Under the pieces are notes generated by a model. That model did not search any database and was not told the DNA's origin. It saw nothing but the letters and a program-made list of their open reading frames with translations. Both the position numbers and the translations under genes were made by a program. Of a stretch of DNA of 64,000 bases, positions 1 to 64,000 are shown one piece after another; within the stretch, counting starts at the first letter, position 1; every line of letters begins with the position of its first letter. The DNA is from Bradyrhizobium sp. BR13661 (lineage in GTDB: Bacteria; Pseudomonadota; Alphaproteobacteria; Rhizobiales; Xanthobacteraceae): assembly GCF_029892425.1 (NCBI RefSeq), contig NZ_JARXWB010000009.1, forward strand, positions 62,001 to 126,000, in the 5' to 3' direction.

Positions 1-188
1 CGGCCACTGGCCCATAAAGGCGGCCGTGGGGCTGCCTTTTCGGGCCGGATCCAGCGGGGCTGCCATCGCGAGACAGGATTGGTTTTGCGGCCATATTCCC
101 CTATATGGGGGCCGCGGCCGCGTCGCCGGCATCAGCCCGCGCGAGCGAAAAAGCCCTTCCTGTCCAAACGATTGTTGATCAGCCCTCG
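1..188. other. Leader region upstream of hpnC
   Basis: No convincing gene is seen in these bases. The open frame of hpnC extends upstream to 105, but that extension is Ala-rich and unlike the family, so it is read as leader. A short imperfect dyad (CCATAT, then TATATGG) lies around 92-110 and could be a promoter element. The upstream gene is outside the window. Confidence 0.4.
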
Positions 189-1073
189 ATGACCTCTGCG
201 AGCGAATTGCGATCCGGCAAGGGTGACCGCGACGAGAATTTCCCCGTCGCGTCCTGGATCATTCATCCGCGTCATCGTGCCCTGATCCTGGCCTATTACA
301 ATTTCGTCCGCACCGCCGACGACATCGCCGATCACGCGAGCCTGCCGGCGGACGAGAAGCTTCGCTATCTCGACCTGCTCGAGGCGGAACTGCTCGGCAA
401 CGGTGATACCCAGGCTGAAGCCGTCACCTTGCGCCGCGCGCTGGCGGAGCGCGGGATGGCCCCGCGGCACGCGCTCGACGTGCTGATCGCGTTCCGCATG
501 GACGTGACCAAGCTGCGCTACGAGACCTGGGACGAGGTCATCCACTATTGCCGCTATTCGGCGATGCCGGTCGGCCGCTTCATGCTCGACGTTCATGGCG
601 AGAGCACCGCGACCTGGGCCGCGTCGGATGCGCTTTGCGCGGGCCTGCAGATCAACAATCACCTGCAGGACTGCGGCAAGGATTATCGCGAGCTCAACCG
701 CGTCTATCTGCCGCGCGATGCGCTGGCAGCACACGGCGCCACGGTCGAGCAGCTGGGCCTTGCGCAGTCGCCGCCGGCAATGCTGGCTTGCCTGCAGGGC
801 CTTGCGGTGCGCAACGAGGCACTGCTCAATGACGGCCGGTCGCTGGCCGCGGAGATCCGCGATGTCCGCCTCGGCGTCGACGTCGCGGTGATCCAGGCCT
901 ATGCCGATCGCATCGTGCGTCTCTTGAAGGTGCGCGATCCCCTGCGCGAGCGGGTGCATCTGAACAAGTTTGAATTGCTCATTTTCAGCCTGGCCGGCAT
1001 CGCCGGTGAGCTCGGCCGTCGCGCGATCGGCCGCAAGGCCATCTCTCGTCCGGGGGCCGCCCATGACGCTTGA
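189..1073 (+). CDS. hpnC: HpnC, squalene synthesis (hydroxysqualene synthase-type)
   Basis: This is a 294-residue trans-isoprenyl diphosphate synthase of the squalene/phytoene synthase fold. It shows the two Asp-rich motifs: DDIAD at about 44-48 and DxxxD at about 161-165 (LQDCGKDYRE), followed by RVYLP. In the HpnCDE route, HpnD makes presqualene diphosphate from two farnesyl diphosphates, HpnC converts it to hydroxysqualene and HpnE reduces that to squalene. The ATG at 189 is chosen because family homology starts at once (ENFPVASWII). The stop overlaps the hpnD start by 11 bases, so the two are translationally coupled. Assignment to HpnC rather than HpnD rests on being first in the conserved C-D-E-shc order. 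Confidence 0.93.
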   Translation: MTSASELRSGKGDRDENFPVASWIIHPRHRALILAYYNFVRTADDIADHASLPADEKLRYLDLLEAELLGNGDTQAEAVTLRRALAERGMAPRHALDVLIAFRMDVTKLRYETWDEVIHYCRYSAMPVGRFMLDVHGESTATWAASDALCAGLQINNHLQDCGKDYRELNRVYLPRDALAAHGATVEQLGLAQSPPAMLACLQGLAVRNEALLNDGRSLAAEIRDVRLGVDVAVIQAYADRIVRLLKVRDPLRERVHLNKFELLIFSLAGIAGELGRRAIGRKAISRPGAAHDA

Positions 1074-1902
1074 GGCGACCGCGCCCAGCGCCAATTATGG
1101 CTCGTCCGCATCGAACAGCTCCTTTTACGCTGCGATGCGCATCCTGCCGCGCGATCAGCGCGAGGCGATGTTCCAGATCTACAGCTTCTGTCGCCAGGTC
1201 GACGACATCGCCGATTCCGACGGTCCGCGCGATCAGCGGCTCGCCGCGCTTCAGCAATGGCGCAACGACATCGACGCGCTCTACCAGGGCAATCCGCCGC
1301 CGCGGCTGAAGGACTATGTCGCCTCCGTGAAGACCTTCGGGCTCAAGCGCGAGGATTTCCTGGCCATCGTCGACGGCATGGAAATGGACGTACCGCAGGA
1401 CATCCGTGCGCCCGACATGGCGACGCTGGATCTCTACTGCGATCGCGTCGCCAGCGCGGTCGGACGTTTGTCGGTGCGGGTGTTCGGCCTGCCGGAAGAG
1501 GATGGCATCCTGCTGGCCCATCATCTCGGCCGCGCGCTCCAGCTCACCAACATCCTGCGCGACATCGACGAGGACGCAACGCTCGGCCGGCTTTATCTGC
1601 CGCGCGAGGCGCTGCTGCATGCCGGCATCACCTCCAACGATCCGAACCGCGTGATTGCCGAGCGCGCGCTGTCGAAAGTTTGCGTATCGCTGACCCAGCG
1701 CGCCAAGGCGCATTTCGAGAAATCGGACGAGATCATGAACCGCAACAGGCGCCGCGTCGTGCGCGCGCCGCGGATCATGTCGAAATACTACCATTCCATC
1801 CTGGACCTGCTGATCGCGCGCGGCTTCAATGCGCCGCGCGAGCCGGTGCGTGTGTCGAAGGTCACACGCATTTTGATCCTGCTCCGCTACGCTTTCATCT
1901 GA
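1063..1902 (+). CDS. hpnD: HpnD, presqualene diphosphate synthase
   Basis: This 279-residue protein is a paralogue of the preceding gene. It carries DDIAD at 47-51 and DxxxD at about 167-171 (RDIDED), followed by LGRLYLP, the typical Mg-diphosphate-binding pair. In the family it condenses two farnesyl diphosphates to presqualene diphosphate. The start at 1063 lies inside the end of hpnC, and a longer upstream frame has no family similarity. The stop codon shares one base with the hpnE start (TGATG), so hpnC, hpnD and hpnE form one coupled unit. The C-terminus is basic and may sit at the membrane surface. Confidence 0.94.
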   Translation: MTLEATAPSANYGSSASNSSFYAAMRILPRDQREAMFQIYSFCRQVDDIADSDGPRDQRLAALQQWRNDIDALYQGNPPPRLKDYVASVKTFGLKREDFLAIVDGMEMDVPQDIRAPDMATLDLYCDRVASAVGRLSVRVFGLPEEDGILLAHHLGRALQLTNILRDIDEDATLGRLYLPREALLHAGITSNDPNRVIAERALSKVCVSLTQRAKAHFEKSDEIMNRNRRRVVRAPRIMSKYYHSILDLLIARGFNAPREPVRVSKVTRILILLRYAFI

Positions 1903-3158
1903 TGCAGAACACAGCTCACATCATCGGCGCTGGAATTTCCGGCCTCTCCGCAGCTGTGCGGCTCGCCAATGCCGGCTACAAGGTCGCCGTGCACGAGGCG
2001 ACGCACCAGGCCGGCGGCCGCTGCCGCTCCTATTTCGACGGCGCCACCAATCTCACCATCGACAACGGCAATCACCTGCTGCTGTCCGGCAACAGCCATG
2101 CGCGGGCCTATGCGCGCGCGATCGGCACCGAAGCCGGCCTCGTCGGGCCTGAGAGCGCGCAGTTTCCCTTCGTCGATATCAAGACCGGGCAACGCTGGCA
2201 GATCGATCTCGGTTCGGGCCGGCTGCCCACCTGGGTGTTCGACGAGGGCCGTCGCGTGCCTGATACCGGGCTCACCGACTATCTCAAGCTGGCGCCGCTG
2301 ATCTGGGCGTCGGAACAGACGCTGGTCGGCAAGTCCATTCCTTGCGAGGGCACGCTCTATCATCGCCTGGTGCAGCCGTTGCTGCTCGCAGCCCTCAACG
2401 TTGATCCGCCCGAGGGCTCGGCCGGGCTTGCCGGCGCAATCGTGCGCGAGACGCTGCTTGCGGGCGGGCAGGCCTGTCGTCCGCTGATCGCGCGCGATGG
2501 TTTGAGCGCTGTGCTGATCGAGCCCGCCGTGAAATATTTGGCTGAGCGCGGCCACACCGTTCAGCTCGGTCACGAGCTCCGCTCCTTCGTCACCGCGGAC
2601 GGCAAGGTCAGCGCGCTGAACTTTGGTGGCGAGGATGTGATCCAGCTTGCCGCAGCCGATGTGATCGTGATGGCGGTGCCGCCGCGCGCCGCCACGAGCC
2701 TGCTGCCGGGCCTGACCGCGCCGACCGAATTCCGCGCCATCGTCAATGCACATTTCCGCTTCGAGCCGCCGCCGGGTTCGGCGCCGATCCTGGGCGTGAT
2801 CGGCGGCGTCGTGGAATGGCTGTTCGCATTCCCGAACCGGCTGTCCGTCACCATCAGCAATGGCGATCGTCTCGTCGACCTCCAGCGCGAGGAGCTCGCG
2901 CAGACGATCTGGGATGACGTCTGCAAGGCCGGCGGTGTCTCAGGCGAGCTGCCGCCGTGGCAGATCGTGCGCGAGCGCCGTGCCACATTTGCGGCAACGC
3001 CGGCCCAGAATGCCCTGCGTCCCGGGCCGGCCACTGCGCTGAAAAATCTGTTTCTTGCCGGTGACTGGACTGCTACGGGATTGCCTGCAACGATCGAGGG
3101 ATCGGTCCGGTCAGGTGATCGCGCCGCCGATCTGGTGCTGGCCGCAAAGCGGGCTTGA
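1902..3158 (+). CDS. hpnE: HpnE, hydroxysqualene dehydroxylase (FAD amine-oxidase fold)
   Basis: This 418-residue flavoprotein opens with a Rossmann dinucleotide motif, GAGISG at about 9-14, followed by the amine-oxidase signature GGRCRS. Near the C-terminus it has the FAD-contact segment LFLAGDWTATGLPATIEGS. In hopanoid producers HpnE removes the hydroxyl of hydroxysqualene, using reduced flavin, to give squalene for the cyclase. The start overlaps the hpnD stop by one base. The family is related to phytoene desaturases, but the position directly before squalene-hopene cyclase makes HpnE the clear choice. Confidence 0.94.
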   Translation: MQNTAHIIGAGISGLSAAVRLANAGYKVAVHEATHQAGGRCRSYFDGATNLTIDNGNHLLLSGNSHARAYARAIGTEAGLVGPESAQFPFVDIKTGQRWQIDLGSGRLPTWVFDEGRRVPDTGLTDYLKLAPLIWASEQTLVGKSIPCEGTLYHRLVQPLLLAALNVDPPEGSAGLAGAIVRETLLAGGQACRPLIARDGLSAVLIEPAVKYLAERGHTVQLGHELRSFVTADGKVSALNFGGEDVIQLAAADVIVMAVPPRAATSLLPGLTAPTEFRAIVNAHFRFEPPPGSAPILGVIGGVVEWLFAFPNRLSVTISNGDRLVDLQREELAQTIWDDVCKAGGVSGELPPWQIVRERRATFAATPAQNALRPGPATALKNLFLAGDWTATGLPATIEGSVRSGDRAADLVLAAKRA

Positions 3159-3209
3159 CGGGCAATGTCCCGGTCACTTTCAAATCGACGCCAGGAGCAA
3201 TCGAGCGAC

Positions 3210-5162
3210 ATGGATTCCGTGACCGCGACCAGCCGCGAAGCTTTGGAATCGAGCATTGCGTCGGCCACGCAAGGCGTGCTCGGCTTCCAGCAACCGGACG
3301 GCCATTGGGTGTTCGAACTCGAGGCCGATGCCACCATCCCCGCAGAATACGTGTTGTTGCGGCACCATCTCGCCGAGCCCGTCGATGCGCAGCTCGAGGC
3401 CAGGATCGCCAACTATCTGCGCCGCATTCAGGGTGCCCATGGCGGCTGGCCGCTGGTGCATGACGGTGCCTTCGACATGAGCGCCAGCGTGAAGGCTTAC
3501 TTCGCGCTGAAGATGATCGGCGATTCCACGGACAGCCCGCACATGGTGCGGGCGCGCGAGGCGATTCGTTCGCGGGGCGGCGCGGTCCACAGCAACGTCT
3601 TCACCCGCTTCACGCTCGCGATGTTCGGGGTCCTGACCTGGCGCGCGGTGCCGGTGCTGCCGGTCGAGATCACGCTGCTGCCGTTCTGGTTTCCGTTCCA
3701 CATCAACAAGATCTCCTATTGGGCGCGCACCACCATGGTGCCGCTCCTGGTGCTCGCGGCGCTGAAGCCGCGCGCGCGCAATCCGAAGGGCGTCGGCATC
3801 GACGAGCTCTTTCTGGAAGATCCACGCTCGATCGGCATGACCCCCAAGGCGCCACATCAGAGCATGGCCTGGTTCATGCTGTTCCGCGGCATCGATGTAA
3901 TCCTGCGCGCGATCGAGCCGATCGCTCCGAAGGGCCTGCGCCAGCGCGCAATCGACGCGGCGCTCGCCTTCATCGAAGAGCGGCTTAACGGCGAAGACGG
4001 CATGGGCGCGATCTATCCGCCCATGGCCAACATCGTCATGATGTACGATGCGCTCGGCAAGGACGAGACTTACCCGCCGCGCGCGACCACGCGCCGTGGT
4101 CTCGACAAGCTGCTCGTGATCAAGGGCGAGGAGGCCTATTGCCAGCCCTGCGTCTCGCCGATCTGGGACACGACACTTACTGCGCATGCGCTGCTCGAAG
4201 CCGGCGGCGACAAGGCGGTGCCTGCGGCCAAGCAGGGCCTCGATTGGCTGATTCCGAAGCAGGAGCTCGAGGTGAAGGGCGACTGGGCGGTGAAGCGGCC
4301 CAATGTGCGTCCGGGCGGCTGGGCGTTCCAGTACAACAATGCCCATTATCCCGACCTCGACGACACTGCCGTCGTGGTGATGTCGATGGACCGCATGCGC
4401 CGGGAGCACGGGGCGACCGGATATGACGCGGCGATCGACCGCGGCCGGGAGTGGATCGAGGGCATGCAGAGCGACGACGGCGGCTGGGCTGCCTTCGACG
4501 TCAACAATTTCGAGTACTACCTGAACAACATCCCGTTCTCCGACCACGGCGCGCTGCTCGATCCGCCGACCGAGGACGTCACGGCCCGCTGCATCTCGAT
4601 GCTGGCCCAGCTCGGCGAGACCGCAAAGACCAGCAAGTCCGTCGCCGCTGGCGTCGCCTATCTGCGCAAGACCCAGCACCCGGAGGGCTCCTGGTACGGC
4701 CGCTGGGGCATGAACTTCATCTACGGGACCTGGTCGGTCCTGTGCGCCCTCAACATGGCCGGCGTCGACCGCAACGACCCGATGATGCGCAAGGCGGCCG
4801 GCTGGCTGGCCTCGATCCAGAACGAGGACGGCGGCTGGGGTGAGGATGCGGTGAGCTACCGGCTCGACTACAAGGGCTGGGAAGCCGCCCCCTCGACCGC
4901 GTCGCAAACGGCATGGGCCTTGCTTGCCCTGATGGCTGTAGGCGAGGTTGATCACCCGGCCGTCGCCCGCGGGGTGGAGTACCTGATTGCAACACAGAAC
5001 GAAAAAGGACTGTGGGACGAGAGCCGCTACACCGCCACCGGCTTCCCCCGCGTGTTCTATCTGCGATACCATGGTTACCCGAAGTTCTTCCCGTTGTGGG
5101 CACTTGCGCGGTATCGGAACTTGCGGAATACCAACAGCAGGGTGGTAGGGGTCGGGATGTGA
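3210..5162 (+). CDS. shc: Squalene-hopene cyclase (HpnF)
   Basis: This protein of about 650 residues is a membrane-bound class II triterpene cyclase that turns squalene into hopene/hopanol. The catalytic DxDD motif is D-L-D-D at about 382-385 (HYPDLDDTAV), and several QW repeats are visible (QSDDGGWAAFD, QNEDGGWGED, KTQHPEGSWYGRWG). Length matches the family. The start at 3210 (MDSVTATS) has an AGGAG about 12 bases upstream. An in-frame ATG at 3165 would add 15 residues, so the start is not certain. The stop overlaps the hpnG GTG by 4 bases. It is the central enzyme of the locus. Confidence 0.97.
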   Translation: MDSVTATSREALESSIASATQGVLGFQQPDGHWVFELEADATIPAEYVLLRHHLAEPVDAQLEARIANYLRRIQGAHGGWPLVHDGAFDMSASVKAYFALKMIGDSTDSPHMVRAREAIRSRGGAVHSNVFTRFTLAMFGVLTWRAVPVLPVEITLLPFWFPFHINKISYWARTTMVPLLVLAALKPRARNPKGVGIDELFLEDPRSIGMTPKAPHQSMAWFMLFRGIDVILRAIEPIAPKGLRQRAIDAALAFIEERLNGEDGMGAIYPPMANIVMMYDALGKDETYPPRATTRRGLDKLLVIKGEEAYCQPCVSPIWDTTLTAHALLEAGGDKAVPAAKQGLDWLIPKQELEVKGDWAVKRPNVRPGGWAFQYNNAHYPDLDDTAVVVMSMDRMRREHGATGYDAAIDRGREWIEGMQSDDGGWAAFDVNNFEYYLNNIPFSDHGALLDPPTEDVTARCISMLAQLGETAKTSKSVAAGVAYLRKTQHPEGSWYGRWGMNFIYGTWSVLCALNMAGVDRNDPMMRKAAGWLASIQNEDGGWGEDAVSYRLDYKGWEAAPSTASQTAWALLALMAVGEVDHPAVARGVEYLIATQNEKGLWDESRYTATGFPRVFYLRYHGYPKFFPLWALARYRNLRNTNSRVVGVGM

Positions 5163-5908
5163 CTTTGGGGACGGGGGAGTGTGTTACCGCGCGTCAAGCC
5201 GTTGATCCGCGCCCGATATTGATCGTGACCGGACTGGTCCAGGAGGCCCGCATCGCTGCTGGGCCCGGGATGGCGGTCATCTGCTCGTCCAGCAGCCCGA
5301 CCCAGTTGCGCGCGCTCCTGACGGTCGTGGACCCCGTCTCGATCCGCGGCGTGATCTCGTTCGGCGTGGCCGGCGGGCTGGACCCGAGCTTGCGCTCCGG
5401 CGACGTCGTGGTGGCGACCGAGGTGCTCGCGGGCGATGCCCGCTGGGTCGCCGGCCTGTCGCTCGGCGGCGACCTCATCGACAAGCTGACCTCCGGCCGC
5501 CGCCGGGTGGTGCGCGGTTCTCTGGCAGGTGCCGAGGAAGTGGTCACGGGCAGGTCGGGCAAGGCCGCGCTGCATTCGGAGACCGGCGCCTCCGCCGTCG
5601 ACATGGAAAGCCACATCGCCGCCGCCTACGCCACTGAAGCCGGCCTGCCGTTCGCCGCGGTCCGCGTCATCAGCGACCCCGCCCACCGCGCGCTGCCGGC
5701 ACTCGCCCGCGCCGCGATCAAGCCGAACGGCCAGATCGACCTCGCCGCCGTCCTGCGCGGCATCGTCCGCAATCCCACGACGCTCCACGCGCTGGTCTCG
5801 ACCGGCCTCGACTTCAACCGCGCGTTGCGCTCGCTTCGCGGCTGTCGCGATTTCCTGATCGGGACGGAGCTCATCGAGAGTGAAGCGCTGGTTTCGAACG
5901 CGGCCTGA
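5159..5908 (+). CDS. hpnG: HpnG, hopanoid-associated nucleosidase/phosphorylase
   Basis: This is a 249-residue PNP/UDP phosphorylase-fold protein related to MTA/SAH nucleosidases. It has the glycine-rich FGVAGGLDPSLRSGDVVVAT segment and the ribose-binding VDMESHIAAAYA, then RVISDPA. In hopanoid makers HpnG cleaves adenine from adenosylhopane to give (phospho)ribosylhopane. The start is taken as the GTG at 5159, which overlaps the shc stop in a GTGA arrangement and has a purine-rich AGGGG upstream. It ends the first hopanoid operon, and a strong terminator follows at 5935. Confidence 0.9.
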   Translation: MTLGTGECVTARQAVDPRPILIVTGLVQEARIAAGPGMAVICSSSSPTQLRALLTVVDPVSIRGVISFGVAGGLDPSLRSGDVVVATEVLAGDARWVAGLSLGGDLIDKLTSGRRRVVRGSLAGAEEVVTGRSGKAALHSETGASAVDMESHIAAAYATEAGLPFAAVRVISDPAHRALPALARAAIKPNGQIDLAAVLRGIVRNPTTLHALVSTGLDFNRALRSLRGCRDFLIGTELIESEALVSNAA

Positions 5909-5934
5909 GCTGGGTCTTCGAAACGAGAATAGCA

Positions 5935-5964
5935 AAAAGGCCCGGTCGCGCGACCGGGCCTTTT
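5935..5964. terminator. Bidirectional intrinsic terminator after hpnG
   Basis: A perfect 30-base palindrome has the arms AAAAGGCCCGGTCGC and GCGACCGGGCCTTTT, with a T-run on each strand. It separates hpnG on the plus strand from the convergent aminophosphonate operon on the minus strand and can serve both. Confidence 0.85.
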
Positions 5965-6025
5965 CGTTCGGAGTCCATAACCCGGATGGCGCGCGCTGTC
6001 GTGAAGCCTGCGCGTCGCGATCCGC

Positions 6026-7369
6026 TCACAAGGCAGCCATCGCTGCTTCCAGAATATCGAGAGCCTCGTCGAGTTCGGCGCGCGAGATCGTCAGCGGCGG
6101 GCAGAGCGTGACCACGTTGCCGCCGCCGAGCTTGAAGCTCAGGCCTGCCTCCAGGCAGCGATACAACAGGCGCTCCGCGCGTGCGTTGGCATCAAGCGTG
6201 TCGCGCCGGCCGATCTCGACGCCGAGATAGAGACCTGCGCCGCGCACCTCGGAGATCACGGGATATCGCTCTGCCATCGATCGCAGACGTTCGAGCGCGT
6301 GGGCGCCGAGGACACGCGCTGCGGCCAGCAGCCCTTCCTCCGCGATCACATCGAGCGTGGCCAGCGCCGCAGCGCAGCCGACCGGGCTCTTCTCATGGGT
6401 ATAGTGGCCGAGCGCTCCCTCGGGCACCACGTCGAGATCGGCCCGCGCCACGATGGCCGCCATCGGCATGATGCCGCCGCCGAGGCCCTTGCCGAGCACG
6501 AGAATGTCGGGTGTCGTATCGGCCTGCTCGCAGACGAACATGGTCCCGGTGCGGCCGAGGCAGCTCGGTACCTCGTCGAAGATCAGCAGCGCCCCGTGCC
6601 GGTCGCAGCTCGCGCGCACGCGCGGCCAGAAGCCGGGCGGCGGCAGCTCGACCGTGGTCCAGCGCATCGGCTCCGCGATCACGGCCGCGACGTCGCCCTG
6701 CACCTCGAGGACATAATCGATGTAGTCGGCGAGGCGCTCATGCGCGCGGCCGTCCTGCCCGAAGAAGCGCGCGGCGAGTCCCGGCGGCGGCACATGCTCC
6801 GTGCCCGGCAGCAGCGGGCCGGCGCCGCGCCGGAACAGCGCTTCGCCGCCGACCGAGACGGCGTCGAGATTGGCGCCGTGAAAAGCATCCCACATCGACA
6901 GGGTCTTGTGTCGCCCCGTCGCGTAGCGGGCGAGCTTCAGGGCCATGCCGATGGCTGCCGACCCGCTGGGGGCCAGCAACACTTTCTCTAGCTTCCCGGG
7001 CGCCACTTCGGCGAGGCGCCGGGCGAGGTCGATGGCGGATGTGTTGGTGTAACGGCGCGGGCAGAAGGGCAGGGTATCGAGCTGCGACTTGATGGCCGCG
7101 ACCACGCTTGGATGACCGTAGCCGACCTGATGCACGCTATTGCCGTGGAAATCGAGGATGCGCCGGCCCTGGAGATCGACGATGTGGCTGCCTTCGGCGG
7201 CAGTCGCCACGTTCAGGCACGGCGTCGACAGCGACTGTCGCAGGAACCAGCGTTCATCCTCGTCGAGCCATTGCTGAGTCTGCGCGTCGATATGGCGTTT
7301 CTGAAACGCCCGTCGCTCCGCCGACAGATTGACGTCGCCCTCGGCAGCGCTCATGTCGGACGAGCTCAT
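6026..7369 (-). CDS. PLP-dependent class III aminotransferase-fold enzyme, likely PbfA-type aminophosphonate lyase
   Basis: This 447-residue fold-type I PLP enzyme has the class III layout: PSGSAAIG for cofactor phosphate binding at about 134, LLIFDEVPS with the pyridine-binding Asp265, and Schiff-base Lys294 in VLGKGLGGG. The substrate-loop segment DFHGNSVHQVGYGHP differs from ordinary class III transaminases. As I recall, it is the style of the PbfA family, which deaminates (R)-1-hydroxy-2-aminoethylphosphonate to phosphonoacetaldehyde. It overlaps phnX by 4 bases (ATGA), so its product should feed PhnX. A true aminotransferase acting on 2-aminoethylphosphonate is the alternative. The lyase call is inference from context and motif; the PLP fold is clear. 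Confidence 0.72.
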   Translation of the reverse strand: MSSSDMSAAEGDVNLSAERRAFQKRHIDAQTQQWLDEDERWFLRQSLSTPCLNVATAAEGSHIVDLQGRRILDFHGNSVHQVGYGHPSVVAAIKSQLDTLPFCPRRYTNTSAIDLARRLAEVAPGKLEKVLLAPSGSAAIGMALKLARYATGRHKTLSMWDAFHGANLDAVSVGGEALFRRGAGPLLPGTEHVPPPGLAARFFGQDGRAHERLADYIDYVLEVQGDVAAVIAEPMRWTTVELPPPGFWPRVRASCDRHGALLIFDEVPSCLGRTGTMFVCEQADTTPDILVLGKGLGGGIMPMAAIVARADLDVVPEGALGHYTHEKSPVGCAAALATLDVIAEEGLLAAARVLGAHALERLRSMAERYPVISEVRGAGLYLGVEIGRRDTLDANARAERLLYRCLEAGLSFKLGGGNVVTLCPPLTISRAELDEALDILEAAMAAL

Positions 7370-8181
7370 GGCCGCTCTCCGCTGGCCAGTCGGCCCTCGA
7401 TCGCCGCGATCACCGGGAGGATGTCGGCGACGCCGTCGATCACGTAATGGGCGCCGGCATCCGTCAGCCGCTCGACTGCGGCCGCGCGGCGCTCGGCGAA
7501 GGCTTTCGGCGGCAACGCCGCGGTGTCGGCCAGCGACAACCCGAACACATTGCCGGTGACGGCAACGCCGACGGTCCAGCAGCCGCCGTTGAGGCCTTCC
7601 TTGATCCCGACCTCGGTGTCGTCGACCTTGACGCAGCTCCATGCCGGCCAGACGGCGAGCTCCAGAAAGGCTTTGTAGAGCATGAACGGCGTCGGGCGGC
7701 CGTCGGGCGTGTCTCCGGTGCAAACGATGCTGTCAGGTGCATAGCCTTGCGCGGCTGCGACCGGAATGACCTCGGCCATGATCTCGCGCGTGTAGCCCGT
7801 GCTCGAGCCGATCTTCAGGCCGCGGCGCCGCAAGGCCGCGACAGCCTCGGTCACGCCCGGGATGACGTCGGCGTAGCGGGCGGCGACCTCGACATTCATC
7901 GGTACGAAGACGTCGTAGACGGCGTCGATGTCCGCTTCGGTCGGCTCGTGCCCGTGCTTGTCGCGCCACGCGGCGGCGATCCGGGGCAGTCGCATCAGCG
8001 CGGCGATGTGGGGGCGCTTGGCCATGCCCATCGGCCCGCGCGCCTCGTCGACGGTGATCGTCACGCCGAAGCGCGCGAATGCCTCGACGAACACGCCCAT
8101 CGGCGCCAGCGAGCCGTGGTCCACGGTCGTGCCGGCCCAGTCGAACACCACGGCCCTGACGTGCTCGAATGTATCGCTCAT
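7366..8181 (-). CDS. phnX: Phosphonoacetaldehyde hydrolase (phosphonatase)
   Basis: This 271-residue HAD-superfamily hydrolase cleaves the C-P bond of phosphonoacetaldehyde to acetaldehyde and phosphate. The nucleophile loop FDWAGTT gives Asp14 with Ala16 at the +2 position that marks phosphonatases. The Schiff-base lysine is Lys55 in ARGPMGMAKRPHI. The later HAD motifs STGYTREIM and KVDDTEVGIKEGLN are present. It overlaps both neighbours by 4 bases (ATGA at 7366 and at 8178), so three enzymes are coupled. These residues separate true PhnX from generic HAD phosphatases. Confidence 0.95.
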   Translation of the reverse strand: MSDTFEHVRAVVFDWAGTTVDHGSLAPMGVFVEAFARFGVTITVDEARGPMGMAKRPHIAALMRLPRIAAAWRDKHGHEPTEADIDAVYDVFVPMNVEVAARYADVIPGVTEAVAALRRRGLKIGSSTGYTREIMAEVIPVAAAQGYAPDSIVCTGDTPDGRPTPFMLYKAFLELAVWPAWSCVKVDDTEVGIKEGLNGGCWTVGVAVTGNVFGLSLADTAALPPKAFAERRAAAVERLTDAGAHYVIDGVADILPVIAAIEGRLASGERP

Positions 8182-9341
8182 GTGGCTCGGCTCCCGGACG
8201 TCAGTTCGTCGATGACTTCCTCGGCGATCGCAAACGAGGTGCTGGCGCCGGTGCCGCTGGTGATCATGACGAGGCGCACAGCGTCAGATGGGCGATCGAC
8301 CAGCATCAGCCGGTCGGACGCCGAGGCATAGGTGCCGATCCAGCGCTCGCGGATGACGGGTGTTGGCCATGCCAGCACCTGGCGGAATTCGTCCATGATC
8401 AACTCGTCCACCGTATCAGGACCAAACGGGTCCGGCGTCGCGTCGTAATGGTGGGAATCGCCGACGACGAGCGAGCCATCCTCGCTCTGCACGGCGATCA
8501 GATGCACGCCGTTGGCCAGATGCTGTCCTTGCTCGGATTCGAGTCGCTGCTTGAGCGCGGCCGCCTCCGGCAGTTCGGCGTAGCCGAGATAGCGCACGAG
8601 GCCGAGGTCCGACATCACAGCCGCGTTGAAGCGCGGCGCCGCGCTTGCCGACGCGACCCGCAGCATGTGCAGCTTGCAGCGCACGAGCCCATAGGCGCTG
8701 ATGCGTTCCGGATAGAGGCCGAGGAAATCGTCGCCGGGGCAGACCACGCAGAGCCGGGCGCGGACCGGCCCCCGCGTGGTCTCGATCACCGGCGGCGCGA
8801 CCTCCTTGGCCAGCGTCTGATACAGGAAGGTGACACCATGCACCTCGGCGAGCCACTTCGCCAAGGCCGGCACGGCGATGCGCGATTCCACCCGCAAATC
8901 GTGCGGGCTCGCCAGCACGGCTTGCAGATCGTCGGTCCGCAGCATCGGGAAACGGCGGCCCGCTTCAGTCGGGCTCAGAAGCTCGCACCCCTCGCCCATC
9001 TCGGTGCTGCGGAACGCCTCGAGCACCGCTGCGGCTTCCGGTCGCCGCACCGCAACCGCCAGTCCGGCATGCTCGATCCTGATGCCCGCGGCCGGGGCCA
9101 CTTCGGCCCAGACCTGCCGCGACCGCATCGCCCGCTGCCAGCACTGGCCGCGTTGCTGCCCGGTGACGGTGACGAAGCCGAAGTTGCGGATCGAGGCGCC
9201 GTTTGCCCTTGCATCGCGCTCGATGACCATGACCCGCAAGCCCCGGCGCACGCCCGCAAGCGCATGGGCGAGACCACAGATGCCGCCCCCGATAATTGCC
9301 AGATCGAATTCGTTCCCGGACACGCTCACCGTTGTCTCCAC
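8178..9341 (-). CDS. FAD-dependent oxidoreductase of aminophosphonate catabolism (TIGR03364 type)
   Basis: This 387-residue DAO-family flavoprotein has an N-terminal Rossmann GGGICG at about 18-23, the RNFGF segment where glycine-oxidase relatives contact flavin, and the C-terminal GTYASASDRLML and SGTGASTSFAIAEE. The TIGR03364 family is syntenic with phosphonatases and was proposed to deaminate aminophosphonates. Characterised relatives (PbfC/PbfD) oxidise N-methyl-2-aminoethylphosphonate or 2-aminoethylphosphonate to phosphonoacetaldehyde. Here it sits directly upstream of phnX and downstream of the transporter, so that role fits. The exact substrate cannot be read from the sequence. Confidence 0.82.
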   Translation of the reverse strand: METTVSVSGNEFDLAIIGGGICGLAHALAGVRRGLRVMVIERDARANGASIRNFGFVTVTGQQRGQCWQRAMRSRQVWAEVAPAAGIRIEHAGLAVAVRRPEAAAVLEAFRSTEMGEGCELLSPTEAGRRFPMLRTDDLQAVLASPHDLRVESRIAVPALAKWLAEVHGVTFLYQTLAKEVAPPVIETTRGPVRARLCVVCPGDDFLGLYPERISAYGLVRCKLHMLRVASASAAPRFNAAVMSDLGLVRYLGYAELPEAAALKQRLESEQGQHLANGVHLIAVQSEDGSLVVGDSHHYDATPDPFGPDTVDELIMDEFRQVLAWPTPVIRERWIGTYASASDRLMLVDRPSDAVRLVMITSGTGASTSFAIAEEVIDELTSGSRAT

Positions 9342-11044
9342 ATCTGTGCTCGCGCAAGATAGCCCTGCGTGAGTAACATATAGATGGCGCGTGTGAAGGC
9401 CGCCGTGGCGAACACCACCATGGCCATGGCTGCCGCCGGGGCCACGTCGCCCGCGTCATCCATGTTGAGCACGGCGATCGCCGCAAGCGTCGTGTGCGGC
9501 GCGTAGATGAAAACCACCGCGGACACGGTCGTCATCGCGTTCACGAACAGATACATGGCGATATCAAGCACGGCCGGCAGGCAGACCGGCAAGGTCACGC
9601 GCATGAAGGTACGCCAGAACGGCACCCTGAGCGATGCCGAAACGGTCTCGAACTCCTGGTCGATCTGCTTGAGCGCCGTCACTGCGGTCAGGTGCGAGAC
9701 CGAGTAGAAATGCGAGATGGTGCAGATGACGAGGATGGCCATCGTGCCATAGATGAAGTTGAGCGGATTGGCCGGGTTGTTGAAGAAGAAGATGTAGCCG
9801 AGGCCGAGCACCAGCCCGGGAACGGCCAAGGGAAGCAGTGCGAGAAACTGCACGAAGCCTCTGATGGCACGAAAGCGCGGGGTCTTCTCGACGAGGTAGG
9901 CGCCGGTGAAGATCACCGCGGTCCCGAACAGCGCGGTGAGGCCGGCCATGACCAGCGAGTTGAAATAGCTGCGCCAGCCGCCGCCATCCATCATGTCGAA
10001 GTCGAAGTTCTTGAAGCTGGGCGTCAGATTGTAGGGCCAGAACGTCGCGATCGAGGCGAAGAACGACACGCCGAGCATGACCAGGATCGCGAACGCGATC
10101 AGGGAGCAGATCGCCAGTATCGCGCGATCGATCGTGGCGTCAGGCTTGGGCGCATACGGCACGGCGCGCGCGGAGAGCAGCGCCAGCTGCCGCCGCTGCA
10201 TCAGCTGATCGACGACGAAGGCCACCGCCGCCGGCAACAGCAGGATCAAGCCGACCACCGCGCCCATCCGGAAATTCTGTTGCCCGACCACCTGCTTGTA
10301 GATGTCGGTCGCGAGCACGTTGAACTTGCCCCCGATGACCTTCGGCACGCCGAAATCGGTGATCACAAGGGTAAAGACGACGAAGATCGCACTGATCAGT
10401 CCGTAGCGCGCGCCGGGGATGGTCACCGTCCAGAAGGTGCGGTGCGAACTTGCCCGCAAGGCTTCTGCGGCCTCGTACAGACGCGCGTCAGAAATCGCCA
10501 GCGCTGTGGTGATGATGATGAGCGCATGCGGGAAGGTCCAGAACACCTCGCCCATGACGATGCCGATCGGACCGTAGATCGATGCGCCGAACAGCATCCA
10601 TTTGACGAGGCCCTGGTTGCCGAACAGGTAGACGAGGCTGATCGCCGGCAGCAGCGAGGGCGCGAGAATCGGGATCTGCGCGACGATGCGGAACAGCCCC
10701 CGCCCGGGCATGCAGGTGCGGGTGAGCCCGTAGGCGTAGACGAAGGCGAGCAGAACGCAGATGAAAGTGCTCAGCAGTGACACCCAGACCGAGTGCCAGA
10801 TCGAATCGGCGAGCGCGGGATTGGCGAAATAGGCCTGGAAATTGGCGAGGCCGACGAAGCTGCCATCAGCCGCCTGGAAGCTCTTGGACAGCAGCGCGCA
10901 GAGCGGCAGCAACACGGTGACGATCAACCAGAGGCCGAGCGCCACGACCGCGCCGCGCATGATCCAGTCGTCGCGCCCGAGCTTCTGCCGCAGCTGCGCG
11001 ATTCCAGCGGCACGGTCCGGCAGACTGAGCGTCTCGGTCGTCAT
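9326..11044 (-). CDS. ABC transporter permease for 2-aminoethylphosphonate (fused double permease)
   Basis: This 572-residue integral membrane protein consists of two fused MetI-like permease halves. Each half has the coupling-loop pattern around EA-x3-G: the first ends near AEALRASSHRTFWTVTIPGARYG, the second near SASLRVPFWRTFMRVTLPV. About twelve hydrophobic helices are visible. The fused layout matches PhnU2/AepW-type aminophosphonate permeases and the related iron FbpB family. Its 3' end overlaps the FAD oxidoreductase start by 16 bases, and the ATPase gene lies 15 bases upstream. The substrate is inferred from the phnX linkage. Confidence 0.85.
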   Translation of the reverse strand: MTTETLSLPDRAAGIAQLRQKLGRDDWIMRGAVVALGLWLIVTVLLPLCALLSKSFQAADGSFVGLANFQAYFANPALADSIWHSVWVSLLSTFICVLLAFVYAYGLTRTCMPGRGLFRIVAQIPILAPSLLPAISLVYLFGNQGLVKWMLFGASIYGPIGIVMGEVFWTFPHALIIITTALAISDARLYEAAEALRASSHRTFWTVTIPGARYGLISAIFVVFTLVITDFGVPKVIGGKFNVLATDIYKQVVGQQNFRMGAVVGLILLLPAAVAFVVDQLMQRRQLALLSARAVPYAPKPDATIDRAILAICSLIAFAILVMLGVSFFASIATFWPYNLTPSFKNFDFDMMDGGGWRSYFNSLVMAGLTALFGTAVIFTGAYLVEKTPRFRAIRGFVQFLALLPLAVPGLVLGLGYIFFFNNPANPLNFIYGTMAILVICTISHFYSVSHLTAVTALKQIDQEFETVSASLRVPFWRTFMRVTLPVCLPAVLDIAMYLFVNAMTTVSAVVFIYAPHTTLAAIAVLNMDDAGDVAPAAAMAMVVFATAAFTRAIYMLLTQGYLARAQMWRQR

Positions 11045-11059
11045 CGCTGCTGTCCCGTG

Positions 11060-12163
11060 TCAGGCCGTCGCGGAGCGCGGCTGGGCAAAGACGCGCAGCC
11101 GCTTCGGCGGCAGCGCCACCTCGATGGTCGCGCCCGATGAAATGCCGAGGTCGCGCACGGCGTTGATGGAAAAGTCGGCCGAGAAGTTCAGATTCGTGCC
11201 GCTCGCATGCAAGGTCGTCGCGAAATGATTGCCGATGAATTCCATCACGCCGACCTGGACCGACAGGCGATTGTCCGAATGCTCGCCGATGTCGCGCACC
11301 ACCACGTCCTCCGGCCGAAGGCAGACCGTGACGGCCGCGCCCTCGGCGAGCGGCACCTCCTCGCTGAAATCCAGCACGGCCCCGCTGACGACAGCGCGCT
11401 TGCTGGTGACGATGCGCCCCTCCAGAAAGTTCATCTTGCCGACGAAGTCGGCGACGAAAGCCGTTGCTGGGTAGCCGTAGATCTCGTCGGGCGTGCCGAC
11501 CTGCTCGATCCTGCCATGGCTCATGACCACGATCCGGTCGGACATGGTGAGCGCCTCCTCCTGATCGTGGGTCACCATGATCGTCGTCAGCTTGAGACGT
11601 TGCTGCAGATCGCGGATCTCGCCGCGCAGACGCGCCCGGACGCGCGCGTCGAGCGCGGACAGCGGTTCGTCCAGCAGCAGAAGGCCGGGCGATAGCGCCA
11701 GCGCGCGGGCGAGCGCGACGCGCTGCTGCTGTCCGCCCGAGAGCTGGGCCGGATATTTGTCGGCCTGCTCGGGCAGGCCGACGAGTTCGAGAAGCTCCTT
11801 GACCCGTTTGTCGATCGCGATGCGAGGCGTGCCTGTGGATACCAGGCCGTAGGCGACGTTGTCCTTGATCGTCAGGTTCGGGAACAGCGCATAGGACTGG
11901 AACACGATGCCGAAGTCGCGCTTGGCAACCGGCAGCGTCGAGATGTCCCGCCCGCCCTGATGGATCGACCCGGTGGTTTGCACGTCGAGGCCGGAGATGG
12001 CGCGCAGCAGCGTGGTCTTGCCGCAGCCGGAAGGCCCCAGGAACGAGACGAACTCGCCCGGCATGATGTCGAGATCGACAGTATCGAGCGCGGTGAACGC
12101 GCCGAACTTTTTCGACAGGTTGCGGATGCGGAGATAGGGCACCGTCGTCGGCATGCTGTCCAT
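11060..12163 (-). CDS. ABC transporter ATP-binding protein for 2-aminoethylphosphonate
   Basis: This is a 367-residue ATPase with Walker A GPSGCGKTT at 43-51, signature LSGGQQQ at about 141, Walker B LLLLDEP at about 161-167 and a switch His in VTHDQEEAL. It is followed by a TOBE-like C-terminal domain (VCLRPEDVVV). This length and domain order are those of the MalK/PotA branch that includes PhnT2. The start is placed at ATG 12163, which has GGGA about 7 bases upstream; an ATG at 12178 is possible. It lies between the binding-protein gene and the permease in the order typical of aminophosphonate importers. Confidence 0.86.
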   Translation of the reverse strand: MDSMPTTVPYLRIRNLSKKFGAFTALDTVDLDIMPGEFVSFLGPSGCGKTTLLRAISGLDVQTTGSIHQGGRDISTLPVAKRDFGIVFQSYALFPNLTIKDNVAYGLVSTGTPRIAIDKRVKELLELVGLPEQADKYPAQLSGGQQQRVALARALALSPGLLLLDEPLSALDARVRARLRGEIRDLQQRLKLTTIMVTHDQEEALTMSDRIVVMSHGRIEQVGTPDEIYGYPATAFVADFVGKMNFLEGRIVTSKRAVVSGAVLDFSEEVPLAEGAAVTVCLRPEDVVVRDIGEHSDNRLSVQVGVMEFIGNHFATTLHASGTNLNFSADFSINAVRDLGISSGATIEVALPPKRLRVFAQPRSATA

Positions 12164-12213
12164 TGTACTGTCCCGCATAGACCGGCGCCCATGCACTGCC
12201 GGGTTCGTGCTCC

Positions 12214-12235
12214 GAGAATCCCGGGCGGGATTCTC
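12214..12235. promoter_or_regulatory. Stem-loop between binding-protein and ATPase genes
   Basis: A perfect 9-bp inverted repeat, GAGAATCCC-GGGC-GGGATTCTC, has no T-tract on either side. It is followed, towards the binding-protein gene, by three short TTCAGGT repeats (about 12238-12275). Hairpins in this position often stabilise the mRNA of a highly expressed binding protein, or attenuate read-through into the membrane components. Confidence 0.5.
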
Positions 12236-12275
12236 AATTCAGGTCCCTCAGTTCAGGTTGTTCAATTCAGGTTCT

Positions 12276-13313
12276 TCAGTTTTTGGGCTCGGACTTGCCG
12301 TCGTAGCGCTTGCTCCACTCCGCCAGGATCTTGTCGCGGTTCTCCGCGGCCCAGGTGAAGTCGTTCTTGATCAGCATCTTGCCGATGTCACCCTGGATGA
12401 ACTCCATGGAGCTTGCGATGCCCGGCAACGCGACGATGGCGAAGTTCTCGGCGTAGAGCTTGTTGGCCTCCGGCGTCGCCGCCCAGTCGGCCAGCTTCTT
12501 CGCCGCCTCGGCCTCCTTGGTCGTCTTCATGATGCCGATCGCCTCCATGTCCCAGCCGAGGCCTTCCTTGGGCAGGACAATGCTGATCGGCGCGCCGCCC
12601 TTCTTGGTCTTGTTGGCGCGATATTCGAACGAGAGGCCGATCGTGTACTCGCCGGCGGCGGCCTGCCGGCACGGCTTGGAGCCGGAATGGGTGTAGGCCG
12701 CGATGTTCTTGTGCAGCTCGTCCATGTATTTCCAGCCCTCGTCCCAGCCGAACATCTGGAGCCAGGCGGAGACCATCAGAAATCCGGTCCCCGAGGACGC
12801 CGGGTTCGGCATGGCGATCTGTCCCTGATAGACCGGCTTGGTCAGGTCGGCCCAGGAGGCGGGCTCCGGCAGGTTCTTCTTGCCCGCTTCGACGGTGTTG
12901 ACGCAAGAGGCCGATGCCCAGACGTCCATGCCCACCCATTCCGGCACGGCGGCGGGATCGCGCATCTTGGCGTCGACCTTGTCCAGACCGGCTGGCGCGT
13001 AAGGCATCAGCATGCCTTCCTTCTGCAGCAGCATCAGCGAGGTTGCGGCAAGGCCCATGACCACATCGGCCTTGGGGTTTGCCTTCTCGGCAAGGAGCTT
13101 TGCGGTGATGATGCCAGTGGAGTCGCGGACCCAGAGGATGTTGATGCCGGGATTGGCCTTCTCGAAGGCGGCCTTGTAGGGCTTGATCTGGTCGGCCTCC
13201 AGGGCCGTGTAAACGGTGAGGTCTGCCGCGCGAGCTGTCGTAGCGAGGCAGAACATGGCGGCGGCGATCGACGCAACAGCGCAGCGCAGACCGCTTGTCG
13301 TGCACGGATTCAT
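12276..13313 (-). CDS. Periplasmic 2-aminoethylphosphonate-binding protein (PhnS2-like)
   Basis: This solute-binding protein of about 345 residues has a clear Sec signal peptide (basic start, hydrophobic AVASIAAAMFCLA, cleavage near ARA-AD at residue 29-30). The mature domain begins LTVYTALEADQIKPY, the type II fold shared with FbpA and PhnS2. It is the first gene of the phosphonate operon, and its ligand is inferred from the operon. The ATG at 13313 is preferred over one 12 bases upstream because it gives a compact signal peptide. An FbpA-like iron-binding role is the main alternative, but phnX in the same operon argues against it. Confidence 0.86.
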   Translation of the reverse strand: MNPCTTSGLRCAVASIAAAMFCLATTARAADLTVYTALEADQIKPYKAAFEKANPGINILWVRDSTGIITAKLLAEKANPKADVVMGLAATSLMLLQKEGMLMPYAPAGLDKVDAKMRDPAAVPEWVGMDVWASASCVNTVEAGKKNLPEPASWADLTKPVYQGQIAMPNPASSGTGFLMVSAWLQMFGWDEGWKYMDELHKNIAAYTHSGSKPCRQAAAGEYTIGLSFEYRANKTKKGGAPISIVLPKEGLGWDMEAIGIMKTTKEAEAAKKLADWAATPEANKLYAENFAIVALPGIASSMEFIQGDIGKMLIKNDFTWAAENRDKILAEWSKRYDGKSEPKN

Positions 13314-13734
13314 GTCGGGCTCCATCGATGTTGGCCAGGGGCCGGCGCCATCAGGGCAGGGAACCCGGTATTGTTAGATGACATTTCCGACACGTGCATG
13401 TCGGATTTTGTGCACGGCGCGCCTCGATTGCCCTGTTTCTGCACATCTTGAGTGCAGTCTCGGCTTGAGTGCACTGCAACTTCGGGCGCGGGGGAGGCGG
13501 TCGCCGGGCGTTATTGGCGGCCGGCCTTTTCTTTGTTGAAGTGCGTGGGCCGACTTTGTCGCCCGCCAGCATGACTTCGTAGGGCGGGTTAGCGTCAGCG
13601 TAACCCACCCTACGGGCTGGTGCGTCTCACGAAACGCCGCGCGCAACAACTCGACATGATCCGTCAGCAACGATAGCTTTCGCTCCGCAGATTGACGGTG
13701 AAGAAAGAAGCATCCACCCGAAACAAGTTGCGAA
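13314..13734. promoter_or_regulatory. Upstream region of the aminophosphonate operon with direct repeats
   Basis: No credible gene is present. Two copies of CTTGAGTGCA start at 13447 and 13464, 17 bases apart, followed by GTGCACTGCAA. They are candidate operator half-sites for the minus-strand operon that starts at 13313. A short inverted-repeat element lies at 13579-13613. Confidence 0.4.
13579..13613. repeat. REP-like inverted repeat
   Basis: The left arm GTAGGGCGGGTTA pairs with the right arm TAACCCACCCTAC around a GCGTCAGCG centre. Base composition and layout match dispersed GTAGG-GGGTTA elements common in Bradyrhizobium intergenic DNA (from memory). The element at 15185-15322 shares the GGGTTAGC and GTAACCCACC cores. 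Confidence 0.7.
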
Positions 13735-14010
13735 ATGACGCTCCGAACGCGAGCCCTCCTGTCCGCGATCACCGTGTTCTTGGTGGCCGTTGGATTTATG
13801 TACGCGACCGCGCTAGCGCCTAGTCAGTCATATTCGATTATATTTGCCGGCCTCGCTTTTTTCTTTCTTATTCCGGGAGGTTTATGGGTGAGAAGCATCT
13901 ATAGGTGTCCCGTTTGCGGCACATCCATATTTGAACGAGAAGGTTTGCTTACTGCATTTTGGCCCGCGGAGACTTGCGCAAGATGTCATTCCGATCTGCG
14001 GAATCGTTAG
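13735..14010 (+). CDS. Small membrane protein with C-terminal zinc ribbon
   Basis: This 91-residue protein is not recognised as a named family. It has two hydrophobic helices (about 8-27 and 33-52) followed by a CPVCGT...CARCHSD pair (Cys58, Cys61, Cys81, Cys84) that looks like a zinc ribbon facing the cytoplasm. Its base composition is visibly less GC-rich than that of its neighbours, and it is flanked by inverted-repeat elements on both sides, so it may be a recent arrival. The four spaced cysteines argue that the frame is real. Confidence 0.55.
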   Translation: MTLRTRALLSAITVFLVAVGFMYATALAPSQSYSIIFAGLAFFFLIPGGLWVRSIYRCPVCGTSIFEREGLLTAFWPAETCARCHSDLRNR

Positions 14011-14013
14011 TCC

Positions 14014-14176
14014 GTAGGACGGGTTGAGCCCTTGTGAAACCCATCGCTTCCCGATCACCGCTCTCCGTAATCGAGGCTGTCATCCGCTAGCTGCCAAGCT
14101 TCACGTGACGATGAAATTAGGACGGTGCCGCGACACCAGTGCGATGGGTTTCGCGAAGGGGCTCAGCCCATCCTAC
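14014..14176. repeat. 163-bp element bounded by inverted REP-like arms
   Basis: The left arm (14014-14047) runs GTAGGACGGGTTGAGCCC through GAAACCCATCGC. The right arm (14141-14176) reads as its near-perfect reverse complement, GCGATGGGTTTCGCG through GCCCATCCTAC. Each arm resembles the GTAGGATGGG...GAAACCCATC repeat spread through Bradyrhizobium genomes (recollection). The roughly 90-bp core codes for nothing evident. A MITE-like or REP-pair origin is plausible. Confidence 0.65.
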
Positions 14177-14202
14177 TGTCGGTGCTTTTGCTGTTGCGTC
14201 GA

Positions 14203-14922
14203 TCATTCCCAACGAGGGGCCGGCGGTTTCTTACCGAGGTAGAACTTCGTTACGGTGAATATTCCTTCGCTATTCATGGCACCATCCAGACGCGCGTCCA
14301 GATTTACGAATGGTCGATCATCGATCCCTTTCGGGTTTGACGTCAGATACACGTGGATTGTCAAAGGAAGTGAAAGGGGCTCATCCTCTTTGCCTTCGAC
14401 TGCAACGTCGACGGTGAATCCATCTGGATAGGCAGAACCATTTCCTTTGTTTTGCTCCTTCGCGTCACGATATTTCCCGGGTGCCGCCTGCTTTGTACGT
14501 GCGAGAATGGCCTGCTGTCCGATCTTGAGGACATCGCGCTGCCACGCGACGTTCCCGTTTTCCAGTTTCAAAAGAACCAGGGCCGTATCGCACCATTTGC
14601 CGTCGACTTCCCACAACAGATACGAGTTGTCCCTGGTCCAGCGGGAAGGAGCAAGACTGATATGATTTGCGTGCTCGTAACCCGTGATTGCCTGAATTTC
14701 AGCGAGCACACGCCCTGTTTTGGTTTCGATCAGGCTGTTGTGCGGATTGGGCGTATCCAAGCCAGGCACTGTTACGCCGTAACGATGATCCGGTGAGAGA
14801 GTGATGTCAGGAATTGTGTAGCCCGTCGGGGCGGTTTGCGCGGCGGCCGTGTCAATTGCGGCAGCCACCATCCCACTGAAACACAACATGACGACAAGTC
14901 GAGTAGCCGCTCCACCATTCAT
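14203..14922 (-). CDS. Exported hypothetical protein
   Basis: This 239-residue protein has an N-terminal signal peptide (ATRLVVMLCFSGMVAAAIDTAAAQ, cleavage near residue 26) and then a soluble domain starting YTIPDITLSPDHRYGVTVP. It contains repeated-strand segments such as SYLLWEVDGKWCDTALVLLKLENG, suggestive of a beta-rich or propeller-like secreted fold. The ATG at 14922 has GGAG seven bases upstream. No family name can be given. It sits alone between two inverted-repeat elements, in a patch that looks less GC-rich than the rest of the window. Confidence 0.65.
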   Translation of the reverse strand: MNGGAATRLVVMLCFSGMVAAAIDTAAAQTAPTGYTIPDITLSPDHRYGVTVPGLDTPNPHNSLIETKTGRVLAEIQAITGYEHANHISLAPSRWTRDNSYLLWEVDGKWCDTALVLLKLENGNVAWQRDVLKIGQQAILARTKQAAPGKYRDAKEQNKGNGSAYPDGFTVDVAVEGKEDEPLSLPLTIHVYLTSNPKGIDDRPFVNLDARLDGAMNSEGIFTVTKFYLGKKPPAPRWE

Positions 14923-15120
14923 CGATGATCTCCAACCGAATGTTGGCACCAGGCCCCCGACACATCGTGCGTGAGCCCAATCAGGAATGACGGTGCAATC
15001 AACCAATAGCCCCGTTCGACGCCGCATCACCCTAGCTCCACGAACGGACGGCATCAACATCACGCCGGCGCAAGTTTCACCTAGGCGGCGGAGCATCCGC
15101 AAGCGCTTCGACCTGACATG

Positions 15121-15150
15121 AAAGGGCCGCCCGTTGAGGCGGCCCTCTTT
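15121..15150. terminator. Intrinsic terminator-like hairpin
   Basis: Stem GGGCCGCC and GGCGGCCC enclose a six-base loop. TCTTT follows on the plus strand and TTTC on the minus strand. It is likely the terminator for the minus-strand oxidoreductase operon that ends at 15328, although a repeat element lies between. Confidence 0.6.
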
Positions 15151-15184
15151 ATGATGATCACCACGATCACGCCGACACAAGTTC

Positions 15185-15322
15185 GTAGGTGGGTTAGCCC
15201 CGCGGATTGCGCGAAGCGCAAACCGCTTGGCGTAACCCACCTCTTTTGTCTCCGCGTCAAGAGAAGTGGTGGGTTACGCCAAGCAGATGCGCGTCGCGCA
15301 TCTACTTAGCTAACCCACCTAC
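15185..15322. repeat. Two-unit inverted REP-like element
   Basis: The outer ends are GTAGGTGGGTTAGC and GCTAACCCACCTAC. Internal ends GGCGTAACCCACC and GGTGGGTTACGCC make each half palindromic too, so the element is a BIME-like pair of opposed units. It abuts the stop of the SDR gene at 15328. Confidence 0.75.
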
Positions 15323-15327
15323 GAGCT

Positions 15328-16074
15328 TCATCTCGTCGCATATTGGCGGATCATATGGCCGCCATCGACGTCGAGAACCTGGCCGGTCAGGAAGGTGTTG
15401 GTCGCAGCGAACAGCACGGCATTGGCGATCTCGCCGGGTTCGCCGACGCGGCCGAGCGGCAGGCTTTCGCCGGTGCTGCGGAACATGGCCTCCCGGGCAT
15501 CTTCAGGCATCCCGGCATAGACGTCGGTGCGCACCATGCCTGGCGAGATGCAATTGACCCGTATCCGGGGCCCGAGTTCGAGCGCGAGCGCGCGCGTCAG
15601 CCCCTCGACCGCCCCGAGCCCGGAGCAGTTCAGGCCGGGGCGTCGGCTCAACACGCCCGAGAAGAAGGTGATCGATCCGCCGGTGTTGATCCGCGACAGG
15701 CAAGCCTGGGCGACGCCATAGGGACCAAAGAACTTGCCGTCGAACATGCGGCGGACATCGCTCAGGGGCATTTCGGCGAAGCGACCATGGCTGGACGAGG
15801 CGGCGGTGATGACGAGATGGTCGAACGGATCGAGCGCCTCAGCCCATTCCGCCACGGCGACCGCATTGGTCATGTCGACGCTGGCCCAGGGCACGCCACC
15901 CAACTCGTCCGCGACGCGCACCAGCTTGCGCGCATCGCGGGCCACCAGCGTCACGGCGAGACTGGCCGCAACAGCCGCTTCCGCAGTCGCCCGCCCGATG
16001 CCGCTCGAACCGCCGACGATCACCATGCGCTGTGGCTTCGCGGCGCTGACACGATTTGGATTGTTTGAGCTCAT
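15328..16074 (-). CDS. SDR-fold protein lacking the canonical Tyr-Lys pair
   Basis: This 248-residue protein of the short-chain dehydrogenase fold has the NADP motif GGSSGIG at about 21-27, DMTNA, and a C-terminal VDGGHMIR. The active-site Ser is present (FFSG, Ser139), but where the family has YxxxK this protein reads L-N-C-S-G-L-G, with Asn149 and Leu153 at the expected places. It may bind cofactor without classical hydride-transfer chemistry, or belong to the known atypical SDR subgroup with A/G-rich replacements. The start at 16074 has GGAAG 8 bases upstream. It lies about 30 bases after the NADP-binding gene, in one operon. Confidence 0.85.
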   Translation of the reverse strand: MSSNNPNRVSAAKPQRMVIVGGSSGIGRATAEAAVAASLAVTLVARDARKLVRVADELGGVPWASVDMTNAVAVAEWAEALDPFDHLVITAASSSHGRFAEMPLSDVRRMFDGKFFGPYGVAQACLSRINTGGSITFFSGVLSRRPGLNCSGLGAVEGLTRALALELGPRIRVNCISPGMVRTDVYAGMPEDAREAMFRSTGESLPLGRVGEPGEIANAVLFAATNTFLTGQVLDVDGGHMIRQYATR

Positions 16075-16105
16075 GGCGGATCTTCCGGGTTGGTTGAAGG
16101 GTGTT

Positions 16106-16735
16106 TTATTCCCGCCGCAGCCGGGCGAAGGCGATGTCGCGGGGGTGTCCGCGCTTGGTGACGAGGTCGATCCACAGCATGGCAAGCGGTTCGAGCAGCC
16201 GCGCGGCACGGAGCGGCCCCGCATCGATCGGCTCGAAGCCGAGATCGGCGACGAGGTCCATTACATCTGGCTTGCGCGCCTCGTCGTCGCCGGCAACGAA
16301 CATCATCGATCTGGGCTGGAACGCGGCCGCATGGGCCATGTTTTCGGCGCCGGTCTGGTTGAGCGTCTTGAACACGCTTGCTCCGGGTGCGCATTTGGCG
16401 ATCTCCTCGCCGCCCGAGGTTTCAAATCCGAGAGTGAGATGCAGCCCCTCCGGCCCCATGCCGAGCGGATTGGTGCAGTCGATCACGATCGCGCCGGAGA
16501 GGTCGCCCAGCGCCTCCAGCGCGGGCTTCGCCGCGGCGTAGGGAGTGGCCAGCACCACGATCTCGGCGTCGCGCCGGTCGCGGGCGGACTGCAGCCGTTC
16601 GCGCGGCAGGCCTGCATGTTTTGGATGGTCAGGATCGGAAACGCCAAACCGGACATCATGTCCGCAGGCGAGCCACGCCTTGCCAAGCGCTGTGCCGACA
16701 TTGCCGGCGCCGATGATGAGAATAGGTTTGGTCAT
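16106..16735 (-). CDS. NAD(P)-binding F420-reductase-like oxidoreductase
   Basis: This 209-residue protein opens with the Rossmann motif ILIIGAGNVGTALGKAWLACGHDV and carries VVLATPYAA and VIDCTNPLG, the pattern of the NADPH-dependent F420 reductase/NpdG-like family. Most proteobacterial members act on unknown substrates with NADP. The start at 16735 overlaps the stop of the upstream ABM gene (ATGA), which favours it over an ATG three codons earlier. It belongs to the operon ABM-NADP protein-SDR, transcribed away from a LysR regulator. Its substrate is unknown. Confidence 0.8.
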   Translation of the reverse strand: MTKPILIIGAGNVGTALGKAWLACGHDVRFGVSDPDHPKHAGLPRERLQSARDRRDAEIVVLATPYAAAKPALEALGDLSGAIVIDCTNPLGMGPEGLHLTLGFETSGGEEIAKCAPGASVFKTLNQTGAENMAHAAAFQPRSMMFVAGDDEARKPDVMDLVADLGFEPIDAGPLRAARLLEPLAMLWIDLVTKRGHPRDIAFARLRRE

Positions 16736-17037
16736 CGCCGCCACTCGACGCCCGTGTCCGCGTAATGGCGCATCTCGACGATCTCATCGACGAAGGCCTT
16801 GATGGCCGCAAAAAATGGCGGGAAGTGCGGCCCCTTGCGAAATTTCTGGAGATGATCGGCGGTCGACGTCCAGCGGATGCGCAGGGTGTAACTGGCCGGG
16901 TCCTCCTCGCAGCGGGTGAGATCGAAACCGCGGCATTCGGGCGATGCCTGCAAGCTCTCGGCCGCTACGCGATAGGCAGCGACGAGATCGTCTCCGCTGT
17001 GCTTGGTCAGGGTGTAGCGAATATATTCAACAGTCAC
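16732..17037 (-). CDS. ABM-domain (antibiotic biosynthesis monooxygenase-like) small protein
   Basis: This 101-residue protein has the dimeric alpha-beta barrel pattern of ABM proteins: MTVEYIRYTL at the start, then CRGFDLTRCEEDPASYTLRIRW and FRKGPHFPPFFAAIKAFVDEI. Members are quinol or small-molecule monooxygenases or simple ligand binders. It is the first gene of a three-gene operon divergent from a LysR regulator, whose start codon is about 110 bases away. The operon looks like a catabolic or detoxification unit controlled by that regulator, with the target compound unknown. Confidence 0.78.
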   Translation of the reverse strand: MTVEYIRYTLTKHSGDDLVAAYRVAAESLQASPECRGFDLTRCEEDPASYTLRIRWTSTADHLQKFRKGPHFPPFFAAIKAFVDEIVEMRHYADTGVEWRR

Positions 17038-17136
17038 GGACGAGCCTTTGAGTGATCGCAGCTCTGCACGACGTCAGAGCCGCCCCGGGGAATGTCTGTC
17101 CGAGCTAATAGCCTTTGCTCCTATATGCATGGAAAT

Positions 17137-17159
17137 GATATCCATTCATTATGGATATC
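17137..17159. promoter_or_regulatory. Palindromic operator overlapping the LysR start codon
   Basis: The perfect inverted repeat GATATCCAT-TCATT-ATGGATATC contains the ATG of the LysR gene in its right arm. A related half-site, ATGGAAAT, precedes it at about 17129. It lies in the divergent promoter region and is a good candidate for autorepression plus control of the ABM operon. Confidence 0.6.
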
Positions 17160-18074
17160 GATAAGAACAATATCAGGCGCCTCGACTTCTCCCTCCTCCT
17201 GATCTTCGACGAGCTGGTTCGCCACAAGCGCACGACCGTGGTGGCCGACCGGCTCGGTCTCAGCCAATCGGCGGTCAGCCACGCATTGACGCGGCTGCGC
17301 GACCTCTTCGACGATCCGCTGTTCTCCCGCCGACCCGATGGTTTGACGCCGACGCGGCGCGCGCTCGAGCTCGCGCCCAAGGTCCGCGAGTTGATGCGGC
17401 GGGCGCAGGAGGTCGTCGGCGGCGCCGACGACTTCGATCCGGCGGTATCCGACAGGCAGTTCAGGCTGGCGGCCAACGATCTCGTGGCAACGTTGATCGG
17501 GCCGCTTCTCCTGGAAAAGCTGGCGATTGAGGCTCCAGCGACGCGACTGGTCAGCCGCTTTGCGGTCGGGCAGGCCGCCTTCGAAGCGCTGCGCAAGGAC
17601 GAGATCGATCTTGCGATCGGCCGCTTCTACGAGATCCCCGACGACTTCGAGACGGACATCCTGTTGCAGGAAAGCTTCTCAGTCATCGCGCGCCATCGCC
17701 ACCCAAAACTCGCGGAGACGCTCGACCTTGCAACCTATCTCGATGCCGATCACCTGCTCGTGTCGTTCCAGGGCAGGCTGGCAGGCATCGTCGATGAGAC
17801 GCTCGCCACGCAGGGACTGAAGCGCCGCGTCCGCGCCAGCGTGCCGATGTTCCTGACGGCGTTTGCCGCGGTCGCCGGCAGCGATCTCGTCGCAACCGTG
17901 CCCGCGCGCCTCGCCCAGCGCTTCGCGCCCACCTTCGGCTTGCGCGTGTTGCCTCCGCCCTTGGCCATCGAGAGCTTTCCGGTCAGCCTCGTGCGGCTTG
18001 CCGCGATGAAGTCCGATCCCGGACTGTCCTGGCTCGTCGGACGCATCCGGCAGATCGCCGATGCGCTTCGCTGA
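17151..18074 (+). CDS. LysR-family transcriptional regulator
   Basis: This is a 307-residue LysR protein. The N-terminal winged helix-turn-helix is clear (LDFSLLLIFDELVRHKRTT, then LGLSQSAVSHALTRLRDLFDDPLFSR). It is followed by a periplasmic-binding-like effector domain (FRLAANDLVATLIGPLLLEKL, LRKDEIDLAIGRF). It resembles the NodD/NahR/LinR branch, with LFSRRPDGLTPTRRALEL after the HTH. It is divergent from the ABM/NADP-protein/SDR operon and likely controls it through the palindrome at its own start. The effector is unknown. Confidence 0.92.
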   Translation: MDIDKNNIRRLDFSLLLIFDELVRHKRTTVVADRLGLSQSAVSHALTRLRDLFDDPLFSRRPDGLTPTRRALELAPKVRELMRRAQEVVGGADDFDPAVSDRQFRLAANDLVATLIGPLLLEKLAIEAPATRLVSRFAVGQAAFEALRKDEIDLAIGRFYEIPDDFETDILLQESFSVIARHRHPKLAETLDLATYLDADHLLVSFQGRLAGIVDETLATQGLKRRVRASVPMFLTAFAAVAGSDLVATVPARLAQRFAPTFGLRVLPPPLAIESFPVSLVRLAAMKSDPGLSWLVGRIRQIADALR

Positions 18075-18449
18075 GAACGAGCCGCGAGGCGGATCGCGAA
18101 GACCATGACGTCGCGCGTCGCATATGGCGTCCTGCCCGCGCCCCGAAACAGCCAGCATGGCATAATGCCACTGTTTTGCCCGACGGGTCAAACAATTTTC
18201 GAAAAATACGAAATAGCGCAGATCTGCGCGGTCGACTGACGGTGCCGCTGGTTACGAAAACGAACACGCGCCGCCGATGCCGTGGTCCTTGCCGGTTTGC
18301 TGCTGATTTGCTCGACGCTGCAATGGCCTAACCGAGCGAACCTCGCTGTGGCGGGCAGCCGCGCCTCTACTGTGCATGGGGTTGTTTTTTCACTTTTTCC
18401 CGGAGCGCGAGGAGGAGAGGGTATCGCCCGCGCTTCGCCAAACAAAACA
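18075..18449. repeat. Gene-free region, probable Bradyrhizobium dispersed repeat
   Basis: No gene is supported. The stretch around 18150-18210 (TGTTTTGCCCGACGGGTCAA, then ATTTTCGAAAAAT) and that at about 18368-18395 (ACTGTGCATGGGGTTGTTTT) match, from memory, sequence found many times between genes in Bradyrhizobium. This is recollection, not a search result. Short frames across it look like translated repeat. Confidence 0.4.
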
Positions 18450-18482
18450 AAAGGCCCGCTCGCCATCGGCGACCGGGCCTTT
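18450..18482 (-). terminator. Intrinsic terminator of ispH-hpnH
   Basis: Stem AAAGGCCCG and CGGGCCTTT has an inner CGCC-ATC-GGCG helix. On the minus strand it is followed by TTGTTTTGTTT, a good U-tract. It lies 25 bases beyond the hpnH stop. Confidence 0.85.
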
Positions 18483-18506
18483 GTTCGTTCGTGCCGACTT
18501 GCGTGC

Positions 18507-19667
18507 TTACGCCGCCGTCGAAGCCTTCCGCGCCGCCTTCGCCGCAGCAGCCTCGGCTTCGTCCTTGCGGATCTCGGAAAGCCGCTTCTGCACTTCAGCC
18601 GAGAAGATGTACTGCGCCGGGCGCTGCTTCGACATGTCGATCTCCGGCGCCATCGGGCCAGTGGTCTTGATGCCGCGCAGCGACACCCACATTGCCTTGA
18701 TCGGGTTGTTGAGGGCTGCGGTCGCCGCCGTCGGCTCGTAGCCGCAATGGGCCATACAGTCGGCGCACTTCTCGTACTTGCCGGTGCCGTAGGTCTCCCA
18801 GTCGGTCGTGTCCATCAGCTCCTTGAAGGTCTTCGCGTAGCCTTCGCCGAGGAGGTAACAGGGCTTCTGCCAACCAAAAATGTTGCGCGCGGGCATGCCC
18901 CACGGCGTGCACTCGTATTCCTGGTTGCCGGCGAGGAAGTCGAGGAACAGGCCGGAGTGCATGAAGTTCCACTTCTTGCCCTTGCCCATCGCAAAGACGT
19001 CGCGGAACAGCTTCTTGGTCTTGGTGCGGTTGAGGAAGTGCTCCTGGTCCGGCGCGCGCTCATAGGCGTAGCCGGGCGACATCGAGACGCCGACGCCGAG
19101 CTCGACGGTGAGGTCGAGGAATTTCGCGATCTCCTCGGCCGGATGGCCGTCGAAGATGGTGGCGTTGACGTTCACGGTGAAGCCGCGTGCCTTCGCCGCC
19201 TTGATCGCGGAGACGGCGCGGTCGAACACGCCCTGCTGCGACACGGCCTTGTCGTGATGCTCGCGCAGGCCGTCCAGATGCACGGAGAAGAACAGATACG
19301 GGGAGGGCTCGAACAGATCGAGCTTCTTCTCGAGCAGCAGCGCGTTGGTGCAGAGCGAGACGAACTTCTTGCGCGCGACGAGGCCGCGCACGATCTCGCC
19401 GATCTCCTTGTGGATCAGCGGCTCGCCGCCCGGGATCGCCACCATCGGCGCGCCGCACTCGTCGGCCGCGTCCCAGCACTCCTGGGCGGTCATGCGGCGG
19501 TTGAGGATCGCATCCGGATAGTCGATCTTGCCGCAGCCGACGCAGGCGAGGTTGCAGCGGAACAGCGGCTCCAGCATCAGCACGAGCGGATAGCGCTTGC
19601 GGCCAAGCAGTTTCTGCTTGAGCAAATAGCCGCCGATACGCATTTCCTTGAAGAAGGGGATTGCCAT
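18507..19667 (-). CDS. hpnH: HpnH, radical SAM adenosylhopane synthase
   Basis: This is a 386-residue radical SAM enzyme. The iron-sulfur motif CxxxCxxC is C38-N-L-A-C42-V-G-C45, followed by the SAM-binding GGEPLIH. A C-terminal cysteine cluster (KCADCMAHCGYEP) resembles an auxiliary or SPASM-like site of the family. HpnH joins the 5'-deoxyadenosyl group to diploptene to give adenosylhopane, the first step to side-chain hopanoids and the substrate of HpnG. It follows ispH by 34 bases on the same strand. The C-terminal Ala/Lys-rich tail is a normal extension. Confidence 0.95.
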   Translation of the reverse strand: MAIPFFKEMRIGGYLLKQKLLGRKRYPLVLMLEPLFRCNLACVGCGKIDYPDAILNRRMTAQECWDAADECGAPMVAIPGGEPLIHKEIGEIVRGLVARKKFVSLCTNALLLEKKLDLFEPSPYLFFSVHLDGLREHHDKAVSQQGVFDRAVSAIKAAKARGFTVNVNATIFDGHPAEEIAKFLDLTVELGVGVSMSPGYAYERAPDQEHFLNRTKTKKLFRDVFAMGKGKKWNFMHSGLFLDFLAGNQEYECTPWGMPARNIFGWQKPCYLLGEGYAKTFKELMDTTDWETYGTGKYEKCADCMAHCGYEPTAATAALNNPIKAMWVSLRGIKTTGPMAPEIDMSKQRPAQYIFSAEVQKRLSEIRKDEAEAAAAKAARKASTAA

Positions 19668-19701
19668 TACACGTTTCTTTCTGGGCTTGAAATTCGGTAG
19701 G

Positions 19702-20628
19702 TCAGCTTGCAGCCAGTTCGGCCGGAAGCCGGAATTCGATGTTTTCCTCGCGGCCCGGGAGCACCGACACCGTCACCGGTCCGATCCGCCGCAGCGCTTC
19801 GATCACGTCATCCACCAGCACCTCGGGCGCCGAGGCACCGGCCGTGAGGCCGACGGTCCTGGCACCCTTCAACCACTCCGGATTGAGCTCGCTTCCATCG
19901 GCGATCAGATAACTCGCGACACCGGCCTCAGTGCCGATCTCGCGGAGCCGGTTCGAGTTCGAGCTATTGGCAGCGCCCACCACCAAAATCACGTCGACCA
20001 GCTTGCTCAAGTCCCTTACCGCAGATTGGCGGTTCTGTGTCGCATAGCAGATATCCCGGATGTCCGGGCCTTGAATATCTGTAAATTTCGCCTGAAGGGC
20101 CTCGATAATGCCCCTGGTGTCGTCGACCGATAGGGTGGTCTGGGTGATGTAGGCCACTGGCGTACCGGCCGGCAGCGCCAGCGCCTGGGCCTCGTCGACG
20201 CTCTGGACCAGCAGAACGGGGCCGGGAACCTGGCCCATCGTGCCCTCGACCTCCGGATGGCCGGCATGGCCGATCAGGATCAGGGTGCGGCCCCTGGTGA
20301 TGTAGCGCTTCCCCTGATTGTGAACTTTCGTGACCAGCGGGCAGGTGGCATTCAGCACCGGAAGGTCGCGCTCGGCGGCCTCATCCTCGACGCTGCGGGC
20401 GACGCCATGGGCGCTGAAAACGGTCACGGCCTTCGGCGGAACTTCCGACAGTTCCTCGACAAAGATCGCCCCCTTGTTCTTGAGGCTCTCGACGACGTAT
20501 TTGTTATGAACGATCTCGTGGCGCACGTAGACGGGCGGGCCGTATTTCTCCAGCGCCCGCTCGACGATCTCGATCGCGCGCACCACGCCCGCGCAGAAGC
20601 CGCGCGGCTGCGCCAGATAAACTTCCAT
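19702..20628 (-). CDS. ispH: 4-hydroxy-3-methylbut-2-enyl diphosphate reductase
   Basis: This 308-residue last enzyme of the MEP isoprenoid pathway makes IPP and DMAPP with a 4Fe-4S cluster. The cluster cysteines are at Cys12 (RGFCAGV), Cys96 (NATCPLV) and Cys194 ([10 protein letters not shown]), and the catalytic Glu126 is in HPEVEGT. These positions match the characterised enzymes. The ATG at 20628 is chosen because it puts FCAGV at residue 11; an upstream TTG is less likely. Being cotranscribed with hpnH links precursor supply to hopanoid making. Confidence 0.96.
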
Positions 20629-21090
20629 TGGACGCCCATCACGCAAGTTGCACCATCTAGCTCAATTGTCCCGGCGGCACCCCGATACGGGACCAATGTT
20701 GCAATATCCGCACCATTGGCTTTCGCAACCGCGGTAACCGCCCACCCCAATCTGGGCCCCGGCGCATGCAGGCACAGCATTTTGTGTCAAAAAATCGGCG
20801 AAAAGGAAAGGTGGGATGCGCCGCGGGTTCCTCGGAGGCTCGATTTTAGGTATTATAATGTTGCCAATTGTGTGAGCAGGACGGCGACGTGTCTGCTCAC
20901 CCCTTCGTCACGTTACTGCCTCAAGTCCCCGGCTATACCGGCCGCCCCGCATGATTTTGCCATGGTCTGTCGCCGTTTACTTCGAACCTTGTTCCGGCGA
21001 GAACGACCCAAAACGGCAATAGGTTTCGCCCGGGAACTCCGCTAAACAGCGGGCGTTTTCGGCAGGCTGTTAACACCAGAAAGAAAAGAT
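20629..21090. promoter_or_regulatory. Divergent control region between ispH and hpnN
   Basis: This 462-base region has no credible gene. A perfect 8-bp inverted repeat, GTGAGCAG and CTGCTCAC, spans 20872-20900 and could be an operator or mRNA hairpin. A TATTATAAT-like AT-rich stretch at about 20851-20860 is a possible -10 region. A small hairpin (CCGCT-AAAC-AGCGG with trailing GCGTTTT) lies at 21039-21058, just before hpnN. Confidence 0.4.
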
Positions 21091-23679
21091 GTGCTGCAAA
21101 GCGTAGTCGTTGCCATCGTCAGGGCCTGTACCCGGTTTGCCTCCCTCGTCGTTATTCTCGGGCTCCTGCTGGCCGTGGGGGCGGGCTATTACACGTCCAA
21201 GCACTTCGCCATCAACACCGACATCAATTCGCTGATCGCCCAGAACCTGGACTGGCGCCAGCGTGACCAGCAGTTCGACCGCGCCTTCGACCGCGACGCG
21301 ACGATTCTCGCGGTCGTCGAGGCGAGGACGCCCGAGATGGCGACCGCAGCGGCTGACGCGCTCTACGCCAGGCTGAAGGACGACAAGACCAACTTCCAGT
21401 CGATCCAGCAGCTCGGTACCGGCGAGTTCTTCGAGAAGAACGGCTTGTTGTTTCTGCCGACCGAGGAAGTCGGCAAGATCACCGGCCAGTTCGAGTCCGC
21501 TGCGCCCCTGATCGAGATCATGGCCGGCGATCCCTCGATCCGCGGTCTGACCGGCGCGCTGGAGACCGGGCTTGCGGGCGTCAAGCGTGGTCAGGTCAAG
21601 CTCGACAGCACCGAGCGGCCGTTCAACCAGATCGCAGAGACGGTCGAGACCGTGCTCAACAAAGGTAATGCGAGCTTCTCCTGGCGCGAGCTCGTCAGCG
21701 ACAAGCCGCTGTCGGATTCGGACAAGCGGGCCTTCATCGAGTTCAAGCCGATTCTCGACTACAACGCGCTCGAGCCTGGCAAGGGCGCGACCGACGCGAT
21801 CCGCAAGGCCGCGCGCGATCTCGATTTCGCGACAAAATATCAGGCGCGGGTGCGGCTGACGGGTCCGGTCCCGATCGCCAACGAGGAATACGCGACCGTC
21901 CAGGAGGGCGCCGTCGTCAACGGTGTCGGCACGGTGCTCGTCGTGCTGCTGATCCTGTGGCTCGCGCTGCACTCCTCGAAGATCATCTTCGCGGTGTTCG
22001 TCAATCTCTTCGTCGGCCTCGCGCTGACGACCGCCGCGGGCCTGATGATGGTCGGCTCGTTCAATTTGCTGTCGATCGCGTTCGCCGTGCTGTTCGTCGG
22101 ACTGGGCGTCGATTTCGGTATCCAGTACAGCGTCCGCTATCGCTCGGAGCGCTACAAACACGACGATCTCTCCGGCGCGCTGGTGCTTGCCGCGAAGCGC
22201 TCCGCAGTGCCGTTGTCGCTAGCGGCAATGGCGACCGCCGCCGGCTTCCTCTGTTTCCTGCCCACCGACTACAAGGGCATCTCCGAGCTCGGCCAGATCG
22301 CCGGCGTCGGCATGCTGGTGGCGTTCGTCTCTAGTATCACCGTACTGCCCGCGATGCTGAAGCTGCTGAATCCGCCCGGTGAGATGGAGCCGGTAGGCTA
22401 TGCCTTCCTGGCGCCGCTCGATTACTTCCTGGAGAAGCACCGTGTGCTGGTCGTCGGCGGCACGCTGCTGCTCGCGGTCGCCGGTCTGCCGCTGCTTTAT
22501 TTCATGAAGTTCGACTTCAACCCGATGAACCTGCGCAATCCGAACGCGGAGTCCATCGCGACTTTCCTCGATCTGCGCAAGGACCCCAACACCGGCGCCA
22601 ATGCCATCAATGTGATGACCACGTCGGAAGAGCAGGCCAAGCAGGTCGAAGCGAGGCTGGAGAAGGTGCCGGAAGTGTTGCGCGTGATGTCGCTCGACAG
22701 TTTCGTGCCGGAGGACCAACAGCCGAAGCTGAGGCTGATCGCGCAGGGCGCCAAGACGTTGAACCCCGCGCTCAACCCGGATCAGGTCGATGCGGCGCCG
22801 TCGGACCAGGAGAACGTCGAGTCGCTGAAATCCTCGGTCGAGAATCTCCGCCGGACTGCGGGTGACGCCAAGGGGCCGGGCGCGATTGCCTCGCGCCGGC
22901 TCGCGGACGCCCTGGACAAGCTCGCTAACTCGGACGAGGCGACCCGCAACAAGGCGCAGGACGTGTTCGTCACCCCGATGAAGATCGTGTTCGACCAGCT
23001 CAGGAATGCGATGCAGGCCGGGCCCGTCACTCTGAGCTCACTGCCGCCGGATCTCGTCAACGCCTGGAAGAGCAAGGACGGCATCATCCGCGTCGAGGCT
23101 CAGCCGAAAGGCGACCCGAACGACAACGATACGCTACGCAAGTTTGCGGCAGCTGTGCTCGAGGCCGAGCCGACCGCGATCGGCGGACCGGTCTCGATCC
23201 TGAAATCCGGCGACACCGTGGTGAACGCCTTCATCCATGCCGGCATCTATGCGCTGCTGGTGATCGGCCTGTTGCTGTGGATCACGCTGCGCCGCATCGT
23301 TGACGTGCTGATGACGTTGGTGCCGCTTCTGGTTGCGGGTGCGGTGACGCTCGAGATCTGCGTGCTGATCGGCCTGCCGCTCAACTTCGCCAATATCGTC
23401 GCGTTCCCGCTGCTGCTCGGCGTCGGCGTCGCCTTCAAGATCTACTATGTCGTCGCATGGCGGTCCGGCAGGACAAACCTGCTTCAGACCAGCCTGACGC
23501 GTGCGATCTTTTTCAGCGCGCTGACGACGGCGACCGCATTCGGCAGCCTGTGGCTGTCGAGCCATCCGGGCACGTCCAGCATGGGCAAGCTGCTCGCATT
23601 GTCGCTGGTGACGACGCTTGCCGCCGTGCTGCTGTTCCAGCCCGCCCTAATGGGCAAGCCCCGCAATCTCAGGGAGTAG
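21091..23679 (+). CDS. hpnN: HpnN, RND-family hopanoid transporter
   Basis: This 862-residue RND/MmpL-like protein has one helix at the N-terminus, a large periplasmic loop, five or six helices around residues 270-440 (GVDFGIQYSVRYR in the middle), a second periplasmic loop and a final helix bundle. In Rhodopseudomonas palustris HpnN moves hopanoids from the inner to the outer membrane. The start is a GTG at 21091 with AGAAAAG just upstream; the overlapping ATG at 21089 hits an early stop. Its 3' end overlaps the convergent DUF2147 gene by 33 bases. Confidence 0.93.
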   Translation: MLQSVVVAIVRACTRFASLVVILGLLLAVGAGYYTSKHFAINTDINSLIAQNLDWRQRDQQFDRAFDRDATILAVVEARTPEMATAAADALYARLKDDKTNFQSIQQLGTGEFFEKNGLLFLPTEEVGKITGQFESAAPLIEIMAGDPSIRGLTGALETGLAGVKRGQVKLDSTERPFNQIAETVETVLNKGNASFSWRELVSDKPLSDSDKRAFIEFKPILDYNALEPGKGATDAIRKAARDLDFATKYQARVRLTGPVPIANEEYATVQEGAVVNGVGTVLVVLLILWLALHSSKIIFAVFVNLFVGLALTTAAGLMMVGSFNLLSIAFAVLFVGLGVDFGIQYSVRYRSERYKHDDLSGALVLAAKRSAVPLSLAAMATAAGFLCFLPTDYKGISELGQIAGVGMLVAFVSSITVLPAMLKLLNPPGEMEPVGYAFLAPLDYFLEKHRVLVVGGTLLLAVAGLPLLYFMKFDFNPMNLRNPNAESIATFLDLRKDPNTGANAINVMTTSEEQAKQVEARLEKVPEVLRVMSLDSFVPEDQQPKLRLIAQGAKTLNPALNPDQVDAAPSDQENVESLKSSVENLRRTAGDAKGPGAIASRRLADALDKLANSDEATRNKAQDVFVTPMKIVFDQLRNAMQAGPVTLSSLPPDLVNAWKSKDGIIRVEAQPKGDPNDNDTLRKFAAAVLEAEPTAIGGPVSILKSGDTVVNAFIHAGIYALLVIGLLLWITLRRIVDVLMTLVPLLVAGAVTLEICVLIGLPLNFANIVAFPLLLGVGVAFKIYYVVAWRSGRTNLLQTSLTRAIFFSALTTATAFGSLWLSSHPGTSSMGKLLALSLVTTLAAVLLFQPALMGKPRNLRE

Positions 23680-24279
23680 GCAGATGTCGCCGACGGGGTC
23701 AGTGGCGCTCTTCTGACCCGGCTTGGCCGCGGCGGCGCTCTTCGGGGCGGCCGGCGTCGGCGCAGGTGCCGCGGTAACTGGTGCTGGCGCAGCCTTGGGC
23801 GCTGCTCCAGTGGTTTTGGGAGCGCCCTTGGGCATGGCGTTGGCGGTGCTGAGGGGGATCGGTGGACCGACGCGGGTCCAGGTCTCTCCGCCGCACAGGA
23901 AGCCCAGCACGCAGCCCTTGATCTCGAGCTGGTCGGTGCCAACAGGCGTGATGGTGGCGCTATACATCTGACCATCCTTCGCGTTGTAGACCTGACCCTC
24001 CCATTGTTCGGCGCCAGCCGACTTCTTCATGTTGATCAGGATCGCCATGCCCAGCGTGGGCCTGTTCTTTTTTGAGACATCCGGGTTGTTCTCGTCGCGT
24101 CCGCCGGGCTGCTTTTCCCAGGAAACAGCGCCCCACATGCCGCCATTGCATTGGGCGACGCGGACATTGGCGACGCCATCAGCGACCCGCCAGTCGCCGG
24201 TAGGATCGGCAGCGAGTGCCGGCGTCAGGCCGGTGTAACAGCTTGTCAGTATTATTCCGGTGAAAATGGCCAAACGCAT
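23647..24279 (-). CDS. DUF2147 exported protein
   Basis: This 210-residue protein has a signal peptide (MRLAIFTGIILTSCYTGLTPALAADP, cleavage near ALA-AD). A DUF2147 domain follows, beginning PTGDWRVADGVANVRVAQCNGGMWGAV and containing YNAKDGQMYSATITPVG and the cysteine-containing CVLGFLCGGETWTRV. After about residue 130 there is an Ala/Pro-rich tail. DUF2147 has a lipocalin-like beta fold of unknown ligand. It lies between hpnN (convergent, 33-base overlap) and hpnO (divergent), so an envelope or lipid-linked role is tempting but unproven. Confidence 0.88.
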   Translation of the reverse strand: MRLAIFTGIILTSCYTGLTPALAADPTGDWRVADGVANVRVAQCNGGMWGAVSWEKQPGGRDENNPDVSKKNRPTLGMAILINMKKSAGAEQWEGQVYNAKDGQMYSATITPVGTDQLEIKGCVLGFLCGGETWTRVGPPIPLSTANAMPKGAPKTTGAAPKAAPAPVTAAPAPTPAAPKSAAAAKPGQKSATDPVGDICLLPEIAGLAH

Positions 24280-24421
24280 GAGTGTTCCTCGGCAGTGCAA
24301 CATGGTTTAAAGCTGTGCTTGCGAAGATGGTCCGAAAAAGGGCAAAAGGCCGCACAGACCCTTTTCCGTTTGCTGACCGTTTTCAGTTGACGAAGCGGCC
24401 CTCAACCGAAGTATGTAGCGG

Positions 24422-25813
24422 ATGAACAGTCCAAATCCAGACATGTCCCAGTTGTTCGCGGACCGTCAGGCCCAGCGCAGCGCCCTGCATAATCGGTACC
24501 TGAACGAGCAGTTCGTCCGGGTTCTCAAGACCATCGGCTACGATGTCGGCTTCCAGAAGGGGCAGGGACAGTACCTCTACGATCGCGAGGGGGCACGCTA
24601 TCTCGACCTGTTGTCCGGCTTTGGCGTGTTTGCGATCGGGCGCAATCATCCTGTCATGCGCGAGGCGCTCAAGAGCGTGCTCGATGCTGATCTGCCCAAT
24701 CTGGTCCAGTTCGACGTCTCGGTGCTTGCAGGCGTGCTGGCCGAGCGGCTGTTGAAATACGTCCCCTATCTCGACAAGGCGTTCTTCGCCAATTCCGGGG
24801 CCGAATGCGTCGAGGCCGCGATCAAGTTCGCGCGCGGTGCCACCGGCCGTCCCGGTATCGTCTACTGCGCCCACGGCTATCACGGCCTGACTTATGGCGC
24901 GCTCTCGCTGACCGGCGATTCGAACTTCCGCACCGGCTTCGAGCCGCTGCTGCCCGGTTGCACCTCGGTTCCGTTCAACGATCTGGCCGCGCTCGAGAAG
25001 GCGCTGGCCTCGCGCGAGGTCGCAGCCTTCGTCGTCGAGCCGATCCAGGGCAAGGGCGTCAATATGCCCTCCGACGAATTCCTGCCGGGTGCGGCTGCGC
25101 TCTGCAAGAAGTACGGCACGCTGTTCGTCGCCGACGAGATCCAGACCGGTATGGGCCGCACCGGCCGCTTCCTCGCGGTCGAGCACTGGAACGTCGAGCC
25201 TGACATGGTGCTGCTGTCGAAGTCGCTGTCGGGCGGCCATGTGCCTGTTGGCGCCGTGCTGACGCGCAAGAGCATCTTCGACAAGATTTTTAATCAGATG
25301 GACCGCGCCGTGGTGCACGGTTCGACTTTCTCCAAGAACGACCTCGCGATGGCCGCGGGCATCGCCACGCTCGACGTGATGGAATCGGAGAAGCTGATCG
25401 AGGCTGCCGCCAAGCGCGGCGCCGAGCTGCGCCTCGCGCTGACGCGCATGGTGCCCGGCTACGAGTTGCTGAAGGAAGTCCGCGGCAAGGGCCTGATGAT
25501 CGGCATCGAGTTCGGACCGCCGAAATCGCTGCGGCTGCGCGCGTCCTGGAACGTGCTGGAGGCCGCAAACAAGGGCCTGTTCTGCCAGCTCATCACCGTG
25601 CCGCTGTTCAAGGATCACAAGATCCTGACCCAGGTCGCCGGTCACGGCAGCCACACCATCAAGCTGCTGCCGCCGCTCACCATCACCGAAGAAGACTGCA
25701 ACTGGATCGAGCGCGCCTTCGACGACGTCATCGCCGGCAGCCACAAGGTCCCCGGCGCGATCTGGTCGCTCGGCAAGACGCTGGTCGACAACGCGGTGCG
25801 AAGGTCGGCGTAA
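24422..25813 (+). CDS. hpnO: HpnO, aminotransferase for aminobacteriohopanetriol
   Basis: This 463-residue class III PLP aminotransferase has FFANSGAECVEAAIK for phosphate binding, Asp238 in LFVADEIQTGMGRTG and Schiff-base Lys267 in LLSKSLSGGHVPVG. In hopanoid makers HpnO converts the ribosylhopane-derived aldehyde to 35-aminobacteriohopanetriol. Its place next to hpnN, and the long N-terminal LNEQFVRVLKTIGYDVGF segment, separate it from ornithine and acetylornithine aminotransferases. It is transcribed in the same direction as hpnN, but the DUF2147 gene on the other strand lies between, so it probably has its own promoter. Confidence 0.92.
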   Translation: MNSPNPDMSQLFADRQAQRSALHNRYLNEQFVRVLKTIGYDVGFQKGQGQYLYDREGARYLDLLSGFGVFAIGRNHPVMREALKSVLDADLPNLVQFDVSVLAGVLAERLLKYVPYLDKAFFANSGAECVEAAIKFARGATGRPGIVYCAHGYHGLTYGALSLTGDSNFRTGFEPLLPGCTSVPFNDLAALEKALASREVAAFVVEPIQGKGVNMPSDEFLPGAAALCKKYGTLFVADEIQTGMGRTGRFLAVEHWNVEPDMVLLSKSLSGGHVPVGAVLTRKSIFDKIFNQMDRAVVHGSTFSKNDLAMAAGIATLDVMESEKLIEAAAKRGAELRLALTRMVPGYELLKEVRGKGLMIGIEFGPPKSLRLRASWNVLEAANKGLFCQLITVPLFKDHKILTQVAGHGSHTIKLLPPLTITEEDCNWIERAFDDVIAGSHKVPGAIWSLGKTLVDNAVRRSA

Positions 25814-25873
25814 GGCCGGTGGCTCTGACCGGTTCGGGCTTGTTCACAGTCTCGATGCGATCAAGTGTCTTGC

Positions 25874-25896
25874 CAAGATCGCGTCTGGCGATCTTG
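25874..25896. terminator. Hairpin downstream of hpnO
   Basis: A perfect 9-bp stem, CAAGATCGC and GCGATCTTG, encloses a five-base loop but has only a weak T-rich tail. A possible terminator for hpnO, or the remains of a small repeat: CAAGATCGCC recurs at about 25967. Confidence 0.4.
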
Positions 25897-26067
25897 ATGT
25901 CGCTAGCGTGCCATCCGCTGCCCAAATTTCACTTGCTGATTGCCAAAGCTTAGTTGCGATCGTCAAGATCGCCAACAATATAGGTAAGCGAAAGGCGATT
26001 TGGAGACGGCTTGGTGTTCTGTTGTCAGGGCTTCGGAAATCTGGTCTCGAACGTAGGCGAGCGTGGA

Positions 26068-26343
26068 ATGTCGGTAGCCATTTCCCGAAAGCCCGGCGGC
26101 TTCCGATTTGAGCTTCAATCCCGCGCGGTCACGAAAAGTGGTGAAGATCTCCTGTCGAAGCAGCAGGCGCGTCTAACGATCGAGGGTGACATTGGTCCCA
26201 ACGTCACCCTTTCATCGGCTATCGTTCTCAGTTTCTGTCCGTTCTGCGGAACCTCGGTACGCAAACTGTTCAGCCCTTCGACCTTGCGCAGTCTGTCCGA
26301 TCTGGCAGATCGGCACAGAGAATATTCCATCGGCGTGGTGTAG
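26068..26343 (+). CDS. Small hypothetical protein with CPFCG motif
   Basis: This 91-residue protein is not assigned to a named family. It shows MSVAISRKPGGFRFELQS at the start and a C-terminal CPFCG pair (Cys57, Cys60) in LSFCPFCGTSVRKLF, followed by a helical tail ending DLADRHREYSIGVV. This is the style of short zinc-binding proteins of unknown role. The start at 26068 is tentative; the frame opens upstream at 26011. It lies alone in a 540-base gap between hpnO and a sigma/anti-sigma unit. Confidence 0.5.
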   Translation: MSVAISRKPGGFRFELQSRAVTKSGEDLLSKQQARLTIEGDIGPNVTLSSAIVLSFCPFCGTSVRKLFSPSTLRSLSDLADRHREYSIGVV

Positions 26344-26351
26344 GGCTGCCG

Positions 26352-27116
26352 CTACCCCTCCACATTCGCCTTCATCGCCGTCTCGAACTTGTCGACGAAC
26401 TCGGTGAGCTCGTCGCCGCCGATGTCGCTGACGGCCCAGAAATTCAGGCCGCGTTCGCCCCAGCGGCGGCAGTTGAAGCCTTGCATGGTCTGCGTCTTCG
26501 GCGGCCGATGCTCGGTGCTCGCGGTCTGCGCCACGAACAGGTTGATGATGTGCTGCCGGCGCCTGTAGACGACCGCACCGATCGCACGCGCATCGATATA
26601 GTCGAGGCGCCCGCCGACCAGCGTAAACCCTTGCGCAGTGAGGTCGATCACGGGCGGGGCGACGTCGAGCTTGCCGTTGAACCAGGGCTTGACCGTGTGC
26701 TGGTCGGTCGAGACGACGTCGATGAGATGACCGGCCTGGAGCGAGCGCAGATGCGCGGAGACGACTTCCGAGAGGATGCGCTGCTGGTCGTCCTGGCGCA
26801 GCACGACGGCGACGACGCCGGAGGCGGCGAGCGCCGAGACGGCCGAGCCCATTGCAAACCCGCGCAGCACCGAGCGACGGCTCGGCTGCGACCGCGCTTG
26901 CGGCATCGACGCCTCGATACGGGCGCGCAAGGACGCGGGCGCGCTGTAGCGCAGCTTGGTGTCGGCCAGCACGCGCTTCATCTCTTGCTGGGCCGCGAAC
27001 TCGGCCGTGCAGGCCGGGCAGGTGGCGATATGGGCTTCGACCTCGCGCGCGTGGCCGGCATCGAGCTCGTTGTCGAGCAGCGCGTGAAGCAGGAATTTTG
27101 CTTCGTCGCAGGTCAT
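26352..27116 (-). CDS. Anti-sigma factor with zinc-finger (zf-HC2) domain
   Basis: This is a 254-residue protein. The N-terminal ZAS domain carries the HxxxCxxC motif: His29, Cys33 and Cys36 (HIATCPACTAEF), with Cys3 before it. A membrane segment lies at about 86-106 (FAMGSAVSALAASGVVAVVL), followed by an outer-side domain of about 145 residues. Such proteins hold their ECF sigma factor at the membrane until a signal arrives. The ATGA overlap with the sigma gene confirms the pairing. The outer domain could sense redox or envelope stress, given the cupredoxin upstream. Confidence 0.9.
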   Translation of the reverse strand: MTCDEAKFLLHALLDNELDAGHAREVEAHIATCPACTAEFAAQQEMKRVLADTKLRYSAPASLRARIEASMPQARSQPSRRSVLRGFAMGSAVSALAASGVVAVVLRQDDQQRILSEVVSAHLRSLQAGHLIDVVSTDQHTVKPWFNGKLDVAPPVIDLTAQGFTLVGGRLDYIDARAIGAVVYRRRQHIINLFVAQTASTEHRPPKTQTMQGFNCRRWGERGLNFWAVSDIGGDELTEFVDKFETAMKANVEG

Positions 27117-27661
27117 TTCGAGTGCTCCTCTTCCGCCGTCCAGGCCGCGCGCAGCATGGCGCGGGCGCGGGCGAGGCGGGACATCACGGTGCCGACGGGG
27201 GCACCGACGGCTTCGGCAATTTCACGGTAGGACAGGTTGTTGATCTCCCGCAGCACGAAGGTTTCCTTGAACGGCTCGGCGAGCGCGTCGATCATCTTGC
27301 GAATGGCGCCGGCGTCTCGGCTGCGCAGCACTTCGGCCTCCGGGCCCGCCTCGCTCTCCTGCCACATCGGCGTCTGGTCGGCCGCGCCGGGCGTGTCCTC
27401 GATCGCGGTATGCGAGTGGGCGCGTCTGGCGTATTCGGCGTTGCAGACATTGCGCAGGATCGCGAACAGCCACGGCTTCATCGCCGGGCCGCGATAGCTG
27501 TCGAAGTGCTTCAGCGCGCGCAGATAGCATTCCTGCACCGCGTCCTCCGCGTCGGAGGCGTCGCGCAGCAGATAGCGTGCGAGCGTATAGACGTCGTCGA
27601 GATAGGGCAGTGCCGCCTCGCGGAAGCGCTGCGCCTTCTGGAAATCGTCGCTGACGGGCAT
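27113..27661 (-). CDS. ECF RNA polymerase sigma factor
   Basis: This 182-residue sigma-70 family protein has region 2 (YTLARYLLRDASDAEDAVQECYLRALKHFDSY) and region 4 (FVLREINNLSYREIAEAVGAPVGTVMSRLARAR). Region 3 is absent, as in ECF factors. The start at 27661 is chosen because upstream codons are non-homologous. It overlaps the anti-sigma gene by 4 bases. Upstream on the same strand lie a cupredoxin (139-base gap) and a metallophosphoesterase, probable members of its regulon. Confidence 0.92.
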   Translation of the reverse strand: MPVSDDFQKAQRFREAALPYLDDVYTLARYLLRDASDAEDAVQECYLRALKHFDSYRGPAMKPWLFAILRNVCNAEYARRAHSHTAIEDTPGAADQTPMWQESEAGPEAEVLRSRDAGAIRKMIDALAEPFKETFVLREINNLSYREIAEAVGAPVGTVMSRLARARAMLRAAWTAEEEHSK

Positions 27662-27743
27662 CGCCTCTCGCTTTGCCTCTTGCTGCGTTTCGTATGTCGT
27701 CGCGTGCTTCGCGTCATCTTTGGGCCTGACCGAAGGCGCGCGA

Positions 27744-27773
27744 GCCCGGCCGGCGTGGGACCACCGGCCGGGC
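27744..27773. terminator. GC-rich hairpin between cupredoxin and sigma genes
   Basis: A perfect 10-bp stem, GCCCGGCCGG and CCGGCCGGGC, encloses a ten-base loop with no T-run. It may attenuate read-through from the cupredoxin gene into the sigma gene. Confidence 0.45.
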
Positions 27774-27800
27774 AAGACAGAGATGCCTTGGTTGGAGACG

Positions 27801-28130
27801 TTACTCAACCTTGATCATCCCGGTCATGTGCGGGTGCAGCGAACAAAAATACTTGTAGTCGCCCGCATCGGTGAAGGTGAACGTGAATTTGTCGTCGGTA
27901 TCCAGGGTCTTGGACCTGAACTTGCCGGCCGACACCACCGTGTGGGGGATGTCGTCCCGGTTGGTCCAGGTCACCGTCGTGCCGACCTTGATCTTGAGCT
28001 CTGGCGGCTGGAAGACGAAATTGTCGATATGTACCTCCATGGCGTTGTCGTCGGCACGGGCGGTCGTGACGGGGAGCAGGATGGCCGCGGCCACAGCGAC
28101 CCCGAAGTCGCGGCGATTGAGTGTCTTCAT
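27801..28130 (-). CDS. Exported cupredoxin (amicyanin/plastocyanin-like)
   Basis: This 109-residue blue-copper protein has an N-terminal export signal (RRDFG, then AVAAAILLPVTTARA, cleavage near residue 26; possibly Tat). The copper site is complete: His63 (DIPHTVV), Cys96, His99 and Met102 in YFCSLHPHMTG, the spacing of amicyanin. It would act as a periplasmic one-electron carrier. It follows the metallophosphoesterase by 24 bases and precedes the sigma/anti-sigma pair, so it is probably part of a stress response run by that sigma factor. Confidence 0.9.
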   Translation of the reverse strand: MKTLNRRDFGVAVAAAILLPVTTARADDNAMEVHIDNFVFQPPELKIKVGTTVTWTNRDDIPHTVVSAGKFRSKTLDTDDKFTFTFTDAGDYKYFCSLHPHMTGMIKVE

Positions 28131-28154
28131 TGTCAGCGTCCGTTCAGCCCTGAA

Positions 28155-29099
28155 TCAACCCTGGATCGGTGTGTCGATGATCGCGAGCCGCTGCTCGTTC
28201 TGCTTGAAGTTGATGCTGGCGACCCCGAGCATGGAGCGGAGCTTGGCGTCCTCGACCTTCATCGGTCCAGGCGAGGGGGCGGTGCCTGGCGCCGGTTGCG
28301 GGAAGGCGGTCGAGCGTGCGGTGTGGAAGGTGACGTTGCCTTCGACCTTCTGCATCACCTGATGGATGTGCCCGTTGAGCACGGTGACCGAGCCGAAGCC
28401 CTTGACGTATTCGAGCGCGCGGCCGCCGTCCTCGGTGCCCCAGCCCCATTCCGGATAGACGGTCCAGAGCGGGATATGCGCGAACAAGACAATCGGCGTC
28501 GATTTCGACTTGCCGCGGAGGTCGTCCTCGAGCCAGGCGAGCTGCTCGGCGCCGAGATTGCCGAGCCCGCCGCCCTTGAGGTCGACGACGTTGACGAGGC
28601 CGACGAAGTGCACGCCGCCGGCGTCGAACGAGTACCAGCCCTGGCCCTTGGTGCCGCGGCCGTAGCGCTCGCGATAGAATTTCACCTCCTCGTCGAGGAA
28701 GTCATGTTCGCCGGGCACGTAGTGCACATCCAGCTTGGACTGCGAGATGATGCGATCGGCGTTGTCGAACTCGGAGGCCTTGGACAGATGGGTGATGTCG
28801 CCGGTGTGGATCATGAACGACGGCTTGGCCGGCATGGCATTGATCTTGTTGACGGCTTCTTCCAGCGTACCCAGCGCGTTGGGGTTGGCCGGCTTGTCGA
28901 AGCCGACATGGCTGTCGCTGATCTGCATGAAGGTCATGCCGGGCGCCGTGGCGGTCGCGGCTTCAGCGGAATCGATGATGCCGAGCGAGCGCGGCACGCC
29001 GCCCGTGATGGTCCAGAGCACCCCGGTTCCGGCCCATGTCATACATTCCAGCACCTTGCGGCGGCTGACGCCGTCTTCCCCGTGATCGTGTCCGCTCAT
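28155..29099 (-). CDS. Tat-exported metallophosphoesterase
   Basis: This 314-residue calcineurin-like phosphoesterase has the metal-binding motifs QISDSHVGFD, HTGDITH, VPGEHDF (replacing GNHD) and VLNGHIHQ. The N-terminus carries a twin-arginine SRRKVLECMTWAG and an Ala-rich cleavage region near residue 48. The ATG at 29099 has AAAGGAG seven bases upstream. It heads the unit metallophosphoesterase-cupredoxin-sigma-anti-sigma. The physiological substrate is unknown. Confidence 0.88.
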   Translation of the reverse strand: MSGHDHGEDGVSRRKVLECMTWAGTGVLWTITGGVPRSLGIIDSAEAATATAPGMTFMQISDSHVGFDKPANPNALGTLEEAVNKINAMPAKPSFMIHTGDITHLSKASEFDNADRIISQSKLDVHYVPGEHDFLDEEVKFYRERYGRGTKGQGWYSFDAGGVHFVGLVNVVDLKGGGLGNLGAEQLAWLEDDLRGKSKSTPIVLFAHIPLWTVYPEWGWGTEDGGRALEYVKGFGSVTVLNGHIHQVMQKVEGNVTFHTARSTAFPQPAPGTAPSPGPMKVEDAKLRSMLGVASINFKQNEQRLAIIDTPIQG

Positions 29100-29243
29100 C
29101 GCACGTCTCCTTTGGCCCGGAATTGGGCTTCGGGGAGGTGATTGGGGGAGGGGTCGGTTTATTCGCGGGAAGCGATGACGTTTTCGTGAGGTCGGGTCAC
29201 ACACGCGGATGCGGCGCGGGCTCTGCGCGAGTTTCCACGCTGT

Positions 29244-29287
29244 TTCCGAGGCTTAGGATTCCGAGGCTTGTGATCCGAGGCCTCGGA
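29244..29287. repeat. Three tandem 15-bp repeats ending in a palindrome
   Basis: TTCCGAGGCTTAGGA and TTCCGAGGCTTGTGA are followed by TCCGAGGCCTCGGA, which is itself a perfect 14-bp palindrome. They lie in the gap between the GMC oxidoreductase stop and the start of the metallophosphoesterase operon. They may be a terminator remnant or regulatory sites. Confidence 0.55.
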
Positions 29288-29345
29288 GATGAACAGGGAT
29301 CTAGGCCGAATATTCCCGGATCGCCCGCGCCACGAGGGCGGGATG

Positions 29346-30965
29346 CTACTTCGCATCCTCCAAGATCATCGCGGCACCTTTCTCGGCGATCATTGCCGTC
29401 GGCGTGTTGGTATTGCCCGAGGTGATCGTCGGCATGATCGAGGCGTCGACGACGCGCAGACCGCCGAGACCGTAGAAGCGCAGGCGCTCGTCGACGACGG
29501 CCATGGGATCGCTGGCCGATCCCATCTTCGCGGTGCCGACGGGATGGAAGATGGTGGTGCCGATGTCGCCGGCGGCTTTTGCGAGCGAGGCATCGTCGTC
29601 GCCGACAGTTGGGCCGGGCAAGTACTCGCTCGGGCGATATTTTGCCAGCGCCCTTTGCTGCATCAGGCGGCGCGTGGTGCGGATGGCGTCGGCGCCGACC
29701 TGGCGGTCGTCGTCGGTCGACAGATAATTCGGCGCGATGATCGGTTTCTCGTCCGGGCTCGCAGAGCGCAGGCGGATGGTGCCGCGCGAGGTCGGCTGGA
29801 GATTGCAGGCACTCACCGTGATCGCGGGGAAGCGGTGCAGGGGATCGCCGAATTTGTCGAGCGACAGCGGCTGCACGTGAAACTGGATGTTGGCGCGCGC
29901 GCGCGTTGCGTCGGAGCGTGTGAAGATACCCAGCTGCGACGGTGCCATCGTCAACGGTCCGCGGCGGCGGAAAGCGTAGTCGAGGCCCATCAGGCCGCGG
30001 CGGAACAGATTGTAATAGGTCTCGTTCAACGTCCGCACGCCCTCGACCTTGTAGATCGCGCGCTGCTGCAGATGGTCCTGCAGATTGCGCCCCACACCGG
30101 GCTTGTCCATGACGATGTCGATGCCGAGCGGCGACAGCCAGTCGGCAGGGCCAATGCCGGTGCGGTGCAGTATCTGCACCGAGCCGATAGAGCCGGCCGA
30201 GAGGATCACCTCGCGTTTGGCGCGCGCCTCGATGGTCTCGCCGTTCTGGATGAAGCGCACGCCGACGGCGCGGCCCTGCTCGATGATCAGGCGATCGACC
30301 AGCACGTTCTTCTCGAGCCGCAGATTGGGGCGGTTCAGCGCCGGCTTGAGGAAGCCGCGTGCCGACGACCAGCGCCGGCCACGCTTCTGGTTGACGTGGA
30401 AATAGCTCGTGCCTTCATTGTCGCCGGTGTTGAAATCAGGGATGCGCTTGATGCCCATTTCTTCTGCGGCATCGCCGACGGCATCGAGAATGTCCCAGGA
30501 CAGCCGCGGCGCTTCGACCCGCCAGCCTCCGCCGGTGCCGTGATGCTCGCTAGGCCCAAGGAAGTGATCCTCGAGCCGCTTGAACAGCGGGAGCACATCA
30601 TCATAGCCCCAGCCAGTCATGCCGAGCTGGCGCCAATGATCGTAATCGGCGGCCTGGCCGCGCATCGAGATCATGGCGTTGATCGCCGAAGAGCCGCCGA
30701 TCACCTTACCGCGCGGATAGGATAGCGAACGGCCGTTCAGCCCCGGCTCGGCCTCGGTCTTGAACATCCAGTCCGAGCGCGGATTGCCGATGGCGAAGAG
30801 ATAGCCGACCGGGATGTGGAACCAGATCCAGTTGTCGTCGCCGCCAGCCTCGAGAATGAGGACGCGGTTCTTGGGCTCGGCCGACAGCCGGTTCGCAATA
30901 ATGCAGCCCGCTGTACCGGCGCCCACGACAATGTAGTCAAACTCACCTTCGAGCCGCCTTGGCAT
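29346..30965 (-). CDS. GMC-family FAD-dependent oxidoreductase (choline dehydrogenase-like)
   Basis: This is a 539-residue glucose-methanol-choline oxidoreductase. The FAD-binding GAGTAG is at about 15-20, the GMC signature is at about 85-110 (PRGKVIGGSSAINAMISMRG), and the active-site histidine is in TIFHPVGTAKMG with Asn in SGNTNTPTAM. It oxidises an alcohol with FAD. The family is broad and the real substrate is unknown. It has no close operon partner; upstream, at 30973-30984, lies the perfect palindrome CCACCCGGGTGG, a possible operator. BetA itself usually travels with betB or betI, absent here. Confidence 0.88.
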   Translation of the reverse strand: MPRRLEGEFDYIVVGAGTAGCIIANRLSAEPKNRVLILEAGGDDNWIWFHIPVGYLFAIGNPRSDWMFKTEAEPGLNGRSLSYPRGKVIGGSSAINAMISMRGQAADYDHWRQLGMTGWGYDDVLPLFKRLEDHFLGPSEHHGTGGGWRVEAPRLSWDILDAVGDAAEEMGIKRIPDFNTGDNEGTSYFHVNQKRGRRWSSARGFLKPALNRPNLRLEKNVLVDRLIIEQGRAVGVRFIQNGETIEARAKREVILSAGSIGSVQILHRTGIGPADWLSPLGIDIVMDKPGVGRNLQDHLQQRAIYKVEGVRTLNETYYNLFRRGLMGLDYAFRRRGPLTMAPSQLGIFTRSDATRARANIQFHVQPLSLDKFGDPLHRFPAITVSACNLQPTSRGTIRLRSASPDEKPIIAPNYLSTDDDRQVGADAIRTTRRLMQQRALAKYRPSEYLPGPTVGDDDASLAKAAGDIGTTIFHPVGTAKMGSASDPMAVVDERLRFYGLGGLRVVDASIMPTITSGNTNTPTAMIAEKGAAMILEDAK

Positions 30966-31140
30966 TCTGCTTCCACCCGGGTGGTCCCTTAACGTTCTGT
31001 CCTATTAGGCAGACGCTGCGGATCGGGACAAGCCCGGCCATGACCAGAGCACAGGGCGACCCGGTGATCCGTAGCAGTTAGGTGGACTGGCGCTTGCATG
31101 GTAGACAGGGCTGTATTTTCAACAAAGCTCGAGACCCTCC

Positions 31141-32313
31141 ATGCCCATCGTGAACCGCGTCGCCGACCTTCAACCCGATATCCAGGCCTGGCGGCGGGAC
31201 ATCCATCAGCATCCCGAGCTGCTCTATGATGTCCATCGCACCGCAGCATTCGTCGCGGATCGCCTGCGGGAGTTCGGCTGCGACGAGGTCGTGACCGGTA
31301 TCGGCCAGACCGGCGTGGTCGGTGTGATCAAGGGCAACAAGCCGACCGGCGAGGGCTTGAAGGTCATCGGCCTGCGCGCAGACATGGACGCATTGCCGGT
31401 CGAGGAGCAGACCAACCTGCCTTACGCCTCGAAGATCCCGGGCAAGATGCACGCCTGCGGTCATGACGGCCACACTGCGATGCTGCTCGGCGCTGCGCGC
31501 TACCTCGCCGAGACGCGCAATTTCGCCGGCGACGCGATCGTGATCTTCCAGCCGGCCGAGGAGGGCGGCGCCGGCGGCGCGGCCATGGTCAAGGACGGCA
31601 TGATGGAGCGCTTCGGCATCGAGCAGGTCTATGGCATGCACAATGGTCCCGGCATCCCGATCGGCTCGTTCGCGATCCGGCCGGGCCCGATCATGGCGGC
31701 GACCGACGAGGTCGACATCAAGATCGAGGGCCTCGGCGGCCACGCCGCGCGTCCGCATAAATGCATCGACTCTGTTCTGGTCGGTGCGCAGCTGATCACC
31801 GCCTTGCAGTCGATCGTCGCGCGCAGCGTCGATCCCCTCGAATCGGCCGTGATCTCGATCTGCGAGTTCCACGCCGGCAATGCCCGCAACGTCATTCCGC
31901 AGACCGCGGAACTGCGCGGCACCATCCGCACGCTCTCTGCCGATGTGCGCAAGCTGGTCGAGAAGCGCGTGCACGAAGTGGTGGCGGGCGTGGCGCAGAT
32001 CACCGGCGCCAAGATCGATCTGCACTACAAGCGCAACTATCCCGTCGTGAGCAACCACGCCGCGGAGACCGAAGTGGCGACGCGCATCGCCAAGCAAGTT
32101 GCCGGCGATGCCAACGTGCATGAGATGCCGCCGCTGATGGGTGGCGAGGATTTTGCCTATATGCTGGAAGCGCGCCCCGGTGCGTTCATCTTCTGCGGCA
32201 ACGGTGACAGCGCCGGCCTGCATCACCCCGCCTACAATTTCAACGATGAGGCGATCGTGTTCGGCACATCGTACTGGGTCAAGCTGGTCGAGGAGCAGCT
32301 CGCAGCGTCGTGA
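31141..32313 (+). CDS. M20 family amidohydrolase (hippurate hydrolase-like)
   Basis: This 390-residue zinc metallopeptidase-fold amidohydrolase of the M20D group has ADMDALPVEE, the metal-binding KMHACGHDGHTAM, QPAEEGGAGG, the dimerisation-domain segment GLGGHAARPHKCIDS and the late LMGGEDFAYM. These enzymes remove N-acyl groups from amino acids. Length is typical. It stands alone, divergent from the GMC gene, and ends at a strong terminator shared with the convergent phosphate transporter. Confidence 0.9.
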   Translation: MPIVNRVADLQPDIQAWRRDIHQHPELLYDVHRTAAFVADRLREFGCDEVVTGIGQTGVVGVIKGNKPTGEGLKVIGLRADMDALPVEEQTNLPYASKIPGKMHACGHDGHTAMLLGAARYLAETRNFAGDAIVIFQPAEEGGAGGAAMVKDGMMERFGIEQVYGMHNGPGIPIGSFAIRPGPIMAATDEVDIKIEGLGGHAARPHKCIDSVLVGAQLITALQSIVARSVDPLESAVISICEFHAGNARNVIPQTAELRGTIRTLSADVRKLVEKRVHEVVAGVAQITGAKIDLHYKRNYPVVSNHAAETEVATRIAKQVAGDANVHEMPPLMGGEDFAYMLEARPGAFIFCGNGDSAGLHHPAYNFNDEAIVFGTSYWVKLVEEQLAAS

Positions 32314-32335
32314 CGGCTAAACGAACACACAAATG

Positions 32336-32367
32336 AAAAGGGCCCGTGCATCGCACGGGCCCTTTTT
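32336..32367. terminator. Bidirectional intrinsic terminator
   Basis: Arms AAAAGGGCCCGTGC and GCACGGGCCCTTTTT around an ATC loop make a near-perfect hairpin with T-runs on both strands, between the convergent M20 amidohydrolase and phosphate transporter genes. Confidence 0.9.
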
Positions 32368-32386
32368 GCTGGTTTGCCGTCGCGGC

Positions 32387-34009
32387 TCAGAACACGTGCG
32401 AGAACAGATAATAGAGCACGCCCGAGATGATCATCGCGGCCGGCAGGGTCAGCACCCAGGCCATGGCGATGTTGCGGATCGTCGCCCATTGCAGGCCCGA
32501 GCCGTTGGCGGCCATGGTGCCCGCGATGCCTGACGACAGCACGTGGGTGGTCGAGACCGGCAGGCCATAGACGTCGGCGGCGGCGATGGTCGCGGCCGCG
32601 GTGATCTCGGCGCAGGCGCCTTGCGCGTAGGTCAGGTGGGTCTTGCCGATCTTCTCGCCGACGGTGACGACGATGCGCTTCCAGCCGACCATGGTGCCGA
32701 GGCCAAGCGCGATGGCAACCACGATCTTCACCCAGCCGGGGATGAACTTCGTGGCGCTGTCGAGCGAACCCTTGTAGGCGTTGAGCACGGTGACGTCGGC
32801 GGCACTGAGCTCGGCTTCCTTGTCCTTCATCAGGAAACGGAGCGCTTCCGAGGCGAGGTACATGTCGTTGCGGGTGTTGCCGACGAGGTCGGCCGGCACC
32901 TTGGCGAGCGAGCCGTAGGTAGTCACCTGCTTGGAGATGTCGCGCACCAGCACGGCGAGCGACGGGAAGGTGCCGCCATTGACCTCGTGCTGCGCGACAT
33001 AGTTGGTCACGGCGGGACGCGGGTTGCCGATCACGTTGTAGCCAGCGGCCTTGCTTTCGATGATCTTGCTGGCAGCCTCCGAGTTCTGGCTGAACAGAGC
33101 GAGCTGGCTCTCCGGCAGGGCGCGGTTGAGTGCGTAGGCGGTCGGCACGGTACCGATCAGGATCAGCATGATCAGGCCCATGCCCTTCTGGCCGTCATTG
33201 GAGCCGTGGAAGAAGCTCACCAGCGTGCAGGTGAGGATCAGGATGCCGCGGATCCACCATGGCGGCGGCTGGTCGCCCTTCGGCTCGCCGAACAGAGCGG
33301 GCGTGGCGCGCAGCAGCACGGTGCGCAGGATCAGGAGCAGGCCGGCGGCAAGCGCGAAACCGAACAGTGGCGACAACAGCAGCGCCTTGCCGATGTTGGT
33401 GGCCTGGGTCCAGTCGACACCGGTGGTGCCGCTGCGGCCATGCAGGACCGCGTTCATGATGCCGACGCCCATGATCGAGCCGATCAGGGTGTGCGAGCTC
33501 GACGCAGGCAGGCCGAAATACCAGGTGCCGACGTTCCAGATGATGGCGGCGATCAAGAGAGCAAACACCATCGCGAAGCCGGCGCTGGAGCCGACCTGGA
33601 GGATCAGCTCGACCGGCAGCAGCGAGACGATGCCGAACGCGACCGCGCCCGAGGACAGCAGCACACCGAACAGGTTGAACATGCCGGACCACACCACGGC
33701 GATGTGAGCGGGCAGCGAGCGGGTGTAGATCACGGTCGCGACCGCGTTGGCGGTGTCGTGGAAACCGTTCACGAACTCGAAGCCGAGTGCGATCAGAAGC
33801 GCGACGAAGAGCAGGAGGAAGGGGGCGAAGCTCTTGACCTGCGCGCCGGCGGCATCGACGTCGACCCAGATGCTGTAGGCGACGAAGAGCAGGGCGGCGG
33901 CGATCACCCCCATGTAGATCACGCCGGTGAGCGGATGGAATCCGCGATTGAGGTCTGGCCCCTTACTCAAGGCCGGCTCGATCGAGCCTGGCAAAGCAAC
34001 GTCACTCAT
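32387..34009 (-). CDS. pit: Low-affinity inorganic phosphate transporter, PiT family
   Basis: This is a 540-residue PHO4-family protein. The two duplicated halves each carry the family signature: NGFHDTANAVATVIYTRSL in the first and FHGSNDGQKGMGL in the second. GLPASSSHTLIGS and GLPVSTTHVLSSG are the matching repeat pair. A soluble insert of about 110 residues (around 310-420) separates the later helices. It imports phosphate with H+ or as a metal-phosphate complex. The ATG at 34009 has AGGAG 8 bases upstream. Confidence 0.92.
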   Translation of the reverse strand: MSDVALPGSIEPALSKGPDLNRGFHPLTGVIYMGVIAAALLFVAYSIWVDVDAAGAQVKSFAPFLLLFVALLIALGFEFVNGFHDTANAVATVIYTRSLPAHIAVVWSGMFNLFGVLLSSGAVAFGIVSLLPVELILQVGSSAGFAMVFALLIAAIIWNVGTWYFGLPASSSHTLIGSIMGVGIMNAVLHGRSGTTGVDWTQATNIGKALLLSPLFGFALAAGLLLILRTVLLRATPALFGEPKGDQPPPWWIRGILILTCTLVSFFHGSNDGQKGMGLIMLILIGTVPTAYALNRALPESQLALFSQNSEAASKIIESKAAGYNVIGNPRPAVTNYVAQHEVNGGTFPSLAVLVRDISKQVTTYGSLAKVPADLVGNTRNDMYLASEALRFLMKDKEAELSAADVTVLNAYKGSLDSATKFIPGWVKIVVAIALGLGTMVGWKRIVVTVGEKIGKTHLTYAQGACAEITAAATIAAADVYGLPVSTTHVLSSGIAGTMAANGSGLQWATIRNIAMAWVLTLPAAMIISGVLYYLFSHVF

Positions 34010-34135
34010 TGGAAATTCTCCTGGTCCCAAGACCTGGGAGTTTGCGCGCGGCATGTGACAGGCGGTTGAAATGGTCGGCAGGCAGTTGAAATGATGGAAG
34101 TTATCCAAGGTTTGTTGCTGTGTGTGTCAGCCATA

Positions 34136-35578
34136 TCAGGCGGCGCGCGAGGCCTTTCGCTGCATCGCGGCGGCGATCTTCAGGTCTTCGACAAAGCGCT
34201 GATATTCCAGCGCCTTCGCTTCGGGATCGGGTAGCCGCAGCAGATAGGACGGGTGCACCGTCACCAGAGCCTTGCGCCCGTCGGGCAGGTCTATGAGCCG
34301 GCCGCGGGTCTTGCCCACAGGCGTGATCTTGCCAAACACGCTTTGCGCCGCGGTCGCGCCCATCGCCACGATGAGCTCGGGCTGGATTGCCGAAACTTCC
34401 CGCTCGTACCATTGCCGGCACGCTTTGATCTCCGGCGTCGCCGGTTTCTGATGCAGGCGGATTTTTCCGCGCGGCACGAATTTGAAGTGCTTGACGGCAT
34501 TGGTGACGTAGACCTTCTCACGATTGACGCCGGCTTCGGCGAGCGCGCGATCGAGCATCTGGCCGGCCGGACCGACGAAGGGATGGCCGGCGAGGTCTTC
34601 CTTGTCGCCGGGCTGCTCGCCGACCAGCATGATGGTGGCGTTGTCAGGGCCTTCGCCGAACACGGTTTGCGTCGCGTCCTTGTAGAGCGGGCAGGCGCGG
34701 CAATGCGCGGCTTCCTCGCGAAGCGCGTCGAGATCGTTGGTTGCGGGTCTGCGTATCATCGGAGCCTCCGGCCGCCTCTGAGGCTTGTGCGGATCGGTTG
34801 CGGCGTTGGCGATCATAGCACCGGTCATGCGCTCGGCGTCCTCGATTAAGGGCTTAATGATCGAGGCCTCGGGCAGGTTCCTCCAGTATTTCTTCGGCAT
34901 CTCCGTCTGCATCGCCTTCACCTTCAAGCGCGCCGGGTTGAAGATGCTGGCGTAATAGCTCCGCCAGGTTTCCTCCAGCCGGTCTTCGCCCGGAGCCTCG
35001 CTCTTGCTCACGCCCGGTGTGAACGAGAGCGCGTGGCCGTCCCAATGCGCGCAGAGATCCGGCGTCAGGATCGACCAGGGCATGTCGGCAAAGCGTTTTG
35101 CGAAGAACGGCGCGGCGAGCTCGACGATGTGATGCTCCGGCTCGAACCAGGCGACGTAATGCGCTGATCGCTCGCGGCCGATCTCGCGAAAGCGCACGAA
35201 GGCGTGCATCTTGTGCTCGTCGCGATGAACCGCGCGCGCCATCGCCGTGACCTGCCCAACATCGGAGTCGGTCGCGACCTCGATGAGGTCGTGGTTGTCT
35301 CTCAATCGCCAGAGCAGGCGATAGAGGATTGCAAAGCGCTCGGGATCGCGATGCAGGATTGCCGATTTTGCGAGGTCGACGAATTTGCCTGATACGCTGA
35401 AGGTGCCCTCGTTGACCTCGAGGATCGGAGACGGCGCGGGCGGTGCGAACAAATCGGCTTCGCCGCCTTGCACGGTCCAGGTGACATCGGTGGGCTGCAC
35501 ATGACCAAGCACGAGCGTGCGTGCGGCTGTGCGCCAGCCGTCGAAATCGGTTTCGGTGTCGAGAATGATGTACTGCAT
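34136..35578 (-). CDS. DUF4130-UdgX fusion, uracil-DNA-binding protein
   Basis: This is a 480-residue two-domain protein. Residues 1 to about 250 are the DUF4130/TIGR03915 domain (YRLLWRLRDNHDL, HKMHAFVRFRE, HYVAWFEPEHHIVELAAPFF). Residues about 285-475 are a family 4/UdgX uracil-DNA glycosylase fold: CRACPLY (Cys293, Cys296), GEQPGDKEDLAGHPF at 320-334, VTVHPSYLLR at 439-448 and Cys387. The UdgX R-loop is present as GKIRLHQKP with His376, the residue that in Mycobacterium UdgX forms a covalent bond to the ribose after uracil release. His364 stands where ordinary family 4 enzymes have a cysteine. It overlaps its radical SAM partner by one base. Confidence 0.9.
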   Translation of the reverse strand: MQYIILDTETDFDGWRTAARTLVLGHVQPTDVTWTVQGGEADLFAPPAPSPILEVNEGTFSVSGKFVDLAKSAILHRDPERFAILYRLLWRLRDNHDLIEVATDSDVGQVTAMARAVHRDEHKMHAFVRFREIGRERSAHYVAWFEPEHHIVELAAPFFAKRFADMPWSILTPDLCAHWDGHALSFTPGVSKSEAPGEDRLEETWRSYYASIFNPARLKVKAMQTEMPKKYWRNLPEASIIKPLIEDAERMTGAMIANAATDPHKPQRRPEAPMIRRPATNDLDALREEAAHCRACPLYKDATQTVFGEGPDNATIMLVGEQPGDKEDLAGHPFVGPAGQMLDRALAEAGVNREKVYVTNAVKHFKFVPRGKIRLHQKPATPEIKACRQWYEREVSAIQPELIVAMGATAAQSVFGKITPVGKTRGRLIDLPDGRKALVTVHPSYLLRLPDPEAKALEYQRFVEDLKIAAAMQRKASRAA

Positions 35579-36813
35579 CAGAAGCCAAACCCCAATTGTG
35601 TTGCCTTCGGCTTGAACCGTTCGATCAGGCCGGCGGCATCGAGACGATGCGGCGATGGACGGTGATCGCTGAGGATGATGAACGGCAGCGCCTTGTGCTT
35701 GGGCACATGCAGCCGCGCGAGATCGGAGAGGCGGATCGTGGTGGTGCGCCGCGTTGCGATGATGCGTTCGACTGCCCTGGTGCCGAAGCCCGGCACGCGC
35801 AGCAGCTCCTCGCGGCTGGCGCGGTTGACGTCGAGGGGGAAGCGGTCGCGATGGCGGAGCGCCCAGGCGAGTTTCGGGTCGATGTCGAGCGGCAGCATCG
35901 CGCTGTCTTCGACGATCTCGCCGACATCGAAGCCGTAGAACCGCATCAGCCAGTCGGCCTGATAGAGCCGGTGCTCGCGCAGCAGTGGCGGCTGCACCAG
36001 AGGCAATGCGCGGCTGGCGTCAGGGATCGGGCTGAAGGCGGAGTAATAGACGCGTCGCAGCCGGTAGGAGCCGTAGAGATTGGCGCTGGTGTGGAGGATG
36101 GTGTGATCGGACGCCGCGTCGGCGCCCACGATCATCTGCGTGCTTTGTCCCGCCGGCGCGAAACGCTGCGGTTTTGCCTTTGTTTTTGCCGTGCGGTCTT
36201 CCTCGGCCTCGTCCAGCTTCAGCCGCAACCGGCCCATGGTGCGGCGGATCGCACGGACGTCTTTCTCCGGCGCGAATTGTTGCAGGCTCGCCGCTTCGGG
36301 CATTTCGATGTTGATGGAGAGACGATCGGCATATTTGCCGGCTTCCGCGATCAGCGCGTCATCGGCCTCGGGAATGGTCTTGAGATGGATGTAGCCGCGG
36401 AAGTGATGCTCCTCGCGCAGTTTTCGCGCGACGCTGACGACTTGCTCCATGGTGTAGTCGGGGCTGCGAATGATGCCGGAGGAAAGGAACAGGCCTTCGA
36501 TGTAATTGCGCCGGTAGAAATCGAGCGTCAGCTTGACCACCTCGTTGATGGTGAAGCGGGCGCGCGGTATGTTCGAGGAGGCGCGGTTGACGCAATAAAG
36601 GCAGTCGTAATTGCAGGCGTTGGTGAGCAGCACCTTGAGCAGCGAGATGCAGCGTCCGTCCGGCGCGTAGGAATGGCAGATGCCCATGCCAGGCGCGGTC
36701 GAGCCCATGCCCTTGCCGTCGCTGGAATCCCGCTTCTCGGTGCCGCTGGAAGCGCAGGAGGCGTCGTATTTGGCGGCGTCAGCCAGGATCTCCAGCTTGC
36801 GTTGTACGTCCAT
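35578..36813 (-). CDS. Putative DNA modification/repair radical SAM protein with C-terminal HhH (TIGR03916 type)
   Basis: This is a 411-residue radical SAM protein. The cluster motif is C67-x3-C71-x2-C74 (TNACNYDCLYCVNRASS), with a CHSYAPDGRC segment just before it. The C-terminus (about 335-370) has a helix-hairpin-helix DNA-binding motif, VNRASREELLRVPGFGTRAVERI. The family always travels with DUF4130/UDG proteins and is thought to act on damaged or modified DNA, with the reaction unknown. The ATG at 36813 has AGGGA seven bases upstream. Its stop overlaps the UdgX fusion start (TGATG). The promoter faces imuA and holds a LexA box. Confidence 0.9.
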   Translation of the reverse strand: MDVQRKLEILADAAKYDASCASSGTEKRDSSDGKGMGSTAPGMGICHSYAPDGRCISLLKVLLTNACNYDCLYCVNRASSNIPRARFTINEVVKLTLDFYRRNYIEGLFLSSGIIRSPDYTMEQVVSVARKLREEHHFRGYIHLKTIPEADDALIAEAGKYADRLSINIEMPEAASLQQFAPEKDVRAIRRTMGRLRLKLDEAEEDRTAKTKAKPQRFAPAGQSTQMIVGADAASDHTILHTSANLYGSYRLRRVYYSAFSPIPDASRALPLVQPPLLREHRLYQADWLMRFYGFDVGEIVEDSAMLPLDIDPKLAWALRHRDRFPLDVNRASREELLRVPGFGTRAVERIIATRRTTTIRLSDLARLHVPKHKALPFIILSDHRPSPHRLDAAGLIERFKPKATQLGFGF

Positions 36814-36863
36814 TATTGAATCCCTTTGATTCCGCTGGTGAATCCGACGGAGCGCCAATTCGG

Positions 36864-36892
36864 TTGACTCCCAGGGCACCGTTAGCTTTATA
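36864..36892 (+). promoter_or_regulatory. Probable sigma-70 promoter of imuA
   Basis: TTGACT at 36864-36869 and TTTATA at 36887-36892 are separated by 17 bases and point toward imuA. The predicted start site, about 36899, falls inside the LexA box, the usual place for repression. Confidence 0.6.
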
Positions 36893-36895
36893 TTA

Positions 36896-36910
36896 GAACA
36901 TATCATGAAC
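36896..36910. promoter_or_regulatory. LexA (SOS) box shared by two divergent DNA-repair operons
   Basis: GAAC-ATATCAT-GAAC matches the alphaproteobacterial LexA site (direct repeat GAAC-N7-GAAC or GTTC-N7-GTTC) exactly. It lies 83 bases upstream of the radical SAM start and 66 bases upstream of imuA. On the minus strand TAATAT, a possible -10, follows it directly, so one LexA dimer could block both promoters. Confidence 0.85.
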
Positions 36911-36976
36911 AAATGAGCCAGCCGCTGGTTCTCTTTTTGAGAGCTATCGGCAATCACCTCTGAAGGAGCGGCGAGC

Positions 36977-37780
36977 ATGAGCGCACGCATGAGCGCGCTT
37001 GCGACCTTGCGCAGCCAGATCGAACGGATCGAGACGGCGGAGGTCGTGCACGATCACGACCGCGTCGCGCTCGGTCACGGCGAAGTGGACCACGCCTTGA
37101 AAGGCGGGCTCGCACGCGCGGCGATCCACGAGGTGTTTTGTGAGGGGCGCCAGGGGGCGGCCGCGACCGGCTTTGTCACCGGGCTTGCGGGCCGCGTGAC
37201 GGCGCAGCGGCCGCTGCTGTGGGTGCGGCAGGATTTCTCGGAACCCGAGACCGGCGCGCTGTCGATGAGCGGGCTCGCCGAATTCGGCCTCGATCCGCGC
37301 CTGATGGTGATGGTGCGCGCGGCCGATGTCGAGAGCGCGCTGCGTACCTCGGCCGATGCGCTCGCTTGCGATGCGCTCGGCGCCGTCGTGCTGGAGTTCT
37401 GGGGCGAGACACGCCAGTTCGATCTGGTGGCGAGCCGTAAGCTGACGCTGGCGGCGCAATCGTCCGGCGTCACTGGCCTCTTGCTGCGGATGGCAGCGCA
37501 GCCGCTGCCCTCGACTGCGGAAACACGATGGATGTTGCGCGCGGCGCATTCGCCGCCGGATTCGGCATCAATGCCTGTGGCGCCTTGGGGCGTCTGGGGC
37601 GCACCGCGCTTCGATGTCGAGCTTTTGCGTAATCGTCATGGCCCGTGCGGCCGGTGGATCATGGAATGGAAATGTGATGAGTGCCAGTTCAGTGAACCGT
37701 CGGCGTATCCTCAGCCTGTGGCTGCCGCGCCTGCCCATCGACCGGATCCAGCGGTTCCTCAACAGCGCCGGGCTGGGTAG
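36977..37780 (+). CDS. imuA: ImuA, SulA/RecA-like mutasome component
   Basis: This 267-residue member of the ImuA family has a RecA-like core without a proper Walker A: ALKGGLARAAIHEVF, then GRVTAQRPLLWVRQD and DALGAVVLEFWGETRQFDLVASRKLTLAAQSSGVTGLLLR. It is the first gene of the SOS-induced imuA-imuB-dnaE2 cassette, and AAGGAG lies about 8 bases upstream of the start. ImuA helps the error-prone polymerase DnaE2 in damage-induced mutagenesis. The 3' end overlaps imuB by 104 bases. Confidence 0.9.
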   Translation: MSARMSALATLRSQIERIETAEVVHDHDRVALGHGEVDHALKGGLARAAIHEVFCEGRQGAAATGFVTGLAGRVTAQRPLLWVRQDFSEPETGALSMSGLAEFGLDPRLMVMVRAADVESALRTSADALACDALGAVVLEFWGETRQFDLVASRKLTLAAQSSGVTGLLLRMAAQPLPSTAETRWMLRAAHSPPDSASMPVAPWGVWGAPRFDVELLRNRHGPCGRWIMEWKCDECQFSEPSAYPQPVAAAPAHRPDPAVPQQRRAG

Positions 37781-39272
37781 GAATAACAATGGTCCCAGCA
37801 TTATCGTCATCAAGGAGAACAATGCACTGGTGATCCATGCGCTGGATGAAGCCGCCGAGCGCCTCGGTCTGCATATTGGTCAGCCGCTCGCGAATGCCCG
37901 GGCGATGTGTCCGGATTTAAAAGTGTTCGACGCCGATGTCGTGGCCGACGCGAAGACGCTCAGCGACATCGCCGATTGGTGCGACCGCTTCACGCCTCTG
38001 GTGGCGCTCGATCCGCCGCACGGGCTGTTTCTCGACATCACCGGCTGCGCGCATCTGTTTGGCGGCGAAGCCGCGCTGTTGCGGACGCTGGTTCGCGCGC
38101 TGGGGCGCCAGGGCTTTGCCGTCAGCGCGGCGATTGCCGGCACCTCGGTCTGCGCGCGCACGCTGACGCGGCAGGCGTCCGGCACCATCGTCGCCGATGG
38201 CGAGGAGGCGGCGGCGATCGACCGGTTTCCGGTGTCCGCGCTCGGTGCGAACGAGGCGATCACCGCCGGCCTGCGCCGTGCCGGGCTGAAAACCATCGGC
38301 GATGTCGCCTCGCGCAACCCGAGTGAAATCACGGCGCGGTTCGGCGCGCGATTCTCCACGCTGCTTGCGCATGCGCTGGGGCAAGGCGATGCGCCGATCA
38401 GCCCGCGCAAGCCGCTGCCCGACTACATCGTCGAAAAACGCTTCGCCGAGCCGATCGCGACCGACACCATAATCGCGATGACGCTGTCGCGGCTGGCGGA
38501 CACATTGATCGCGTCCATGGAGAAGCAGGGCAAGGGCGCGCGCCGCCTGGAAGCCGCGTTCTTCCGCACCGACGGCGTGGTGCGCGCGATCATGGTCGAG
38601 ACCGGCCGTCCGGTGACGCAAAGCAAAGTCATCGACCGGCTGTTCCGCGAGCGTCTTGACGCGCTTGCCGACCCCTTCGATCCCGGCTTTGGTTTCGACA
38701 TGGTGCGGCTGTCGGCGAGCCGCACCGAGATCGTGGTGCAGGAGCAGCGCGATCTCGATGCCCATGTCCACGACAATGACGAGCTCGCCGCGCTGATCGA
38801 CCGCATCGCCGCACGCATCGGCGGAAAGCGCGTCGTCGTGCACCTGCCGCAGGATACGCACATCCCCGAGCAGGCGGTGCTGGCCGCGCCCGCGCAGCAT
38901 CATCTCGCGGCAGCCATGCAGGCCGAATGGCCTGATCGTGCCGAGAGTGAGCCGCCGCTGCGCCCCTTAAGGCTGTTCGATAAGCCGGAGCCGGTCACCG
39001 TGCCGTTCGCGACCGTGCCTGACGGCCCGCCGCATCAATTCACCTGGCGCCGCGCGAAACATGCGGTGGTGCGGGTGGAGGGGCCTGAGCGCATCGCGAT
39101 GGAATGGTGGCGGCAGGACGGCAAGCAGCTGACGCGGGATTATTTCCGCATCGAGGATGCCGAGGGCCTGCGCTTCTGGATTTTTCGCGACGGTCTTTAC
39201 GAGGGAGAGGTATTCGACGCCGACGGCAAGTCCGCTCCGCCCCGCTGGTATGTGCACGGTCTCTTCGCATGA
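37677..39272 (+). CDS. imuB: ImuB, inactive Y-family polymerase-like mutasome hub
   Basis: This 531-residue Y-family polymerase-like protein lacks the catalytic acids. The N-terminal strand reads RRILSLWLPRLPIDRI where active enzymes have a metal-binding Asp, and ALDPPHGLFLDITG stands where SIDEAFLD would be. It is therefore likely non-catalytic, as in other ImuB proteins, and bridges the sliding clamp, ImuA and DnaE2. A later helix-hairpin-helix region (RRAGLKTIGDVASRNPSEITARFG) is typical. The ATG at 37677 is preceded by GGAA. The stop overlaps the dnaE2 ATG by 4 bases. Confidence 0.92.
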   Translation: MSASSVNRRRILSLWLPRLPIDRIQRFLNSAGLGRNNNGPSIIVIKENNALVIHALDEAAERLGLHIGQPLANARAMCPDLKVFDADVVADAKTLSDIADWCDRFTPLVALDPPHGLFLDITGCAHLFGGEAALLRTLVRALGRQGFAVSAAIAGTSVCARTLTRQASGTIVADGEEAAAIDRFPVSALGANEAITAGLRRAGLKTIGDVASRNPSEITARFGARFSTLLAHALGQGDAPISPRKPLPDYIVEKRFAEPIATDTIIAMTLSRLADTLIASMEKQGKGARRLEAAFFRTDGVVRAIMVETGRPVTQSKVIDRLFRERLDALADPFDPGFGFDMVRLSASRTEIVVQEQRDLDAHVHDNDELAALIDRIAARIGGKRVVVHLPQDTHIPEQAVLAAPAQHHLAAAMQAEWPDRAESEPPLRPLRLFDKPEPVTVPFATVPDGPPHQFTWRRAKHAVVRVEGPERIAMEWWRQDGKQLTRDYFRIEDAEGLRFWIFRDGLYEGEVFDADGKSAPPRWYVHGLFA

Positions 39273-42200
39273 TGACGCCTGCTTATGCCGAGATCGGGAT
39301 CACCACCAATTTCTCCTTCCTGCGCGGCGGCTCTGATCCGCGCGCCTATGTGCATCAGGCCAGCAAGCTCGGCATTCCCGTGATCGGGATTGCCGATCAC
39401 AACTCGCTCGCCGGCGTGGTGCGGGCCTGGAAGGAGCTCGACAATGACAAGGTGCTGCATAAACCTAAATTGCTGGTCGGCGCGCGCATCGTCTTCATCG
39501 ACGGCACGCCCGATATCTTCGTCTATCCGCGCGACCGCGCCGCCTATGGCCGGCTGTGCCAGCTGCTGACCCAGGGTAAACGCGGCGATGACATCACGCG
39601 GATCGAGAAAGGTGAGTGCCATCTCAGCTTCGCCGATCTGCTGGAATTTTCGGAAGGCCAGCTCCTGGTCCTGACGCTGCCGCATCGCTTCGATGATGCG
39701 CAGGTGCTGGATGTGCTTGCAAAACTAAAATCAAGCCGCGCCGACGGCGTGTGGCTTGCGGCGAGCCTGGTGTATCGCGGCGACGACCGCCGCCGCCTGG
39801 CGCGGCTCGACGATCTCGCCGCCAAGGCAGGAGTGCCGCTGCTTGCGACCAACGAGGTGCTCTACCACGATCCCGGTCGCCGCCCGCTTCAGGACGTGCT
39901 CACCTGTATCCGGGAAAAGACCACGATCGAGGCGGTCGGGCGCAAGCTGGAAGCCAATGCCGAGCGCTTCCTGAAGACGCCTCGCGAAATGTCCCGGCTG
40001 TTTCGCGATGTCCCTGAAGCGATCGCGGAGACCATGCGCTTTGCGGGAATGATCGAGTTCTCCCTCGACCAGCTCAGATATCAATATCCTGATGAGCCGG
40101 TGCCGCCGGGCAAGACCGCGCAGGGGCATCTGGAGGATCTGACCTGGGCGGGCGTCGACACATATTTCGGCGGCAAGATCGACGACAAGCTGCGCGCCAC
40201 GCTCGAGAAGGAGCTCGCGCTGATATCAGAGCTGAAATACGCGCATTACTTCCTCACCGTGCATGACATCGTCCATTACGCGCGCAGCCAGAACATTCTG
40301 TGCCAGGGGCGTGGATCGGCAGCGAATTCGGCCGTCTGCTACGTGCTCGGCATCACCTCGGTCGATCCGACCAAGGTTGATCTCCTGTTCGAGCGTTTCA
40401 TCTCCAAGGAGCGGCTGGAGCCGCCTGACATCGACGTCGATTTCGAGCATTCGCGGCGCGAGGAGGTGATGCAATATGTCTATCGCCGATACGGCCGCCA
40501 CCGTGCTGCGATCATCGCCACCATCATCCATTATCGTCCGCGCAGCGCCATCCGCGATGTCGGCAAGGCGCTGGGCCTGACCGAGGACGTCACCGCCGCG
40601 CTCGCCGACACCGTCTGGGGCAGCTGGGGCAAGGGCCTCAACGACATGCAGGTCCGGCAGGCCGGGCTCGATCCCCAAAATCCCATGATCAACCTCGCGG
40701 TCGAGCTGGCCACCGAGCTGATCGAATTCCCGCGCCATCTCTCCCAGCATGTCGGCGGCTATGTGCTGACGCAGGACCGGCTCGACACCTACGTGCCGAT
40801 CGGCAATGCCGCGATGGACGACCGCACTTTCATCGAATGGGACAAGGACGACGTCGATGCACTCAACATGATGAAGGTCGATGTGCTTGCGCTCGGCATG
40901 CTGACCTGCATCAGGAAGTGTTTTGATCTGATCGCGGATCACAAAGGGAAACGCTACGTGTTGGCGAGCGTCCCGCAGGACGATCCCAAGGTTTACGACA
41001 TGCTGTGCGCTGGGGAGTCGCTCGGCGTCTTCCAGGTCGAGAGCCGCGCCCAGATGAACATGCTTCCGCGGCTGAAGCCGCGGACCTTCTACGATCTCGT
41101 CATCGAAGTCGCGATCGTGCGGCCGGGGCCGATCCAGGGCGACATGGTGCATCCTTATCTGCGCCGACGGAACGGCCTGGAGAAGGTGGCCTATCCCTCG
41201 CCATCATCAGAGCATGGTCCCGCGGACGAGCTCTACAAGGTGCTGCACAAGACCAAGGGCGTGCCCCTGTTCCAGGAGCAGGCGATGCGCATCGCAATCG
41301 AGGCGGCAAAATTCACTCCCGAGGAGGCCAACGGCCTGCGCCGCTCGATGGCGACCTTCCGCAATGTCGGCACCATCGGCCAATACGAGGAGAAGCTGAT
41401 CGGCAACATGGTCGCGCGCGGCTACGATGCCAATTTCGCCAGAAGCTGCTTTGACCAGATCAAGGGCTTTGGCTCCTACGGCTTCCCGGAGAGCCATGCC
41501 GCGAGCTTTGCACAGCTCGTCTACATCTCCTCATGGCTGAAATATCATCACCCGGATGCATTCTGCTGCAGCCTTTTGAACTCGCAGCCAATGGGCTTTT
41601 ACGCCCCGGCACAGATCGTCGGCGACGCCCGCAAGAACGGTGTCGAGGTGCGCGAGATCGATGTCTCCTACAGCTTTGCGCAGAACACGCTGGAGAATAC
41701 GGACGGAAGATATTGCGCAGTCCGTCTCGGCTTTCGCCAGATCGACGGCTTTCACTGGCTGGATGAGGATGAGGAAGAACTCAAGAGGCAGCAGGCGGAG
41801 AGGCAAGGAAAAGAATATGTCGGTCAGAAGGACTGGGCCGATCTTATCATCGATGCCCGCAACCTCGGTCCCTTCACCTCGCTCGAAGATTTTGCCCGCG
41901 ACACCGGCCTGCCCAAGCGTGCGCTGATCCTGCTGGCGGATGCCGACGCATTCCGCTCGCTCGGGCTCGACCGCCGCGAGGCGCTGTGGCAGGTGCGGCG
42001 GCTGCCTGATGATGTGGCGCTGCCGCTGTTCGAAGCGGCCACCGCACGCGAACAGCCGGACGAGCACGCCAAGCCATTGCCCGTGATGCCGCGCGCCGAA
42101 CAGGTCGTTGCCGATTACCAGACCATCCGGCTGTCGCTTAAAGGCCATCCGATGGAATTTTTGCGCGAGATGTTTTCGCGCGAGCGGATCGTCGCCTGCA

Positions 42201-42643
42201 AGGAGATCAGCCATGAGAACGAGCGGCGCCGCGTCCGTTGCGCCGGCGTGGTGCTGGTGCGGCAGCGGCCGGGCAGCGCCAGCGGCGTCGTGTTCATGAC
42301 GCTGGAGGACGAAACCGGCATCGCCAATGTCGTGGTGTGGCCCAAGGTCATGGAGCAGTACCGCAAGGAGGTGATGGGCGCCCGCCTCATCGAGGTTCAG
42401 GGCTATATCCAGAGCAGCCCAGAGAAGGTGACGCATCTGATCGCGCAGCGGATGATCGACCGTTCGCACGATCTGGTCGGACTCGCCAATGATGCCCTGA
42501 GCCGCAAGCCTGCGGTGCCGGTAGGCGCCACCGGGGTCGAGCCGCTCAACGACGATCGCCGCGACCACGCCGATATGCCGGCGCAAAAAATCCGCCACCC
42601 CCGCAACGTCCGCATCCTGCCGCCGTCGCGGGATTTCCATTGA
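39269..42643 (+). CDS. dnaE2: Error-prone DNA polymerase III alpha subunit DnaE2 (ImuC)
   Basis: This 1124-residue C-family polymerase has an N-terminal PHP domain (YAEIGITTNFSFLRGGSDP, IADHNSLAGVVRAW), the catalytic palm with PPDIDVDFEHSRREEV, fingers with QLVYISSWLKYHHP and a C-terminal OB fold (RCAGVVLVRQRPGSASGVVFMTLEDETG). The length suits the DnaE2 rather than the DnaE1 subfamily. It performs translesion synthesis under SOS control with ImuA and ImuB. Start and stop coupling (ATGA) with imuB sets the start. Confidence 0.95.
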   Translation: MMTPAYAEIGITTNFSFLRGGSDPRAYVHQASKLGIPVIGIADHNSLAGVVRAWKELDNDKVLHKPKLLVGARIVFIDGTPDIFVYPRDRAAYGRLCQLLTQGKRGDDITRIEKGECHLSFADLLEFSEGQLLVLTLPHRFDDAQVLDVLAKLKSSRADGVWLAASLVYRGDDRRRLARLDDLAAKAGVPLLATNEVLYHDPGRRPLQDVLTCIREKTTIEAVGRKLEANAERFLKTPREMSRLFRDVPEAIAETMRFAGMIEFSLDQLRYQYPDEPVPPGKTAQGHLEDLTWAGVDTYFGGKIDDKLRATLEKELALISELKYAHYFLTVHDIVHYARSQNILCQGRGSAANSAVCYVLGITSVDPTKVDLLFERFISKERLEPPDIDVDFEHSRREEVMQYVYRRYGRHRAAIIATIIHYRPRSAIRDVGKALGLTEDVTAALADTVWGSWGKGLNDMQVRQAGLDPQNPMINLAVELATELIEFPRHLSQHVGGYVLTQDRLDTYVPIGNAAMDDRTFIEWDKDDVDALNMMKVDVLALGMLTCIRKCFDLIADHKGKRYVLASVPQDDPKVYDMLCAGESLGVFQVESRAQMNMLPRLKPRTFYDLVIEVAIVRPGPIQGDMVHPYLRRRNGLEKVAYPSPSSEHGPADELYKVLHKTKGVPLFQEQAMRIAIEAAKFTPEEANGLRRSMATFRNVGTIGQYEEKLIGNMVARGYDANFARSCFDQIKGFGSYGFPESHAASFAQLVYISSWLKYHHPDAFCCSLLNSQPMGFYAPAQIVGDARKNGVEVREIDVSYSFAQNTLENTDGRYCAVRLGFRQIDGFHWLDEDEEELKRQQAERQGKEYVGQKDWADLIIDARNLGPFTSLEDFARDTGLPKRALILLADADAFRSLGLDRREALWQVRRLPDDVALPLFEAATAREQPDEHAKPLPVMPRAEQVVADYQTIRLSLKGHPMEFLREMFSRERIVACKEISHENERRRVRCAGVVLVRQRPGSASGVVFMTLEDETGIANVVVWPKVMEQYRKEVMGARLIEVQGYIQSSPEKVTHLIAQRMIDRSHDLVGLANDALSRKPAVPVGATGVEPLNDDRRDHADMPAQKIRHPRNVRILPPSRDFH

Positions 42644-42769
42644 AGTGGCACGAGCAGCCGCAAGGTTTGGCTGATCCCAACGATCAATACGATTTGAATT
42701 AAGTCCCTAAGCAACCTGAAAGCGAGATGCGCCTATATCCTTGGTCGCGCCCGATTTGGACATGACGGG

Positions 42770-43465
42770 GTGATCTTGCAGGAACTGAAATCGCCGCCGC
42801 GATCGCGTGGCCTCGTCGTCGTCGTAAAGCCGGATCGGAGCCCCTCCCGCATCGATAGGCTGGGCCTCTGGTTCTCTAAGAGCAACACGATCGAGAGGCT
42901 TTGGATCGGGACGACCGAAAGCAAGCCTTACCCGGCGTTACGCCGCGTCGAAGAGGCCCTCCAGCTCATCAAGCGCCACGATGCGCTCAACTATTCCCGC
43001 ATCACCCACAATCTCGACCGAATATGGGTGCATCTGCTCCCCAGCGCTCAGGCGCAATATGATCGATCACTGAACGCTTGCGCCCTCGATGAACGTTACG
43101 TTCTCAACGAGACAATGACGCTTGAGCGGATCGCCTCCACGATCGTCCATGAAGCGACCCATGCGCGGTTGGAGGGATGCGGGATTATCTATGAAGAAAA
43201 AAGCCGCTATCGGATCGAAGCGGTCTGTCTCCGGCGCGAGCTTAACTTCCTCAAGAAGCTGCCTGACACCGGGCTCATCCAGGATGAAATCGCTCGTACA
43301 TTGGCGTGGTGCGAAAACGACCAAACCTACTTTTCCGACGCCAGTTTTCGGAGCCGCGAAGACGAGGGCCAGATTGATACATTGCGCTATTTGAAAACGC
43401 CGAACTGGCTCGTGCAATTTGCAGTGCGGCTCATTCGCCGGCTTTCGCGTGTATCCGCACCTTAA
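42770..43465 (+). CDS. Hypothetical protein with HExxH zinc-protease-like motif
   Basis: This 231-residue protein of no known family has H127-E-A-T-H131 in STIVHEATHARLEG and Glu150 (YRIEAVC) 19 residues later, the spacing of a gluzincin-type metal site. A helical region ending FAVRLIRRLSRV closes the protein and could be amphipathic. A GTG at 42770 is used as the start; the nearby ATG at 42762 hits a stop at once. It follows dnaE2 by 126 bases on the same strand without an obvious terminator. Membership of the SOS unit is possible but unproven. Confidence 0.65.
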   Translation: MILQELKSPPRSRGLVVVVKPDRSPSRIDRLGLWFSKSNTIERLWIGTTESKPYPALRRVEEALQLIKRHDALNYSRITHNLDRIWVHLLPSAQAQYDRSLNACALDERYVLNETMTLERIASTIVHEATHARLEGCGIIYEEKSRYRIEAVCLRRELNFLKKLPDTGLIQDEIARTLAWCENDQTYFSDASFRSREDEGQIDTLRYLKTPNWLVQFAVRLIRRLSRVSAP

Positions 43466-43527
43466 GCGTCTGCGAAGCGTGAAGCAATGACGAGTTTGTC
43501 GAGCGATCTCGCGCCGCACTCTCAGTC

Positions 43528-43630
43528 GTCATACCCCGCGAAAGCGGGGTATCCAGTACGCCGTGGCTTCTCGATTCAATCACAGCCGCCTCGGAAATAC
43601 TGGATCGCCCGGTTGAAGCCGGGCGATGAC
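43528..43630. repeat. Dispersed intergenic repeat with two hairpins
   Basis: It begins GTCATACCCCGCGAAAGCGG, a CCCCGC-GAAA-GCGGGG hairpin followed by TATCCAGTA. It ends TACTGGATCGCCCGG, TTGAAG and CCGGGCGATGAC, so the outer ends are also inverted (GTCAT/ATGAC; CCAGTA/TACTGG). This is the form of a widespread alphaproteobacterial intergenic element, from memory. Confidence 0.75.
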
Positions 43631-43639
43631 AGTGTGCCC

Positions 43640-44410
43640 TTAAAAATTCACCCGGTTCGAGATCGCCCCATCCACGATCAGATTGGCGCCGGTCGTGAAC
43701 GACGAGGCCGGGCTGGCCAGAAACACCGCGGCGTTGGCGATCTCCTGTGGCGTCGCCATGCGTCCCGTCGGATTGCGCTTCATCGCGTCGTTGTAGCGCT
43801 CGGGCATGTTCTTCTCGATCATGTTCCAGACGCCGCCCTTGAAATAGACGGTGCCGGGCGACACGACATTCACGCGGATCTTCTTCTTTGCGTATTGCCG
43901 CGCCAGTCCCTTTGCCATGTGGATCAGCGCTGCCTTGATCGGGCCATAGGAGCTGGCGATATCGGCCTGCGCCGCCGAGATCGAGGAGATGATGACGAAG
44001 GCGGCATCGCCGCTCTTTTCGCCGCTGGCTTCCAGGAACGGCCGCGCCGCGTCGAACGCATGCACGGCGCCGAGCACGTCGAGCCGGAAATTCTGCTCCC
44101 ATGATGCGGGATCGTGGCCTTGCGCCATGGCGCCGGCATTGGCGAACAGCAGGTCGATGCCGCCGAGCTCCTTGGCCGCGCCCTCGACCCACGCCTTCAG
44201 CGCCGCGCCGTCGGTGATGTCGACCGTGCCGCCGGTGGCGCTGACACCGCTCGCTTTCAGTTCGGCCACGGTGGCTGCGACCTGTTCCGCGTTGCGTGCG
44301 CACACCGCGACGTTGCTGCCTTCGCCGGCCAGCGTTCCCGCAATCGCCCGCCCAATGCCGCGCGTACCGCCGAGCACGACGGCGTTCTTTCCCTTGAGAC
44401 CGAGATCCAT
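43640..44410 (-). CDS. Short-chain dehydrogenase/reductase
   Basis: This is a 256-residue classical SDR. The cofactor motif is GGTRGIG at about 14-20, followed by ANAGAMAQ. The catalytic set is Ser142/143 (VIISSISA), Tyr155 and Lys159 (SSYGPIKAA), and the C-terminus is GANLIVDGAISNRVNF. It is probably an NAD(P)H 3-ketoacyl or hydroxy-compound oxidoreductase; the substrate is not deducible. It lies 79 bases after a small membrane-protein gene on the same strand. Confidence 0.88.
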   Translation of the reverse strand: MDLGLKGKNAVVLGGTRGIGRAIAGTLAGEGSNVAVCARNAEQVAATVAELKASGVSATGGTVDITDGAALKAWVEGAAKELGGIDLLFANAGAMAQGHDPASWEQNFRLDVLGAVHAFDAARPFLEASGEKSGDAAFVIISSISAAQADIASSYGPIKAALIHMAKGLARQYAKKKIRVNVVSPGTVYFKGGVWNMIEKNMPERYNDAMKRNPTGRMATPQEIANAAVFLASPASSFTTGANLIVDGAISNRVNF

Positions 44411-44489
44411 TGTTCGGTTTTCCTTTTTGATGTCGTCATTTTTGTTGGTCGTAACGAGTGTAGCCGTGGAGGCGGAGAAAGTCCTCCCC

Positions 44490-44777
44490 TCACTCCGGCG
44501 CAGCTCCCACCGGCGGGCCGCCGGGCGGGCGGTGCAGGAAGGTCAGCGATGCATAGGCGCCGGCCCAGGAGCCCATCGCGGCGAATGCGACATAGAAGGC
44601 GTTTTCGGTGTAGCTGATCACGGCATAGGACGAGAGCAGATACCAGACCGCGCTCCAGTTCGCGGCCGGCACCCGCTTGCGTGCGATGACGGCCGAGGTG
44701 AACATGACATAGACCGCGTCGGTTGCCGCCGTTGCGATGAACACGGCGCCTGCGGTGAGGGGATCGATGGCGGCCAT
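44490..44777 (-). CDS. Small integral membrane protein
   Basis: This 95-residue protein has three hydrophobic helices (about 8-28, 42-58 and 62-80). It begins MAAIDPLTAGAVFIATAATDAVYVMFTSAVIARKR and ends with a Pro/Gly-rich tail. No family is recognised. It is divergent from the CoA-transferase gene, with only 56 bases between start codons, and is followed by the SDR on the same strand. Confidence 0.65.
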   Translation of the reverse strand: MAAIDPLTAGAVFIATAATDAVYVMFTSAVIARKRVPAANWSAVWYLLSSYAVISYTENAFYVAFAAMGSWAGAYASLTFLHRPPGGPPVGAAPE

Positions 44778-44833
44778 TGCATTCCTTCTTGTGCTGATGA
44801 ATGGTCGCGAAAACGTAAGGGAGAGAAGCGGCC

Positions 44834-46246
44834 ATGCAAAGCCCCTCCGATATTCTCAAAGATATCTGGACCTCCGCCGGCGGCGATGCAACCGCGCTCG
44901 CACGCGTGCATTTGACCGGCGAGGAGCCGCAGATCCCGTCCTCCTTTCGCGTGGCCGTCGCCGGGCAGGCGACGATTGCCGCCGCAGGTCTCGCCGCCGC
45001 CGAAATCTGGAGGTTGCGCAGCGGTGAGACGCAGGACGTGACCGTCGACATGCGCCACGCCGTTGTCGAATGCCGCTCGGAGCGCTATCTGCGCCTCGAC
45101 GACAAGCCGCCGCCACCGGCCTGGGACGCGATCGCAGGCGTCTACAAGACCGGCGACAACCGTTTCGTCCGTTGCCACACCAATTTTAGGCATCACCGCG
45201 ACGCGGTCTGTAAGGTGCTCGGCTGCGAGGCGGAGCGCGAGAAGGTGCAGGCCGCACTGATGCAGTGGAAGGGGGAGGATTTTGAAACGGCGGCCTATGC
45301 GGCCGGCGGCGTCGTTGCGCTGATGCGCTCTTACGATGAATGGTCCGCGCTGCCGCAGGCACGTGCACTTGCGGATCTTCCGCTGGTCTCGATCGAGAAG
45401 ATCGGCGATGCCCCGCCAAAGCCATGGCCGCAAGGATGCTCGACCTGCGATCGTCCGCTCGCAGGTCTGCGCGTGCTTGATCTCTCCCGCGTCATCGCAG
45501 GTCCCGTCGCGGGCCGTACGCTCGCTGCGCACGGCGCGGATGTGCTGTTGGTGTCAGGGCCGGAGCTGCCGGCCATTCCCTGGCTCACCATCGACACCGG
45601 CCGCGGCAAGCTCACCACCTTCATTGAGCTGAAGAGCGAGGCGGGCAGGGCGCAGCTGCGCGAGCTGCTGAAAGACGCCGATATCTTCTCTCAAGGCTAC
45701 CGCCCACGCGCGCTTGCGGCCCTCGGCTTTTCGCCGGAGGAGGCGGCGCAGATCAATCCGGGCATCGTCTATGTCACGCTGTCGGCCTATGGCCATGCCG
45801 GCCTCTGGGCCGAGCGTCGCGGATTCGATTCACTGGTGCAGACCACGACCGGCTTCAACCATGCGGAAGGGAAGGCCGCCGGCATCGATGGTCCGAAGGA
45901 ATTGCCGGCGCAGATGCTCGACCACGCCACCGGCTACCTGATGGCGTTCGGCGCGATGATGGCCAAGGCGCGCCAGGCCCGTGAAGGCGGCAGCTGGCAC
46001 GTGCGCGTGTCGCTGGCGCAGACCGGACGCTGGCTGTGGAATCTCGGTCGGCTCGATGACGGCCTCAACACGCCGGATCTTGCGGTCGAGGCCATACATG
46101 CTGCGTTCATGGAAACAGTGTCATCTGGCTTCGGTACGCTGACCGCGGTGCGCCATTCAGCAGCGCTGTCGAAGACGCCGGCACGATGGAGCCGTCCGGC
46201 GATGCCGCTCGGCAGCCATCCGCCGCAATGGCCGTCGCAAAGCTGA
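44834..46246 (+). CDS. CoA-transferase family III (CaiB/BaiF-like) protein
   Basis: This 470-residue protein has the family III core in its second half (LAGLRVLDLSRVIAGPVAGRTLAAHGADVLLV, then LSAYGHAGLWAERRGFDSLVQTTTG). The likely catalytic Asp is in QMLDHATGYLMAFG. The first 190 residues form a smaller related half (SFRVAVAGQATIAAAGLAAAEIWRLRSG), as in double-domain members. Family III enzymes swap CoA between carboxylic acids; the acid here is unknown. Confidence 0.85.
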   Translation: MQSPSDILKDIWTSAGGDATALARVHLTGEEPQIPSSFRVAVAGQATIAAAGLAAAEIWRLRSGETQDVTVDMRHAVVECRSERYLRLDDKPPPPAWDAIAGVYKTGDNRFVRCHTNFRHHRDAVCKVLGCEAEREKVQAALMQWKGEDFETAAYAAGGVVALMRSYDEWSALPQARALADLPLVSIEKIGDAPPKPWPQGCSTCDRPLAGLRVLDLSRVIAGPVAGRTLAAHGADVLLVSGPELPAIPWLTIDTGRGKLTTFIELKSEAGRAQLRELLKDADIFSQGYRPRALAALGFSPEEAAQINPGIVYVTLSAYGHAGLWAERRGFDSLVQTTTGFNHAEGKAAGIDGPKELPAQMLDHATGYLMAFGAMMAKARQAREGGSWHVRVSLAQTGRWLWNLGRLDDGLNTPDLAVEAIHAAFMETVSSGFGTLTAVRHSAALSKTPARWSRPAMPLGSHPPQWPSQS

Positions 46247-46391
46247 CGTGAAGCTGACGTGTCGCAAATTTTTAACGCAAACCGAAGGACGCACAGCGTT
46301 TTTTAGGTTGTTTGAAATCCCAATTCGGCACTATTAGCGCGACCGATGAGGCAGCCGTCTGCCGAGATCGTCGCAGACATGACCGGGCCCC

Positions 46392-47636
46392 ATGGTAGCT
46401 GAAAATACCAAGCGATTGCAGGTGCTTACAAAACGGCGGGTGATCACATCCGTAGTTTTACTGGCGCTTGCCGGGGCTGGCGCCTACGGCGTCCTGTTTG
46501 CCGGGGCTAAGGAGAAGAAGCACTCCGAAGTCTCCAGCCAGTCGCGCAAGAACGCCCAGAATTTCAAGCCGTCACCGTCCGAATGGGCGACGCTGACGAT
46601 CGAGCCGGTTAACGACAAGGCCTTCCGCGCGGAATACGTCACCGAGGGTAAAGTTGCCGTCGATGAAGACCGCTCGACGCCGGTGTTCTCGCCCTATGCG
46701 GGCCGGGTGACCAAGCTGCTGGCCAAGCCCGGCGAGAGCGTGACCCAGGGTCAACCGCTGTTCAAGATCGAGGCCGCCGACACCGTGCAGGCCCAGAACG
46801 ATTTCATCACGGCGATGACGTCTCAGAACAAGGCAAGGTCGGCGCTCGAGCTTGCCGACATCCAGTACCGGCGCGCCAAGGATCTCTACGAAGGCCGTGC
46901 CATCCCACTCAAGGATTATCAGCAGGCGGAAGCGACCCAGGTCCAGGCGCAGAACGACATGCGCTCCGCGGTGACGGCGCTGGAGGCCGCAAACAACAAG
47001 CTTCACATTCTCGGTTTCAGCGACGACGCCATCAAGACCTTCCAGGACAAGGGCGCCATCAATCCAGAAATCACGATCTACGCGCCGCTCTCTGGCACGG
47101 TCGTGCAGCGCAAGATCGGCCCGGGGCAATATGTCAGCGCCGGCGCCAGCGATCCGGTGTTCGTGATCGGCGATCTCTCCACGGTCTGGCTCACCGCCTT
47201 CGTGCGCGAAAGCGACGCCGCCCAGGTCAACGTCGGGCAGGACATCAGCGTCAACGTGATGGCGCTGCCGGGCCGCCCCCTGACCGCCAAGATCAACTAC
47301 GTCGCCGCTGCGATCGATCCCAACACTCGCCGCCTGCTGGTCCGTGCGACCATCGACAACAAGGACGGCCTGCTCAAGCCGGAAATGTTCGCTAACGTCA
47401 CGATCTACTCGGCCGGCGACCGCGCGGCGCCTGCAGTGCCGAAGCAGGCGCTGATCTACGAAGGTGACCAGGTCCGTATCTGGGTCGCGCGTGAAGACAA
47501 GTCGGTCGAGCTCCGCCAGATCAAGATCGGCCTCATCAATGGTAACCTCGTCGAAGTGACCAACAACCTGAAGCCCGGCGAACAGATCGTCGTCAAAGGC
47601 AGTCTGTTCATCGACCGCGCGGCGTCCGGTAGCTGA
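46392..47636 (+). CDS. RND efflux periplasmic adaptor (CzcB/CusB-like)
   Basis: This 414-residue membrane fusion protein has an N-terminal anchor helix at about 16-37 (ITSVVLLALAGAGAYGVLFAG) and lipoyl halves around VFSPYAGRVTKLLAKPGESV and ITIYAPLSGTVVQRKIG. A coiled-coil hairpin lies between them (KARSALELADIQYRRAKDLYEG...QQAEATQVQAQNDMRSAVTALEAANN), and a beta-barrel domain closes the protein (VWLTAFVRESDAAQVNVGQ). It is the partner of the RND pump 33 bases downstream. No metal-binding His-rich tail is seen. It resembles CzcB more than MexA. Confidence 0.9.
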   Translation: MVAENTKRLQVLTKRRVITSVVLLALAGAGAYGVLFAGAKEKKHSEVSSQSRKNAQNFKPSPSEWATLTIEPVNDKAFRAEYVTEGKVAVDEDRSTPVFSPYAGRVTKLLAKPGESVTQGQPLFKIEAADTVQAQNDFITAMTSQNKARSALELADIQYRRAKDLYEGRAIPLKDYQQAEATQVQAQNDMRSAVTALEAANNKLHILGFSDDAIKTFQDKGAINPEITIYAPLSGTVVQRKIGPGQYVSAGASDPVFVIGDLSTVWLTAFVRESDAAQVNVGQDISVNVMALPGRPLTAKINYVAAAIDPNTRRLLVRATIDNKDGLLKPEMFANVTIYSAGDRAAPAVPKQALIYEGDQVRIWVAREDKSVELRQIKIGLINGNLVEVTNNLKPGEQIVVKGSLFIDRAASGS

Positions 47637-47669
47637 TCGGCGAGCCCCAAGAAACTGCGAAAAACCTGA

Positions 47670-50600
47670 ATGGACCGTCTCGTCGCCCTTGCCGTCAATC
47701 GGCGCTTCCTGATGGTCGGCATGTTCGTCGCCGTGTTCATCGGCGGCCTGATTGCGTTCAACCAGCTCAACATCGAGGCCTATCCGGATCCGACCCCGCC
47801 GATGGTCGACATCGTCACCCAGAGCCCCGGCCTGTCGGCGGAAGAGATCGAGCGCTACATCACGATCCCGATCGAGACCCAGGTCGCGGGCCTGAAGAAC
47901 CTGACGACCATTCGCACCATCTCTCTCTACGGCCTCTCCGACGTCAAACTGCAGTTCTCCTTCGCCTACACCTATGAAGAGGCGTTGCAGCAGGTCTTGA
48001 ATCGTCTGGCGCAGCTCGCGCCACTGCCGGGCAACGTGCAGCCGCAGATCTCTCCGCTGAGCCCGATCGGTGAAATCTTCCGCTATCGCCTGGTCGGCCC
48101 GCCGAACTACAGCGTCCTCGACCTCAAGACCATCCAGGACTGGATCCTGCAGCGCCGCTTCCGCGCCGTGCCCGGCGTCATCGACGTCACGGGCTGGGGC
48201 GGCAAGAGCAAGACCTATGAGCTCGAGGTCGACAACAACAAGCTGGTCGCCAACGGCCTGACGCTCCCGCAGCTGCTCCAGGCGGTCAGCAATTCCAACG
48301 TCAATGTCGGCGGCAACACCGTCAATATCGGCCAGCAATCGGCCGTGGTGCGCGGTGTCGGCCTGATCAAGTCGATCGACGACCTCGCCAACACCATGGT
48401 TGCCCAGACCAACGGCAATCCGGTGCTGGTGAAGGACGTCGCCACCGTCACCGTCGGCCAGAAGCCGCGCCTCGGCATCGCCGGTCTCGACGATTCCGAC
48501 GACATTGTGCAGGGTATCGTGTTGATGCGTCGCGGCGAGCAGAGCACGCCCACCATCAATCGCGTCGAGCAGCTCGTCAATCAGATCAACGGCTCGACCA
48601 TCCTGCCGCCGGGCGTACGCATCGAGCGCATCTACGACCGCAAGGACCTGATCGACCTCACGACCCACACGGTGCTGCACAACATGGTGGTGGGCATCCT
48701 GCTGATCGTGCTGCTGCAGTGGATCTTCCTTGGGGATCTGCGCAGCGCGCTGATCGTCGGCGCCACGATTCCGTTCGCGCTGTTCTTCGCCGTGATCATC
48801 CTGGTGCTGCGCGGGGAGTCGGCCAACCTGCTCTCGGTCGGTGCCATCGATTTCGGCCTGATCGTGGATGCCACCGTCATCATGGTCGAGGCGATCTTCC
48901 GTCGCCTGACACAGACCACGCCACCGACGGAATCCGAGCAGATGTCGCAAGAGACCCTGTTCGGCATGAAGAGCCACGCCATTCTCAGCGCCGCGGCCGA
49001 CGTCTCGCGCTCGATCTTCTTTGCCGCCGCCATCATCATCGCGGCCTTCCTGCCGCTGTTCACGCTGTCCGGCGTCGAGGGCAACATCTTCGGACCGATG
49101 GCGCGCACCTATGCCTACGCGCTCGCCGGCGGCCTGCTCGCGACATTCACCGTCACGCCTGCGCTGTCCGCGATCATCCTGCCCGCACATGTCCATGAGA
49201 CCGAGACCAAGGTCATGCTGATCCTGCACCGGCTCTACATGCCGTTGCTGAACTGGGCCGTCGCTAATCGCGCCATCATGCTCGGTGCCGCGGTCGGCCT
49301 CGTGCTGATGACGGTTGCGCTCAGCCGGCTACTCGGCCTCGAATTCCTGCCCAAGCTCGAAGAGGGCAATCTCTGGATCCGCGCCACGCTGCCGCCGACC
49401 ATCTCGCTGCAGGAAGGCAACACCTACGTCAACGAGATGCGCAAGCTGATCCGCGCCCGGCCCGAGGTCGAGTCCGTGGTGTCGCAGCACGGTCGTCCGG
49501 ACGACGGTACCGACGCCGCCGGCTTCTTCAACGCCGAGTTCTTCGCGCCGCTGAAGCCGGCGAGCGAGTGGCCCGGCACGCATGACAAGGAAGAGCTGAC
49601 CGCGGAGCTGCTCAAGCAGCTCGACGATCGCTTCCCCGGCGTCGAGTTCAACTTCTCGCAATATCTCCAGGACAACGTCTCCGAAGCCGTCTCCGGGGTG
49701 AAGGGCGAAAACTCGATCAAGCTGTTCGGCAACGATCTTCAGGCGTTGACCGACACCGCCAACAAGATCAAGTCGGTGCTGTCGACGGTGCAGGGCATCA
49801 CGGACCTCGCGGTCTTCACCTCCTTGGGGCAGCCGACCGTGCAGATCGACATCGACCGTGCCAAGGCCGCGCGCTACGGCCTTGCGCCTGGCGACATCAA
49901 CGCCACCATCAAGGTCGCGATCGGCGGCGACACCGCGGGCGATCTCTACGAGCCCGGAAGCGACCGCCACTTCCCGATCATCGTTCGTCTGGCGCCGGAG
50001 TACCGCCGCAGCGCCGAGGCGATCCAGAACATCCGGATCGGGGCGCCGGGCCCGAGCGGCTCCGTCACGCAGATTCCGCTGAGCGAGGTCGCCAATATCA
50101 GCCTGGTCTCGGGTGCGGCCTACATCTATCGCGAGCAGCAGGAGCGCTATCTGCCGATCAAGTTCTCGGTGCGTGAACGCGATCTCGGCAGCGCCATCCG
50201 CGAGGCGCAGCAGAAGATCGCCGACCAGGTGCAGCTGCCGCCTGGCTCGCACATGGAATGGGTCGGCGAGTTCGGCAATCTTCAGGACGCGATCCGGCGG
50301 TTGTCGATCGTGGTGCCGATCTCGCTGGCGCTCATCGGAATTCTGCTCTGGTTCAATTTTGGCTCGATGACCGACACGCTGCTCGCCATGAGCGTGATCC
50401 CGATGGCGATCTTCGGTGGCGTGCTCGGCCTCTTGATCACCGGCACGGCTTTCAGCGTCTCGGCGGCGATCGGGTTCATCGCCCTGTTCGGCATCGCCGT
50501 GATGGACGGCATCATCATCCTGTCGCAGTTCAACCAGCTGATTGATGAAGGTATGGACCGCCTCAGCGCGGTGATCCGCACCGGCGAGTTACAGCTCCGG

Positions 50601-50786
50601 CCTGTGTTGATGACCTGCGTCGTCGCCGGCGTCGGCCTGCTGCCGGCTGCTTTGTCCGGAGGCATCGGCTCGCAGGTGCAGAAGCCGCTCGCGGTCGTGG
50701 TCGTCACCGGCATGATGCTGGCGCCGATCGTGATCCTGGTGACGCTGCCGGTGCTGATCTCGTTCTTCTCGCGCCGTGCGCGCTGA
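47670..50786 (+). CDS. RND efflux pump inner membrane component, CzcA/CusA-like heavy-metal type
   Basis: This 1038-residue RND protein has two large periplasmic loops and about twelve helices. It opens with a helix after MDRLVALAVNRRF and shows EAYPDPTPPMVDIVTQSPGLSAEEIERYITIPIET, the pattern of HME-RND pumps. TM4 carries the proton-relay Asp in DFGLIVDATVIMVE, shared with heavy-metal members (DFG-IVDGAV). The substrate, metal or organic, cannot be decided. It forms an operon with the adaptor; no outer-membrane gene follows directly, but a TolC-like gene lies at 52324-53754 on the other strand. Confidence 0.92.
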   Translation: MDRLVALAVNRRFLMVGMFVAVFIGGLIAFNQLNIEAYPDPTPPMVDIVTQSPGLSAEEIERYITIPIETQVAGLKNLTTIRTISLYGLSDVKLQFSFAYTYEEALQQVLNRLAQLAPLPGNVQPQISPLSPIGEIFRYRLVGPPNYSVLDLKTIQDWILQRRFRAVPGVIDVTGWGGKSKTYELEVDNNKLVANGLTLPQLLQAVSNSNVNVGGNTVNIGQQSAVVRGVGLIKSIDDLANTMVAQTNGNPVLVKDVATVTVGQKPRLGIAGLDDSDDIVQGIVLMRRGEQSTPTINRVEQLVNQINGSTILPPGVRIERIYDRKDLIDLTTHTVLHNMVVGILLIVLLQWIFLGDLRSALIVGATIPFALFFAVIILVLRGESANLLSVGAIDFGLIVDATVIMVEAIFRRLTQTTPPTESEQMSQETLFGMKSHAILSAAADVSRSIFFAAAIIIAAFLPLFTLSGVEGNIFGPMARTYAYALAGGLLATFTVTPALSAIILPAHVHETETKVMLILHRLYMPLLNWAVANRAIMLGAAVGLVLMTVALSRLLGLEFLPKLEEGNLWIRATLPPTISLQEGNTYVNEMRKLIRARPEVESVVSQHGRPDDGTDAAGFFNAEFFAPLKPASEWPGTHDKEELTAELLKQLDDRFPGVEFNFSQYLQDNVSEAVSGVKGENSIKLFGNDLQALTDTANKIKSVLSTVQGITDLAVFTSLGQPTVQIDIDRAKAARYGLAPGDINATIKVAIGGDTAGDLYEPGSDRHFPIIVRLAPEYRRSAEAIQNIRIGAPGPSGSVTQIPLSEVANISLVSGAAYIYREQQERYLPIKFSVRERDLGSAIREAQQKIADQVQLPPGSHMEWVGEFGNLQDAIRRLSIVVPISLALIGILLWFNFGSMTDTLLAMSVIPMAIFGGVLGLLITGTAFSVSAAIGFIALFGIAVMDGIIILSQFNQLIDEGMDRLSAVIRTGELQLRPVLMTCVVAGVGLLPAALSGGIGSQVQKPLAVVVVTGMMLAPIVILVTLPVLISFFSRRAR

Positions 50787-50788
50787 CG

Positions 50789-51700
50789 TCAAAAACCGTA
50801 GAGCCGCGCCGGATTGTCGACCAGGATCTTCTTGCGAACGCTTGCGTCGGGCTCCCATACCGGAAGCTGGTTGAGCAAGCGGCCATCGTCGATCTGGTGG
50901 AATGGTGCGATGTCGGTGGCCTTGCGGCCCGCGACTTGCGCCGAATCCGGATGCGGCCAGTCGGTGCCCCAGACGATGCGATCCGGGTTCGCGGAGATCA
51001 GCGCACGCGCATATGGCGCCACGTCCTGATAATCCGGCGCGAGGCTCGACGAGCGATAGGCGCCGGAGATCTTCACATAGACCTTGCCGGATTTGACGAG
51101 CGCGATGAGGTCGGCAAAGCCGGGCTGCTCGAGGCCGAGCGAGGCCTCGAGCCCGCCAAAGTGGTCGAACACGGCGGGCACCGGTGAATCCAGCACCAGA
51201 TCCTTGATCGCCGAGATCATCGCCAGCGTGGTGTAAAGCTGCACATGCCAGCCGCGCGACGTCATGCGTTCGACGGCCGCCGTGAAGCGGGCACGCCCGA
51301 CATCGGGATTGTTGACGCCGTCGGTCGCGAGGTTGATGCGGATGCCGCGAAAGCCGTCCGCCTGCATCGCATCGAGCTCGTTCTCTGTCGTCTTGTCGTC
51401 GATCACGGCCACCCCGCGCGCGGTGGCGCCGCGCGCCTTCATCCCGAACAGGCTGGAGGAATTGTCGGTGCCGTAAACGCTTGGCGTGACGATCACGACG
51501 CGCTCGATATGCAGCGCCTTGTGCAGTGCCGCCATTTCCTCGGGGCTTGCAGGTCCGGGCGTATAGACGCGCCCGGCGAAAAACGGAAATCTCTCGACAT
51601 CACCGTGGATGTGGGTGTGGCAGTCGCAGGCGTGGGCCGGCACGTCGAAATTGATCGGCGTCGCGGGTTGCGCTGCGCGCGCGTAAATCGTGTCGGTCAT
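50789..51700 (-). CDS. Amidohydrolase 2 family (TIM-barrel) hydrolase
   Basis: This 303-residue protein of the 2-pyrone-4,6-dicarboxylate lactonase type has the metal-binding CDCHTHIHGD near the start, DHFGG in the middle and the catalytic GTDWPHPD near the end. The ATG at 51700 has GGAG five bases before it. It lies 40 bases downstream of the P-loop kinase-like gene on the same strand. It probably hydrolyses a lactone or carboxylate in aromatic or side-chain breakdown; substrate unknown. The convergent RND gene ends 3 bases away. Confidence 0.85.
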   Translation of the reverse strand: MTDTIYARAAQPATPINFDVPAHACDCHTHIHGDVERFPFFAGRVYTPGPASPEEMAALHKALHIERVVIVTPSVYGTDNSSSLFGMKARGATARGVAVIDDKTTENELDAMQADGFRGIRINLATDGVNNPDVGRARFTAAVERMTSRGWHVQLYTTLAMISAIKDLVLDSPVPAVFDHFGGLEASLGLEQPGFADLIALVKSGKVYVKISGAYRSSSLAPDYQDVAPYARALISANPDRIVWGTDWPHPDSAQVAGRKATDIAPFHQIDDGRLLNQLPVWEPDASVRKKILVDNPARLYGF

Positions 51701-51740
51701 GGGGACTCCGGCGGCGAGGAAGGCGCCGGACGATATCACA

Positions 51741-52298
51741 TCAGCCGGGCAGTCCCGTCACGTCGCCGCATAGCTGTTCGACCAGCTCTGCAACCGGCCG
51801 CGAACCGTCGACGCGTACGACCGGGCAGGGCAAACGAGCGAGCCACGCCTCATGTTTTGCGAGACTGCGGCCCTCGCGATCACCGGCTTCGTAGTGCGAG
51901 GCCCATTCGACGAACGACTCGGTCTCGTCATGACGCCAGCCGCCCTGCGCGACGGCATCGGCGCCGAAATGCGCAGCTTCGCGGGCCCGCAGTCGCTGCA
52001 TACGAAGCTCGCGCGGCGTTGTCACATAGACGACGAGATCGAACAACGGGAAGAGTTCGTCCCCCCATCCGGTGACGGATCCGCTCAACACCCAGTCGAG
52101 GCGCGGCACGAACATCTCGTGCATCAGGCGCAGTCGGTCTGCGGCAGGGCGCGTCGTCTGGTAGGGCGGCGCCGTCGGCAGCCAGAAATAATCGTCGCTG
52201 TCGTGATGCGGCAGCGCCAGCCGATCGGCAAGCGCGCGGCCGAGCGTCGTCACGCCGGAGCCGGAAGCTCCCATCAGGTGGATGCGGCGGCTTTTCAT
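51741..52298 (-). CDS. P-loop kinase-like (AAA family) protein
   Basis: This 185-residue protein has Walker A GASGSGVTT at about 10-18, then HHDSDDYFWLPTAPPYQTTR, typical of small kinases of the adenylate/shikimate type, and VVYVTTPRELRMQRLRAREA as a lid-like region. It is probably a nucleotide or small-molecule kinase, with no substrate assigned. The gene lies 25 bases after the TolC-like gene and 40 before the amidohydrolase, on the same strand. Confidence 0.78.
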   Translation of the reverse strand: MKSRRIHLMGASGSGVTTLGRALADRLALPHHDSDDYFWLPTAPPYQTTRPAADRLRLMHEMFVPRLDWVLSGSVTGWGDELFPLFDLVVYVTTPRELRMQRLRAREAAHFGADAVAQGGWRHDETESFVEWASHYEAGDREGRSLAKHEAWLARLPCPVVRVDGSRPVAELVEQLCGDVTGLPG

Positions 52299-52323
52299 CG
52301 GTGTCGGCCGGTAGATGTGAAGC

Positions 52324-53754
52324 TTATTGCCCCGATGGTGTGCGCAGGCCGTGCCAGGCGTCGCGGACCTGCTGGTAATGCACTTCGGGCAGATAGTCCG
52401 GCGTGTTCAGGCTCAGCGTCTTGACGTCGAGATGGCCGACGGCGCTGAGCAGCGTGTAGGAGGCGATGACGCGGTCGCGCAGCGCGCCGATCAGGCGGGC
52501 CCTGGCCTGGATCAGATCGGCCTGCGAGTTCAGCACGTCGACCGTGGTGCGCTGTCCACCGGCGGCCTCGCGCTGCACGCCCTGGAGCGCGACGGTTGCC
52601 GCCTTCACCTCGGACTCCGAGGCGGAGACAGCAATCTTGGCGCCTTCATTGGCAACCCAGGCACTGACAGCCGCGGTGCGCGCCTGATTGCGCACCTGGT
52701 CGAGCACCAGCCGGCTTTGCGCCGAGACTTCCTTGGCCTGCCGGGTTTGCGAGGCGGCCTGGCCGCCGTCGTAGATCGGCGCGGTGACGTTGGCGACGAT
52801 CGAGGCCTGGTCGGTCGCAAAAGTGCCGAGCGTCTGGTCGCTGTCGCGGCTTTTGCTGGCGCTGCCCTGGAGGGTGGCGCTCGGCAGCAGCGCACCTTCG
52901 GCGACGCGGATGTTGGTGGAAGCGACGTCGACGTCGAAGCCGGCTGCCATCACCGCCGGATGCTCGCGGATCGCCATAGTGATGGAATCCTCGCGGCTCC
53001 TCGGCAGATAGCGATCGACCACCTCGGCGGGACGAAGCGCGGAGGGCGCATTGCCGATCACCTGGGAATAGGTCGCCTGGCTCACCGCGAGCGCGACTTC
53101 GGCGGCGTTGAGATCGGCAAGGCCACGGCTGAGGCGCGCCTCGGCCTGTGCGGTATCGGTCGGGGTCACGTCACCCGCGTTGAGCCGGCGCTGGGTGATG
53201 GAAAGCGTCTCGCGCAGGAAGGCGACGTTGGAGCGCTGTGCCTCGACCAGCGACTGGTTCGCCAGCACGTTGGTGTAGGCGGTCACCGCGTCGAGCAGCA
53301 CGCCCTGGCCGACATTGCGCAGCGCCTCGCGGCCGGACTGCACCTGGAGTTCCGCCACCCGCACGCTGTTGGCGGTCCGGAAACCGTTGAACAGGGTCTG
53401 CGACACCGTGACCCCGATGGTCCAGGGCTTCAGTGTTGCGGTCTGGATGGTGTTATCAGGAAGCAAATTGCGCACCGCCTGCAGGCCGGCGCTCAGGCTC
53501 GCCACGATCTGCGGTCGGTAGCCAGCCAGCGCCTGCGGCACGTTCTCGTCGGTGGCGCGCTGCCTTGCGCGCTCGGCATTGAGCTGCGGATTGGTCTGGT
53601 AGGCCTTGACCAGCGCTTCCGGCAGGGCTTCCGCATCGGCCGCAGCGGGCAGGGTACAGCAGAGCGCCAGCGCGGCCCATGTCACGAGGACAGGACTCGC
53701 GCCCGATCGATGCCGCGTCATCACGCGACCAGCTCTGGCGGCACGCCCAATCAT
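52324..53754 (-). CDS. TolC-family outer membrane efflux protein
   Basis: This protein of about 476 residues has a signal peptide (RHRSGASPVLVTWAALALCCTLPAAADA) and two OEP repeats. Each has long amphipathic helices and beta segments: ALVKAYQTNPQLNAERARQRATDENVPQALAGYRP in the first, AIREHPAVMAAGFDVDVASTNIRVAEGALLPSATL in the second. The family works as the outer channel for RND or type I export. No adaptor is cotranscribed, though an RND pair lies 1.5 kb away. The ATG at 53754 has GGGA upstream; ATG 53721 is an alternative. Confidence 0.9.
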   Translation of the reverse strand: MIGRAARAGRVMTRHRSGASPVLVTWAALALCCTLPAAADAEALPEALVKAYQTNPQLNAERARQRATDENVPQALAGYRPQIVASLSAGLQAVRNLLPDNTIQTATLKPWTIGVTVSQTLFNGFRTANSVRVAELQVQSGREALRNVGQGVLLDAVTAYTNVLANQSLVEAQRSNVAFLRETLSITQRRLNAGDVTPTDTAQAEARLSRGLADLNAAEVALAVSQATYSQVIGNAPSALRPAEVVDRYLPRSREDSITMAIREHPAVMAAGFDVDVASTNIRVAEGALLPSATLQGSASKSRDSDQTLGTFATDQASIVANVTAPIYDGGQAASQTRQAKEVSAQSRLVLDQVRNQARTAAVSAWVANEGAKIAVSASESEVKAATVALQGVQREAAGGQRTTVDVLNSQADLIQARARLIGALRDRVIASYTLLSAVGHLDVKTLSLNTPDYLPEVHYQQVRDAWHGLRTPSGQ

Positions 53755-53942
53755 GTGATCCCGCAAACCCCGACTGTCCGCCCCCGCCGACGGCGGCTCT
53801 CTTAACTGTTTACCCAGCGCGGGTCCCGCAGGCAAACTGCCGCGGAGGAAACCCCCATGAAATCCGTGCTTGTTGCAGGTGCGTCACAGGGGTTCTGCGG
53901 GAAAGCGGCGGAGTCTGACACCAGCCTTACCGTTGGTCGGCT

Positions 53943-54722
53943 CTATCGGTTCTTGTTCACCGGCTTGCGCTTCTCGATGAAGGCGGCCATGCCCTCGGAG
54001 CGATCTTCGAGTGCGAAGGTCGAGTGGAACAAATTGCGCTCGACGCTCATGCCCTCGGCCAGCGTGGTCTCGAAGGCGCGGTTGACCGCTTCCTTGGCCA
54101 TCGCCACGGCAGGGCGCGACATCGAGGCGATTTTCTCGGCCGCCGCCATCGTCTCGTCCATCAGCTTGTCGGCGGGTACGATGCGGCTGACGAGGCCCGA
54201 GCGCTCAGCCTCGGCCGCGTCCATCATACGGCCGGTGAGGCAGAGATCCATCGCCTTGGACTTGCCGATCGCACGGGTCAGACGCTGGGTGCCGCCGATG
54301 CCGGGGATGGTGCCGAGCGTGATCTCGGGCTGGCCAAACTTGGCCGTGTCGGCGGCGATGATGAAATCGCACATCATGGCGAGCTCGCAGCCGCCGCCGA
54401 GCGCGTAGCCGGCGACAGCCGCAATGGTCGGCTTGCGGCAGCGCGCGACGCGGTCGCCGCCGATCGCGGCGAAATCCTCGGAAAACATGTCGATGAAGCC
54501 CTTCGGCTGCATCTCCTTGATGTCGGCTCCGGCGGCAAAGGCCTTCTCGCTGCCGGTCACGACGATGCAGCCGATGGCGTCATCGGCCTCGAGATCGTCG
54601 ACGGCTGCGGCGATCTCGCGAAAGACGCCGAAGGAGAGCGCGTTGAGCATCTTCGGCCGGTTCAGCTTGATGATGCCGACCGCCTTGATGCTCTCGACGA
54701 TGATGTGTTCGAACGTGCTCAT
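53943..54722 (-). CDS. Enoyl-CoA hydratase
   Basis: This is a 259-residue crotonase. The oxyanion hole segments are [10 protein letters not shown] and [17 protein letters not shown], the latter followed by [26 protein letters not shown], which holds the catalytic Glu region. It matches FadB-type short-chain enoyl-CoA hydratase in length and in the AGADIKEM motif. It probably hydrates crotonyl-CoA and other short enoyl-CoA in beta-oxidation. It stands alone on the minus strand. Confidence 0.93.
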
Positions 54723-54828
54723 GCTCCACCCACGCTTTTGATTGAGCGGGCAATGTGCCCGCTGGCGCGGATGCCTTCAAGAGGGCTGGCAAGGAGCTAG
54801 GACGCGCAGGTGAGCGCGTCCCGGGCAA

Positions 54829-55485
54829 TCAGGCCATGAACATGCGTGCGGCCGAGGCCAGCGTCAGCAGCGTACCGACGCCGATGAAGATCTTGCCGAT
54901 CAGGGAGCTCTGCTCCCAGGCCGAGTTCGGCTGGCTGCTCGCCATCATCGGCGCCGGACGGGGCTGCGCGTCGGTCGCTGCGACCACCGTTTTCTGGACT
55001 GGCGGGTTGTCCTGTTGCAGGGCTCGGTCGATGTCGTTGAGCTGGTCGGGCGCGACGACCTGGTTCTCGGCATTGGGGGCCGGGTTGTTGTCGGCGGCAG
55101 CCTGCACATTGTCGTTGGCCCGGCCCGTCATGGCGGACGCCGCGGCCGCAGGCAGGGTGTCGGCGGCTGCGAGCTGCGCATTGGCGTTGGCAACTGACGC
55201 CGGCATCTGGTTCGACGCAGGCGCACCGCTGTCCGCTTTGACCGCATCAGCCTGCGGCGTCGCGTCCGTGTTGTTGGTCTTGCCGGCCTTGTCGTCGGAT
55301 TTCTGCGCCGTCTTGCTGTCGGTATGGCGGCGAGAGGCATGGTGCCGCGGCTTGCTCGGCTTGACCGTATCGGCTTGTTTGCTTGCGCTTGCGGCAGAGC
55401 TCGGCGCGGCCTGCACAGAGGCTCCCATTAGCAGCAACAGTCCGGCCAGAACGACCATTGCCGCGCGCCCGCTGGCTTTCATCAT
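54829..55485 (-). CDS. Ala-rich exported/membrane-anchored protein
   Basis: This 218-residue protein has an N-terminal signal segment (MMKASGRAAMVVLAGLLLLMGASVQA), a long low-complexity middle rich in Ala, Lys, Asn and Asp, and a C-terminal helix (SLIGKIFIGVGTLLTLASAARMFMA) that probably anchors it. No fold or family can be assigned. It lies 107 bases upstream of the enoyl-CoA hydratase but seems unrelated. Confidence 0.6.
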   Translation of the reverse strand: MMKASGRAAMVVLAGLLLLMGASVQAAPSSAASASKQADTVKPSKPRHHASRRHTDSKTAQKSDDKAGKTNNTDATPQADAVKADSGAPASNQMPASVANANAQLAAADTLPAAAASAMTGRANDNVQAAADNNPAPNAENQVVAPDQLNDIDRALQQDNPPVQKTVVAATDAQPRPAPMMASSQPNSAWEQSSLIGKIFIGVGTLLTLASAARMFMA

Positions 55486-55700
55486 GTTGACGATCTCCCC
55501 AATTCACCCGTCCCCGGGGGCGAACAGAGACCCTGCTGCATGACGACAGCGGGGCAAAATATGGGAATCTTCGGGCCACACCGGGCAAAACCGGGGCAAA
55601 CCGGCCGGACGCACCGACCGGCCGTATGCGGCAGGGACCGATCGGTGTTATGAGCCCTGACGGGGTTTCTGCGGCTGCTTCGGGGCCGGGTTCGACGTCT

Positions 55701-55756
55701 ATCACGATTTCGTGATCGCGAGGCCTGTGGCGTAACAAATTGAAAGAGCGGCCGAA
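55701..55756 (+). promoter_or_regulatory. Palindrome and SigF-type promoter upstream of sigma factor
   Basis: The inverted repeat ATCACGA-TT-TCGTGAT spans 55701-55716. It is followed by GTAACA (55732-55737), a 15-base spacer and CGAA (55753-55756), close to the GTAACC-N16-CGAA promoter known for Caulobacter SigF. The GTG start is 22 bases downstream, so autoregulation is likely. Confidence 0.5.
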
Positions 55757-55777
55757 TTGCAATGGTGAGGGGCGCGC

Positions 55778-56323
55778 GTGCGCGGACGTGAAGACGAATG
55801 GACCGACCTGATGCGGTCGGCCATGACAGGCGATGATGCGGCGTATCATCGCCTGTTGAAGGCGGTCACGCCGGTGCTGCGCGCTGCGGCGAGGCGTGGC
55901 CTGGCGAGGGCCGGGCAGCCTCCCGATCAGGCCGAGGATATCGTGCAGGAGATTTTGTTGGCAGTGCATCTGAAGCGGCACACCTGGGACAGCGAAGCGC
56001 CTTTCGCCCCCTGGCTGTTCGCGATCGCGCGCAACAAGCTGATCGATGCGCTGCGGCGGCGCGGCCGCCGCGTCTTCGTCAACATCGACGATTTCGCCGA
56101 GACGCTGCCCGGCGAGGCACTGCAGGAGACGGCTTCGGCAGGCGAGGTGACCGCGCAGCTCAACACGCTGCCACAGCGCCAGCGCGACGTGTTGCAGTCG
56201 ATCGCGGTCGACAGCACCTCGATCAAGGATACTGCGGCGAAATACGCGATGAGCGAAGGTGCTGTGCGTGTCGCGCTGCATCGGGGGCTTGCGGCCCTGA
56301 CGGCCAAACTACGGGACCACTAG
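55778..56323 (+). CDS. ECF sigma factor of the SigF type
   Basis: This 181-residue sigma-70 protein has region 2 (PPDQAEDIVQEILLAVHLKRHTWDSEAPFAPWLFAIARNKLIDALRRR) and region 4 (LPQRQRDVLQSIAVDSTSIKDTAAKYAMSEGAVRVALHRG). It starts at GTG 55778 with an AGGGG five bases upstream. The next gene encodes an NrsF membrane anti-sigma factor two bases downstream. In Caulobacter, SigF-NrsF responds to oxidative and heavy-metal stress; the same role here is inferred. Confidence 0.9.
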   Translation: MRGREDEWTDLMRSAMTGDDAAYHRLLKAVTPVLRAAARRGLARAGQPPDQAEDIVQEILLAVHLKRHTWDSEAPFAPWLFAIARNKLIDALRRRGRRVFVNIDDFAETLPGEALQETASAGEVTAQLNTLPQRQRDVLQSIAVDSTSIKDTAAKYAMSEGAVRVALHRGLAALTAKLRDH

Positions 56324-56325
56324 TC

Positions 56326-56964
56326 ATGGACACCGATCAACTCATTCGCACGCTCGCGGCCGATAACGCTCACCGCGCCCCGCGCGTTGGCGCGCTGCTG
56401 ACCATGGGGCTGCTGGTCGCGGCGCCGCTGTCGATCCTGATCTTCGCGACATTCCTCGGTGTGCGCGCCGACGTGATGACGGCCATGCATAATCCGTTCT
56501 TCGACACCAAGTTCGCGGTCACGCTGTCGCTGGCGATCCCCGCGATCATCATCAGCCTACATCTGTCTCGGCCAGAAGCGCTTATGCGCGGCTGGGCCTG
56601 GCTGCTGCTGCTGCCCGTCGGCCTGCTTGCGGTTGCGATCGGCAGCGAGGCTATGATGGCACCGGCGATGCCGATGACGATGCGGCTGGTCGGCAAGAAC
56701 TCGAGGGCCTGCATGATGGCAATTCCCGCGATGTCGCTGCCGTTGCTCGCGGGCGCATTGTTCGGCCTGCGCCATGGCGCACCGTCGCGGCCCGCGCTGG
56801 CCGGTGCGCTCGCCGGCCTGCTGTCGGCCGGGCTCGCCGCCACGCTCTACGCCTCGCACTGCACCGACGACTCGCCGCTGTTCGTGGCGACCTGGTACAC
56901 GATCGCGACCGCGGTCGTGACCGCGATCGGTGCCTTCGCGGGTTCGAAAGTGTTGCGCTATTAA
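56326..56964 (+). CDS. nrsF: NrsF-type (DUF1109) membrane anti-sigma factor
   Basis: This is a 212-residue protein with six hydrophobic helices and a short cytoplasmic N-terminus (MDTDQLIRTLAADNA). The conserved cysteines sit in NSRACMMAIPAMSLP and TLYASHCTDDSP, as expected for NrsF, which releases SigF when these cysteines are oxidised or bind metal. It sits directly after the sigma gene. The stop overlaps the convergent DUF2336 gene by four bases. Confidence 0.88.
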   Translation: MDTDQLIRTLAADNAHRAPRVGALLTMGLLVAAPLSILIFATFLGVRADVMTAMHNPFFDTKFAVTLSLAIPAIIISLHLSRPEALMRGWAWLLLLPVGLLAVAIGSEAMMAPAMPMTMRLVGKNSRACMMAIPAMSLPLLAGALFGLRHGAPSRPALAGALAGLLSAGLAATLYASHCTDDSPLFVATWYTIATAVVTAIGAFAGSKVLRY

Positions 56965-58061
56965 GCCGCCGACGTCGTGTTCTGCATGCGGTGGAAGCGC
57001 AGCACCTGCTGTGCGGTGGAGCTGCGCAACGCCTCGTAGGTGTCGCGCAGCGTCAGCATGTCGGTCTGCGAGCCGCCCGAGAGCTTTTCGCGCATGGCAA
57101 TGATCGCGCGAACGCTCGTCCATTGCATGCCGGCGACCTTGGCGAGGATCATCAGGCCTTCGGTTCGGCTCTCGATCATCATGTTCTCGGCGGTCTCGAC
57201 CGAGACGCCGGCGAGGGCCGCGAGCCCGGCATTGGCTTCGTCGAACTTGCCTTGCTCGGCGAAAGTCGCGACCTGGAATTCGGTAAGGCGGCCGTCCTCG
57301 TGCAGCGATCTCACCAGCGCCCGCGCCATTTCGGTCTGTTTGGTCATGGCAGCCGTACGGACCCGCTGTGCCGCTTCCTGGACCACGCTCGAGACTTCGT
57401 CGGCGAGCTCGGGATGCGCGGCCTCCAGCTTCCTGCGGACGCTCAGCGACGCCTTCGCAATCAGCTTCAGGTAATGATGCCGCGGCAGATCGGGCCGCAG
57501 GCCGACGCAGGTGGCGAGATCGTCGTCGCGTTCGGCGCGCGTGACGAGGTCGGTGAGGCTGCTTTCGGAAAGCTTCGCGCCCGGATTGCTGACGGTCGAC
57601 TGCACCACGTCTTCATTGCCGCGCGTGACCAGCACGTCAGTCAGCGCCTCCGACAGCACCCGGCGCAGCGAGATCGCCTTGAGGTGGGCCTGGCTCTTGC
57701 TGCGTGCAATCTCGAGCAGGGTCGTCTCGTCCAGCCGCTCCGATTTGGTCAGCACGGGACCGGCGACCTCGATGACGTCGTCGAGCGCAAGCGTGCGGAT
57801 GATCTGCGGCGGCGCGGCTCCGATCGGCGCGAGGCGGTCGGCGAGCAGCGCTCTTGCCGAGGTCTCGATCTGCTCGACCAGGCACTGAAAGACGTCGTCG
57901 AACACCCGGACGTGATCGTCGGAATAGTCCACTGCGTTATTGATGAAGAGATCGGTGACCCGGCGCAGCGTCTCGACCCGGCGCGCGACGGTGCCGTGCG
58001 CGAGTGCCGACTGCAATTCCTCGAGGAGATTCTCGGATGATTTGACGGTTTTGGATCTCAT
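56961..58061 (-). CDS. DUF2336 domain protein
   Basis: This 366-residue, mostly helical cytoplasmic protein contains the DUF2336 repeat-like domain typical of alphaproteobacteria: LRRVTDLFINNAVDYSDDHVRVFDDVFQCLVEQIETSARALLADRLA, then HLKAISLRRVLSEALTDVLVTRGN. The family is unstudied in detail and is often found near motility or signalling genes. The ATG at 58061 is used because similarity starts there. It lies 65 bases upstream (convergent order of transcription) of nothing on its own strand, and the diguanylate cyclase gene ends 65 bases behind its start. Confidence 0.88.
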   Translation of the reverse strand: MRSKTVKSSENLLEELQSALAHGTVARRVETLRRVTDLFINNAVDYSDDHVRVFDDVFQCLVEQIETSARALLADRLAPIGAAPPQIIRTLALDDVIEVAGPVLTKSERLDETTLLEIARSKSQAHLKAISLRRVLSEALTDVLVTRGNEDVVQSTVSNPGAKLSESSLTDLVTRAERDDDLATCVGLRPDLPRHHYLKLIAKASLSVRRKLEAAHPELADEVSSVVQEAAQRVRTAAMTKQTEMARALVRSLHEDGRLTEFQVATFAEQGKFDEANAGLAALAGVSVETAENMMIESRTEGLMILAKVAGMQWTSVRAIIAMREKLSGGSQTDMLTLRDTYEALRSSTAQQVLRFHRMQNTTSAA

Positions 58062-58125
58062 AGCCCTGTCCTGGAGCGTTCGGTCCGGCGGCGTATCCTC
58101 ACGCCCACCGTAGGAATTGGATTGG

Positions 58126-59283
58126 TCAGCTCGTAGCAATGCGGTTGCGCCCTTGCGCCTTGGCGGAATAGAGCGCGCTGTCGGCGCGCGCGAGAAATGT
58201 GTCGGCGGTATCAGCGTCGCGCAGCGTCACGACGCCCGCGGAAATCGTCACGCGCATGCCGGGCGAGAATGCGCTCCAGTCGAGCTCGGCGACGATGCTG
58301 CGCAGCCGATCGAGCATGCGCGATGCGGCCTCGCTTGCGGTGCCAGGCAGTAGCAGCAGAAATTCCTCGCCACCATAGCGGCCGAAGCGATCATCGGGCC
58401 GGATGTTGGCGAAGATGGTGATGGCGAAGGTCCGCAGCACCTCGTCGCCGACGGGATGGCCGTGCACGTCGTTGATGCGCTTGAACCAGTCGAGGTCGAT
58501 CAGGGCGACCGCGCAGGGCGTGCCCGCCTGCCGTGACTTTTCGATCTCCGCGTCGAGCAGTCGCATGATGCAGCGGCGGTTGTAGGAGCCGGTCAGCTCG
58601 TCGAGCTCGGCGAGCTCCTCGATGCGTCGATAGGCGTCCTTCAGCTCGACGCTGCGCCGGTAGAGTACCTTGCGCAGCGTGGCGCCGAACAGGCCGAGGA
58701 AGGCGCACTGGCCGATCACCAGCACGAAGCACAGCATCGAGGCAGTCCGCTGCAGCCGCGTCGCGACCGGCATGCCGATCGGCAGGTCGGAGGCAAGGAA
58801 GACGGCCGCGAGCGCGCAGGTCGCGAGCGCCCAGGTCAGCATCGCCTGGGCCGAGGTCATGCGCAGCGTGCCGAAGGCGAAGATCAGGAACAGCACGCTG
58901 ATGAAGGCGATCCCGATCGTCGGCACCGACACCAGGAAGATGAATTGCAGCGCCATATGCGCCGAGATCTGGAAGACGGTGAGATAGTGGTCATTGTGCC
59001 TGTCACCGACGCCGGCCTCAGACATCACGACGAAGATGCCGATGATCGTGACGCCGCCGACCCAGAACAGCGACGGAACGTTGATGTGAACGGCGCCGTC
59101 ATAAGCGTAGAGCAGCAGCACGAAGGCGCCGAGCGAATAGCTTGCGACCTGGCCGACATACATCTGCCGACGCTGCCGGGTCCGCCGCGCCACGATCTCG
59201 GGGGCCACCGCTTCGGGCGCAAGGACGATATCCGCGACCTCTGCGGCATTCCTCTCCGGAAAGGACGTCGCGGCAGTGCTCAT
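58126..59283 (-). CDS. Membrane diguanylate cyclase (GGDEF)
   Basis: This 385-residue protein has six hydrophobic helices in residues about 45-205 and a C-terminal GGDEF domain. The active-site motif is R-Y-G-G-E-E-F, with DLDWFKRINDVHGHPVGDEVL before it, so it should be an active c-di-GMP synthase. No RxxD inhibitory site is evident five residues before GGEEF. The N-terminal module resembles a MASE-type sensor but is unnamed. The ATG at 59283 has GGCGGGA close upstream. Confidence 0.92.
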   Translation of the reverse strand: MSTAATSFPERNAAEVADIVLAPEAVAPEIVARRTRQRRQMYVGQVASYSLGAFVLLLYAYDGAVHINVPSLFWVGGVTIIGIFVVMSEAGVGDRHNDHYLTVFQISAHMALQFIFLVSVPTIGIAFISVLFLIFAFGTLRMTSAQAMLTWALATCALAAVFLASDLPIGMPVATRLQRTASMLCFVLVIGQCAFLGLFGATLRKVLYRRSVELKDAYRRIEELAELDELTGSYNRRCIMRLLDAEIEKSRQAGTPCAVALIDLDWFKRINDVHGHPVGDEVLRTFAITIFANIRPDDRFGRYGGEEFLLLLPGTASEAASRMLDRLRSIVAELDWSAFSPGMRVTISAGVVTLRDADTADTFLARADSALYSAKAQGRNRIATS

Positions 59284-59727
59284 GGTCCCGCCAATGGTGG
59301 ATGTCAGCCGAAAAAGTCTACGTGGCAAGCCTTTAGGTTTGGTATCCTTCTGAACCGAATCCCGGGGGCGCCGCGCGGGTGAGGGGCCTCATGCGGCGCG
59401 GAATTTTGCAGCCAGTTAGGCATTGCAGGCGATATCGCGGACCAAAGCCGGCGCCGTGCGACATAAGGTGCACAGGGCCGTGTTATGGATCGGGCTCGAC
59501 CAGGCCGCCTGTGCAGTCGACGGCAAGTCCGCGAGAGAGTGTTTCCGTATTATGTTACCGTTATGGAGCGAGGCGGCAAGCCGCCACGGGTGGGACAAGG
59601 AAAATGGGCCCATGTGGGGTAGATCACACAGATCCCCGTGTGACTGCGGTAGGTTGAACAATTTTGCACCTCCCGTCGAACCCTCCGCCGTATCGACCCG
59701 ACCAACCTTGCGAGACGGGCTTTGAGC
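59284..59727. other. Gene-free divergent region
   Basis: No gene is convincing here; the small frames that cover it have no motifs. A TCACAC/GTGTGA inverted repeat with an eight-base loop lies at 59624-59643, and TGAACA with CGTC further on (59658-59683) is a weak ECF-promoter look-alike. The two flanking genes must both be started from this region. Confidence 0.4.
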
Positions 59728-60291
59728 GTGACACAGGCGGCTACGGACGAGGTCCTGATCGCCAGGATCGCCCAAGGAGACCGGCTCGCCATGCAGGTGC
59801 TGTACGGGCGGCACCATGTCAGGGTCTACAGGTTCGGGCTCAGGCTCGTGCGGGACGAGCAGACGGCAGAAGACCTCATCAGCGAGGTGTTTCTCGACGT
59901 TTGGCGTCAGGCCGGCAAGTTCGAAGGCCGATCCGCCGTTTCCACCTGGCTTTTGGCAATCACCCGATTCAAGGCCCTGTCAGCGCTCCGGCGCAGAAAG
60001 GACTTTGAGTTGGACGACGAAGCCGCCAACGCGATCGAGGATTCATCCGACGATCCCGAAACGGTGGTGCAGAAGAAGGATACCAGTGAAGCGTTGCGGG
60101 AGTGCTTGACGGGCCTCTCGCCAGACCATCGGGAAATCGTCGACCTCGTCTACTACCACGAGAAGTCAGTGGAAGAAGTGGCCGAAATCGTCGGGATCCC
60201 GGAGAACACCGTGAAGACGCGCTTGTTCTATGCGCGCAAGAAATTGGCCGAACTGCTGAAGGCAGCCGGCATTGAGCGAGGCTGGCCATGA
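59728..60291 (+). CDS. ECF RNA polymerase sigma factor
   Basis: This 187-residue sigma-70 protein has region 2 (RLVRDEQTAEDLISEVFLDVWRQAGKFEGRSAVSTWLLAITRFKALSALRRRK) and region 4 (LSPDHREIVDLVYYHEKSVEEVAEIVGIPENTVKTRLFYARKKLAEL). The GTG at 59728 is preferred over a TTG two codons earlier because a GGG lies 8 bases upstream. It overlaps the anti-sigma gene in an ATGA. It is the first gene of a sigma/anti-sigma/subtilase operon. Confidence 0.9.
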   Translation: MTQAATDEVLIARIAQGDRLAMQVLYGRHHVRVYRFGLRLVRDEQTAEDLISEVFLDVWRQAGKFEGRSAVSTWLLAITRFKALSALRRRKDFELDDEAANAIEDSSDDPETVVQKKDTSEALRECLTGLSPDHREIVDLVYYHEKSVEEVAEIVGIPENTVKTRLFYARKKLAELLKAAGIERGWP

Positions 60292-60980
60292 TGGCTTTGA
60301 GCAAGAAGATGCTGGAGCAAGAGCCCGGTGAGATCGAGTTGCTGCTGCCGTGGCATGCCGCCGGCACGCTGAACGCGCGCGATGCCCGCCGCGTCGAGGA
60401 AGCGCTTGCCAGCGATCCGGAACTCGCAAAGCAATATGCGGCGATCCGCGGCGAATACGAAGAGACCATCCATCTGAACGAGAGCCTGGGTGCTCCGTCG
60501 GCGCGAGCGATGCAGAAGCTGTTCGCCGCGATCGACGCCGAGCCTGCACGGGCGACCGGTTCGCTGCCGCTGTCGGCGCGCATCGCCACTTTCTTCGCGA
60601 GCCTGTCGCCGCGCGCGCTGGCCTGGTCGGCGAGCTTAGGCGCCGTCGCGCTGCTGCTCCAGGCCGGCATCATCGGCGCCGTCTTGATGAAGACCCAGCC
60701 CGCGACCTTCCAGACCGCATCGCTTTCGACCGGCGCGCCGATCACGCGCGAGCTCGGGGCGGTTGCGCCCTCGCGAGCGCTGGTACGCTTCACGCCCGAG
60801 GCGCGCGTTGCCGACATCACCGCGCTGCTCGACAATTATCAGGCCTCGATCATCGGCGATGCCAAGGGCGGCATGTTCCGCCTCCAGTTCGACAAGGCGA
60901 TGAGCCAGGACGAGCTTACTGCGCTGCTTGCCAGGATGCAGCGCGAGAAGTTCGTCAACCTCGCCGTGGCGGCGCCTTGA
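60288..60980 (+). CDS. Membrane anti-sigma factor with propeptide-like C-terminal domain
   Basis: This is a 230-residue protein. The N-terminal part (EIELLLPWHAAGTLNARDARRVEEALASDPELAKQYAAIR) is the anti-sigma ASD layout, but the usual zinc His/Cys are absent. A single membrane helix lies at about 110-130 (ALAWSASLGAVALLLQAGIIGAVLM). The outer part (about 160-230: RALVRFTPEARVADITALLDNY, GMFRLQFDKAMSQDELTALLARMQREK) looks like a subtilase propeptide/I9-type fold. It overlaps the sigma gene and precedes an S8 protease by 16 bases. The propeptide likeness is my reading, not a search result. Confidence 0.8.
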   Translation: MMALSKKMLEQEPGEIELLLPWHAAGTLNARDARRVEEALASDPELAKQYAAIRGEYEETIHLNESLGAPSARAMQKLFAAIDAEPARATGSLPLSARIATFFASLSPRALAWSASLGAVALLLQAGIIGAVLMKTQPATFQTASLSTGAPITRELGAVAPSRALVRFTPEARVADITALLDNYQASIIGDAKGGMFRLQFDKAMSQDELTALLARMQREKFVNLAVAAP

Positions 60981-60996
60981 GCGCGTTTCTGCAGCA

Positions 60997-62679
60997 ATGA
61001 TGCGCAAGTCAGAGAGTCAGTTACGCGCCGGGGCCTATGCTTCGTCTGTCGGAGCTGCACTCCTGCTCGCCGCCTGTCTCGGTATCGAGGTGGCGCACGC
61101 CCAGGCGATCATGCGCACGCCGACGATCAGTCTTCCCTCGCGCACGCCGACAATCTCTCCAAATATCGCGGCGAGAGCCGTGGGTGTTGATCGCGGCCCG
61201 CGCGTGACGCCGACCGTTCACATCACGGCGCGCATGGTGCCGAACCCCGTGCTGCCCTATGCGCGCTACTCGCCCAACCTCTATCCGGCCTGTTCCACCG
61301 CCTATCGCGATGCCGAAGGCGAATGCCTCAGCCAGCCGAACGGCAGCGGCGACGGCTCCGGCAAGGCGACGAAGAAGAGCGCCGGCAAGGGGCGCGGCAA
61401 CGCTGCGCCGCTCGCCATCACCTCGCGCAGCTTCGCCAATGAATTCGTGGCCGAGATCGATAGTGCGCTGTCGTTGACCGAAGCCGACGAGTTGGCACGC
61501 CGCCACGGCCTGAGCCGCGTGTCGTCGGAGAATTTCCCGCTGATCGGAGCTACGATCGGCCTGTTCCGCATCACCGACGGCCGGCCCTATGACACGGTGC
61601 GGCGCGAATTCGCGGCGGACGGCAGTGTGCGCTCGCTTCAGCCGAACTTCCGCTACGTGCTCCAGGATCAGAAGCCGGCGGTCCCGACCGAAGGCGATCC
61701 CGCGCAATACGCGCTGTCCAAGCTGCGCCTGCCGGAGGCGCACATGCTGGCGCACGGCGCCAACGTCACGGTTGCCGTGATCGATTCCGGCATCGACGCA
61801 AAACATCCTGAACTTGCCAATTCGATTGCCGACGTCTTCGACGCGCTCGGCAGCAGCGAGGGCGCCCATATCCATGGCACCGGCATTGCGGGCGCCATCG
61901 TGGCCCATGCGAAGCTGATGGGCAGCGCGCCGGAAGCGCGCATCATCGCCATTAGGGCTTTCGGCGGCACCACGGGCGGCGCCGAGAGTTCGTCCTACAT
62001 CATCCTGCGCTCGCTCAACTACGCCGCCGAGCACGGTGCTCAGATCGTCAATATGAGCTTTGCCGGTCCGAAGGACGCGGTGATCGAGCGCGCGATCGCG
62101 GCAACCGCCGCTCGTGGCCTGGTGTTAATTGCGGCCGCCGGTAATGCCGGCGCAAAATCGCCGCCGCTCTATCCCGCGGCCAATCCCAACGTGATCGCCG
62201 TTAGCGCGACCGACCAGCAGGACAAATTGTTCGCCGCCTCCAACCGCGGCAATTACATCGCGCTGGCCGCGCCCGGCGTCGATATCTTCCTGCCGGCGCC
62301 TGACGGCAAATACCAGATGACGTCGGGCACCTCGTTCTCGGCGGCCTATGTCTCCGGCGTCGCGGCGTTGCTGCTCGAGCGCAATTACACGCTGAAGCCG
62401 GAAGCGCTTCGCATGACGCTGGCGAAGACCGCGCGCGACCTCGGTTCACCCGGGCGTGATGATCAGTTCGGCGATGGCGAGGCCGACGCGTATGCGGCAG
62501 TGACGGCCGTTCCGCCCGACAGCACGACACCGGTCGCAGCCGTATCAGGTACAACTAAACGTGAAGATGCCGAGAAGCGTCGCGACGACCCCAACATCCG
62601 CGCGATCGAGCAGCCCTCGCTGTCGAGTGCGGGCGATAAATCCACGATTTCTCAGGCGGATAGGCCGGCGGCGCGCTAG
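60997..62679 (+). CDS. Subtilisin-family (S8) serine protease, exported
   Basis: This is a 560-residue protease. The catalytic residues are Asp263 (AVIDSGID), His293 (IHGTGIAG) and Ser446 (SGTSFSAAYVSG), with the oxyanion Asn383 (AAGNAG). The start has an export-like segment (YASSVGAALLLAACLGIEVAHAQ; LAAC could suggest a lipobox) followed by a low-complexity Pro/Thr stretch and a propeptide-like region (about 160-230) before the catalytic domain. A charged tail follows it. It is encoded just behind the anti-sigma gene, so it may be a target or trigger of that sigma system. Confidence 0.92.
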   Translation: MMRKSESQLRAGAYASSVGAALLLAACLGIEVAHAQAIMRTPTISLPSRTPTISPNIAARAVGVDRGPRVTPTVHITARMVPNPVLPYARYSPNLYPACSTAYRDAEGECLSQPNGSGDGSGKATKKSAGKGRGNAAPLAITSRSFANEFVAEIDSALSLTEADELARRHGLSRVSSENFPLIGATIGLFRITDGRPYDTVRREFAADGSVRSLQPNFRYVLQDQKPAVPTEGDPAQYALSKLRLPEAHMLAHGANVTVAVIDSGIDAKHPELANSIADVFDALGSSEGAHIHGTGIAGAIVAHAKLMGSAPEARIIAIRAFGGTTGGAESSSYIILRSLNYAAEHGAQIVNMSFAGPKDAVIERAIAATAARGLVLIAAAGNAGAKSPPLYPAANPNVIAVSATDQQDKLFAASNRGNYIALAAPGVDIFLPAPDGKYQMTSGTSFSAAYVSGVAALLLERNYTLKPEALRMTLAKTARDLGSPGRDDQFGDGEADAYAAVTAVPPDSTTPVAAVSGTTKREDAEKRRDDPNIRAIEQPSLSSAGDKSTISQADRPAAR

Positions 62680-63157
62680 CGCCTGCGACAACTTTGCATG
62701 CGGGCGAAAGGTTAAAAAGTCGACCCCCGCTTTGAACGTTCAGCTCGCTGCCACGACCAATCTATGTGGGAGCGGTCATCCCTCCCCATCAGTCATATTA
62801 GGCGCGAGCGCCCATCCACCCCAAGCGCCCATATGGCTCGACCCGTCCGGTTGTCCCCCCGGACGGGTCTTTTCTTTTGGCATCCGATTTCTTGAAGCGT
62901 CGTGCGTGATCAGCTTGCGGTTGAACTCGCGAGCGCGTCGTTGTCGTAACTCGCCGACGAGGCGCGGCAAGTCCGCCATGCTTGTGCGAAGCTTGACTCA
63001 TAAAGCCCTGAAAACTCCGCACGACTACGGTGTTTTGTGAGGAGAGCTGCGTCGTTGCTGGACAAGTCAAAACTTTTCCACAAAATATTCACGTCACGTC
63101 TAAATTGATTCGCGTGCGTTGCGTCGCGTCCGTAATTTTCTCCTGACGGGCTGGTTC
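62680..63157. other. Gene-free region with terminator
   Basis: No coding sequence is supported. A strong terminator lies at 62840-62874, 160 bases after the protease stop, preceded by a short segment with GGGAGCGGTCATCCCTCCCC (about 62767-62786) that could fold. Further on a single TTTTCCACA (about 63075) resembles a DnaA box, but nothing else suggests an origin. The rest, to 63157, is probably the promoter of the next gene. Confidence 0.4.
62840..62874 (+). terminator. Intrinsic terminator
   Basis: Stem GACCCGTCCGG and CCGGACGGGTC enclose an eight-base loop and are followed by TTTTCTTTT. It would end the sigma/anti-sigma/protease operon, or a short transcript that begins in the region before it. 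Confidence 0.9.
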
Positions 63158-63883
63158 ATGACTCATCGCATAGGGGTTGGCCAAGAGGTCGACCAAGGCG
63201 CGGCCAGACGTGAAATTGCGGCGCGCTGGTGCGCTCTCGCCGAACAGCGGCTGGAGCACCTCTCCGAAATGTTCGAGACCGGGCGCTGGCGCCGTTATCA
63301 TTCCGAACTCGCATTTCTCGAAAACATCCAGGAAGCCAAGCGTGCGGTTCAGATCTGGCGTGCGCTTGCGAATGGCGGAGACGTCGCTGCGGCCGCGGCG
63401 AGTGTGACCTCCGCCTTCGGCTGGTCACCGGCGACGATGTCCCGCACGGTTCCGAGCGAGCAGGCCCAGACCGTGCAGCCGAAGGCCGTGCACATCGCAC
63501 CCGAGACCTCCGTACCGGTCAGGCTGGACGTGCTTGCCGAGATCACGGAAGCCCCGATCGCGCCGCTTGCCGAGCCTATACCGGTCGGGGTGGCTGCTCT
63601 GATGGCGTCGTTTACAGCGCCTGCCGAGATGCCGCTGCTCAAGGCGCCCGCCGCGAGGGCGCCGGGCGCCGCACCTGCCGTGAGGTCGCCGGTCGCAGCT
63701 GCGACGCGCAGCGCGCCTGCCGTGAAGCCACCCGTCGCCGCGCCCGCTGCGATGGCAATGCTTCTGCCGCAATTCACCCCGCCCGCCGAAGACGTCGTCG
63801 CCGCCCCCGAGCGCCTGGTCGAATTCACCTTCAGCCTCGACGGCCTCGAAGCGAAATACCCGCTGCTCAGGAACGCGTTCTAG
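63158..63883 (+). CDS. TIGR03809-like family protein
   Basis: This is a 241-residue protein. The N-terminal 70 residues (ARREIAARWCALAEQRLEHLSEMFETGRWRRYHSELAFLENIQEAKRAVQIWRAL) match my recollection of the TIGR03809 family seen in Bradyrhizobium and Rhodopseudomonas, of unknown function. The remainder is Ala/Pro-rich low complexity ending in EFTFSLDGLEAKYPLLRNAF. The start is placed at ATG 63158; the frame opens at 63119. It stands alone. Confidence 0.7.
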   Translation: MTHRIGVGQEVDQGAARREIAARWCALAEQRLEHLSEMFETGRWRRYHSELAFLENIQEAKRAVQIWRALANGGDVAAAAASVTSAFGWSPATMSRTVPSEQAQTVQPKAVHIAPETSVPVRLDVLAEITEAPIAPLAEPIPVGVAALMASFTAPAEMPLLKAPAARAPGAAPAVRSPVAAATRSAPAVKPPVAAPAAMAMLLPQFTPPAEDVVAAPERLVEFTFSLDGLEAKYPLLRNAF

Positions 63884-63911
63884 GGCCTAGGACGCCATGT
63901 GAGGGCGGCAC

Positions 63912-64000
63912 CTATCGCCGCACAGCATTCCCGCCGATCACCACCTGCGCGAAGCGCTGGGCACCGTCGGCCGACAGGTCCGCCGTCACGGCGCGCGCAT
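63912..64000 (-). CDS. 3' end of a minus-strand gene (partial)
   Basis: The last 29 or so codons of a minus-strand frame reach a TAG stop at 63912-63914. The translation ends DGAQRFAQVVIGGNAVRR. It is too short to name and the rest lies beyond the window edge. The stop is 29 bases from the end of the convergent TIGR03809-like gene, which is consistent with a real gene end. Confidence 0.45.
   Translation of the reverse strand, partial: ARAVTADLSADGAQRFAQVVIGGNAVRR

Follow-up and report, generated by a model that had tools for sequence, protein, structure and literature searches.

In alphaproteobacteria a GAAC-type motif serves LexA, according to the available part of PMC6473078, and LexA-dependent induction of imuA in Caulobacter is described in the accessible text of PMC12907096. 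For the UDG-based two-gene system COG1573-COG4277, the available part of PMC8565304 predicts SOS control of the operon in Bacteroidetes and refers to earlier reports, by Erill and co-workers (2016) and Paes da Rocha (2008), that the system is SOS-regulated in Verrucomicrobia and Alphaproteobacteria. A figure legend on SOS neighbourhoods, in the part of PMC3765255 at hand, connects DUF4130 with genes for radical SAM proteins and uracil-DNA glycosylases. As for UdgX, the accessible portion of PMC10359453 reports that H109 of the Mycobacterium smegmatis protein bonds covalently to the abasic site, describes the physiological role of UdgX as largely unknown and supplies the residue roles used below in the motif test. 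The same portion of PMC10359453 states that UdgX activity has been shown in Bradyrhizobium diazoefficiens, and the radical SAM-UdgX pair considered here is to that extent better known than the original prediction, which called it uncharacterised, had allowed.

The divergent locus and its LexA-type box

The stretch analysed, referred to throughout as the window, comprises 64,000 nucleotides of Bradyrhizobium sp. BR13661. Within it imuA-imuB-dnaE2 lie to the right of a short intergenic gap, and a radical SAM gene and a UdgX fusion gene lie to the left in divergent orientation. The features are as follows.

34136-35578, minus strand: fusion of TIGR03915/DUF4130 with UdgX (TIGR03914), by family matches and motifs
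35578-36813, minus strand: radical SAM protein TIGR03916, 562.7 bits against a cut-off of 343.5
36814-36976: intergenic gap of 163 bases between the radical SAM ATG (36813, minus strand) and the imuA ATG (36977)
36821-36827, minus strand: probable ribosome-binding site AAAGGGA of the radical SAM gene, a sequence reading
36864-36869, plus strand: -35 element TTGACT of the imuA promoter, kept with or without the radical SAM gene
36887-36894, plus strand: -10 region of the imuA promoter, with TTTATA (36887-36892) at spacer 17 and TATATT at spacer 19; best permissive match here in relatives
36890-36895, minus strand: TAATAT abutting the box, proposed as a -10 element, not supported as a radical SAM-specific one
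36896-36910, plus strand: LexA-type operator GAACATATCATGAAC, exact GAAC-N7-GAAC, like the box type at lexA and recA and kept in alignment A1 of relatives
36977-37780, plus strand: imuA, by weak family match, gene order and relatives
37674-39272, plus strand: imuB, Y-family polymerase-like; start approximate, an ORF opening at 37614
39272-42643, plus strand: dnaE2, error-prone polymerase, family match of 1558 bits against a cut-off of 939

The gene names given from sequence alone hold by family matches, with one qualification: ImuA matches NF033429 at 37 bits, under the curated cut-off of 150, and owes its name to gene order and relatives and not to a passed family test. Members of TIGR03916, which we take to be the family otherwise called COG4277, carry an invariant CX3CX2C motif in all 49 aligned proteins, and the BR13661 protein conforms in both score and motif. 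Each of the 56 fusion proteins aligned has both a TIGR03915 and a TIGR03914 match, and in every one GEQPG, the arginine and histidine of the R-loop and the histidine and arginine of the HPS motif are invariant; the BR13661 fusion scores over the TIGR03914 cut-off and has each of these UdgX features, its R-loop histidine aligning with H109 of M. smegmatis UdgX. The predicted structure of the radical SAM protein (pLDDT 83.1, pTM 0.82) resembled general radical SAM folds, with a best E-value of 1.6e-7 and TM-scores up to 0.61, and no hint of a substrate appeared among the 50 best matches in the PDB; its profile matched none of the sequences of solved structures, and the family models assign this partner no reaction. 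For the fusion protein (pLDDT 90.0, pTM 0.54) UDG-type structures dominated the 50 best PDB matches, among which the fold of the DUF4130 domain was not singled out.

The box conforms exactly to the GAAC-N7-GAAC direct repeat of alphaproteobacterial LexA operators, and its sequence, its coordinates and its place in the gap between the two gene groups agree with what had been predicted. Matches to this loose motif number 3 in the window against 1.7 expected, and genome-wide the reversed pattern, with 243 matches, is commoner than the motif itself, with 199; as this is no excess, the genome-wide count was dropped as an argument for function. The strict form GAACAWAN4GAAC, which includes the box, occurs 19 times in the 8.94 Mb genome against 2 matches for reversed controls, and by our arithmetic about 0.0004 such sites would be expected by chance in the 163-base gap.

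The genome encodes LexA, with a loose-form box GAACATGTATCGAAC about 95 nt upstream of lexA, and a strict box GAACATATTGCGAAC lies upstream of recA. The first ORFs at 10 of the other 18 strict sites include recA, Ku, SRAP, DUF5131 and a PA0069-family radical SAM gene, the remainder of those scanned being a sugar kinase, an ATPase and ORFs without a match, and the genome appears to use the GAAC-type LexA dialect. Two of these sites deserve mention on their own account. A strict LexA-type box stands about 120-140 nt before the Ku gene (L240:450-1379, minus strand) and would place end joining in the SOS regulon. The SRAP gene (L249:743-1405, minus strand) has one about 95-110 nt upstream; SRAP proteins can act at abasic sites, and SRAP and UdgX, two families with this capacity, may be co-induced.

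On the imuA side the promoter is found at the positions first described, TTGACT, a 17-base spacer and TTTATA running into the box. TTGACT lies within 45 nt before the box in all 39 loci with a divergent radical SAM gene that were read (32 distinct sequences; L047, L052, L147 and L150 of the 43 such loci were left out) and in 39 of 40 imuA loci lacking that gene, the exception, G547, having no box; these 40 were hand-picked, mostly as high-scoring, from 158 such genomes. Under permissive scoring the best promoter match adjoins the box in 35 of 39 relatives, and on the imuA strand the best scores stand at percentile 96 to 100 of shuffles in the 13 rows shown; under a stricter scan of the window neither strand of this region gave a promoter. 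The operator overlaps or abuts a promoter on the imuA side only, as judged by the permissive scoring, and by sequence and position the predicted LexA operator of the imuA-imuB-dnaE2 promoter is the box at 36896-36910. Two further patterns lie in the gap: a terminator-like hairpin in the imuA leader directly after the box (36915-36931), whose T-run, judged by eye, is apparently not conserved in A1, and a GATTC/GAATC pattern, noticed by eye, which flanks the ribosome-binding site of the radical SAM gene and is conserved in that alignment.

A box probably shared by two divergent operons

We scanned 120 alphaproteobacterial radical SAM (TIGR03916) loci, counting the gene of the window (L119) once, for LexA-type boxes. 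These comprised 53 of 80 related loci, selected by record title, 18 loci over the TIGR03916 cut-off from an even sample of the class, and 49 from a family sample; four loci were excluded, L040 because of a transposase-like ORF and the others because too little sequence lay upstream. Where no imuA or imuB match lay close upstream (up to 1.5 kb, or about 350 nt for the 18 short stretches L211-L228), a locus was taken as non-adjacent, and an exact box within 150 nt was present in 65 of 71 such loci against 12 of 2525 control tiles, at similar rates in the class (15/16), family (20/22) and related-loci (30/33) samples. With one duplicate removed the count is 64 of 70 (Fisher p about 3e-108, not corrected for relatedness, near relatives recurring in the set). 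The loci without an exact box are L112, L220, L229, L050, L066 and L104, of which L050, L104 and, as judged by eye, L220 have a near-box. A box was present in all 43 loci divergent from imuA and in both loci (L100 and L113) where the radical SAM gene follows imuB on the same strand.

The scan for LexA sites before TIGR03916 genes that the original prediction proposed thus came out in its favour, and across alphaproteobacteria the comparison of genomes lends strong support to placing the radical SAM-UdgX pair under LexA. As a proposal, SOS control of the pair is not new: it is largely in print already and mostly known in kind, judging from the available part of PMC8565304.

The surroundings of the gene vary. 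In L100 (2417-11236) and L113, imuB is followed by a same-strand LexA-type box, the radical SAM gene and the UdgX gene, with dnaE2 next in L100, and the pair stands inside the mutasome cluster. Genome G443 has a second radical SAM copy (L229, 2301-4099) without a UdgX match or a box, beside a deaminase-family ORF, and in G396 (L230, 362-542) the radical SAM gene is reduced to codons 1-30 and 390-411, next to an intact imuA promoter and box. At L040 (1-489), where an IS1595-type zinc-ribbon ORF sits just upstream of an intact radical SAM gene, no LexA box is left. Among 296 genomes of the family, 87 have the radical SAM gene, which lies within 1 kb of imuA in 60; by contig and place it is not adjacent in four, and 23 lay outside the adjacency check. 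The imuA gene is found in 85 of the 87 radical SAM-positive genomes and in 158 of the 209 negative ones, a comparison not corrected for relatedness.

The geometry of the box differs between the two arrangements. At non-adjacent loci the distance from private box to radical SAM start is mostly 24-61 nt, and GAAC reads toward the gene in 63 of 65 (one box per locus counted; in L088 the nearer box reads the opposite way), as against mostly 93-123 nt and the opposite sense in 41 of 43 divergent loci. In the window the distance is 97 nt and the sense opposite, which is imuA's geometry. A second box on the radical SAM side is missing in 42 of the 43 divergent loci, the exception being L052 (Methylopila) with three boxes. 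Given this loss, the simplest account is that the private radical SAM box became redundant beside the imuA box, and we consider it probable, at roughly 70%, that the box at 36896-36910 also governs the radical SAM-UdgX pair, LexA control of which is itself likely.

The promoter through which this control would act on the radical SAM side is less apparent. The TAATAT proposed as its -10 element is indeed present on the minus strand at 36890-36895, but it abuts the box in 21 of 39 loci without the radical SAM gene and in 25 of 39 with it; being kept about equally where the gene is absent, it is no evidence of a radical SAM promoter and was dropped as such. No conserved sigma-70-type promoter was found on the radical SAM strand, where the best scores are scattered and stand at percentile 51-98 of shuffles in the 13 rows shown, nor did permissive scoring across relatives find any other conserved promoter in the gap. 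With no conserved promoter on the second strand, we infer the sharing of the box and do not count it among demonstrated operators of two divergent promoters.

The main rival is escape of the pair from LexA control: the box would serve imuA-imuB-dnaE2 only, and in this clade the pair, having lost its private box, would be expressed constitutively or from an unrecognised promoter. It would fit the orientation and spacing of the box, which are those of imuA, the weak promoter scores on the radical SAM side, the presence of a like promoter and box, often with TAATAT, at loci without the radical SAM gene, and L040, where the gene is intact beside the zinc-ribbon ORF with the box gone. Most non-adjacent relatives nonetheless keep private boxes, including 20 of 22 in the family sample, the gap has yielded no other conserved promoter, and the gap of L147, with its single box, is about 77 bases long, which leaves little room for two separate promoters; on balance we regard the escape as unlikely, roughly a one-in-four reading. 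Use of the box by a regulator other than LexA is very improbable, since like boxes precede the lexA, recA, Ku and SRAP genes of this genome and the GAAC-type motif is the one used for LexA in alphaproteobacteria, as stated in the available part of PMC6473078. Finally, the lack of excess of the loose motif in window and genome might suggest a functionless chance match, but with the strict form at 19 against 2 and box and upstream TTGACT together in 39/39 radical SAM-linked and 39/40 radical SAM-less imuA promoters its probability is negligible.

Operators before radical SAM genes in other lineages

In betaproteobacterial radical SAM loci CTGTN8ACAG is exact in 9 of 14 and present with at most one mismatch in 13 of 14, against 0 of 782 tiles, and in four of these it overlaps the assigned start codon; betaproteobacteria appear to keep a LexA box of another dialect before this gene. 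The same motif occurs in one of three Verrucomicrobia loci. Among ten gammaproteobacterial loci it was exact in none and present with one mismatch in L093, L072 being almost without upstream sequence, and no LexA1-type box (TTAG...) was found before the radical SAM gene in nine loci. The lack of known LexA boxes in these loci led us to a dyad, GTCTCAN5TGAGAC, which occurs with identical arms in five of the ten, from Luteimonas, Xanthomonas and Stenotrophomonas.

We then turned to 79 genomes of the Xanthomonadaceae, the family of seed genome G585, which was included. The dyad occurs in 55 of them, at 103 sites, and the reversed control gave none. Of 24 radical SAM loci in the sampled genomes, 15 have it exactly, 22 with at most one mismatch and 23 with at most two, against 0 of 419 tiles; it lies 38-59 nt upstream of the radical SAM start, or 75 nt in the two-mismatch locus L328, and L332 is without it. 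The dyad loci are L067, L068, L097, L101, L110, L254-L262, L272-L301 and L328-L351. Thirty-nine were read for the gene that follows (nine from five genomes and one each from 30 genomes): 16 are DEAH helicases, nine radical SAM genes (five of them the seed), three distant helicase-like genes (26-28% identity), two dnaB, one uvrA, one recA and seven other or unassigned. The helicase family TIGR03817, which we take to be MrfA-like, was matched in the three fragments scanned, below the full-length cut-off, and the other helicases were assigned by 73-90% identity. The seven others include mraZ, a Fic-type gene and a CRISPR gene, csy1, which may be a chance case.

The 23 full-length lexA genes recovered from 13 of the 15 genomes searched have a TTAG-type box upstream in 11 cases, GTGTACAAATGTACAC in six and neither in six, and a dyad with fewer than two mismatches is absent upstream of all 23. 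From its sequence, the dyad is neither the LexA1 nor the LexA2 box, and a candidate regulator other than these LexA proteins would be the simplest reading, a LexA paralogue being possible. Three lexA genes (L302, L303, L326) are preceded by a two-mismatch dyad, against 0 of 198 tiles, and some lexA genes may answer to the dyad and belong to the same regulon. Counting also the three-mismatch forms in L313, L314 and L324, such degenerate dyads lie 70-117 nt upstream of lexA. The dyad marks a candidate separate damage regulon, and to the wider proposition, that the pair carries whichever damage operator its host uses (GAACN7GAAC, CTGTN8ACAG or the dyad), that the dyad stands for a regulon outside LexA and that UdgX would be a general damage-response protein, we give even odds, having started a shade higher and come down because three lexA genes carry the two-mismatch dyad. 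The dyad is the newest element of the analysis, not found described in the literature searched, from which subscription journals were mostly missing; if confirmed, it would indicate that the Xanthomonadaceae have a damage regulon beyond their known LexA boxes.

Proposed action of the locus and comparison with described systems

LexA bound at the box would cover the -10 and start region of imuA, and upon DNA damage RecA-stimulated cleavage of LexA would release the imuA promoter. This operator, the only one found in the gap of loci with the divergent arrangement (about 165-200 bases), most likely serves the radical SAM-UdgX pair too, which would be co-repressed with imuA. UdgX, as in M. smegmatis, would excise uracil and stay covalently on the abasic site via its R-loop histidine, and the covalent protein could protect such sites during the copying of damaged DNA by DnaE2. 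The radical SAM enzyme would presumably act on the same DNA, and the pair probably acts with the mutasome. The recurrence of damage-type operators in several dialects, with two arrangements relative to imuAB-dnaE2, beside it and inside it, would point to a job of the pair in the damage response, and the same placement makes a test of the pair beside DnaE2 mutagenesis direct.

Compared with M. smegmatis UdgX (PDB 6ail and relatives), the BR13661 protein has 47-49% identity over its C-terminal domain and the GEQPG, R-loop histidine and HPS motif in common, but it is fused to an N-terminal DUF4130/TIGR03915 and reads KIRLH, not KRRIH, in the R-loop. With PimuA of Caulobacter and the alphaproteobacterial imuA-imuB-dnaE2 cassette the locus shares a LexA-type box at the imuA promoter, the difference being that in BR13661 a radical SAM-UdgX pair diverges from this promoter region. 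The SOS-regulated COG1573-COG4277 operon, as presented in the available part of PMC8565304, likewise has a UDG gene and its partner under a damage regulator, whereas in BR13661 a single box lies between two divergent operons.
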